DNA of 32,485 bases from Bacillota bacterium (lineage in GTDB: Bacteria; Acidobacteriota; Terriglobia; Acidiferrales; UBA7541), in assembly GCA_023511565.1 (NCBI GenBank), contig JAIMBE010000012.1, positions 1 to 32,485 on the forward strand. Direction: 5' to 3'. Of the stretch, positions 1-32,485 are shown piece after piece. A program made the translations under genes and the position numbers. Every line of letters starts with the position of its first letter. Within the stretch, counting starts at the first letter, position 1. The notes beneath the pieces were generated by a model that saw only the letters and a program-made list of their open reading frames with translations, ran no database searches and had not been told where the DNA came from.

Positions 1-1667
1 CTGTTCTCCCGGATCGTCACGGCCGTGCCCAGCGCCTCATAGGGCAGCAGGAACTGCGGATCCTGCCAGATGCCCGGCTCGAGATCATCGAAGGCAAACA
101 GCTTGTAAGTGCCGGGGGCAATGCCGGACAGCACGTAGCGTCCCTGGCTGTCGGTGGTGGTGGTCTGGAACAGCCGGAGCAGGTGGCGACGGTTCGGTTC
201 CGGCGCCAGCACTACGGTCACGCCCGCCAGCGGCAGCAGTTCGGCGTCGAGCACCCGGCCTTCGACGCCGCCGCCATTCGGACTCAGGACAATTTCCAGT
301 TGTGCCGCCGGTGCCATTGCTGGATCAAATCCAGTGTCGAGCACTTCCTGGGATCCGTATTGCACTGACTTCAGGTAGTAGCCTGCCGGCAGACCCGCTA
401 CGGTGACGTCGAACGTCAGTCCCGGCAGAATGCGGATTGTGAAGCTGCCATCGGCACCGATCCGCGTACTACCCCCGCCGGTAAACGCAAACGGCATCTC
501 GCGCGCACGCAAATTCAACCGCACCCCTTCGAGCGAGGCCCCCTCCTGCCCTTCGACGCGCGCGCGTCCATGCACCGTGCCGCCGGCCGACAGCAGCAGT
601 GAGAGGCCTTCGACATCGTCGCGTCCCACCACCAGCGGCAGCCGCGCCACCCGCGATTCGCCTTGCGTCATCGCCAAAGCCACGAGCTGGTAGGACCCTG
701 GCGGGACATTGCGAATTTCGAACGATCCATCCGCCGCGGTCGTTTCGCGCCGCGCTGTGGCCAGGCCGCGCACCAGCCCCTCCGCCGCCAACACCATCAC
801 TACAGCACCTGGCATCGGATTGTTGGTGGCAGCGTCCACCACGACGCCACGCAGACGCACGCCTTCGACCGGCTCGACCAACAGGTCCACTCCGGGCAAC
901 TCATCGCCGGCTCTCACCTCCAGTGGAATCGCTCGCGCGGGGTCAGTTGTGCCCGGATAGTAGGTGGGGACGTAGCTCTCGGTTTCATTCGGCGAGGCAA
1001 ACAAACCGAAGCGGCCGGCCGACGGTGTCGCGCTCAAAAAATACCGACCGGGGCTCAATCCATAGATGCGATACAGTCCGCGGTCGTCCGTCTGGCTGGA
1101 GCTGGTCGGTACCAGTTGGGGTTGGCCGCTCGCATAGACCATGCGATTGGCCTGCACTTGAACGCCCGCCATCGGTTCGCCTTCGCGGTCATAGACCCGC
1201 CCGGTGATCACCGCGGCGCGCTCCAGTCGGAACAACAGGTCGCGCAGTTGCTGGCCGGGCCGCAACTCGAGCACGGTGCCGGGCCGATTGGACGAACGTT
1301 GTCCGTATTCACGGCGGACGTAGCCGGCGCGCTCGACCACCAGTCGGTAGGAGCCGGGCTCGATATTCTCCAGCCGGAACCGGCCGGTTTCATCGGTACG
1401 GGCAACGATCGGCCGCACGCGGCCCCGGCGGACGGCTTGTCCTAGAAGCGCCAGCGGGACGCCACCGGGCGGACCGCCTCGCTCTCCGGCCGTCGTCAGA
1501 ATTACGGAGGCTTTGCGCAGCGGCTCGCCGGTGTCCTGCGCCAGTACCACGCCTTCGACCACACAGGTGGCTGTTGCGTTGGCCGGTTCGACTGGCGCTG
1601 GCGCTTGCTGGGTCCCGAACAGGAAACCTGAAATCAGCCAAACCCAAAACCCTGTGCCCATCTTCAT
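1..1667 (-). CDS. Secreted protein of carboxypeptidase-regulatory-like repeats (3' end cut off)
   Basis: The reading frame starts at ATG 1667 and runs open off the left edge, giving 555 residues without a stop. AGGA lies a few bases upstream of the start (about 1675). The N-terminus is a signal peptide with a hydrophobic stretch at about residues 6-18. At least five beta-sandwich modules of the carboxypeptidase regulatory-like / CNA-B type follow, at about residues 35-120, 155-217, 265-330, 350-415 and 460-525. Each opens with a G-x-V-x-D/E strand and ends in a D-x-x-G-x-[YF]-x-[LI]-x-x-[IVL]-x-P-G-x-[YF] signature, for example the one ending ENIEPGSYRLVV. No catalytic domain is visible in the part present. 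Families like this are abundant in Acidobacteriota and are often surface or periplasmic. Some are extensions of TonB-dependent receptors, but whether a barrel follows cannot be seen. A weak TATTCT -10 lies at 1682-1687. Function unknown. Confidence 0.85.
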   Translation of the reverse strand, partial: MKMGTGFWVWLISGFLFGTQQAPAPVEPANATATCVVEGVVLAQDTGEPLRKASVILTTAGERGGPPGGVPLALLGQAVRRGRVRPIVARTDETGRFRLENIEPGSYRLVVERAGYVRREYGQRSSNRPGTVLELRPGQQLRDLLFRLERAAVITGRVYDREGEPMAGVQVQANRMVYASGQPQLVPTSSSQTDDRGLYRIYGLSPGRYFLSATPSAGRFGLFASPNETESYVPTYYPGTTDPARAIPLEVRAGDELPGVDLLVEPVEGVRLRGVVVDAATNNPMPGAVVMVLAAEGLVRGLATARRETTAADGSFEIRNVPPGSYQLVALAMTQGESRVARLPLVVGRDDVEGLSLLLSAGGTVHGRARVEGQEGASLEGVRLNLRAREMPFAFTGGGSTRIGADGSFTIRILPGLTFDVTVAGLPAGYYLKSVQYGSQEVLDTGFDPAMAPAAQLEIVLSPNGGGVEGRVLDAELLPLAGVTVVLAPEPNRRHLLRLFQTTTTDSQGRYVLSGIAPGTYKLFAFDDLEPGIWQDPQFLLPYEALGTAVTIREN

Positions 1668-1796
1668 TCACCGTCCTGCACAGAATAGGACGCATCAGCA
1701 GCGGCCAAGGTAACAACGTCCGGATTCGAAACCGGGCCTGGTGCCGGAGGCGGGCCCTGCTCCTGCGAACACGACCAGCTTACCTGACACCCCCGC

Positions 1797-1835
1797 AAAA
1801 AGAAAAAGGCGGAGACCCCACCTCGGGTCTCCGCC
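1797..1835 (-). terminator. Rho-independent terminator of the subtilase gene
   Basis: Perfect 11-bp stem (GGCGGAGACCC at 1808-1818 pairing with 1825-1835) around a 6-nt loop. On the minus strand it is followed by TTTTTCTTTTT (1807 down to 1797). It lies 22 nt past the stop codon of the minus-strand protease gene, the standard placement and architecture of an intrinsic terminator. Confidence 0.9.
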
Positions 1836-1857
1836 AATTCCCAGCGCGGTAGCGCGG

Positions 1858-3075
1858 CTAGAATCGCCCGGCGTAAACGAGCTGGATGGCGCGACCGTCC
1901 TTGCTGGTCGTACCGGTCGAGACCGCGTTGTTCTTGATGGCGGCTTCGACGTTGGCTGCGGTCTGCTGGCCCGCGCCGACCTGGTAGAGGGCTCCGGTGC
2001 CGGCCACGTGCGGCGACGCCATCGAAGTACCGGAGAGCGTCCTGGTGCCGTTGCGGAGCCAGGTCGAAAGGATGCTCACGCCCGGTGCCCAGATATCCAC
2101 ACAGGAGCCGAAGTTGCTGAACGACGCTTCACGATCGTTGCTGTCGGTCGCCGCCACTGTTGCCACGCCGTTGTGCGTACCCGCACGCGCTGGCGAGGAG
2201 TTGCAGGCGTCGGCTCCCTCGTTCCCTGCCGCGACAGCATAGAAGACACCACTGTCGGCCGAACGCTTGACGGCATCGTCGAGGGTCTGGCTGACGCTGC
2301 CCCCCAGACTCATGTTGGCCACGGCAGGCTTGATGGCGTTGGCGGTGACGAAGTCCACACCCTTGATCACTCCCGAGGTGGTGCCGCTGCCGGAGCAGTT
2401 CAGCACCTTGACGCCGTGCAGGCGCACGTCGGGGAGCACGCCGACCACGTGACTGGTGTTATCGCGCGCCCCGGCAGTACCCGCCACGTGTGTGCCGTGG
2501 CCGTTGCAGTCCCGGTTCGACCCGCCGGCAAAATTCACGTGTTCGACTACGAACAGGTCGCTGTGGGTCGTGTCAATGCCGGTGTCAATGATGTAGACGT
2601 GGACCGTACCCGCACGCGAATCAGCCACACCATCGCCAGCTCGGGTCGAGCTGATGTCGGCATCGATGCGGTTGATGCCCCAGGGCAGCGTCTGCGCCGT
2701 GGTCGTCATCACCCCGTCGGGCTCCACATACTTGACGTACGGCAGGGCCTCGACCGCCTGGATCTGTGCCGCGGTCAGTCGGGCGGCAAACCCACGGATG
2801 GCGGCCCCATAGACATGTTCGGCGCGGAAGCCGTGGCGCCGCTCCAGGCTCTGCACCAGGCCTATGACCCGCCGGTCCAGATACTCCCACGCGGCTGGAT
2901 TGGCCACCATGCGCTCATCGCTGCGGAAGGCCCCTAGAAAACTGTCGAGGGGAGCTGTATCCGAGAAAGCAACCAGCACGGGAAACGTGGCGGCTGGACG
3001 CTGCGAATGCAGTGTGCCTGCCAACACACCGACAAGCAAAAACAGCCACAGGGTTAGCGTGAAGGTGCGTTTCAT
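1858..3075 (-). CDS. Secreted subtilisin-like serine protease (peptidase S8, proteinase K type)
   Basis: 405 residues from ATG 3075. The frame stays open to 3153, but the internal ATG is preferred because it begins a clean signal peptide (MKRTF then a hydrophobic run to about residue 23) and has AGGAG about 12 nt upstream. After the signal comes an I9-type inhibitor propeptide at about residues 30-120, ending in the PYVKYVEPDG motif. The mature S8 domain carries the whole catalytic set: Asp in IIDTGID, His in GHGTHVAGT, oxyanion Asn in AAGNEG and Ser in GTSMASPHVAG. Several cysteines (DCNGHG, LNCSGSG, DACNSS, GSCVD) could form disulfides, as in proteinase K relatives. The family secretes an autoprocessed endopeptidase that degrades extracellular protein. 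There is no cell-wall or sorting domain. The gene has its own promoter (3150-3179) and terminator (1797-1835), so it is a single-gene unit. Confidence 0.95.
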   Translation of the reverse strand: MKRTFTLTLWLFLLVGVLAGTLHSQRPAATFPVLVAFSDTAPLDSFLGAFRSDERMVANPAAWEYLDRRVIGLVQSLERRHGFRAEHVYGAAIRGFAARLTAAQIQAVEALPYVKYVEPDGVMTTTAQTLPWGINRIDADISSTRAGDGVADSRAGTVHVYIIDTGIDTTHSDLFVVEHVNFAGGSNRDCNGHGTHVAGTAGARDNTSHVVGVLPDVRLHGVKVLNCSGSGTTSGVIKGVDFVTANAIKPAVANMSLGGSVSQTLDDAVKRSADSGVFYAVAAGNEGADACNSSPARAGTHNGVATVAATDSNDREASFSNFGSCVDIWAPGVSILSTWLRNGTRTLSGTSMASPHVAGTGALYQVGAGQQTAANVEAAIKNNAVSTGTTSKDGRAIQLVYAGRF

Positions 3076-3149
3076 TTTCGCTCGATTCTCCTGTTTCTCC
3101 CTAGAGGGGAAAACTGCCGGCAAGACCACCCGCCGGATCAATCGGATGC

Positions 3150-3179
3150 ACATTAGTCATAAGAACGATTATTTGTCAA
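3150..3179 (-). promoter_or_regulatory. Candidate sigma-70 promoter for the subtilase gene
   Basis: On the minus strand a perfect -35 TTGACA (3179-3174) is followed after 18 nt by TAATGT (3155-3150), inside the most AT-rich patch of this region. Expected start near 3143 would give a leader of about 70 nt. The -10 match is only partial (3 of 6). Confidence 0.45.
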
Positions 3180-3333
3180 TAAATAAAGTCGGCAGCGCCC
3201 AAACTACCAACACAGCTGCACGCACACCGGCGGCGGCAGGTCCTCGAAACCCTGGGCGTTGTGAACGGGTTGTTCCGAACCTTGCGCGACCCTTGCGGCT
3301 ACCTTGGGACGCAGAGCTTGTGGGGCGGGTGGG

Positions 3334-4632
3334 CTACTTCACTTCGGCTACCCGCGCTGCCGGTGCGGTTTTTCGGACGCGCAGGCGCAGCACTTTTCTC
3401 TGATTCGCTTCAAGAACCTCAAACCGCAGGCCGGCGTATTCGATCGTCTCGCCGGCTACCGGAACGTGGCCGGCAATGTGATTCAACAGACCGGCCACCG
3501 TGGTCAGTCCGGGGGGCAGCTCGTGCCATTCCACGCCCACCAGTTCGGCCAGTTTTTCCACCGGCACGCTGCCGCGCACGAGTAGCGCGCCCTCGGCATC
3601 GCGGGCCACGTCAGGCATGGGTGCTCGGTCTTCTTCCCCGATCTCGCCCACAATCTCTTCGACCAGGTCTTCAGCGGTCACCAGCCCGGCCACCGACCCA
3701 TACTCGTCCACGACGATGGCGAGCTGTTGGTGTTTCTGCTGCAGGTCTTTGAGCAGTTGTGAGCCGAGCTTCGTTTCCGGCACGAACAGCACCAGGCGCA
3801 TCAGTTCGCGCACGCGCCGCTGGGAGGCCTCGCGCTCCGGCACCTGGAGCACATCGCGCGCGTAGACCACACCGACGATTTCATCTACGGTTCCTTCGTA
3901 GACCGGGATACGCGAATACTTCGTTTCCACGATCAGGCGACGGAGCTGTTCGATGGTCGCGTCGGCGGGGATGGCCACGATGTCCGGCCGTGGGGTCATC
4001 AGCTCTCGCACACGTTTGTCGCTGAACTCCACCACCTGCTCGATCAAATCTGCATCGCCCGGCTTCAGGATGCCTTCTTCTTCGGCGGCTTCGACCAGGG
4101 CTTCGATCCCGTTTGAGGAGTGCTTGCCGTTCTCCGGTTCGGCCGGCTCGCTCAAGCGCATCAGCGAAACGAGCAGCTCCACACTGGCCCGCAGGGGCCA
4201 CGTCAGCCACAGCAGTGCGCGCAGCAGTGGCACCAGCGGGAGCACCCAACGCCCGGTCGAGCGCGTCAGCAGCACATAGGGCACAACATGCAGCCCCAGC
4301 AGCACTTCCAGCGTCAGGAAAAACACCGCCTCGGCCAGTGCCTTCCAGGTCTCGGCCACAAACAAAGACACCCCACCGGCGGTGGCCACCGCCACCAGCA
4401 CCAGCCAAAGATGGGTCAGCAGAGCAAAGCTCGTGGCCGCGCTGCGTCGGTCCAGCGGGATGCGCGGTTCCACTTCCGCTTCGAACACCTCCAGGTTGCG
4501 GCGGACCCGGCTGGTTGTCACCCGTCCCAGCTCACGATAGACGCGGTCCAGATAGGCCACCACGCACAGCCCCGCGCCCAGGGTCACCACCCCCAGCGTG
4601 TACAGGCTGTACCAGAGCACCTGGAAGCTCAT
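3334..4632 (-). CDS. CNNM/CorC-type membrane protein with CBS pair (hemolysin/transporter-associated family)
   Basis: 432 residues. The N-terminal third (about 1-165) holds several hydrophobic segments and resembles a divergent CNNM/DUF21 transmembrane domain. It is followed by a tandem CBS pair at about 205-325 (starting VRELMTPRPDIVAIP, with the VVDEYGSVAGLVTAEDLVEE segment typical of the family) and a C-terminal CorC_HlyC domain at about 340-425. Family members bind adenine nucleotides through the CBS pair and are linked to Mg/Co efflux or membrane integrity; the older 'hemolysin' name is not a demonstrated activity. The start ATG overlaps the ybeY stop by 4 nt (ATGA), so translation is probably coupled. 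The phoH-ybeY-corC order equals ybeZ-ybeY-ybeX of E. coli. The usual small-residue FFSGSE-like motif of the DUF21 first helix is not evident, so transport activity is uncertain. Confidence 0.88.
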   Translation of the reverse strand: MSFQVLWYSLYTLGVVTLGAGLCVVAYLDRVYRELGRVTTSRVRRNLEVFEAEVEPRIPLDRRSAATSFALLTHLWLVLVAVATAGGVSLFVAETWKALAEAVFFLTLEVLLGLHVVPYVLLTRSTGRWVLPLVPLLRALLWLTWPLRASVELLVSLMRLSEPAEPENGKHSSNGIEALVEAAEEEGILKPGDADLIEQVVEFSDKRVRELMTPRPDIVAIPADATIEQLRRLIVETKYSRIPVYEGTVDEIVGVVYARDVLQVPEREASQRRVRELMRLVLFVPETKLGSQLLKDLQQKHQQLAIVVDEYGSVAGLVTAEDLVEEIVGEIGEEDRAPMPDVARDAEGALLVRGSVPVEKLAELVGVEWHELPPGLTTVAGLLNHIAGHVPVAGETIEYAGLRFEVLEANQRKVLRLRVRKTAPAARVAEVK

Positions 4633-5048
4633 CGCCGCACCAACCCCAACCGACGACGCAACCGGCCCTCCAGACGGCTCATCTCGCCACGGTCGGTTTC
4701 GTGGTCATAGCCGAGCAGGTGCAACACGCCGTGCAGAATCAACACGCACAGCTCTTCCTCCAGCCGGTGACCGGCACGCCGGGCATGGCGACCCGCGACG
4801 GCCGGCGCAATGGCGATATCGCCCAGGTACCCGCGGCGGTGTCCGTTCCCGGTCATGGGGAAGGAAAGCACATCGGTCGGGCCGGACTGGCCACGGAACC
4901 GCCGGTTCAGACGGGCCATGGCCGCCGGGCTGAGCAGAGCGACCGTGACCGAGTCCGTCCCCAGGCCGCACAGCCGCTGCACATGTTCAAGAAAGGCCTC
5001 CAGCGTGGCGCGGCGCACTCGGACAGCGCGTTGGCGGTTGATCACCAT
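4629..5048 (-). CDS. ybeY: Endoribonuclease YbeY, rRNA maturation factor
   Basis: 139 residues, normal for the family. YbeY is a zinc-dependent single-strand endoribonuclease acting in 16S rRNA 3'-end maturation and 70S ribosome quality control. The diagnostic metal-binding motif H-x3-H-x5-H is present as HGVLHLLGYDH at about residues 107-117. The upstream strand with RxTDVLSFP is also typical (here SGPTDVLSFPM, about residues 55-65). The gene lies 54 nt after phoH and overlaps the corC-like gene by 4 nt, the conserved operon order. The start ATG 5048 has only a distant purine-rich stretch upstream (AGGGA about 15 nt away), so the exact start is slightly uncertain. Confidence 0.95.
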   Translation of the reverse strand: MVINRQRAVRVRRATLEAFLEHVQRLCGLGTDSVTVALLSPAAMARLNRRFRGQSGPTDVLSFPMTGNGHRRGYLGDIAIAPAVAGRHARRAGHRLEEELCVLILHGVLHLLGYDHETDRGEMSRLEGRLRRRLGLVRR

Positions 5049-5102
5049 GACGGCAGAACAGTCCCTGCCGGAGCCGTCGGCAGAGCACAGCTTCGCGGAA
5101 AA

Positions 5103-6131
5103 CTACTGGTTGGAGGAGTCGCTACCACCGTTTTCCGCAGCGGAGTTGGCGCGGCTGACCGTCGCCGGCACGGCGGCGCTGCGCGGGGCTTGGGCAGCGA
5201 ATTCGTCATAGGCTTTGATGATCTGCTGAACCAGGTTGTGCCGCACCACGTCCCGCTCGTTGAAGTAAATGAAGGCAATCCCTTCGATCCGGCCGACCAC
5301 CTCGATCGCCTCAACCAGCCCAGAACGGCGTCCGCTGGGAAGGTCAATCTGTGTTATGTCACCCGTGATGACGGCTTTCGACCCGAATCCCAGCCGCGTC
5401 AGGAACATCTTCATCTGCTCGCTGGTGGTGTTCTGGGCCTCGTCCAGAATGACAAAGGAATCATTCAGGGTGCGCCCGCGCATGAACGCCAACGGCGCAA
5501 TCTCAATGATGCCTTTCTCGAGCAGGCGTTCCAGCTTGTCGGCATCGAGCATGTCGTAGAGCGCGTCGTAGAGCGGCCGCATGTAGGGGTCCACTTTCTG
5601 CTGCAACGTGCCGGGCAAAAACCCCAGCCGCTCGCCCGCTTCGACGGCCGGCCGCGCCAGGATGATGCGGCTCACCTGTTTGGTCAGCAATGCCGAAACG
5701 GCCATGGCCACGGCCAGATACGTCTTACCCGTACCCCCTGGCCCGATGGCAAACACCATGTCGTATTTCTCGATGCACTCCATGTAGCGTCGCTGGTTCG
5801 GACTTTTGGGCTGGATCGTCTTCTTGCCGAACGCCCGCGGCCGCGGGGGCACCAGCAGCGACCGCAGCGTCACATTCGGCTCCTGGGTCGCAACGCGCAG
5901 CAGTGACTTCACCTCGCCATTGCTCAGCACGCGCCCCTCGCGCACAAGGTCGCTGTACTCTTCGAGAATCCGGGCCGCCCGCTCGACCTGGGCCGGTTCG
6001 CCTTCGATTTCAATCTGATCCTGTTGCAACTGGGTGCTCACGCGAAGTGCGGATTCAAGCAGCTTGAGGTTTTCGTCCAGAGTGCCGAAAAGGGCTTCGA
6101 CCCCTCCGGCCAATTGCACCGTTCGTTTCAT
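5103..6131 (-). CDS. phoH: PhoH-family ATPase (YbeZ/PhoH-like)
   Basis: 342 residues from ATG 6131. The frame is open further upstream to a TTG at 6206, but that codon falls inside a good -35 box, so the inner ATG is chosen. The N-terminal ~100 residues look like the small KH-like/PhoH N-domain. The P-loop ATPase core follows, with Walker A GPGGTGKT at residues 130-137, Walker [10 protein letters not shown] at 226-234, and the family-typical [13 protein letters not shown] segment near 253-265. PhoH-like proteins are cytoplasmic ATPases with helicase-like folds. They work with YbeY in rRNA processing, and YbeY is the next gene here. The last ~25 residues are a low-complexity Ala/Ser/Asn tail. 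First gene of a three-gene operon. Confidence 0.95.
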
Positions 6132-6177
6132 TCTGAATGGACGGCTGCCCCTCCCTCGGGCGGAAATCGCTCCAAAA

Positions 6178-6206
6178 AGCCTAGCGCAACAGTCCACCAC
6201 GGTCAA
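6178..6206 (-). promoter_or_regulatory. Promoter of the phoH-ybeY-corC operon
   Basis: On the minus strand: -35 TTGACC (6206-6201), 17-nt spacer, -10 TAGGCT (6183-6178). Predicted start near 6171 leaves a leader of about 40 nt before ATG 6131 and rules out the upstream TTG as start codon. Confidence 0.55.
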
Positions 6207-6401
6207 GCCACCCGCATAACTCCTTGAATATCAAATCATTGCCGACTAATCCTGGATTGCATCCCACGCAATCGCCCGGGGAAAGGCTGCACTGTGCCCT
6301 GCAAGTTCCCAAGAAGCTCGGGTGCACACCTTGCATTTGCGGCCAGGCCAGGAGCCACTAGTGAGCTGCGTTTTGCAAGCCGTGAAGACGCGCACAGGTG
6401 G

Positions 6402-6431
6402 TTGACCGCATCTGCAAGCGACCCGTATAGT
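6402..6431 (+). promoter_or_regulatory. Promoter of valS
   Basis: -35 TTGACC at 6402-6407, 18-nt spacer, -10 TATAGT at 6426-6431. Predicted start near 6438 gives a leader of about 95 nt before ATG 6534. The same -35 hexamer is used by the divergent phoH promoter. Confidence 0.55.
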
Positions 6432-6533
6432 AGTGCGTCTTTGCTGCGCGCCGTGCCTTTGACAAAGTGCCGCGTTTGAAAGCCGGCTCCTGGCAGCTCG
6501 GGACGATTCCTGCACAGGGGATGGGGCGAGCCG

Positions 6534-9326
6534 ATGGCTCGGGACTTTCCTAAAACGTACGAACCACAACCGATCGAGCAGCGCTGGTCGGGCTACTGGT
6601 ACACCGAGCAACTGTTTCGCGTGGACCCGAAGGCCCCTGGGCCGGTGTTCAGCATCGTCATCCCGCCGCCCAACGTGACCGGATCGATTCACATCGGCCA
6701 CATGCTTGAGCACACGCAGATCGATACCCTGGTCCGCTGGCGCCGGATGCAGGGCTATAACACGCTCTGGCTGCCCGGCACGGACCACGCCGGCATCGCA
6801 ACCCAAGTGGTGGTCGAGCGGCGCCTGGCTGCCGAAGGACTCCAGCGCCAACAGCTCGGCCGAGAAGCGTTCGAACGGCGCGTCTGGGAATGGAAGGCGG
6901 AAAGCGGCAACACCATCAAGAAGCAGATGATCCGCCTGGGTGATTCCTGCGATTGGTCGCGCGAGCGGTTCACGCTGGAGCCGGCGCTGTACCGTGCAGT
7001 CCTGGAAGCCTTTTTGCGTCTCTACCACGAAGGGCTGATCTACCGCGGTCGCTACATGGTGAACTGGTGTCCGCGTTGCCAAACCGCGTTGAGCGACCTG
7101 GAAGTCAGCCACCAGGAACGCGCCGGCAAGCTCTGGTACCTCCGCTATCCCGTGCTCGGCTCCGGTGAACACATCACAGTGGCCACCACGAGGCCGGAAA
7201 CGATGCTCGGAGATACCGCCGTGGCCGTCCATCCGGACGACGAACGCTACCGTCACCTGATCGGCCGTCGCGTACTCTTGCCCCTGATGGAGCGCGAAAT
7301 TCCCATCCTGGCCGACCCCACTGTGGACCGCGAATTCGGCACCGGCGCCGTGAAGGTGACGCCCGCACACGACCCGAACGACTTCGCGCTCGGCCAACGC
7401 CACCACCTGCCGGAGGTGGAGGTGATCACCGAAGACGGCCATATGAGCGAGGCCGCCGGCCGTTTCGCTGGTCTGGATCGTTTCGCGGCCCGTGAACGCA
7501 TTGTCGCCGAGCTGCGGGAACTGGGGCTGCTGGAACGCATCGCCGACTACACGCACGCCGTCGGCCTTTGCGATCGCTGCAAAACGGTCGTTGAACCGCG
7601 GCTCTCGCTCCAATGGTTCTGCCGGATGAAACCGCTGGCCGAGCCAGCCATTCAGGTCGTCCGCGAAGGATTGATTCCGATCGTTCCCGAGAACTGGAAA
7701 GCCGTCTATCTGGACTGGATGGAGCGCATCCACGACTGGTGCATTTCGCGCCAGCTCTGGTGGGGGCACCGCATCCCGGTCTGGCACTGCGCCGATTGCG
7801 CGGCGATGACGCCAGCGCGCAGCTCGGCCGTCGCAGTCACCGCGGGCTGTGCCGCGGCCGCCGATCCGCCCGAACGCTGCGCCCGTTGCGGCAGCCGCCG
7901 GATCGAACAGGATCCCGATGTGCTCGACACCTGGTTCAGCTCGGCCCTGTGGCCGCTCTCCACGCTCGGCTGGCCCGACGAGACCGAAGACCTGCGCACC
8001 TTCTATCCCACTTCGCTGCTGATCAGCGGCTACGACATCCTGTTTTTCTGGGATGCGCGCATGATCATGTTCGGACTGAAATTCGCTCCCGGCCGCACCC
8101 TGGCCGAACGCATCCCGTTCCGGCAACTCTACCTGCACCAACTGGTGCGCGATCCGGAAGGCGTGAAGATGTCGAAGACGCGCGGCAACGTGATTGATCC
8201 GCTCGAAGTCATCGAACGCCACGGCACCGATGCGCTGCGCTTCACCCTGGTGGCCATGGCGGCGCCGGGCACCGATATCGCCCTGAGCGAAGAGCGCATC
8301 CTCGGCTACCGCGCTTTCGCCAACAAGATCTGGAACGCGGCCCGGTTTCTCTTCTTCAATCTCGAGAAGATCGAAGCGCTCGGCGTGCGGCTCGAAGAGC
8401 TGGCGTCGCCCGCCGTGCGTGCCGCCGCGCCCTACCGCACCGGTCACCAGCTCCCGCTGGCGGACCGCTGGATTTTCTCGCGCCTGGGCACGACCGTTGC
8501 GGAGGTCAACGCCGCACTGGAGGAATTCCGCTTCCACGAAGCCGCGCACGCCATCTACCACTTCTTCTGGGGCGACTTTTGCGACTGGTATGTCGAGTGG
8601 GTCAAGCCGGCGCTGATTCCTGCAGCCGACACACCGGCGGCCCGCGAAGCCGCGGTGGCCCAGTGGCGGAACCTGTTTGCCGTGTTTGACTGCGCGCTGC
8701 GCCTGCTCCATCCGGTGATGCCGTTCATCACCGAAGAGCTCTGGCACCGGCTGCCGCAACGGCAGAACGCCCGCTCGATTGCTCTGGAGCGCTTCCCCAC
8801 CCCGCCGAACTCCTGGCGCGACGCCGCGGCCGAAGTCGACTTCACGCTGCTGCAGGAGATCATTGCAGCGGCCCGCAACCTCCGCGCCGAACTCAAGCTG
8901 GAGCCAAAGCGGAAAGTCGCGGCAGAATTCTCACCGGCCACACCGGACGTGCAGGAACTGGTCGCCGCGAATCTGGAGCCGGTGCTGCGGCTGGCCGGGC
9001 TCGCTTCGCTGCAGGTGGTGACGGGACCGCTGGCCACCACGCCGGGTGTGGTGCGCTCGACCGCCCAGTTTGACCTGCGCATCGCGTACTCGGAAGCGGT
9101 GGACCTGGCTGCTGAACGCCACCGACTGGACAAGGAGCTGGAACGGCTCCGCCGCGACATCGCAGCCAAGCGACAGCGCCTGGCCGATGCCACGTTCCGC
9201 GCCCGTGCGCCTGAACGCGTCGTGCGCGACCTGGAAACCGCGCTCCGCGAGCGAGAAGTCGAATACCGCAAGCTCGCCGACCGGCTGGCCCAGCTCGGCG
9301 GTGCCGAAGCCCCCGCGACCAAATAG
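6534..9326 (+). CDS. valS: Valyl-tRNA synthetase
   Basis: 930 residues, within the usual 880-960. This class I synthetase charges tRNA-Val and edits mischarged Thr. Visible signatures: the PPPNVTGSIHIGHM segment with HIGH at residues 53-56, the TTRPETMLGDTAVAV entry to the CP1 editing domain near 220, the VKMSKTRGNVIDP loop with KMSKT at 545-549, and a C-terminal coiled-coil tRNA-binding arm (about 855-925, rich in E/R/L). Two CxxC pairs (C419/C422 and C449/C452) in the connective region look like a structural zinc site, as in many bacterial ValRS. The start ATG is preceded by G-rich GGGGATGGGG. A stop-free antisense frame over most of the gene is a GC-bias shadow. nadC follows after about 60 nt, probably in the same transcript. 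Confidence 0.97.
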   Translation: MARDFPKTYEPQPIEQRWSGYWYTEQLFRVDPKAPGPVFSIVIPPPNVTGSIHIGHMLEHTQIDTLVRWRRMQGYNTLWLPGTDHAGIATQVVVERRLAAEGLQRQQLGREAFERRVWEWKAESGNTIKKQMIRLGDSCDWSRERFTLEPALYRAVLEAFLRLYHEGLIYRGRYMVNWCPRCQTALSDLEVSHQERAGKLWYLRYPVLGSGEHITVATTRPETMLGDTAVAVHPDDERYRHLIGRRVLLPLMEREIPILADPTVDREFGTGAVKVTPAHDPNDFALGQRHHLPEVEVITEDGHMSEAAGRFAGLDRFAARERIVAELRELGLLERIADYTHAVGLCDRCKTVVEPRLSLQWFCRMKPLAEPAIQVVREGLIPIVPENWKAVYLDWMERIHDWCISRQLWWGHRIPVWHCADCAAMTPARSSAVAVTAGCAAAADPPERCARCGSRRIEQDPDVLDTWFSSALWPLSTLGWPDETEDLRTFYPTSLLISGYDILFFWDARMIMFGLKFAPGRTLAERIPFRQLYLHQLVRDPEGVKMSKTRGNVIDPLEVIERHGTDALRFTLVAMAAPGTDIALSEERILGYRAFANKIWNAARFLFFNLEKIEALGVRLEELASPAVRAAAPYRTGHQLPLADRWIFSRLGTTVAEVNAALEEFRFHEAAHAIYHFFWGDFCDWYVEWVKPALIPAADTPAAREAAVAQWRNLFAVFDCALRLLHPVMPFITEELWHRLPQRQNARSIALERFPTPPNSWRDAAAEVDFTLLQEIIAAARNLRAELKLEPKRKVAAEFSPATPDVQELVAANLEPVLRLAGLASLQVVTGPLATTPGVVRSTAQFDLRIAYSEAVDLAAERHRLDKELERLRRDIAAKRQRLADATFRARAPERVVRDLETALREREVEYRKLADRLAQLGGAEAPATK

Positions 9327-9389
9327 CGGGCCGTGGGCGACGACGCGGCCCGGGCCTCGCTTTCTCTCTTTTTCCTCCGGGGGCAGGCT

Positions 9390-10346
9390 ATGGTAGTGTT
9401 TCCCAGCAACACCATGAGCACAGCCCCCTTCCCCGAACCTCTCGACTGGGACGCGCCGATTCTGGTCACGATGGTCCGCGCTGCGCTCGAAGAAGACCTC
9501 GGCACGGCCGGCGACATCACCACGAACAGCATCGTGCCCCCCGACGCCACGGCCTGTGCACACCTGCTGGCCCGGCAACCGGTCGTGCTGGCCGGTTTGC
9601 CACTGGCCGAACGTGCCTTCCGCGCGCTGGATGGCCGCGTGCTGTTCCATTCTCGCTACGCGGATGGCCAGACTGCGGCCGCCGGCGAGGTCTTTGCTGA
9701 GCTTGCGGGCCCCGCGCGCGCCATTCTGAGCGCCGAGCGCACCGCCTTGAATTTCCTGGCGCATCTGTCGGGCATTGCTTCGCTCACGCGCCGCTTTGTC
9801 GAGGCCCTCACCGGCACCCGAGCCCGTATTCGCGATACGCGGAAAACGACCCCACTGCTGCGGCAGCTCGAAAAGTACGCGGTGCGCGTCGGTGGCGGCA
9901 GCAATCACCGCTTCGGGCTGTACGACGCCGTATTGATCAAAGAAAACCACATTGCGCTGGCCGGGAGCTTGACCACCGCCCTGCACCGCGCCCGTGAACG
10001 CGCCCCGGCCCTGGCTCGGCCCATCCCGGCGCGACCGGCCACCGCGCCGCCCGCCGTGTCCACCGCCAACCTTGTGATTCAGGTCGAGGTGCGTACCGAA
10101 GCCGAACTGCGGGAAGCCCTGGCGGCCGGCGCCGATGCCGTGCTGCTCGATAACGTCACACCGGAAGAGGCCCGCCACCTGGTGGCGCTGGTGCGGGCTG
10201 AACGTCCCCAGTGCATCGTCGAGGTCTCTGGCGGCATCACCCTGGCGAATGTACGCGCCTATGCGGAAGCCGGCGTGGATTTCATCGCCGCGGGCGCGCT
10301 CACCCATTCGGCGCCCGCCGCCGATTTGAGTCTCCTGGTCGAATGA
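9390..10346 (+). CDS. nadC: Nicotinate-nucleotide pyrophosphorylase (quinolinate phosphoribosyltransferase)
   Basis: 318 residues from ATG 9390. Alternatives are GTG 9333 and ATG 9414; 9390 has the G-rich CCGGGGGCAGG just upstream. The enzyme converts quinolinate and PRPP to nicotinate mononucleotide in de novo NAD synthesis. Sequence hallmarks: EEDLGTAGDITT near the N-terminus, the ERTALNFLAHLSGIA helix, the DTRKTTPLLR and GGGSNHRFGLYD substrate-binding segments, LIKENHI, the QVEV strand, LLDNVTPEEAR, and EVSGGI near the C-terminus. A 20-residue Pro/Ala-rich insert (about residues 210-230, nt 10015-10070) separates the LIKENH helix from QVEVRTEAE. It is not part of the catalytic barrel. The gene sits downstream of valS and upstream of birA and coaX, a vitamin/cofactor cluster. 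Confidence 0.95.
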   Translation: MVVFPSNTMSTAPFPEPLDWDAPILVTMVRAALEEDLGTAGDITTNSIVPPDATACAHLLARQPVVLAGLPLAERAFRALDGRVLFHSRYADGQTAAAGEVFAELAGPARAILSAERTALNFLAHLSGIASLTRRFVEALTGTRARIRDTRKTTPLLRQLEKYAVRVGGGSNHRFGLYDAVLIKENHIALAGSLTTALHRARERAPALARPIPARPATAPPAVSTANLVIQVEVRTEAELREALAAGADAVLLDNVTPEEARHLVALVRAERPQCIVEVSGGITLANVRAYAEAGVDFIAAGALTHSAPAADLSLLVE

Positions 10347-10524
10347 CGTTGCCAGTGCGAAGCGCACGCGCGGTGACCGGGGCAGTGCAGCCAACGACTG
10401 CCCGCACGGCCGGTTTGTTGGTAGAGTCATGAGTGTTCGGGCGGGCGGCTCGTGCCCGAGCGGGCCGCAATCGGCCACGTTCCGACCGCACGGGTGGGGC
10501 CGAAAACGTCGCGGCGGGCCGCCC

Positions 10525-10531
10525 AAAGGAG
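10525..10531 (+). promoter_or_regulatory. Shine-Dalgarno sequence that sets a TTG start for birA
   Basis: AAAGGAG lies 7 nt before the in-frame TTG at 10539. An ATG at 10534 sits between them but is in another frame and hits a stop after 13 codons, so it cannot be the birA start. The TTG is the only start codon in the birA frame at proper distance from this ribosome binding site. Confidence 0.7.
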
Positions 10532-10538
10532 TCATGGC

Positions 10539-11549
10539 TTGCCACGAAGCACACCGCCACTGCTGCCGGGTCTGACCGACCGGCGCATCGATGCGCTGCT
10601 GGCGCTGCTGGCGGAAAATCCGATGCTCGTGCTCAGCGGCGCACGGATCGCGCGCGAGATTGGCGTGTCCCGTTCGACTGTCTGGCGCTGGGTCGAGAAG
10701 CTGCGCGCTCTCGGCGTGCGCGTCCGGGGCCATACCGGCAGCGGCTACCGAATCGAACAGGTGCCCGATGTGCTCGTGCCCCGACTGCTGCGTCCGCTGC
10801 TGCGCGGCACCTCATTTGAAAAGCGCATCTACCATTTCTTCAAAGTCGGCTCGACCAACGACGTCGCTCTCACGCTCGGCCAGGCCGGCGAGCCGCATGG
10901 GGCACTGATCATCGCCGAGGAACAGACGGCCGGCCGCGGCCGTGCCGGCCGGAGATGGGTCTCCGAAAAGTCGCTCGGGATTCACGCGACCGTGCTGCTC
11001 CGACCGCCGATCCCGCCTGCACAGGCGCCGCTGATCACGCTGCTGGCCGGACTGGCTGTGCGCGAGGCCATCGCTGAGCAGACGGGTCTGGCCGCCGACC
11101 TCCGCTGGCCGAACGATGTGCTGATCGGTGGCCGGAAGCTCTGCGGCATCCTGACCGAAATGCACGCCGAACCGGATCGCATCCATTTCGTTGCCGTGGG
11201 CATTGGCATCAACGTCAATCAGACGGCGATGCCGGACGAGCTCGGCGCGCAGGCCACCTCGCTGCGCATGGCCAGCGGCCGGTGGACGTCGCGGCTGGAG
11301 CTGCTGGCAAAGTTGCTGGTCTGGCTCGAGCGCTACTACAATCGTTTCCTGGCCGAAGGCCCGCGGCCGATTCTGGAACGCTTCGCTGCTGTGTCCAGCT
11401 ACGCCGAGGGCAAGCGCGTGCGGATTGTCACGGCCAGCGAATCGTTCACGGGCATCACCGCCGGGCTGGAGCCCAACGGTGTGCTGCGCGTGCAGCGCGA
11501 AGACGGCCACATCGAAACGGTGCTCGCCGGCGATGTCACGGAGGCCTGA
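10539..11549 (+). CDS. birA: Bifunctional biotin-[acetyl-CoA carboxylase] ligase / biotin operon repressor
   Basis: 336 residues from TTG 10539. An upstream GTG at 10452 would add a low-complexity Arg-rich leader with no ribosome binding site. The N-terminal ~65 residues form a winged helix ([21 protein letters not shown] followed by a GHTGSGYRI wing), so this is a group II BirA that can bind DNA. The ligase domain shows the biotinyl-AMP loop GRGRAGRRW at 132-140, RWPND at 189-193 and the catalytic-lysine segment [10 protein letters not shown]. The C-terminal small SH3-like domain is present. BirA attaches biotin to the carboxyl carrier protein and may repress biotin genes, but no bio genes lie in this window. 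Its stop codon overlaps the coaX ATG by one base, so the two are translationally coupled. Confidence 0.95.
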
Positions 11550-12370
11550 TGCTGCTGGCTATCGACGTGGGCAACACCAATACGGTGCTCGGCGTCTTTC
11601 GCAGTGCGAAACTCATCGCCCACTGGCGGCTGACCACCGCCCGGGATCAGACGGTGGATGAATACGGCCTGCTGATCCGCAACCTGTTCACCCTGGAAGG
11701 GCTGAACGTTCGCAACATCGCAGGCGTCATCATCAGTTCGGTCGTGCCTCCCCTGAACGGGACGTTGGCGCAGATGGCCGAGCGCTACCTGGGCGCGCGT
11801 CCGTTGTTCGTCGAACCCGGCATCAAAACCGGCATGCCGGTGCTCTACGACAATCCCCAGGAAGTCGGCGCCGACCGCATCGCCAACGCCGTGGCCGCCT
11901 ACGCCAAGTATGGCGGCCCCTGCATCGTCGTGGATTTCGGCACCGCCATCACCTTCGACGCAATCACGGCTCGCGGCGAATACGCAGGCGGAGTCATCGC
12001 CCCCGGCATCGGCACTGCTGCCGACTCCCTGTTCGCCCGCGCCGCCCGCCTGTGGCGCGTCGAAGTGAAAGACCCGGGCCAGATCATCGGCACCAACACG
12101 GTCGCATCCATCCAAGCCGGCCTCTATTACGGCTGGGTGGACCTGGTGGACGGCATCCTGACCCGCATGAAAAAAGTGCTGGGAGAAAATGCGCGCGTCG
12201 TAGCGACCGGCGGCCAGGCTCCACTGATCAGCCGCGGCTCCCGCCACATCGAACAGATCGACGATTTCCTCACACTCGAGGGCTTGCGCATTATCTGGGA
12301 GCGCAATGCTGCGGCAGGCGCCTCCAAATCCCGCATCTTGAATCCCGCGCGGAAACTTTCTCCGAAGTAA
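11549..12370 (+). CDS. coaX: Type III pantothenate kinase
   Basis: 273 residues, close to the family norm. It phosphorylates pantothenate in the first step of CoA synthesis. Start ATG 11549 overlaps the birA TGA by one base, with GGAGG at 11540-11544 as the ribosome binding site; a longer upstream extension in this frame is excluded by the birA gene. The ASKHA-fold motifs are all visible: phosphate-1 DVGNTN at residues 6-11, GADRIAN at 107-113, DFGTAITFD at 129-137, and GGVIAPG soon after. The type III enzyme is typical where type I CoaA is absent, and the birA-coaX pair is widespread. No clear terminator follows. The 188 bp to the next gene carries a promoter near its end. Confidence 0.96.
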
Positions 12371-12519
12371 CCGCAGCTCGGCCGGGCCCAGCCTCCCCGC
12401 TACCGCAGGCTGACGGCACCGGCCAACCCTAGGGCTGTGTTCCCACCCGGGACGCACTTGGAGTCCAGCCTGGCAGATTGGTGGCGCTGCTCGCGGTGCC
12501 CCGGAGCGTTGGCCGGTGA

Positions 12520-12528
12520 TGGTACAAT
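12520..12528 (+). promoter_or_regulatory. Extended -10 promoter upstream of the 244-aa gene
   Basis: TGG followed by TACAAT (12523-12528) matches an extended -10 (TGnTAnAAT-like). No convincing -35 is seen. Predicted start near 12535 leaves about 24 nt before ATG 12559, with no Shine-Dalgarno in that stretch. Confidence 0.45.
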
Positions 12529-12558
12529 GGCAGCGCGCGTGCCGGTGCACAACCTGCG

Positions 12559-13293
12559 ATGGAACGGTTGAACTACTTCAACTACTTTACCGAAATCGAA
12601 GAACACTTCTGGCGCAAGCGTGGTGCACACATTCTGGTTTCTCCGCTCGACTGGGCCATCGTGGAGACCTGGCAGAAGGCCGGCATCCCGCTCGAAGCCG
12701 TGCTGCGCGGCATCGACCGCGCCTTTGAAAGCTACCAGCGCTCGCGCCGTGGTCTGGGCGGACGCCCGCTGAAAAGCCTGGCCTACTGCGTGGACGCCGT
12801 GCTCGAGGCTGCCGTGGAACTTCAGCAAGCGACTGCAGGGGCTGGCCCGGAACCCTCCCGCCGGAAACCGTCTCCAGAACCGTTTTCGCGCGCCGAGCTG
12901 TGCGGCTACCTGCAGCGCAACGCCGAGCGGCTTCGTGCCGCGGCCGAGAAATTCCGCAGTACAGAAAATGGCGCGGGGCTGGCCGCGCAGCTCGAGCAGA
13001 CTGCGGCACGCTTGGCTGAACTCGAACTAGGGCTCTCGGCCTCCGGTCCCCTGGATTTGCAGGAGCTAGAACGACGATTGACCGTGCTCGAAGAAAAGCT
13101 GGCCGCCGCGCTGACCGCCAGTGCCGACGAAACGCTTCTGCTCAGCTTGCGCCGTGAACTCGACCGCGCCCTAACGCCGTACCGTCAGCGAATGACCGCC
13201 GAACAATTGGCGCAACTCGAGCGTCAGTACCTGCAGAAGCGACTGTTTGAAGAGCACGGTGTGCCTCGCCTGAGCCTGTTCTACCTGAGCTAA
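12559..13293 (+). CDS. Uncharacterised 244-aa protein, compact N-terminal domain plus coiled coil
   Basis: I do not recognise a named family. The codon pattern and position between two well-defined genes support a real gene, and a promoter-like TACAAT lies 30 nt upstream. The N-terminal ~95 residues look like a folded helical domain: an aromatic-rich start (RLNYFNYFTEIEEHFWRKRG), then SPLDWAIVETWQKAGIPLE, VLRGIDRAF and a SLAYCVDAVLEA ending. A Pro/Ser-rich linker at about 95-115 follows, then two helical, heptad-like stretches (about 120-165 and 175-225) rich in Leu, Glu, Arg and Ala that predict a coiled coil, and the C-terminal segment PRLSLFYLS. There is no signal peptide or membrane helix, so it is likely cytoplasmic. 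The layout of a W-x-x-x-G-I-P-helix followed by a short C-terminal helix loosely recalls DnaD-like replication domains. That is a guess only. Confidence 0.75.
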   Translation: MERLNYFNYFTEIEEHFWRKRGAHILVSPLDWAIVETWQKAGIPLEAVLRGIDRAFESYQRSRRGLGGRPLKSLAYCVDAVLEAAVELQQATAGAGPEPSRRKPSPEPFSRAELCGYLQRNAERLRAAAEKFRSTENGAGLAAQLEQTAARLAELELGLSASGPLDLQELERRLTVLEEKLAAALTASADETLLLSLRRELDRALTPYRQRMTAEQLAQLERQYLQKRLFEEHGVPRLSLFYLS

Positions 13294-13309
13294 AACTTCC
13301 GCGGAGGGG

Positions 13310-13315
13310 TACAAT
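13310..13315 (+). promoter_or_regulatory. Possible -10 element before the RNA methyltransferase gene
   Basis: TACAAT at 13310-13315, 17 nt after the stop of the preceding gene, in the same GGTACAAT context as the element at 12521-12528. No good -35 is present. It would give a leader of about 90 nt before ATG 13412, which itself has no clear ribosome binding site. Confidence 0.3.
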
Positions 13316-13411
13316 CGCCGGGGCACCGACCGGCTCCACCGAGCGGCGGGGGCCGGTAGCGTCACCGGGACGTGGCGCATCCGGACGCCGGTTCCCGGCA
13401 CGAACCCAGTC

Positions 13412-14704
13412 ATGGAAACGATTGAAGTTCGGATCGAAAAGCTCATCTACGGCGGCGAAGGGCTGGCGCATCACGATTCCCACACGGTCTTTGTGCCGTT
13501 TGTGCTCCCCGAAGAGGTCGTTGCTGTCCAACCGGTCGTGCGGCGCCGGAAATTCGTTCGTGGGCGGCTGGAACGTGTCGTCACGCCCTCACCGCAGCGT
13601 GCTGAGGCCGCTTGCCGACACTTCACGAGCTGTGGTGGCTGCGATTACCAGCATATTCCCTACCCCGCGCAGCTCGACTTCAAGGTGCAAATCCTCCGCG
13701 AAACACTCGGCCGAATTGGCGGCCTCCAGTACCTGGGCGAAATCGAAACCCACCCTTCTGCACCGTACGGGTATCGCAACCGGGCGCAGTGGAAAATTCG
13801 ATCGGCGAGCGACCCGGGCGACGTCGCTGCGATTGGCTATGAACGCGCCTCTTCGCACGCATTCTGCGCAGTCGAGCAGTGCCCGATCCTAGCACCGCGA
13901 CTCGAGCAGACGCTGAAGTCGCTGCGCGACCGGCTCGCGCTGGGTGCGCTGCCCGCCGGGATTATGGAACTGGAAGCCTTCGCTGATCCCGCCCATGACC
14001 CGCTGTTGCTGACCGTTTCCTTCTCACGCTTTCCAACCGGACCGCGGCGCATCGCAGCCATGTTCCGCGACGCGCTGCCCGGGCTGGAATCGCTGCTGCT
14101 TTACGACGCATCCCGAGACCGCTTTGAGCTCGACGGGCCGGGGTACATCTTCTATACCGTCGGCGAGATTCGCTATCGTGTCGGTCATCTGTCGTTTTTT
14201 CAGGTGAACCACACGCTGCTGGAACGGCTCCGCCAAGCCGTGACGCGCGACGCCGTCGGTAGGCTGGCACTGGAACTGTATGCTGGCGTCGGATTTTTCA
14301 CCGTACCCCTCAGCACCCGCTTCGAACGCGCGATCGCAGTGGAATCCAATCCGGCGGCGGTGCGCGACCTGAAGGAGAACCTCCGTGCTGCTTCCGCCGA
14401 CCGCGTACAGGTCGTCGAAGGCAGCGTGGAAAAATACCTGGCCGGGCTTACGGTCACGCCGGATCTGATCGTGCTTGACCCGCCGCGCGGCGGCGTGGTC
14501 GCGGGCGCGCTGGCACAAATTGCCCGGCTCGCGCCGGCACGAATCCGCTATCTCTCTTGCGATCCGGCGACGTTGGCGCGCGATCTGGCGGCACTGGGTC
14601 GCCACGCGGCCGGCGCCTACGAGATTGTCCGGATTGAGCTGTTCGATCTGTTCCCGCAGACCTATCACATCGAAACGCTGGTCGAACTGGTGAGGCGCGT
14701 GTGA
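13412..14704 (+). CDS. rlmD: 23S rRNA (uracil-5-)-methyltransferase, RlmD/TrmA family
   Basis: 430 residues. This SAM-dependent enzyme forms 5-methyluridine in RNA. An N-terminal TRAM RNA-binding domain spans about 1-60. A 4Fe-4S-type cluster is suggested by C68, C74 and C77 (CRHFTSCGGC) plus a downstream Cys (C152 or C157). This makes an RlmC/RlmD-like rather than a cluster-less TrmA enzyme. The Rossmann domain shows ELYAGVGFFTVPL as the SAM loop, VLDPPRGG, and the catalytic cysteine C383 in LSCDPATLARDL. The exact uridine target cannot be told from sequence, so the symbol is tentative. The stop codon overlaps the comEC GTG start by 4 nt, which suggests coupled translation. Confidence 0.9.
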   Translation: METIEVRIEKLIYGGEGLAHHDSHTVFVPFVLPEEVVAVQPVVRRRKFVRGRLERVVTPSPQRAEAACRHFTSCGGCDYQHIPYPAQLDFKVQILRETLGRIGGLQYLGEIETHPSAPYGYRNRAQWKIRSASDPGDVAAIGYERASSHAFCAVEQCPILAPRLEQTLKSLRDRLALGALPAGIMELEAFADPAHDPLLLTVSFSRFPTGPRRIAAMFRDALPGLESLLLYDASRDRFELDGPGYIFYTVGEIRYRVGHLSFFQVNHTLLERLRQAVTRDAVGRLALELYAGVGFFTVPLSTRFERAIAVESNPAAVRDLKENLRAASADRVQVVEGSVEKYLAGLTVTPDLIVLDPPRGGVVAGALAQIARLAPARIRYLSCDPATLARDLAALGRHAAGAYEIVRIELFDLFPQTYHIETLVELVRRV

Positions 14705-17313
14705 AGTTGCCTGCCCTGTGGCTCGCGTGTGCGCTGGCATCCGGAGTGGCGCTGGCCCGCCTGGGGGCGCCGGCACCCGGTCCCCTGCTGGTGGCAGCGG
14801 CCGTATCGTTCCTGCTGGGTCTGGTGCTGCTGACGCGAGACCTTCGGCTGCCGGCTTGGATTGTGGCCCTGCTCGCCTGGGGATTACTCGGTGTCGCCGC
14901 CGCGCAGCTCGAGCCGCTCGCCCGTCCCCCGCAGCACGTCCTGCACCAGCTGCATTCCCCGGACAGCGTCCTCGCCGCGGCGCTCGATGAACCGCTGCGC
15001 TGGCAGGGCACGCTGCGCAGTGATCCGGTGCGGCTGCCCTGGGGCGTGCGCTACGAAGTCGAGCTGGCCTCCGTCGAGCTGAAGGGCCGCCGCGAGCCGG
15101 TCGCCGGTGGACTCCGCATTCACTACTACCTGGAGCCGGAGACCGAGCAGCCCATCGCGCTGCCGGATGTGCGGGCTGGCGACCGCATCGAAGCCCTCGT
15201 GCGCGCCCGACCGATTCGCAATTTTGGCAATCCAGGCGCCTTCGACGCCCGCACGTATTTCGACCGCATCGGCATCCACCTGAACGCCACCTTGCGCAGC
15301 CCGGAACTGCTGCAGCGCTTGGAGTCCCCTTCACCTTCGATCGCCCACCGGTTCGCTCGTCTGCGTGGTGCGCTGCTCGAGCGCGTCGAGATGATCTTTC
15401 CCGACCAGCCCCACCAGGCCGCGGCGGCGCGTGCGATCCTGTTTGGGGATCGCAGCTTCGTGGATCACGAGCTGGCCGAGGCCTTCCAGCGCACCTCCAC
15501 CTACCACGTGCTGGTGCTGAGCGGGCTGCACGTCGCGGCACTGGCCCTGCTGGTCTGGTGGGTGGGACGCAAGCTGCGTCTGGGGTTGCCGGCGATCACA
15601 TGGTTGACCCTGGCCGCACTCGGATTTTTCGTGGCTCTGGTGGAAGACCGCCCGCCGATCGAACGCGCGGCCCTGATGGCTGCGCTGGTGGTGCTGGCGC
15701 GGCTGCTGTTCCGCCAGATCGAACTGCTGAACACGATCGGCGTTGCTGCTTTGCTGCTTTTGCTAGCACAGCCGTCTTCGCTGGCGGACTCGAGTTTTCA
15801 GCTCTCGTTCCTGGCCACGGGCATGATCGGCGCGCTCGGGCGGCCCTGGATCGAGCAAACCAGCGCACCGTACCGCCGCGCCCTGCGCGAGCTGAGCGAT
15901 GTGACCCGGGATCACGTGCATCCGCCGCGCGCAGCGCAGTTCCGGCTCGACCTCCGCGCCCTGGCCGCCTGGCTTGCGCCGCGGCTGCCGCGTCGACTGG
16001 GTTCGCGGACCGATCGTCTGCTCGCACTGCCCTGCCACTTTGCCTTCTGGCTCTGGGAACTGCTGCTCATCAGCACTGCCATCCAGGCGGGCATGCTCGG
16101 TCTGATGGCCGAATACTTCCATCGCATCTCGCTCACCGGGCCATTGGTCAACGTACCGGCCTCGCTGCTGGCCGGTCTGGCACTTCCGGTTGGCTACCTG
16201 GCGCTGGCACTCGGAGCCCTGTGGGGCGGTCTGGGCGCGATCGTGTATCCCGCTTGTCGCTGGGTGCTGAGTGCGCTGGTCAGTCTGGTGGAATGGTGTG
16301 CGCGCTGGCCGGGAGCCAGCTACCGGATCCCGAATCCGCCCGACTGGGTGCTGCTGGGATTTTTCGCTGCGCTGGTGTTGGTGGCCGTGGCTGCCCGGGT
16401 GCGTTCGCGGGCATGGCAATGGGCCGCCGCCGTGCCCCTGGTTGTGTTGGCCGTGCTGCTGCTCACGCACCCGTTTCCGCCGCAGCTCACTGCCGGCGCA
16501 CTCGAAGCCACCGTGCTCGACGTTGGCCAGGGCGACGCCATCTTCGTGGCCACACCCGAGGGCCGCACCCTGCTGGTGGACGCGGGGGGCGCGTTCGCCC
16601 CACGACGCGGTGGCTACCGCACAGCTCCGGACACCGGTGAGCAGATCGTTTCGCCCTATCTATGGTCGCGGGGGCTGAAGCGGCTGGACGCGGTCGCGCT
16701 GACCCACGCGCATCAGGACCACATGGATGGGCTCTACGCCATCCTCGACAACTTCGCCGTGGGCGAGCTGTGGATCGGACGCGCAGTCGAACAGCCCGCC
16801 TTCGGCGCGCTGCTGGCCCATGCGGCTGCGCGTCGAGTACCCGTGGTGGTGCGCCGTCGCGGGGAAATTTTCACCTGGGGTGGCGCCACTGTGTTTGTGC
16901 TCTGGCCAGAGTCGGTGGATCCGGCACCCACCGCTAGCAACAACGATTCGCTGGTCCTGCGGCTGGAACATGGTCGCCACGCCTTCCTGCTCTGTGGCGA
17001 TATCGAGCGTAACGTCGAGCAGGAACTAGTGCAGCGCGGTGACCCGCTCGCAGCCGATCTGCTCAAAGTGCCGCACCACGGGAGCCGGACGTCGGCGAAC
17101 CGCGAGTTTGTCGCTGCGGTTCGCCCGCAGGTGGCCGTGCTTTCCCTGGGCGCCAACAACCCCTTCGGCCACCCCCACACCGAAGTGCTGCACACGTTGT
17201 CGACACCCACGCTGCAGCTGTTCCGCACCGACCGCCACGGTGCCGTTTCCGTCTTCAGTGATGGGGTCACGCTGCACACCCATTCGTTCTGGCCCGCACC
17301 AGCGGTCCGCTGA
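14701..17313 (+). CDS. comEC: ComEC/Rec2-family DNA uptake channel
   Basis: 870 residues starting at GTG 14701, which overlaps the previous stop (GTGA). Three parts are visible. The first is an N-terminal DUF4131-type region with membrane helices and an OB-like soluble part (about 1-230). The second is the polytopic competence domain (about 230-590), starting with HQAAAARAILFGDRS and TYHVLVLSGLHVAALALL. The third is a C-terminal metallo-beta-lactamase domain (about 595-860), with VLDVGQGDAIFV, the THAHQDHMDG metal motif at 668-677 (His669, His671, Asp673, His674), LLCGDIE and the KVPHHGSRTS motif. Full-length ComEC transports single-stranded DNA across the inner membrane during transformation, and the C-terminal domain is thought to degrade the other strand. 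All metal ligands appear intact, so the gene looks functional. No other competence genes lie in the window. Confidence 0.95.
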   Translation: MKLPALWLACALASGVALARLGAPAPGPLLVAAAVSFLLGLVLLTRDLRLPAWIVALLAWGLLGVAAAQLEPLARPPQHVLHQLHSPDSVLAAALDEPLRWQGTLRSDPVRLPWGVRYEVELASVELKGRREPVAGGLRIHYYLEPETEQPIALPDVRAGDRIEALVRARPIRNFGNPGAFDARTYFDRIGIHLNATLRSPELLQRLESPSPSIAHRFARLRGALLERVEMIFPDQPHQAAAARAILFGDRSFVDHELAEAFQRTSTYHVLVLSGLHVAALALLVWWVGRKLRLGLPAITWLTLAALGFFVALVEDRPPIERAALMAALVVLARLLFRQIELLNTIGVAALLLLLAQPSSLADSSFQLSFLATGMIGALGRPWIEQTSAPYRRALRELSDVTRDHVHPPRAAQFRLDLRALAAWLAPRLPRRLGSRTDRLLALPCHFAFWLWELLLISTAIQAGMLGLMAEYFHRISLTGPLVNVPASLLAGLALPVGYLALALGALWGGLGAIVYPACRWVLSALVSLVEWCARWPGASYRIPNPPDWVLLGFFAALVLVAVAARVRSRAWQWAAAVPLVVLAVLLLTHPFPPQLTAGALEATVLDVGQGDAIFVATPEGRTLLVDAGGAFAPRRGGYRTAPDTGEQIVSPYLWSRGLKRLDAVALTHAHQDHMDGLYAILDNFAVGELWIGRAVEQPAFGALLAHAAARRVPVVVRRRGEIFTWGGATVFVLWPESVDPAPTASNNDSLVLRLEHGRHAFLLCGDIERNVEQELVQRGDPLAADLLKVPHHGSRTSANREFVAAVRPQVAVLSLGANNPFGHPHTEVLHTLSTPTLQLFRTDRHGAVSVFSDGVTLHTHSFWPAPAVR

Positions 17314-17384
17314 CTGCTCGCACCCGTTCCGGCGCGGAGCCCGGACGGCGTGCCGAGTTTGCCGCACAGTGCACCCAGATTCAC

Positions 17385-17413
17385 TTGAGCTGCCCGACCG
17401 CGCCTCCTATAAT
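17385..17413 (+). promoter_or_regulatory. Strong sigma-70 promoter upstream of the 86-aa gene
   Basis: -35 TTGAGC (17385-17390), 17-nt spacer, consensus -10 TATAAT (17408-17413). Predicted start near 17420 gives a leader of about 21 nt to ATG 17441, without a Shine-Dalgarno. Confidence 0.65.
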
Positions 17414-17440
17414 GGAATCGGCATCGCTTCACGGCCAGAC

Positions 17441-17701
17441 ATGGAAGAAACCCCCAAATCGAGGCCAACACAGGAAGAAATTGACGAGGAAAGCAGACGC
17501 ATGCGCCAGCTCCGCCTCAGCGTCGAGCTGGCGCTTGGCGTGATTGCCCAAGGGAAGTTGAACTACGAGCAGGCCGTCGAACTGCTGCAGGCCACGCGTC
17601 GCTGCGCACTCGAGCTGTTCCCGGGCAAAGAACGTGCCTTCGATTTGATCATCCAGCCGCGCTTTCGCCGCCTGATGAACGAACTCTACCGCGTGCAGTA
17701 G
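17441..17701 (+). CDS. Uncharacterised small acidic-start protein (86 aa)
   Basis: I do not recognise a named family. The start is ATG 17441, the first ATG after a consensus promoter; the same frame runs on upstream without stops, but that stretch overlaps comEC. The protein begins with a charged, probably flexible stretch (about residues 1-20, rich in E, R, K and P). A predicted all-helical part follows (LRLSVELALGVIAQGKLNYEQAVELLQATRR split into two helices around GKLN), then a LFPGKERAFDLIIQPRF segment. There is one Cys and no membrane segment or signal peptide. The 'L-F-P-G-K-E' turn after a Cys-Ala-Leu-Glu helix looks like a conserved core. It stands alone between comEC and a convergent operon, with 21 nt to the end of the methyltransferase gene on the other strand. 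Confidence 0.75.
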   Translation: MEETPKSRPTQEEIDEESRRMRQLRLSVELALGVIAQGKLNYEQAVELLQATRRCALELFPGKERAFDLIIQPRFRRLMNELYRVQ

Positions 17702-17722
17702 TCGCGCACAGCTCGTTTCGCT

Positions 17723-18265
17723 CTAGCCAAACTGATATCGCAGCCAGAGCAGATAGAGGGCCAGGGCAAAGCCGGCGACTGTTTCGTACTCCCGATTGCG
17801 CAGGTAGCTTTGCCAGGAAAACCGCCACTGCGCTGCCTCGGCGAGCCGTAGTCGTGGCCAGAAGCGCGGCACGCGCGCCGCATAGGCGTCAAACGGTTCC
17901 CCGTAGCGCCGGCGCAGCTCCTGCTCTTCCTGCCGCATCACCGCCGGATAGAACATCGCAAAGTAGCCCGCCAGCAGTGCTGCCACCCAGACGGAAGCAG
18001 CCGCCACCGCAAAGCCTGCCGCCAGAATCGCACTGCCCAGATAGAGCGGGTTCCGCGTATAGGCATACGGGCCCGCCGTCGTCAGGGCCTCGTGTTTGCA
18101 AAGATGACCGGCAGCGGCCGCACGCAACAGCAGACCCAACAGTCCCACGACGAAACCCAACTGCAGCGTCTGCGGCGTCGGCTGGGAAAGCCACAGACAA
18201 GCCAGCGCCAACGGATACCCTGCACGCACACGCCAGCGCGCCAGTGTGTGCCCTGTCCCGCTCAC
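17723..18265 (-). CDS. Isoprenylcysteine carboxyl methyltransferase/PEMT-like membrane methyltransferase
   Basis: 180 residues, GTG start at 18265 overlapping the waaC stop by 4 nt (GTGA). Three to four hydrophobic segments are visible (about 15-28, 33-52, 78-105 and 160-178). The SAM-binding signature of the ICMT/phospholipid methyltransferase group is present as GPYAYTRNPLYLG at residues 65-77, and the second half of the site as an E-E-x-E-L-x-x-R-Y-G-x-x-[FY]-x-x-Y motif (QEEQELRRRYGEPFDAYAARVPRF). The family methylates small lipophilic or membrane substrates. The true substrate of bacterial members is mostly unknown. As last gene of the lipid A/heptose operon it may act on a lipid or sugar of the envelope; that is inference from context. 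Confidence 0.85.
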   Translation of the reverse strand: MSGTGHTLARWRVRAGYPLALACLWLSQPTPQTLQLGFVVGLLGLLLRAAAAGHLCKHEALTTAGPYAYTRNPLYLGSAILAAGFAVAAASVWVAALLAGYFAMFYPAVMRQEEQELRRRYGEPFDAYAARVPRFWPRLRLAEAAQWRFSWQSYLRNREYETVAGFALALYLLWLRYQFG

Positions 18266-19275
18266 GAACGCAACCCCAGGCGACGCTCCACCGCCGTCAC
18301 GACCTCTTCCACGGTGATGGCCAGCATGGTCGGCGAGTAGTGGTTCCCGCGCCGATAACTGGTCTCTTCCTGTCGCGCCTTGCGGACCACAATGTCTGTG
18401 CTGGCGAACGGGCCGTTGCGCACTGGGTCCGTGGGCCCGTACAGCCCCACCACCGGCACTCCCAGCGCTACGGCAAGATGCAACGGGCCGCTGTCTCCAC
18501 TCACAAGAAACTTCGCGCCGGCAATCAACGCCACCAGTTCAGCGAGCTCGAGCGGAAACCAGACAGGCCCATTGGCGCCCGCGGCCCGCTGGACCGCGGC
18601 CACCAAGTCGTGCTCGCCCGGGCCGGCGTTGACCACCCCGCGCCAGCCGGTCAGCGCCGGCAATGCCACCAGGCGACGATACAGTTCACCGTATCGTTCT
18701 GGCGGCCAGCATTTCGAGCGCCAGCCGCCGCCCGGACTGAGCACGAAATAGTCGCGCACGCCGTGTGCCGCCAGTTGCTGGCGGATCCGCTGCCGTGCTT
18801 CCGCCACAATCTGGATGGGGAAACGGTACGGCACCGCGCGCGCCCCGGCTGCGATGGCCAGCTCGAGGTTCTGTTCGACCACATGGCGTGCGCTGGGCAC
18901 GACGCGTCGTGTATAGAAGAGCGCCGCGCCGCGCTCCCGGGCGCAGCCGGGCGCAAAACCGAAGCGCTGTTTTGTGCCGGCCAACCAGGCCAGCAGAGCG
19001 GACTTGTACAATCCCTGAAAATCCACCGCCAGGTCGTAGTGCCGCCGGCGCAGCTGCGCCAGCGTCCTGCAGACGTCCCGCCACGACCGAGATGTGATCC
19101 GCACCACGGCGCTCAGATCCGGATTCCCGGCCAGCAGCGGTGCCCAGCGGGCTTCGACCAGCCAGTCCATCTCCGCTGCGGGGAAGGCGGACCGCAGGGC
19201 ATGGACTGCGGGCAGCGTGTGCACCAGGTCGCCCAGCGAGCTGAGCCGGACAACCAGAATGCGCGGCTCAGCCAC
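18262..19275 (-). CDS. waaC: Glycosyltransferase family 9 heptosyltransferase (WaaC-like)
   Basis: 337 residues from GTG 19275, with GGGAGG 6 nt upstream; the frame is open further but would run through hldE2. The GT9 fold is shown by the N-terminal ILVVRLSSLGDLVHTLPAV, the DFQGLYKSALLAWLAG segment, the LSPGGGWRSKCWPPERYGEL linker to the second domain, and GDSGPLHLAVALGVPVVGLYGPTDP at the ADP-heptose site. GT9 enzymes transfer L-glycero-D-manno-heptose to the Kdo-lipid A or to the first heptose. The WaaC (first heptose) assignment rests on the RLSSLGDxxHTLP start, which is typical of heptosyltransferase I. Acceptor specificity is not proven by sequence. It overlaps hldE2 by 8 nt. Confidence 0.88.
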   Translation of the reverse strand: MAEPRILVVRLSSLGDLVHTLPAVHALRSAFPAAEMDWLVEARWAPLLAGNPDLSAVVRITSRSWRDVCRTLAQLRRRHYDLAVDFQGLYKSALLAWLAGTKQRFGFAPGCARERGAALFYTRRVVPSARHVVEQNLELAIAAGARAVPYRFPIQIVAEARQRIRQQLAAHGVRDYFVLSPGGGWRSKCWPPERYGELYRRLVALPALTGWRGVVNAGPGEHDLVAAVQRAAGANGPVWFPLELAELVALIAGAKFLVSGDSGPLHLAVALGVPVVGLYGPTDPVRNGPFASTDIVVRKARQEETSYRRGNHYSPTMLAITVEEVVTAVERRLGLRS

Positions 19276-19756
19276 GGCGTCCCTCCCGCAGCCGCGCCAA
19301 CAGCTCCCGCGAGGAATGGTGCTTCGGATCGCCCACAATCGCCACCCGGATGCCGAGCCGCCGCGCCGTCTCCCGCTCGGGAACGGTGGTCGGTGTGTAG
19401 TCGGTGCCCTTGGCATGCACGTCGGGTCGCAGCGTTTCCAGCAGCGGTTCCACATTCGGTGTGCTGAACACCGTGACGTAATCCACCACGGCCACCGCGG
19501 CCACCAGCGCCGCCCGTGCCTGCTCATCGAGCAGGGGCCGTCCTGGCCCTTTCAGTTGCCGCGTGCTGGCATCGGAATTGACGGCCACCACCAGCACGTC
19601 GCCTTCGGCACGCGCTCCCGCCAGATAACGCACATGCCCCACGTGCAACAGGTCGAAAACGCCGTTGGCCAGCACGATTCGTGCGCCGCGGGCGCGATGT
19701 TCCGCCAGCCGCTGCTGGAGCTGGTCGAGCGGCAGGATTTTTTCGCGAGTATCCAT
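19268..19756 (-). CDS. hldE2: D-glycero-beta-D-manno-heptose 1-phosphate adenylyltransferase (HldE C-terminal domain as a separate protein)
   Basis: 162 residues, equal to the C-terminal half of E. coli HldE. It transfers AMP from ATP to heptose-1-phosphate, giving ADP-D-glycero-heptose. The cytidylyltransferase-like motif is complete: NGVFDLLHVGHVRYL with the HxGH pair at H38/H41. The second nucleotide-binding region is present as VNSDAS and KGTDYTPTTVPE, and the ISSTxxL-like end is replaced by HHSSRELLARL. The ATG start (19756) shares one base with the stop of hldE1, so the kinase and adenylyltransferase are separate but tightly coupled genes. Also called rfaE2. Confidence 0.95.
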   Translation of the reverse strand: MDTREKILPLDQLQQRLAEHRARGARIVLANGVFDLLHVGHVRYLAGARAEGDVLVVAVNSDASTRQLKGPGRPLLDEQARAALVAAVAVVDYVTVFSTPNVEPLLETLRPDVHAKGTDYTPTTVPERETARRLGIRVAIVGDPKHHSSRELLARLREGRRG

Positions 19757-20769
19757 CAGGGGGTGTGTGCCGCGGTGGCCTCGCTGCGGATCGCCGCCAG
19801 CAGTTCGGCACGGCTGACCGTGGCGGTGCCGCGCTTCATCACCACGAGGCCGCCAGCATAGTTGGCCAGCACCGCCGCTTCGTAGGGCGTGGCACCGGCG
19901 GCCAGCGCCAGCGTGAAAACCGCGATCACAGTATCGCCGGCGCCCGTGACGTCCTTGGCTTCGTCGGAGCCATAGATGGGAACGGGGCGCGGCGGGCGGC
20001 CGCGCTCAAACACCACCAGACCATCGCGTCCCCGTGTGACGACCAGTGCCGCCAGACCCATCCGCCGCAGCGTGCGCACGCCGAGGGCGTAGAGCCGTTG
20101 CTCGTCCGTCCCGATGCGCGTGTGGTAGAGCGCTTCCAGCTCCGCTTCGTTCGGCGTGGCGGCATAGACGCCCGCGCGCGCGTAGTCGAGTAGCGCGTAA
20201 CGCGAATCGAGCGTGATCAATTTGCCGCGAAGCCGCTGCACCAGCGACGGCGTGGCCACGCCGAAACCGTAATCGGCCACCAGCACGGCACGCGCCAGCG
20301 CTGCCTCCCGTTGCAATCGCTGCCGAAGCGCGGCGCGCGCGCGGGCCGCCGGAACCGTTCCCGGTTCGCGGTCGACGCGGAGCACCTGCTGACGTGCCGA
20401 ATGCGTCCAGCCGGCCAGAAACCGTGTCTTAACCGGTGTCATCCAGCCGCGCACGCGAAGAATCGCGCGCGTAGGTACGCCGCGGCGACGAAAGTACTCC
20501 AGCAGGGCGCGGCCCGCTTCATCGTCGCCCACGAGGCTGACCGGCACGACCGCAGCGCCCAGGGCAGCCAGATTGTTGGCTGTGTTTGCAGCGCCACCCG
20601 GCACCAGCTCCCGCTCCTGGTGCCGCAGGATCAGTACGGGCGCCTCGCGTGAAACCCGACTGATCTCGCCAAAGACGTATTCGTCGGCCACAAAATCGCC
20701 CAGCACCACCACGCGCTGCTGCGGGAACTGCTCGACCAGCTCGGTCAGTCGGCCCAGGTCCGCGCTCAC
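19756..20769 (-). CDS. hldE1: D-glycero-beta-D-manno-heptose-7-phosphate kinase (HldE N-terminal domain as a separate protein)
   Basis: 337 residues from GTG 20769, with GGAGG 7 nt upstream; the longer open frame would overlap gmhB by about 90 nt. PfkB/ribokinase family. The N-terminal sugar-binding motif GGAANTANNLAALGA lies at about 58-72, and the catalytic DVTGAGDTV at 273-281 with the anion-hole/base GAGD (276-279). VLGDFVADEYVFGEISRVSREAPV near the start is the diagnostic stretch of heptose kinases versus other ribokinases. The enzyme phosphorylates heptose-7-phosphate at C1, and GmhB then removes the 7-phosphate. The GTG start overlaps the gmhB stop by 4 nt. Also called rfaE1. Confidence 0.94.
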   Translation of the reverse strand: MSADLGRLTELVEQFPQQRVVVLGDFVADEYVFGEISRVSREAPVLILRHQERELVPGGAANTANNLAALGAAVVPVSLVGDDEAGRALLEYFRRRGVPTRAILRVRGWMTPVKTRFLAGWTHSARQQVLRVDREPGTVPAARARAALRQRLQREAALARAVLVADYGFGVATPSLVQRLRGKLITLDSRYALLDYARAGVYAATPNEAELEALYHTRIGTDEQRLYALGVRTLRRMGLAALVVTRGRDGLVVFERGRPPRPVPIYGSDEAKDVTGAGDTVIAVFTLALAAGATPYEAAVLANYAGGLVVMKRGTATVSRAELLAAIRSEATAAHTP

Positions 20770-21335
20770 CGACGGTCCTCCAGGATCACGTCCACGGCTG
20801 CGGCCAGATGGGCGACGACCGCTTCGGGCGGCCGCGGCCAGTTCGTTCGATTCCATTCATATTCTCCACGGCCGTAACCGGTCAGCACCAGGATGCCGTG
20901 GGCGCCGACGCGATGCGCCATCTCCACATCCGCGTAGCGGTCGCTGACGACCCACGAACCGGCCAGCCGCAACCGAAGCTCGCGGGCAGCGCGTTCCAGC
21001 ATGCCCGGCTTCGGTTTGCGGCACTCGCAGTTCAAAGCCAGATTGTGCGGACAGTAGTAGACCGCATCAATCCGCGCACCCTGCGCTGCCAGCTCGCGCA
21101 CCATCTGTTCGTTGATCTGCTGCACGAGTGTTTCCGGGAAGAATCCACGCGCCACGCCCGACTGGTTGGTCACCACCACAACTGGGAAGCCAGCCTGGTT
21201 CAGTCGCCGGATGGCCTCGGCGGCGAACGGGAAGATGTGGAACCGGCTCGGATGGTTCATGTAGCCCATCTCTTCGGCGATCGTGCCGTCGCGATCCAGA
21301 AAAACGGCTGGGCGCAAAACCTCGGCTTCAACCAC
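20766..21335 (-). CDS. gmhB: D,D-heptose 1,7-bisphosphate phosphatase
   Basis: 189 residues, GTG start at 21335 with GGGGAG 9 nt upstream; it overlaps the end of waaF by 8 nt. HAD-superfamily phosphatase with the nucleophile motif FLDRDGT (D14, D16), motif II VVTNQSG, and motif III/IV around CRKPKPGM and VSDRYADVEMA. The structural zinc site of GmhB is present as C95-P-H97 and C103-E-C105, which distinguishes it from histidinol-phosphatases. The enzyme dephosphorylates heptose-1,7-bisphosphate at C7 between the kinase (hldE1) and adenylyltransferase (hldE2) steps, both encoded directly downstream. Confidence 0.95.
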   Translation of the reverse strand: MVEAEVLRPAVFLDRDGTIAEEMGYMNHPSRFHIFPFAAEAIRRLNQAGFPVVVVTNQSGVARGFFPETLVQQINEQMVRELAAQGARIDAVYYCPHNLALNCECRKPKPGMLERAARELRLRLAGSWVVSDRYADVEMAHRVGAHGILVLTGYGRGEYEWNRTNWPRPPEAVVAHLAAAVDVILEDRR

Positions 21336-22377
21336 AGCGATACACTCCCCGTTCGATCCACTGCGCCGCCGCGGCCAGTACGGCGTCCACGTGGATGCGC
21401 GTCATGCAGCGGTGGTCAATCGGGCAGTGGCGCAGAAAACAGGGGCTGCACGGGACCGGCTCGCGCACCAGCGTCCAGCGCGTGGTGAGCGGCGCCGTGC
21501 CGTCCGGATCGGTGGGCCCGAAGATCGCCACCACCGGCAACCCGACCGCGGCCGCAACGTGCATCGCGCCGGAATCGTTGCCAATGAACAACTGGCAGGC
21601 AGCCAGCAGGGCGGGCAGTTCTTCGATCTGGGTCTGGCCGGCGAGCAGGATGCTGCGCGCACGCATCGCCGCCGCAATTCGTTCTGCCACCTCGCGCTCC
21701 GTGGGAGCGCCGAACAGTATCACATCGGCATCGAAGCGGGCAATCAGGCGGTCGGCGAGTGCGGCGTAGTGTTCCACCGGCCAGCACTTTGCCGAACCGT
21801 ACGCCGCGCCCGGCGCCAAGGCCACGCGCAGTGGGGCCTCGCGGCGCGCGCCAGCCTGGCGCAATTTCTGCTCGGCCTGTTCCCGGGCCACGGGGTCAAC
21901 GTGCAGCCGGACCTGCTCGATCCGGGGCAGCTCGGTAAGCAGTCCGGCCCGGCGCAACAGCTCCAGATAATAGAAATGTTCATGGGCAGGAATCTCTCCG
22001 GTTCGCGGCACAGGCACGGCCCGCGTCAGCAGCCAACTTCGCCCGTCGCGGGCATATCCGATTCGTTCACCCATCGCTGCCCGCCAGGCAAGCCAGGCCG
22101 CCTGGAAGGCGTTCTGCAGCAGAATCGCCATCTCGAAGCGCTCGGCGCGCAGCTCCTGCGCCAACCGCTCCAGCCCGCGCCATCCGCGGTGGCGGCCGTT
22201 ATGGTCGAACACCAACAGCCGGTCGGCCAGCCCCTGCCCGCGGTACAACCCGGCCACCCAGGGTCGAGCCAGGATGACGATTTCCGCCTGAGGGAACCGC
22301 GCGCGCAGCGCCGCCAGCGCGGGCAGCGAGAGCACCGCGTCGCCCACCCAGTTGGTCGCGCGCACAAAAAGTTTCAC
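21328..22377 (-). CDS. waaF: Lipopolysaccharide heptosyltransferase II (glycosyltransferase family 9)
   Basis: 349 residues from GTG 22377, overlapping the lpxK stop by 4 nt (GTGA), with GGAG about 10 nt upstream. GT9 features: start MKLFVRATNWVGDAVLSLPAL (the RxxNWxGD form is typical of WaaF), ALAPGAAYGSAKCWPVEHY at the domain hinge, and NDSGAMHVAAAVGLPVVAIFGPTDP at the ADP-heptose site. The C-terminal CSPCFLRHCPIDHRCM cluster of cysteines is the usual WaaF ending. It transfers the second heptose of the inner core, at the cytoplasmic face of the inner membrane. The assignment as II rather than I is better supported here than in the downstream paralogue. Confidence 0.93.
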   Translation of the reverse strand: MKLFVRATNWVGDAVLSLPALAALRARFPQAEIVILARPWVAGLYRGQGLADRLLVFDHNGRHRGWRGLERLAQELRAERFEMAILLQNAFQAAWLAWRAAMGERIGYARDGRSWLLTRAVPVPRTGEIPAHEHFYYLELLRRAGLLTELPRIEQVRLHVDPVAREQAEQKLRQAGARREAPLRVALAPGAAYGSAKCWPVEHYAALADRLIARFDADVILFGAPTEREVAERIAAAMRARSILLAGQTQIEELPALLAACQLFIGNDSGAMHVAAAVGLPVVAIFGPTDPDGTAPLTTRWTLVREPVPCSPCFLRHCPIDHRCMTRIHVDAVLAAAAQWIERGVYRCG

Positions 22378-23372
22378 TGCGAACGGCTCCGTTTCATCTC
22401 GACGATCGCTTCGAGCACTTCCCAAAACTTCTCCGCTTCAGCGAGGCGTAGCGCAATCCGGCAGAAGTAGACCGGCAGCCGCACGAAGTACACGGCGCGC
22501 AGGTTATAGACGTCCTTTTCTGTCGTCACGAGGGCTTCGGCGCCGGCGGCCAAGGCCGCCTGTTCGATCCGGAGGCCGTCGCGCGGCGTGTACCAATGGT
22601 GGTCGCGGAAGGCCATCCCACCGGCCAGTTCCATCCCCCAGCGCTGAACGTCTTCGAAAAAGGCCTGTGGATTGCCGATGCCGCAGAAGGCAAACACGCG
22701 GCGACCAAACCAGTCGGCTGCACCGGCTTCGACGGCGCTGTTCGCAGCGGGAACGACTTTCTCCAGCTCCGTGGCGGCGTAGAAGATGGGCGCCTCGGTG
22801 AAGCGGCGAACTACGGTTTCGACGGCCGGCGCATGCGCACTGCGCGTGATGACCACCAGGTCGGCACGCTGCAGGGCCGCTTTGGGCTCGCGCCGGCGGC
22901 CGACGGGCAGCAGTCCGGCACCGAAAGGATCGAGCGCATCGATCAGCACAATATCCACATCGCGTGCAAGGGCCAGATGCTGAAAGCCGTCGTCGAGCAC
23001 AAAACAGTTGACGCCGCTACGGGCCAGCTCACAGCCCTTCCGGTAGCGATTGGCCCCAATGCCCAGGCGCACCCGATCGCCCAGTCGAGCGCGTAGCAGC
23101 TCCGCTTCATCGCTGGTGCCGCCCTGGCCTCGATAGCCACGCATCAGAACACCAACGCGATTGCCTGCGTCCGCCAGCCCCGCAGCGAGCCACGCGACCA
23201 GAGGCGTCTTGCCGGTTCCTCCGAGCGTCAGATTCCCCACGCTGATGACCATGCCGTCCAGTCGGTGCGCGCGAAAGATTCCGCGGCGATAGAGCCAGGC
23301 GCGCAGTCGCATTCCGGCTCCGTAGCCCCAGGCCAGCGGGAGCAGCAACGCCCGCAGTCCGCCGGAGTTCAT
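22374..23372 (-). CDS. lpxK: Tetraacyldisaccharide 4'-kinase
   Basis: 332 residues from ATG 23372, which overlaps the waaA stop by 4 nt (ATGA). The open frame further upstream lies within waaA and is ignored. LpxK phosphorylates the 4' position of the lipid A disaccharide at the inner membrane. The P-loop is visible as VGNLTLGGTGKTPLV (Walker A GGTGKT at 51-56), and the conserved LDDGFQHLALARDVDIVLID segment carries the catalytic DDGFQH. The N-terminal helix (about 5-30) is the membrane anchor. FCGIGNPQAFF and the TTEKDVYNL motif near the C-terminus are also family features. Confidence 0.96.
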   Translation of the reverse strand: MNSGGLRALLLPLAWGYGAGMRLRAWLYRRGIFRAHRLDGMVISVGNLTLGGTGKTPLVAWLAAGLADAGNRVGVLMRGYRGQGGTSDEAELLRARLGDRVRLGIGANRYRKGCELARSGVNCFVLDDGFQHLALARDVDIVLIDALDPFGAGLLPVGRRREPKAALQRADLVVITRSAHAPAVETVVRRFTEAPIFYAATELEKVVPAANSAVEAGAADWFGRRVFAFCGIGNPQAFFEDVQRWGMELAGGMAFRDHHWYTPRDGLRIEQAALAAGAEALVTTEKDVYNLRAVYFVRLPVYFCRIALRLAEAEKFWEVLEAIVEMKRSRSQ

Positions 23373-24700
23373 CGCCGTACCGCCTGCGGCGCCAGCACAT
23401 CCGAGATCCGCTCCAGGACCCGCAGCGTGGCGCCGCGGTTCCGCTCCAACAGCGTGCGCGCGGCCTGCCCGAGCCGTTCGCGCCGCGCACCATCGGCGAG
23501 CAATTCCACCCACATCTGTCCGAGCTGTGCGGCGTCGCCCACACACAGTGCGGCTCCCTCCTGCAAGAAGGCATCGGCCACCGCACGAAAATTGTCCATG
23601 GAGGGGCCGAAAATCGGGACCCGGCCGAACCAGGCCGGCTCCAGGATGTTGTGTCCGCCAGCCGGCACCAGCGAGCCGCCGACAAAAACAACGTCGGCCA
23701 GACGATAGAGCGCCGCCAGCTCACCCACCGAATCGAGCAGGAGCACGTCAGCGGCGTTGCCGAGTACGTCTGCTGTTCCGATCTGGCTGCGGCGCAGGAC
23801 GGCGTAGCCACGGCGGGTCACCAGTTCAGCAGCGTCCGCAAAGCGCTCCGGCTTGCGCGGTGCAAGCACGAGCAGAGCCCGCGACCATCGCCGGCGCACG
23901 TGCGCATACGCCTCCAGCACTGGCTCTTCCTCTCCGGCGACTACGCTGCCTGCGACCAGCAGTGGATGCCGCTGCTGCTGCGCGAGCTGCTGCTCGAGCC
24001 AGCCGACGAAGGCCGAGGGCTGGGACGGCTCGAAATCGAACTTCAGATTTCCGGTAACGTACACGCGCGCGCCGGGCGCCCCCAGCCCGCGCAGCCGTTC
24101 CGCATCAGCCTCGCTCTGCATCAGGTAGAGGGTGCCATCGTCCAGCACGCGCCGGTAGAACGTGCGTAGCGGCGGGCACCAGCGCGCCAGCCGCAGCGCA
24201 CGTGCCTGCGAGCGTTTCGAAATCCGTCCGTTGACAAACACCACGGGCACGGCAGCTCGCCGCGCCTGCCGGAGAAAATTCGGCCAGAGCTCCGTCTCCA
24301 GAATCACCACCAGTCGCGGGCGCAGCGCGTCGAACACGCGCCGCACCACCCAGGTCCAGTCTAGCGGAAAATAGAAAATTCCATCGGCGAATCCACAGCG
24401 CTGCCGGGCCAGTTCCTGGGCGGTGCGCGTGGTGGTCGAAACCAGCAGGCGATGGCCGGGAAACCGCTCCTGCAGTGCGCGCGCCAGCGGCACACCCGCC
24501 AGCAACTCTCCAACCGACACCGCATGCACCCAAATTGCCCTGCGCGGTTGCGTGGGGTTCGTGCGGAGCTCGCGCGGCAGAAAGCCGAATCGTTCCCGCA
24601 GGCTATGCAGATACTTGCCTTCCCGCACTCCCCGAACCAGAAAGTAGGGCGTGAACAGCGCCAGCGCGGCAGCGGTGAGCAGACTGTAGAGAAAATGCAT
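23369..24700 (-). CDS. waaA: 3-deoxy-D-manno-octulosonic acid (Kdo) transferase
   Basis: 443 residues, slightly longer than E. coli WaaA (425). It transfers Kdo from CMP-Kdo to lipid IVA. The N-terminal hydrophobic helix (about 3-24) is the inner-membrane anchor. GT30 features include WVHAVSVGELLAGVPLARAL (catalytic Glu in SVGE), STTTRTAQELA, ILETELWPNFL, VVFVNGRISKRS, VYVTGNLKFD, and the C-terminal nucleotide site VFVGGSLVPAGGHNILEPAWFG. The number of Kdo residues added cannot be read from sequence. It is the first gene of the eight-gene operon and has a consensus TATAAT about 42 nt upstream. The ribosome binding site is poor (GGGAA about 10 nt upstream). Confidence 0.96.
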   Translation of the reverse strand: MHFLYSLLTAAALALFTPYFLVRGVREGKYLHSLRERFGFLPRELRTNPTQPRRAIWVHAVSVGELLAGVPLARALQERFPGHRLLVSTTTRTAQELARQRCGFADGIFYFPLDWTWVVRRVFDALRPRLVVILETELWPNFLRQARRAAVPVVFVNGRISKRSQARALRLARWCPPLRTFYRRVLDDGTLYLMQSEADAERLRGLGAPGARVYVTGNLKFDFEPSQPSAFVGWLEQQLAQQQRHPLLVAGSVVAGEEEPVLEAYAHVRRRWSRALLVLAPRKPERFADAAELVTRRGYAVLRRSQIGTADVLGNAADVLLLDSVGELAALYRLADVVFVGGSLVPAGGHNILEPAWFGRVPIFGPSMDNFRAVADAFLQEGAALCVGDAAQLGQMWVELLADGARRERLGQAARTLLERNRGATLRVLERISDVLAPQAVRR

Positions 24701-24740
24701 CCGTTGGCGTTCCCGGCAGGCCGAGCTCCGGTGCCTTGGG

Positions 24741-24747
24741 TATTATA
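24741..24747. promoter_or_regulatory. Symmetric -10 element shared by two divergent transcription units
   Basis: The heptamer TATTATA reads TATAAT on the minus strand (24747-24742, towards waaA) and TATTAT on the plus strand (24741-24746, towards the 205-aa gene). Predicted leaders are about 35 nt to waaA ATG 24700 and about 57 nt to ATG 24810. Neither side has a good -35 (best minus-strand candidate TGCCTG with a 16-nt spacer). Confidence 0.5.
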
Positions 24748-24809
24748 GAGGTGTCCTGCGCGACAGGCACGGGGCAACCCACGTGCGGCGTTGGCATCTG
24801 AGTCAGCGC

Positions 24810-25427
24810 ATGGCGGCAAAAGCCCACTTCGCCATCTGTTTGCTGAGCCTGCTCGGCTTCAGCCTGACCCAGCGGTCCGGCACACCAGCGCACGACTCCC
24901 ACCAGGGCGTCACGGTGACGGCCGATCCCTACACCGATGCGCAGCGCTCCCGCGAACGCTTCGGCAAAAAGCACCCGCAGCAGGTGGGCTTGCTCGCCAT
25001 TGAAGTGACGATCCGCAACGACAATCCCCAACCGGTGCGCGTCGCGCTCGATCAGGTTCGACTGGTGCTCGACCGGGGCAAAGGGTCACGGCAGCGGCTG
25101 GCGCCCCTGAGCCTGGAGGAAACCGTACTTGCGCTGCTGCAGAAACGACCGGAAACGCAGCGCCGTCCATTCCCGGTTCCGGGTCGCATCCCAACCACAC
25201 CGCGGGGGAATGACTGGGAAGAGATGGAACGTCGGCTGCAATCGCTCTGGCTGGAGATGGATATCATCCCGCCCGGCGCCACGGCGCGCGGCTTTCTGTT
25301 TTTCGATTTGCAGGGGCGGTTTGCCCTGCTCGAACGCGCCAGCCTGTACTTTCCGGAACTGTATTTTCTCCGCGATGGCCGTCCCCTGCTGTTCTTTGAA
25401 GTGTATTTTGGTCGTCCCGGAGCCTGA
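24810..25427 (+). CDS. Uncharacterised secreted protein (205 aa)
   Basis: No named family recognised. The start is taken as ATG 24810 (a GTG at 24783 is also possible); it opens a signal peptide, MAAKAHFAICLLSLLGFSLTQ, so the protein should be exported. There is no lipobox at the right place. The mature part begins GVTVTADPYTD and has alternating hydrophobic strands (VGLLAIEVTIRNDNPQPVRV, DQVRLVLDRG), suggesting an immunoglobulin-like beta-sandwich at about residues 35-80. A helical stretch (EEMERRLQSLW) follows, then a second beta part with PPGATARGFLFFDLQGRFALLERASLYF. The phrase 'I-P-P-G-x-T-x-x-G-F-L-F-F-D' resembles the end of DUF4352-type telokin-like domains. It lies divergent to waaA and upstream of the helicase gene, which has its own promoter. 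Confidence 0.75.
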   Translation: MAAKAHFAICLLSLLGFSLTQRSGTPAHDSHQGVTVTADPYTDAQRSRERFGKKHPQQVGLLAIEVTIRNDNPQPVRVALDQVRLVLDRGKGSRQRLAPLSLEETVLALLQKRPETQRRPFPVPGRIPTTPRGNDWEEMERRLQSLWLEMDIIPPGATARGFLFFDLQGRFALLERASLYFPELYFLRDGRPLLFFEVYFGRPGA

Positions 25428-25478
25428 GCCATCACTCCGACCGATGCGATCGGCTGCGCGAGCCAGACGGGGTGCGAT

Positions 25479-25507
25479 TTGCCGGATCCGGAACGCTCGA
25501 TTAGAAT
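25479..25507 (+). promoter_or_regulatory. Promoter of the UvrD/PcrA helicase gene
   Basis: -35 TTGCCG (25479-25484), 17-nt spacer, -10 TAGAAT (25502-25507). Predicted start near 25514 leaves a leader of about 19 nt that contains GAGG 9 nt before ATG 25533. Confidence 0.55.
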
Positions 25508-25532
25508 CCGACCGCACCCGAGGATGCGCGCG

Positions 25533-27728
25533 ATGGCGCTGCTGGCGGAACTGAACCCGGCACAGCAGGAGGCGGTGCTGGCCACTGAAGGCCCGGTGCT
25601 GGTGCTGGCCGGTGCCGGAAGCGGCAAAACGCGCGTGATCACCTACCGCATTGCCTGGCTGATCGAACAGGGTGTGCCGCCGGAAACGATCCTGGCCGTT
25701 ACGTTCACCAACAAAGCCGCCGACGAGATGCGTGAACGCATCCTGCAGCTGGTGCCGCGGAGCCCGGCCGAGCCCTGGGTGAGCACGTTTCACGCGCTCT
25801 GTTCGCGCATGTTGCGGCAGCATGCCCCGCGGCTCCACCTGCGTCCCGATTTCCCCATCTACGATGAAGACGACCAGTTGAAAGCCGTCCAGTTGGCGCT
25901 CGCCGCGCTGGACCTGTCGGAGCGCGACTTTCCCCCGCGCACCGTGCTCGCCCAGATCAGCCACGCGAAGAATCATCTCCGCACACCCGAGCAGATGGAG
26001 CAGACGGCCCGCGACGCCTGGGAACGCCACCTGGCACGCCTCTTCGCCGGCTATCAGCAGGGGCTGCGCCGGGCCGGCGCGCTCGATTTTGACGACCTGC
26101 TGCTACGGGCTCTGGAGCTGCTCGACGGCCATCCCGAAGTTCGAGCACGCTGGCAGCAGCGCTTCCACTACCTCCACGTGGATGAATACCAGGATACGAA
26201 CCGTCCGCAATACGAGCTGCTCGTGCGCCTCGCGGCCGTCCACCGCAACCTCTGTGTCGTGGGCGATGAGGACCAGGCCATCTATGGCTGGCGGGGCGCT
26301 ACCGTCCGCAACATCCTGAACTTCACCCGCGAATTCCCCGGCGCGCGTGTGATTCGGCTGGAAGAAAATTATCGCTCGACCCAAACCATCCTGGACGCCG
26401 CAGCCGCCGTGGTCGCCCACAACCGCAACCGGCTGGGGAAATCCCTGGTGGCCACGCGCGCCGAGGGCAGCCCGCTTCGTTTCTACCAGGCCGAAGATGC
26501 TGCGGCTGAAGCAGAGTTTGTGGCCACGGAAATTGCCCGACTGGCCGAAGCCAGCGCGGCGCAACGCGTCGCGGTGCTGTACCGGACGAACGCACAATCG
26601 CGCGCATTGGAAGAAGCACTGCGGCAGCGCGGCCTGCGCTACCGTGTCGTGGGTGGCTTCAGTTTCTTCCGCCGCGCCGAAGTGCGGGACGCGCTCGCCT
26701 ATCTCCGCCTGGTGATGCATCCCGCCGACGATGTGGCACTGCTGCGCATCATTAACACGCCGCCGCGCGGTATCGGCGCTGGAACCCTCCAGCGCCTCCG
26801 CCAGCAGGCCGCCGAACAGGGGGGATCCCTGTGGGACGCCGTTGTCACCCTCAGCCAGGGGACCCCAGGCAGCCGGCCGAACGCCGCCCTGGCCGAATTC
26901 CGCACTCTGATCGAAGAGCTGCGCGCGGAGTTCGCGACCCTGCCCCCGGCCGAATTCCTGCGCCGGGTGCTCGACCGCAGCGGGTATCTAGACCTGCTCG
27001 AGCAGCAACGCACTCCGGAGGACCGCGCCCGGTCAGAAAACCTGCACGAGCTGGTGAACGCACTGGCCGAGGCCACGGAACGCGGCGGCACACTGGAAGG
27101 GTTCCTCGACCACGTGGTGCTGATGAGCGACGCTGACGAATACGATGTCGAAGCGCCGATTTCCCTGATGACCTTGCACGCCGCCAAGGGACTGGAGTTC
27201 GACCACGTCTTCCTGGTGGGCCTGGAGGAAGGCCTGTTCCCGCACGCCCGCTCGACCGAGTCCGAAGAAGGGCTGGAGGAGGAACGCCGACTCTGCTACG
27301 TGGGGATGACACGCGCGCGGCAGACGCTTACCTTGACGTGCGCTGCCTATCGACGCGGCTATGGCAGTTCCGGTTGGCAGGCCACCGTACCCTCGCGATT
27401 CCTGCGCGAAATTCCCATCGCGCTGCTGGAAACCGTTGATGGTTCGATCGCTGAAGCGGGTGAGACGCGCCGCTACGCTGACCCGGAACTGGATGAGTAC
27501 GCCCTGCTGCGACGCGCGCGACGTCTCGAGCGCCGCGGAGCCATGCAAGGCGCGCGCCGGGCGGCCGGCTCCAACCTGATCGGGTTGCGTGTGCGCCATC
27601 CCAGCTACGGCATCGGCACCATCATCGCCATCGAGGGGGAAGGCGAAGACCGGAAAATCACTGTCCACTTTCTCGACTACGGAACCAAAAAACTCGTCGA
27701 ACGTTATGCGCAGCTCGAACGGGCCTGA
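25533..27728 (+). CDS. pcrA: ATP-dependent DNA helicase UvrD/PcrA
   Basis: 731 residues from ATG 25533 (ATG 25524 is the alternative), a normal length for UvrD/PcrA. Superfamily 1A 3'-5' helicase acting in repair and replication-fork clearance. Visible motifs: Q-motif LNPAQQEAV at 7-15, Walker A GAGSGKT at 27-33, motif Ia TFTNKAADEMRERI, Walker B DEYQDTN at 217-223, motif III DEDQAIYGWRGA, motif IV EENYRSTQTIL, motif V MTLHAAKGLEFDHVFLVGLEEGLFPH, and motif VI EERRLCYVGMTRAR. The C-terminal ~55 residues form the Tudor-like domain of PcrA/UvrD (RVRHPSYGIGTIIAI to VERYAQLE), which binds RNA polymerase in characterised members. No nuclease domain is present, so this is not AddA or RecB. Confidence 0.96.
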   Translation: MALLAELNPAQQEAVLATEGPVLVLAGAGSGKTRVITYRIAWLIEQGVPPETILAVTFTNKAADEMRERILQLVPRSPAEPWVSTFHALCSRMLRQHAPRLHLRPDFPIYDEDDQLKAVQLALAALDLSERDFPPRTVLAQISHAKNHLRTPEQMEQTARDAWERHLARLFAGYQQGLRRAGALDFDDLLLRALELLDGHPEVRARWQQRFHYLHVDEYQDTNRPQYELLVRLAAVHRNLCVVGDEDQAIYGWRGATVRNILNFTREFPGARVIRLEENYRSTQTILDAAAAVVAHNRNRLGKSLVATRAEGSPLRFYQAEDAAAEAEFVATEIARLAEASAAQRVAVLYRTNAQSRALEEALRQRGLRYRVVGGFSFFRRAEVRDALAYLRLVMHPADDVALLRIINTPPRGIGAGTLQRLRQQAAEQGGSLWDAVVTLSQGTPGSRPNAALAEFRTLIEELRAEFATLPPAEFLRRVLDRSGYLDLLEQQRTPEDRARSENLHELVNALAEATERGGTLEGFLDHVVLMSDADEYDVEAPISLMTLHAAKGLEFDHVFLVGLEEGLFPHARSTESEEGLEEERRLCYVGMTRARQTLTLTCAAYRRGYGSSGWQATVPSRFLREIPIALLETVDGSIAEAGETRRYADPELDEYALLRRARRLERRGAMQGARRAAGSNLIGLRVRHPSYGIGTIIAIEGEGEDRKITVHFLDYGTKKLVERYAQLERA

Positions 27729-27743
27729 GCTGCACGAATTCGG

Positions 27744-27760
27744 GTTGCGCCGGCCGCAAC
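27744..27760 (+). other. Short hairpin after the helicase gene
   Basis: GTTGCG (27744-27749) pairs perfectly with CGCAAC (27755-27760) across a 5-nt loop, 16 nt past the pcrA stop. There is no adjacent T-tract, so at best it is a weak or RNA-stabilising structure. It overlaps the candidate -35 of the next gene. Confidence 0.3.
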
Positions 27761-27774
27761 ACACAGGGTAGAGT
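27745..27774 (+). promoter_or_regulatory. Possible promoter of the permease gene
   Basis: TTGCGC (27745-27750), 18-nt spacer, TAGAGT (27769-27774). Predicted start near 27781, about 50 nt before GTG 27832. Moderate match only. Confidence 0.35.
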
Positions 27775-27831
27775 TTGGCGAATTTTTGTACCGAGGGCTG
27801 TGACCGTGGCGCTGTCCGGGGAGGGGGCAGA

Positions 27832-29343
<1,512 letters not shown>

Positions 29344-29383
29344 AGGCTCCATCGGCGTGCGGCCGCCACTGTCAGAATCCCTG

Positions 29384-30400
29384 ATGACCCCGCTCGCCAA
29401 ACGCATTGCGCGCTGGCCGAAAGCCGAGCTGCACCTGCACCTGGAAGGCTCGATTCGTCCAGCCACGCTGCGCGAGCTTGCGGCCCGCCACCGCCAGCCC
29501 CTGGATGCGGAAACGGCCGCCGCGCTGTACCGCTACCGCGACTTTCGCGGCTTTCTGAACGCTTTCAAGCGCATCACCGCGCTGCTCCGCACACCAGACG
29601 ACTACGCCCTGATCACCCGGCGGCTCACCGAAGAATTGATGGCGCAGAACGTGATCTATGCCGAAGTGATCGTCTCGGCCGGCGTCATGCTTCGCCGGCA
29701 GCAGGATGTGGAAGCCAACTTTGCCGCCATCTGCGAAGCGACACGGCCGGCCGCGCGGCGGGGATTGCGGCTGGCCTGGTCGTTCGATGCGGTTCGCCAG
29801 TTCGGCCTTGGGCACATCTGGAGCGTCGCCCGGTTGGCTACACAGCTTCGTCCCTATGGCGTGGTGGCCTTCGGGGTTGGTGGCGATGAGACGGCGCTGC
29901 CGACGCGCGCCCTGCAGCCCGTCTACGAGTTCGTCGCCGCCCACGGCCTGCACCGGTTGATCCACGCTGGCGAGATCGGCCCACCGCGCGCCGTGCGCGA
30001 GGCCGTCGAATGGCTCGGCTGCGAGCGCATCGGCCACGGCATCGCCGCGCTGCGCGACCCGCGCCTGCAGGCGCTGCTCATCGAACGCGGCGTTGTGCTC
30101 GAGCTCTGCCCCACCAGCAACCTGCGCACGGGCGCGCTGGCGCGGCAGCTTCGCCGCCGGAGCGCAGATCTCTCCGATCATCCGCTCCCGGAGTTCTTCC
30201 GAGCCGGCATCCCGGTCGTGCTGGCCACCGACGATCCGGCGCTGTTCGAAACTACCCTCGTGCGAGAATACGAACAGGCCGCCCGGCTGGGTCTCACCGC
30301 GGGTGAGCTGCGTCGCCTGGCCGCAACCAGTTTCCACGCCGCCTTCCTGCCGGAGCGCGCCCGCCGGGCGATGCTTCGCCGCATGCAGGCCGTCGGCTGA
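29384..30400 (+). CDS. Adenosine deaminase-family enzyme
   Basis: 338 residues from ATG 29384; GTG 29357 would add nine residues. Metal-dependent amidohydrolase. The zinc and catalytic residues are all present: H17 and H19 in ELHLHLEGS, H194 and E197 in HAGE, H218 in RIGHG, and D283-D284 in ATDDP. The CPTSN motif before the last pair is typical. The substrate-pocket stretch FGVGGDE replaces the more usual DLAGDE, and the S-L/I-N-TDDP segment is changed to VLATDDP. Such variation occurs in adenine deaminases and aminodeoxyfutalosine deaminases as well as true adenosine deaminases, so the substrate is left open. No menaquinone (mqn) gene is nearby. Downstream is purS, compatible with purine metabolism. 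Confidence 0.9.
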   Translation: MTPLAKRIARWPKAELHLHLEGSIRPATLRELAARHRQPLDAETAAALYRYRDFRGFLNAFKRITALLRTPDDYALITRRLTEELMAQNVIYAEVIVSAGVMLRRQQDVEANFAAICEATRPAARRGLRLAWSFDAVRQFGLGHIWSVARLATQLRPYGVVAFGVGGDETALPTRALQPVYEFVAAHGLHRLIHAGEIGPPRAVREAVEWLGCERIGHGIAALRDPRLQALLIERGVVLELCPTSNLRTGALARQLRRRSADLSDHPLPEFFRAGIPVVLATDDPALFETTLVREYEQAARLGLTAGELRRLAATSFHAAFLPERARRAMLRRMQAVG

Positions 30401-30410
30401 GCCGCGGTCG

Positions 30411-30419
30411 TGCTATACT
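30411..30419 (+). promoter_or_regulatory. Extended -10 promoter giving a predicted leaderless purS mRNA
   Basis: TGC followed by TATACT (30414-30419) is a close extended -10. Only 7 nt separate it from ATG 30427, so transcription should start at or next to the A of the start codon. There is no Shine-Dalgarno in the gap (TTCCCGCG). Confidence 0.5.
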
Positions 30420-30426
30420 TCCCGCG

Positions 30427-30669
30427 ATGAAGGCGCACATCTGGGTCACATTGAAGCCCACCGTGCTCGATCCCCAGGGCCAGACGATTCAGCAGGCTCT
30501 GGTTTCGCTCGGCCACACCAACGTCCGCGACGTCCGCCAGGGCAAATTTTTCGTGGTCGAGCTGAACGGCACCTCCCGCGAAGAAGCCCGCCAGCAGGTG
30601 GAGCGGATTGCCCGCGACGTGTTGGCCAATCCCGTTCTCGAGGAATTTCGCTACGAGATTATCGACTAG
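30427..30669 (+). CDS. purS: Phosphoribosylformylglycinamidine synthase subunit PurS
   Basis: 80 residues, the full family length. PurS is the small structural subunit that holds glutaminase PurQ and synthetase PurL together in the fourth step of purine synthesis. Family features are the start KAHIWVTLKPTVLDPQGQTIQQAL, GHTNVRDVRQGKFFVVEL, and the end LANPVLEEFRYEI. The gene is alone here: neither purQ, purL nor purC lies next to it, though they usually do. A TATACT promoter lies directly upstream, so it may be transcribed separately from the deaminase gene. Confidence 0.96.
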   Translation: MKAHIWVTLKPTVLDPQGQTIQQALVSLGHTNVRDVRQGKFFVVELNGTSREEARQQVERIARDVLANPVLEEFRYEIID

Positions 30670-30979
30670 CCGGCCGCCGCGCCGTGCTCCTGTAGCCACC
30701 TGGCGGGCGAACCGTTCTGGCGAGACGGCGCCCGGGGAACTTCTATGAAACAGTGCGTATTCCCTGTGCGTTTCGGTTCTCGACTCGGGTGTGCAACCGA
30801 GCAAGACGGTCTCCCCGACGGCAACCCACATTGTCTGTGCAGTTGTGCTAATCTGGAGCCGTTGCGCACGCCGACCCGGCCGGCAGTTGTGCCGGAGCGA
30901 GCTGTGTGGATCGGTTCCGCAGAGGTGCCTGAGTCGGCAGTTTGCGTCAGCGAGAACACCCGGGAAGGAAAGTTGTCCG
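30670..30979 (+). other. 310-nt leader/intergenic region before glmS
   Basis: No supported gene. An open frame from ATG 30745 runs through the glmS start in another frame and is discarded. A perfect hairpin CCGGCA-GTTG-TGCCGG lies at 30880-30895, and TCGGTT/AACCGA arms are seen around 30774-30801. No conserved riboswitch or glmS-ribozyme core is recognisable by eye. AAGGAA (30965-30970) is the glmS ribosome binding site. Confidence 0.5.
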
Positions 30980-32465
30980 ATGTGTGGGATTGTCGGCTAT
31001 ATCGGCCCGAAAAAAGTGGTGCCACTGATCCTGGAGGGGCTGAAGCGGCTCGAGTATCGCGGCTATGATTCCGCAGGCCTCGCGGTGGTCACCCAGAATG
31101 GCAAGCTCGAGATCCGGCGCGCTTCCGGCAAACTGCGCAATCTGGAAGAAGCCATCCGGCTGTCGCCACTCGACGGCCTCTACGGCATCGGCCACACGCG
31201 CTGGGCCACCCACGGGCGTCCGACAGAAGAAAACGCCCACCCGCACCGCGACTGCCACGGCAACGTCGTTGTGGTCCACAACGGCATCATCGAGAACTAT
31301 CTGGAGCTAAAAAAGCAACTCAGCGAAGAAGGCCACCGGTTCATCACCGAAACCGACACGGAAGTCATCGCCCACCTGGTCGAAAAGTACTCCAACGGCA
31401 GCCCGCTCGAAGAAGCGGTGCGCCGCGCTGTGCAGCAGCTCCGGGGCGTCTACGCGCTGGCCATTCTCTCTACACACGACCCGAACAAAATCGTGGCCGC
31501 GCGGATGGGCCCGCCAGCCGTGATCGGCCTCGGACAGGACGAGTACTTCGTGGCCAGCGACATCCCGGCCGTGCTCTATCACACCCGCGACGTCTTCTTC
31601 CTGGCCGATGGCGACCTGGCGGTGATTACGCCCCAGGGCGTCCGCCTGCTCGACTTCGAAGGGCGCGCGATCCAGCGCCCGGTCCAGCACATCACCTGGG
31701 ATCCCATCCTGGCTGAGAAGGGCGGCTTCAAGCATTTCATGCAGAAGGAAATCTTCGAACAGCCGCGTGCGGTGCGCGACACCCTGCTCGGCCGCATCTC
31801 GCTGGAAACCGGCAGAATCTTCCTCGACGAGATGAACATCACCGAGGAGGAATTCCGCAACTTCCGCGACATCAAAATTGTTGCCTGCGGTACCAGTTGG
31901 CATGCGGCACTGGCAGGCAAATTCATGATCGAGCGTCTGGCGGGCGTCCCCGTCGAGGTAGATTACGGCAGCGAGTTCCGCTACCGCGATCCGATCGTGA
32001 GTCCCCACACGCTCACGATTCTGATCAGCCAGTCGGGCGAGACGGCCGATACGCTGGCCGCGCAGCGAGAAGCGAAGCAGAAGGGTTCGAAGACTCTGGC
32101 CATCTGCAACGTGGTCGGTTCGATGATGACCCGGGAAGCCTCTGGCACCATCTATACCCACGCTGGCCCCGAGATCGGCGTAGCCTCCACAAAAGCTTTT
32201 ACGGCGCAACTCACCGCGCTGGTCCTGGTCGCGCTCTATCTGGCCCGCGTCCGCGGCTTCGGCATCAACGAGCAGATCGGCACGCTGATGCGCGAACTGA
32301 CCCGGCTGCCACAGAAGCTGGAAGCCATCCTGCAGCGCGACGAAGAAATCGAGGATCTGGCCCGGCAGCTGTTCCGCCACACCGATTTTCTTTATCTGGG
32401 CCGCGGCATTCACTACCCGATTGCCCTGGAAGGCGCTCTGAAACTGAAAGAAATCTCCAACATCC
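30980..32465 (+). CDS. glmS: Glutamine-fructose-6-phosphate aminotransferase, 3' end missing
   Basis: The first 495 residues of about 610. The enzyme makes glucosamine-6-phosphate from fructose-6-phosphate and glutamine, the entry to peptidoglycan and LPS amino sugars. The N-terminal Ntn glutaminase domain has Cys2 as nucleophile (MCGIVGYIG), [11 protein letters not shown], the [11 protein letters not shown] and HNGIIENY motifs. Two SIS isomerase domains follow: [16 protein letters not shown] and [13 protein letters not shown] with [14 protein letters not shown] in the first, and [21 protein letters not shown] opening the second. The family continues with a I-H-A-E-x-Y motif, which is cut after 'SNI' by adapter sequence. 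AAGGAA 9 nt upstream supports the start ATG. The truncation is an assembly end, not a biological break. Confidence 0.97.
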
Positions 32466-32482
32466 CTGTCTCTTATACACAT
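32466..32482. other. Tn5/Nextera mosaic-end adapter remnant at the contig end
   Basis: CTGTCTCTTATACACAT is identical to the first 17 of the 19 bases of the Tn5 mosaic end used in tagmentation libraries; the final AAC does not match. It interrupts the glmS frame exactly where the conserved His codon of I-H-A-E should stand. The reverse frame gives the well-known adapter peptide MCIRDR. Not genomic. Confidence 0.93.
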
Positions 32483-32485
32483 AAC

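Follow-up and report, generated by a model that had tools for sequence, protein, structure and literature searches.

Helicase loading in Bacillus subtilis follows the order DnaA, DnaD, DnaB and then DnaI:helicase, and DnaD, whose C-terminal tail binds single-stranded DNA, itself binds both DnaA and DnaB, according to PMC10201434. DnaD-like domains have also been described in another setting: in PMC2736966, cyanobacterial Ftn6 is presented as a cell-division factor with an N-terminal DnaD-like domain and is reported from cyanobacteria only. PMC5109545 divides bacteria into users of DciA and users of phage-derived DnaC/DnaI, reports that the two are mutually exclusive, and does not have Acidobacteria in its list of phyla with a resident dna[CI].

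Among the titles and abstract openings listed in our literature search, with most subscription journals outside its scope, none dealt with a loader of the DnaD-like or DnaC-like kind from Acidobacteria. DciA has reportedly been surveyed across phyla in a 2022 study. We analysed a stretch of 32,485 nucleotides from an Acidobacteriota genome (contig JAIMBE010000012.1), here called the window. One of its genes (12559..13293, + strand; 244 aa plus stop), delimited from its ORF, the family alignment and relatives, encodes a protein with a DnaD-like domain. We think it reasonably probable that this protein is a chromosomal DnaD-like helicase co-loader that acts in replication initiation and/or restart and has been inherited vertically through most sampled Acidobacteriota.

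A conserved acidobacterial gene and its protein

The 244-aa ORF singled out in an earlier note on this DNA is present as described and is conserved in relatives. We searched two genome sets, one of 61 relatives (G000 to G060) and one of 119 genomes sampled across the phylum, the window's own genome being in both. With the window protein as query, matches were found in 56 of the 61 relatives and in 97 of the 119 phylum genomes (own genome counted). Hence the ORF is not a chance one, and a spurious ORF was ruled out by this conservation; the absence of any homologue, which the earlier note had set beforehand as grounds against its reading, is not what the search of the relatives returned. A relative from the same genus is 89% identical across the full length of the protein, and the annotated start codon is consistent with the conserved N terminus of the family in a 53-sequence alignment. 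The window protein belongs to no Pfam or NCBIfam family; DUF7610, at E = 1.3, is noise.

A profile of the same 53 family members (A1) finds the family in 104/119 phylum genomes at E ≤ 1e-3 and in 98/119 at 29 bits or more, the level that we counted as safe for the DnaD-like gene. The six matched genomes below 29 bits (G079, G085, G098, G111, G134 and G164) were scored negative. Five rows below 29 bits come from one clade, f33; these cover profile positions 18-171 or less, lie in open frames of 321 to 599 aa, and look like coil matching. There is usually one copy per genome in the phylum set. Separate second matches occur in G066 (contig C16), G124 (C44), G147 (C10) and G175 (C47) and may be paralogues; the remaining second rows of the A1 search are split or coil matches. 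Invariant in the 53-sequence alignment are Y9, E14, R21, D31, W32, P44, C77, L174 and L240.

The gene sits in a conserved neighbourhood with the order valS-nadC-birA-coaX-X-rlmD/comEC, where X is the DnaD-like gene. We scored 60 loci from members of the class and the phylum, 59 of them with the gene by tblastn; the neighbour counts are lower bounds because many loci end at the edge of a contig or of the fetched stretch. Upstream and on the same strand lie an ORF that we take, from its sequence, to be valS (6534..9326, +; 31/60 loci), nadC for quinolinate phosphoribosyltransferase (9333..10346, +; 18/60), birA with an HTH plus a biotin protein ligase (10452..11549, +; 38/60) and coaX for type III pantothenate kinase (11546..12370, +; 42/60). 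Downstream are an rlmD-like RNA m5U methyltransferase gene with TRAM plus tRNA_U5-meth_tr (13412..14704, +; same strand in 25/60) and comEC (14701..17313, +; same strand in 26/60), with comEC in two more loci and the methyltransferase in one more on the opposite strand. Apart from valS these assignments come from Pfam; the names rlmD, valS, birA, coaX and comEC are presumptive. The earlier note had thus located the gene correctly, after coaX and ahead of the methyltransferase gene and comEC, while the promoter of its own that it assigned to the gene found no support: a scan that covered one promoter type, sigma-70-like sites, gave none in 12350-13450, and another kind of promoter may be present.

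We read the conserved synteny as one orthologue inherited vertically, not as a mobile gene. In IMG/VR, 134 stretches matched a conserved peptide, and none encoded a relative. On both grounds we dropped the idea that the gene is of mobile-element or phage origin in this genome. A contig search with the peptide NY[FY]NYFTE gave at least 597 stretches and at least 580 relatives, and the best 80 were kept. Among the matches listed, the closest record with a name comes from Terriglobia (Acidobacteriota), a contig whose copy of the protein is 89% identical. Also among them is a record titled Betaproteobacteria (L118) with a 58% identical copy of the gene; it is probably mislabelled.

AlphaFold2 run on A1 (mean pLDDT, 91.1; pTM, 0.70) predicts four helices (residues 6-21, 29-40, 45-62 and 74-93) within the N-terminal DnaD-like domain (residues 6-93; 12574..12837, +). 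Modelled alone with A2, a broader alignment of the N-domain, this domain scored a pLDDT of 86.5 and a pTM of 0.79. It is followed by a variable linker of low conservation, non-helical and with lower pLDDT in the model (residues 94-110; 12838..12888, +). The C-terminal part of the full model has helices at 111-133, 139-159, 167-188, 191-211 and 214-232, and together with the family alignment this defines a five-helix bundle (residues 111-232; 12889..13254, +), after which comes an ordered tail, PRLSLFYLS, conserved in the alignment (residues 236-244; 13264..13290, +). The N-terminal pattern quoted in the earlier note was read correctly (S28-P-L-D-W32, W38, G42-I-P44-L45, V48-L-R-G-I52, F56 and S73-L74-A-Y-C77). 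For what it called a coiled coil, the AlphaFold2 model makes a helical bundle the better description.

The sliding clamp is bound through the motif QL[S/D]LF. The tail segment PRLSLFYL resembles it, yet R replaces Q in most bearers: xLSLF lies inside the last 16 residues of 39/53 A1 members, preceded by R in 36 of these 39 and by Q in only 1. Perhaps, then, the protein is a replication regulator or replisome accessory and not a loader, its RLSLF tail binding the clamp and its DnaD-like domain binding DnaA or DNA? The retention of xLSLF speaks for this. Against it stand the replaced Q, the many deeper-branching proteins (among 40 listed) that replace or lose the motif, and the high pLDDT of the tail region, which in the model is more like a packed segment. 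We consider a clamp-binding accessory improbable and continue with the co-loader reading.

Phage, plasmid and bacterial relatives of the N-terminal domain

Residues 10-111 of the window protein match positions 180-272 of phrog_7498, labelled 'DnaD-like helicase loader' (E = 1.9e-12); the DnaD-like part of that profile is at about positions 175-275 of 296. The match recurs in 53/53 A1 members, at best with 7.5e-16. Five very divergent or candidate members were scanned apart, and one of these matched at E ≤ 0.1. Against 50,697 phage records, tblastn with the window protein gave seven matches. Four of them are entries for Brevibacillus phages Jimmer1/2 (E = 3e-6, 35% identity over 82 aa), the Jimmer1 match being gp77, and the remaining three have E values of 0.3 to 4. 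With the Jimmer1 domain as query, E for those three falls to 8e-5 or below, and Caldibacillus phage CBP1 appears at 6e-6. Among 72,556 plasmid records there were five matches: Aneurinibacillus (7e-8), Bacillus altitudinis (0.01), Staphylospora (0.3) and two at E ≥ 5 that involve the C-terminal part only and were not fetched.

We compared profiles with hhalign. A2 aligned with eight domains from phages, plasmids and a viral contig at 99.6% (score, 124) and with 12 DnaD C-terminal domains at 72% (score, 30.0), the latter set comprising B. subtilis DnaD, 2zc2 and ten phage copies retrieved with the B. subtilis protein. As controls for A2 we took windows from alignments of neighbour genes and from the C-terminal bundle of the protein itself, each in both directions, and skipped windows with fewer than five usable sequences; the 104 comparisons had a mean score of 10.1 (s.d., 2.4; maximum, 19.4), with reversed profiles at about 11. 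Against the same DnaD domains, full-length A1 reached 22% (score, 26.9), the eight phage-type domains alone 44% (26.1) and the pooled set in global mode 13% (21.0); these three scores top the control maximum, but the controls were for A2 only. Since the phage-domain scores are strong and the DnaD scores weak or dependent on the setting, these sequence comparisons point to a solid homology of the N-domain to the phage DnaD-like domain and to a probable but remote homology to DnaD proper.

The faint DnaD likeness suspected in the earlier note is accordingly a true homology, by phrog_7498, tblastn and hhalign, to the phage DnaD-like domain. PF07261 is missing among the Pfam families listed for the window protein and family members (25 of 40 listed), and there is no winged helix N-terminal to the DnaD-like domain, the protein opening with that domain at about residue 6 and being helical in the rest. 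We conclude that the window protein, having no N-terminal winged helix, is not DnaD itself. Nor is the case, which the earlier note thought would be notable outside Firmicutes, the first to be reported there: PMC2736966 had already described the DnaD-like domain of cyanobacterial Ftn6.

Sequence searches of the PDB yielded candidates that we did not accept as relatives: five chains for the window protein (E ≥ 0.54), apolipoproteins and other coiled-coil chains for profile A1, aligned along the C-terminal bundle (best, 7e-5), and two chains for the N-domain profile (best, 0.087). With the full model, helical bundles fill the Foldseek/VIA list. In the Foldseek/VIA PDB fold search with the N-domain model, no DnaD chain appeared; the best match was a proteasomal AAA+ ATPase (Z, 7.0), a likeness that we put down to a common arrangement of helices. 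Another fold match, to phage lambda P (9oa1; Z, 5.7; rmsd, 5.8), was left unused. A BFVD fold search with the N-domain had 'Replication initiation and membrane attachment', 'DnaD-like replication protein' and HTH phage proteins in its top rows, with nothing at E ≤ 0.001 (best E, 0.25).

For genomic context we took eight loci: three phages and three plasmids found with the window protein, phage CBP1 and viral contig L216. Some had entered through weak matches of the window protein (phi OH2, 0.3; PK5.2, 4; Staphylospora, 0.3; B. altitudinis, 0.01), and phi OH2 and PK5.2 were then linked by the Jimmer1 domain at 2e-5 and 8e-5, respectively. Duplicate phage deposits and L215 (a Jimmer phage again) were left out. 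In all eight loci the domain is the C-terminal part of a longer protein. In seven of the eight it follows another domain by Pfam: Phage_rep_O in two, Phage_rep_org_N in one and an HTH around or below the cut-off in four. The L219 protein has PF07261 alone, at 0.0012, below its cut-off. The next gene, in 7/8 loci, encodes a DnaC/DnaI-like loader (five), a DnaB-like helicase (one) or a G39P-like loader/inhibitor followed by dnaB (one); Caldibacillus phage CBP1 has no loader or helicase gene downstream within the stretch read.

The replisome organisers of the phrog_7498/Jimmer1 gp77 type thus carry a homologous domain of about 80 to 100 residues, with the SP.D, GI and S..YC positions in common with the Acidobacteriota protein. 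In the latter, however, the domain is N-terminal and precedes a helical bundle, and the gene lies in a housekeeping cluster. What it shares with the C-terminal domain of B. subtilis DnaD (8ojj, 2zc2; PF07261-type) is the pattern (L/V)SP....W and a profile similarity that is remote and spans helices 1-3; besides lacking the winged helix, the Acidobacteriota protein differs from DnaD in its longer helix 1 and following loop.

Ftn6 suggests another use for such a domain. As described in PMC2736966, it resembles the Acidobacteriota protein in being a chromosomal protein outside Firmicutes whose DnaD-like domain is N-terminal, and the family might likewise act as a cell-division or segregation factor, as proposed for Ftn6, with the bundle binding division proteins. 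The FND consensus given there, W-X3-A-X2-E-X4-G-R-Y-X3-S-X4-L-X2-W, differs from our family consensus when the two are compared by eye as strings only. The nearest relatives that we found are phage and plasmid replisome organisers, mostly beside helicase loaders, and the neighbour genes scanned include no division genes; both argue against a division role, to which we give little credence.

A further alternative is a DNA-metabolism protein outside initiation (repair, recombination or nucleoid), in which the DnaD-like domain would be a DNA-binding module only. The housekeeping neighbours share no theme, as such a role would allow, and several DNA functions are reported for DnaD-like proteins in PMC2736966. 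The near relatives fetched outside the phylum, on the other hand, are marked as replication proteins by their labels, their fused domains (Phage_rep_O, Phage_rep_org_N, HTH) or their context, and a role outside initiation is in our view unlikely. A co-loader acting in initiation and/or restart remains our preferred reading.

A DnaC/DnaI-type gene and DciA in the same genomes

A search of the 61 relatives for DnaC/DnaI (PF01695) returned IS21 helpers, DnaA and one further class, which almost all of the genomes have in roughly one copy and whose members are 38-93% identical to the G001 copy. The family has an N-terminal motif, CxxCx(G/D)xG(W/L)...CxC, and an AAA+ core with Walker A G-x-x-G-[VA]-G-K-T-H plus Walker B. 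We built a profile of it (A5) that includes the window-genome copy (contig C134:605-1399; L261). In the PDB, A5 matched 3ecc (2e-44), 2qgz (3e-24), 6qel (2e-20) and 4m4w (2e-19); chains named DnaC (3ecc, 6qel), primosome component and DnaI ranked above IstB (6e-11 to 2e-10), while the 'helicase loader' 5he8, at 1e-11, was only level with IstB. The gene also matches phrog_50, 'DnaC-like helicase loader', at 2.7e-50, and three relatives of it from other genomes fell below the NCBIfam cut-offs. Judged by these profiles, the AAA+ core of the putative partner is closer to DnaC/DnaI than to IstB.

Compared with known DnaC/DnaI loaders, the acidobacterial gene adds the N-terminal cysteine motif and, in part of the phylum, is located behind hspR and in many cases dnaJ as well. 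Of 50 family loci, 22 have an hspR-like gene upstream and 19 a dnaJ-like gene; three of the loci were fetched twice, two of the genes do not belong to the core class, and the flanks often span only 1.5 kb. The window genome has a second, different DnaC-like AAA+ gene (L279:1664-2395, contig C167; 244 aa), 30% identical to the core G001 gene. The family is present in 106/119 phylum genomes at E ≤ 1e-15 and in 58/61 relatives, including 45/45 of good quality; G060 has only a fragment at a contig end.

The DnaC/DnaI-type gene is found in nearly the same genomes as the DnaD-like gene. Presence was scored at 29 bits or more for the DnaD-like gene, at E ≤ 1e-15 for the DnaC-like gene and, for DciA, by a PF05258 match with E ≤ 1e-3. 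Among the 119 phylum genomes, 58 have all three, 38 have the DnaD-like and DnaC-like genes without DciA, 1 has the DnaD-like gene with DciA and 1 the DnaD-like gene only. Genomes without the DnaD-like gene have the DnaC-like gene with DciA (5), the DnaC-like gene only (5), DciA only (9) or none (2). The DnaD-like and DnaC-like genes are thus together in 96/119 genomes (Fisher p, 2e-8, kinship ignored). In the ten genomes with the DnaC-like gene and no DnaD-like gene at 29 bits or more, completeness is below 90% for G093, G110 and G157, 90% for G097 and G128, and 93-98% for G063, G079, G126, G129 and G141.

All nine DciA-only genomes belong to clade f33, where 9/9 have DciA, no DnaC-like gene at E ≤ 1e-15 and no DnaD-like gene at 29 bits or more, which at first suggested a double loss. 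One of them, G173, encodes a 206-aa candidate of similar layout (L210:4987-5607) that matches the N-domain HMM at E = 5.7e-5 and the window-protein query at E = 5.5e-4, so the DnaD-like absence in f33 may be divergence. The L210 protein has no PHROG match, and the usual neighbours are absent from its locus.

Where both genes are present, they are on the same contig in 26/96 genomes and on different contigs in 70/96. They lie less than 50 kb apart in 19/96, from 11 families, against 2.7 expected at random (contig breaks and kinship ignored), so that placement is in part closer than random. The closest pair is 7.4 kb apart, no pair is adjacent, and 3/26 same-contig pairs are more than 1.2 Mb apart. 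We conclude that the two genes are neighbours in a region and do not form an operon.

In the window genome (90.8% complete), neither PF05258 (DUF721/DciA) nor A4, a profile of 26 acidobacterial DciA domains, gave a match. PF05258 finds DciA in 29/61 relatives and 73/119 phylum genomes, and A4 finds the same 29/61. Of the 32 relatives without a DciA match (loss or extreme divergence), 28 have the DnaD-like gene, and the other four are 59-79% complete. In the window's family, DciA is undetected (again loss or extreme divergence) throughout the sampled genera g1, g5, g6, g7, g8, g11, g12 and g13, present in all g3 and g4, and mixed in g2 and g9, whose negatives are 59% and 65% complete; the pattern mostly follows genus. 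On contig C96 of G053 (L269), about 2 kb separates DciA from the DnaC-like gene.

We dropped a simple replacement of DciA by the pair, as 58 genomes carry all three genes; in these 58 of the 96 genomes that have the pair, DciA is a further candidate loader. Might the DnaD-like protein instead assist DciA in loading and have no connection with the DnaC-like ATPase? DciA accompanies it in 59 of the 98 genomes with the DnaD-like gene at 29 bits or more, as this would predict. The 38 genomes that pair the DnaD-like and DnaC-like genes with no DciA by PF05258, and the 28/32 relatives that keep the DnaD-like gene where neither PF05258 nor the tailored profile finds DciA, are contrary to it, and we judge a DciA auxiliary very improbable.

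A putative helicase co-loader in Acidobacteriota

Because its domain is otherwise seen in replication starter proteins of phages and of the Bacillus type, the putative DnaD-like co-loader probably helps to bring the replicative helicase onto DNA when copying of the chromosome begins. The homology to the phage domain, the loader or helicase genes beside its phage and plasmid relatives, the conservation of the gene, and its co-occurrence and regional linkage with a DnaC/DnaI-type gene speak for this. Against it count the weak link to DnaD proper, with no PF07261 among the Pfam families listed and no DnaD among the PDB fold matches, the distance between the two genes, which are on different contigs in 70/96 genomes, the ten genomes with the DnaC-like gene but no DnaD-like gene at 29 bits or more, and the DciA of 58/96 genomes. 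In this scheme the DnaD-like domain at the N terminus would touch DNA, the initiator complex or both and would bring in the DnaC/DnaI-type AAA+ loader together with the DnaB helicase, which implies DNA binding and a physical contact with the loader. DnaB with the DnaC-like ATPase could then be handed to an open origin, giving the protein a role at oriC, or to a restart fork. Self-assembly or partner binding may fall to the C-terminal part, helical bundle and tail, in place of the winged-helix (oligomerising) half of DnaD.

The kind of domain is already known. New within the literature that we found are the domain order, the conservation across the phylum and the coexistence with a DnaC/DnaI-type gene and DciA. 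It is quite possible that Acidobacteriota use a chromosomal phage-type loading pair, consisting of a DnaD-like protein of new architecture and a DnaC/DnaI-type ATPase, beside DciA in many lineages and in its place in others.

Helicase loading outside E. coli and Bacillus is still an open question for many phyla. Here one uncharacterised protein is named as a likely replication factor, and its DciA-plus and DciA-minus relatives are a natural set for testing which loader works. If Acidobacteriota do use such a pair, it would contradict the reported mutual exclusion of DciA and a resident DnaC/DnaI, and outside Bacillota it would be a second DnaD/DnaI-like system, built separately.
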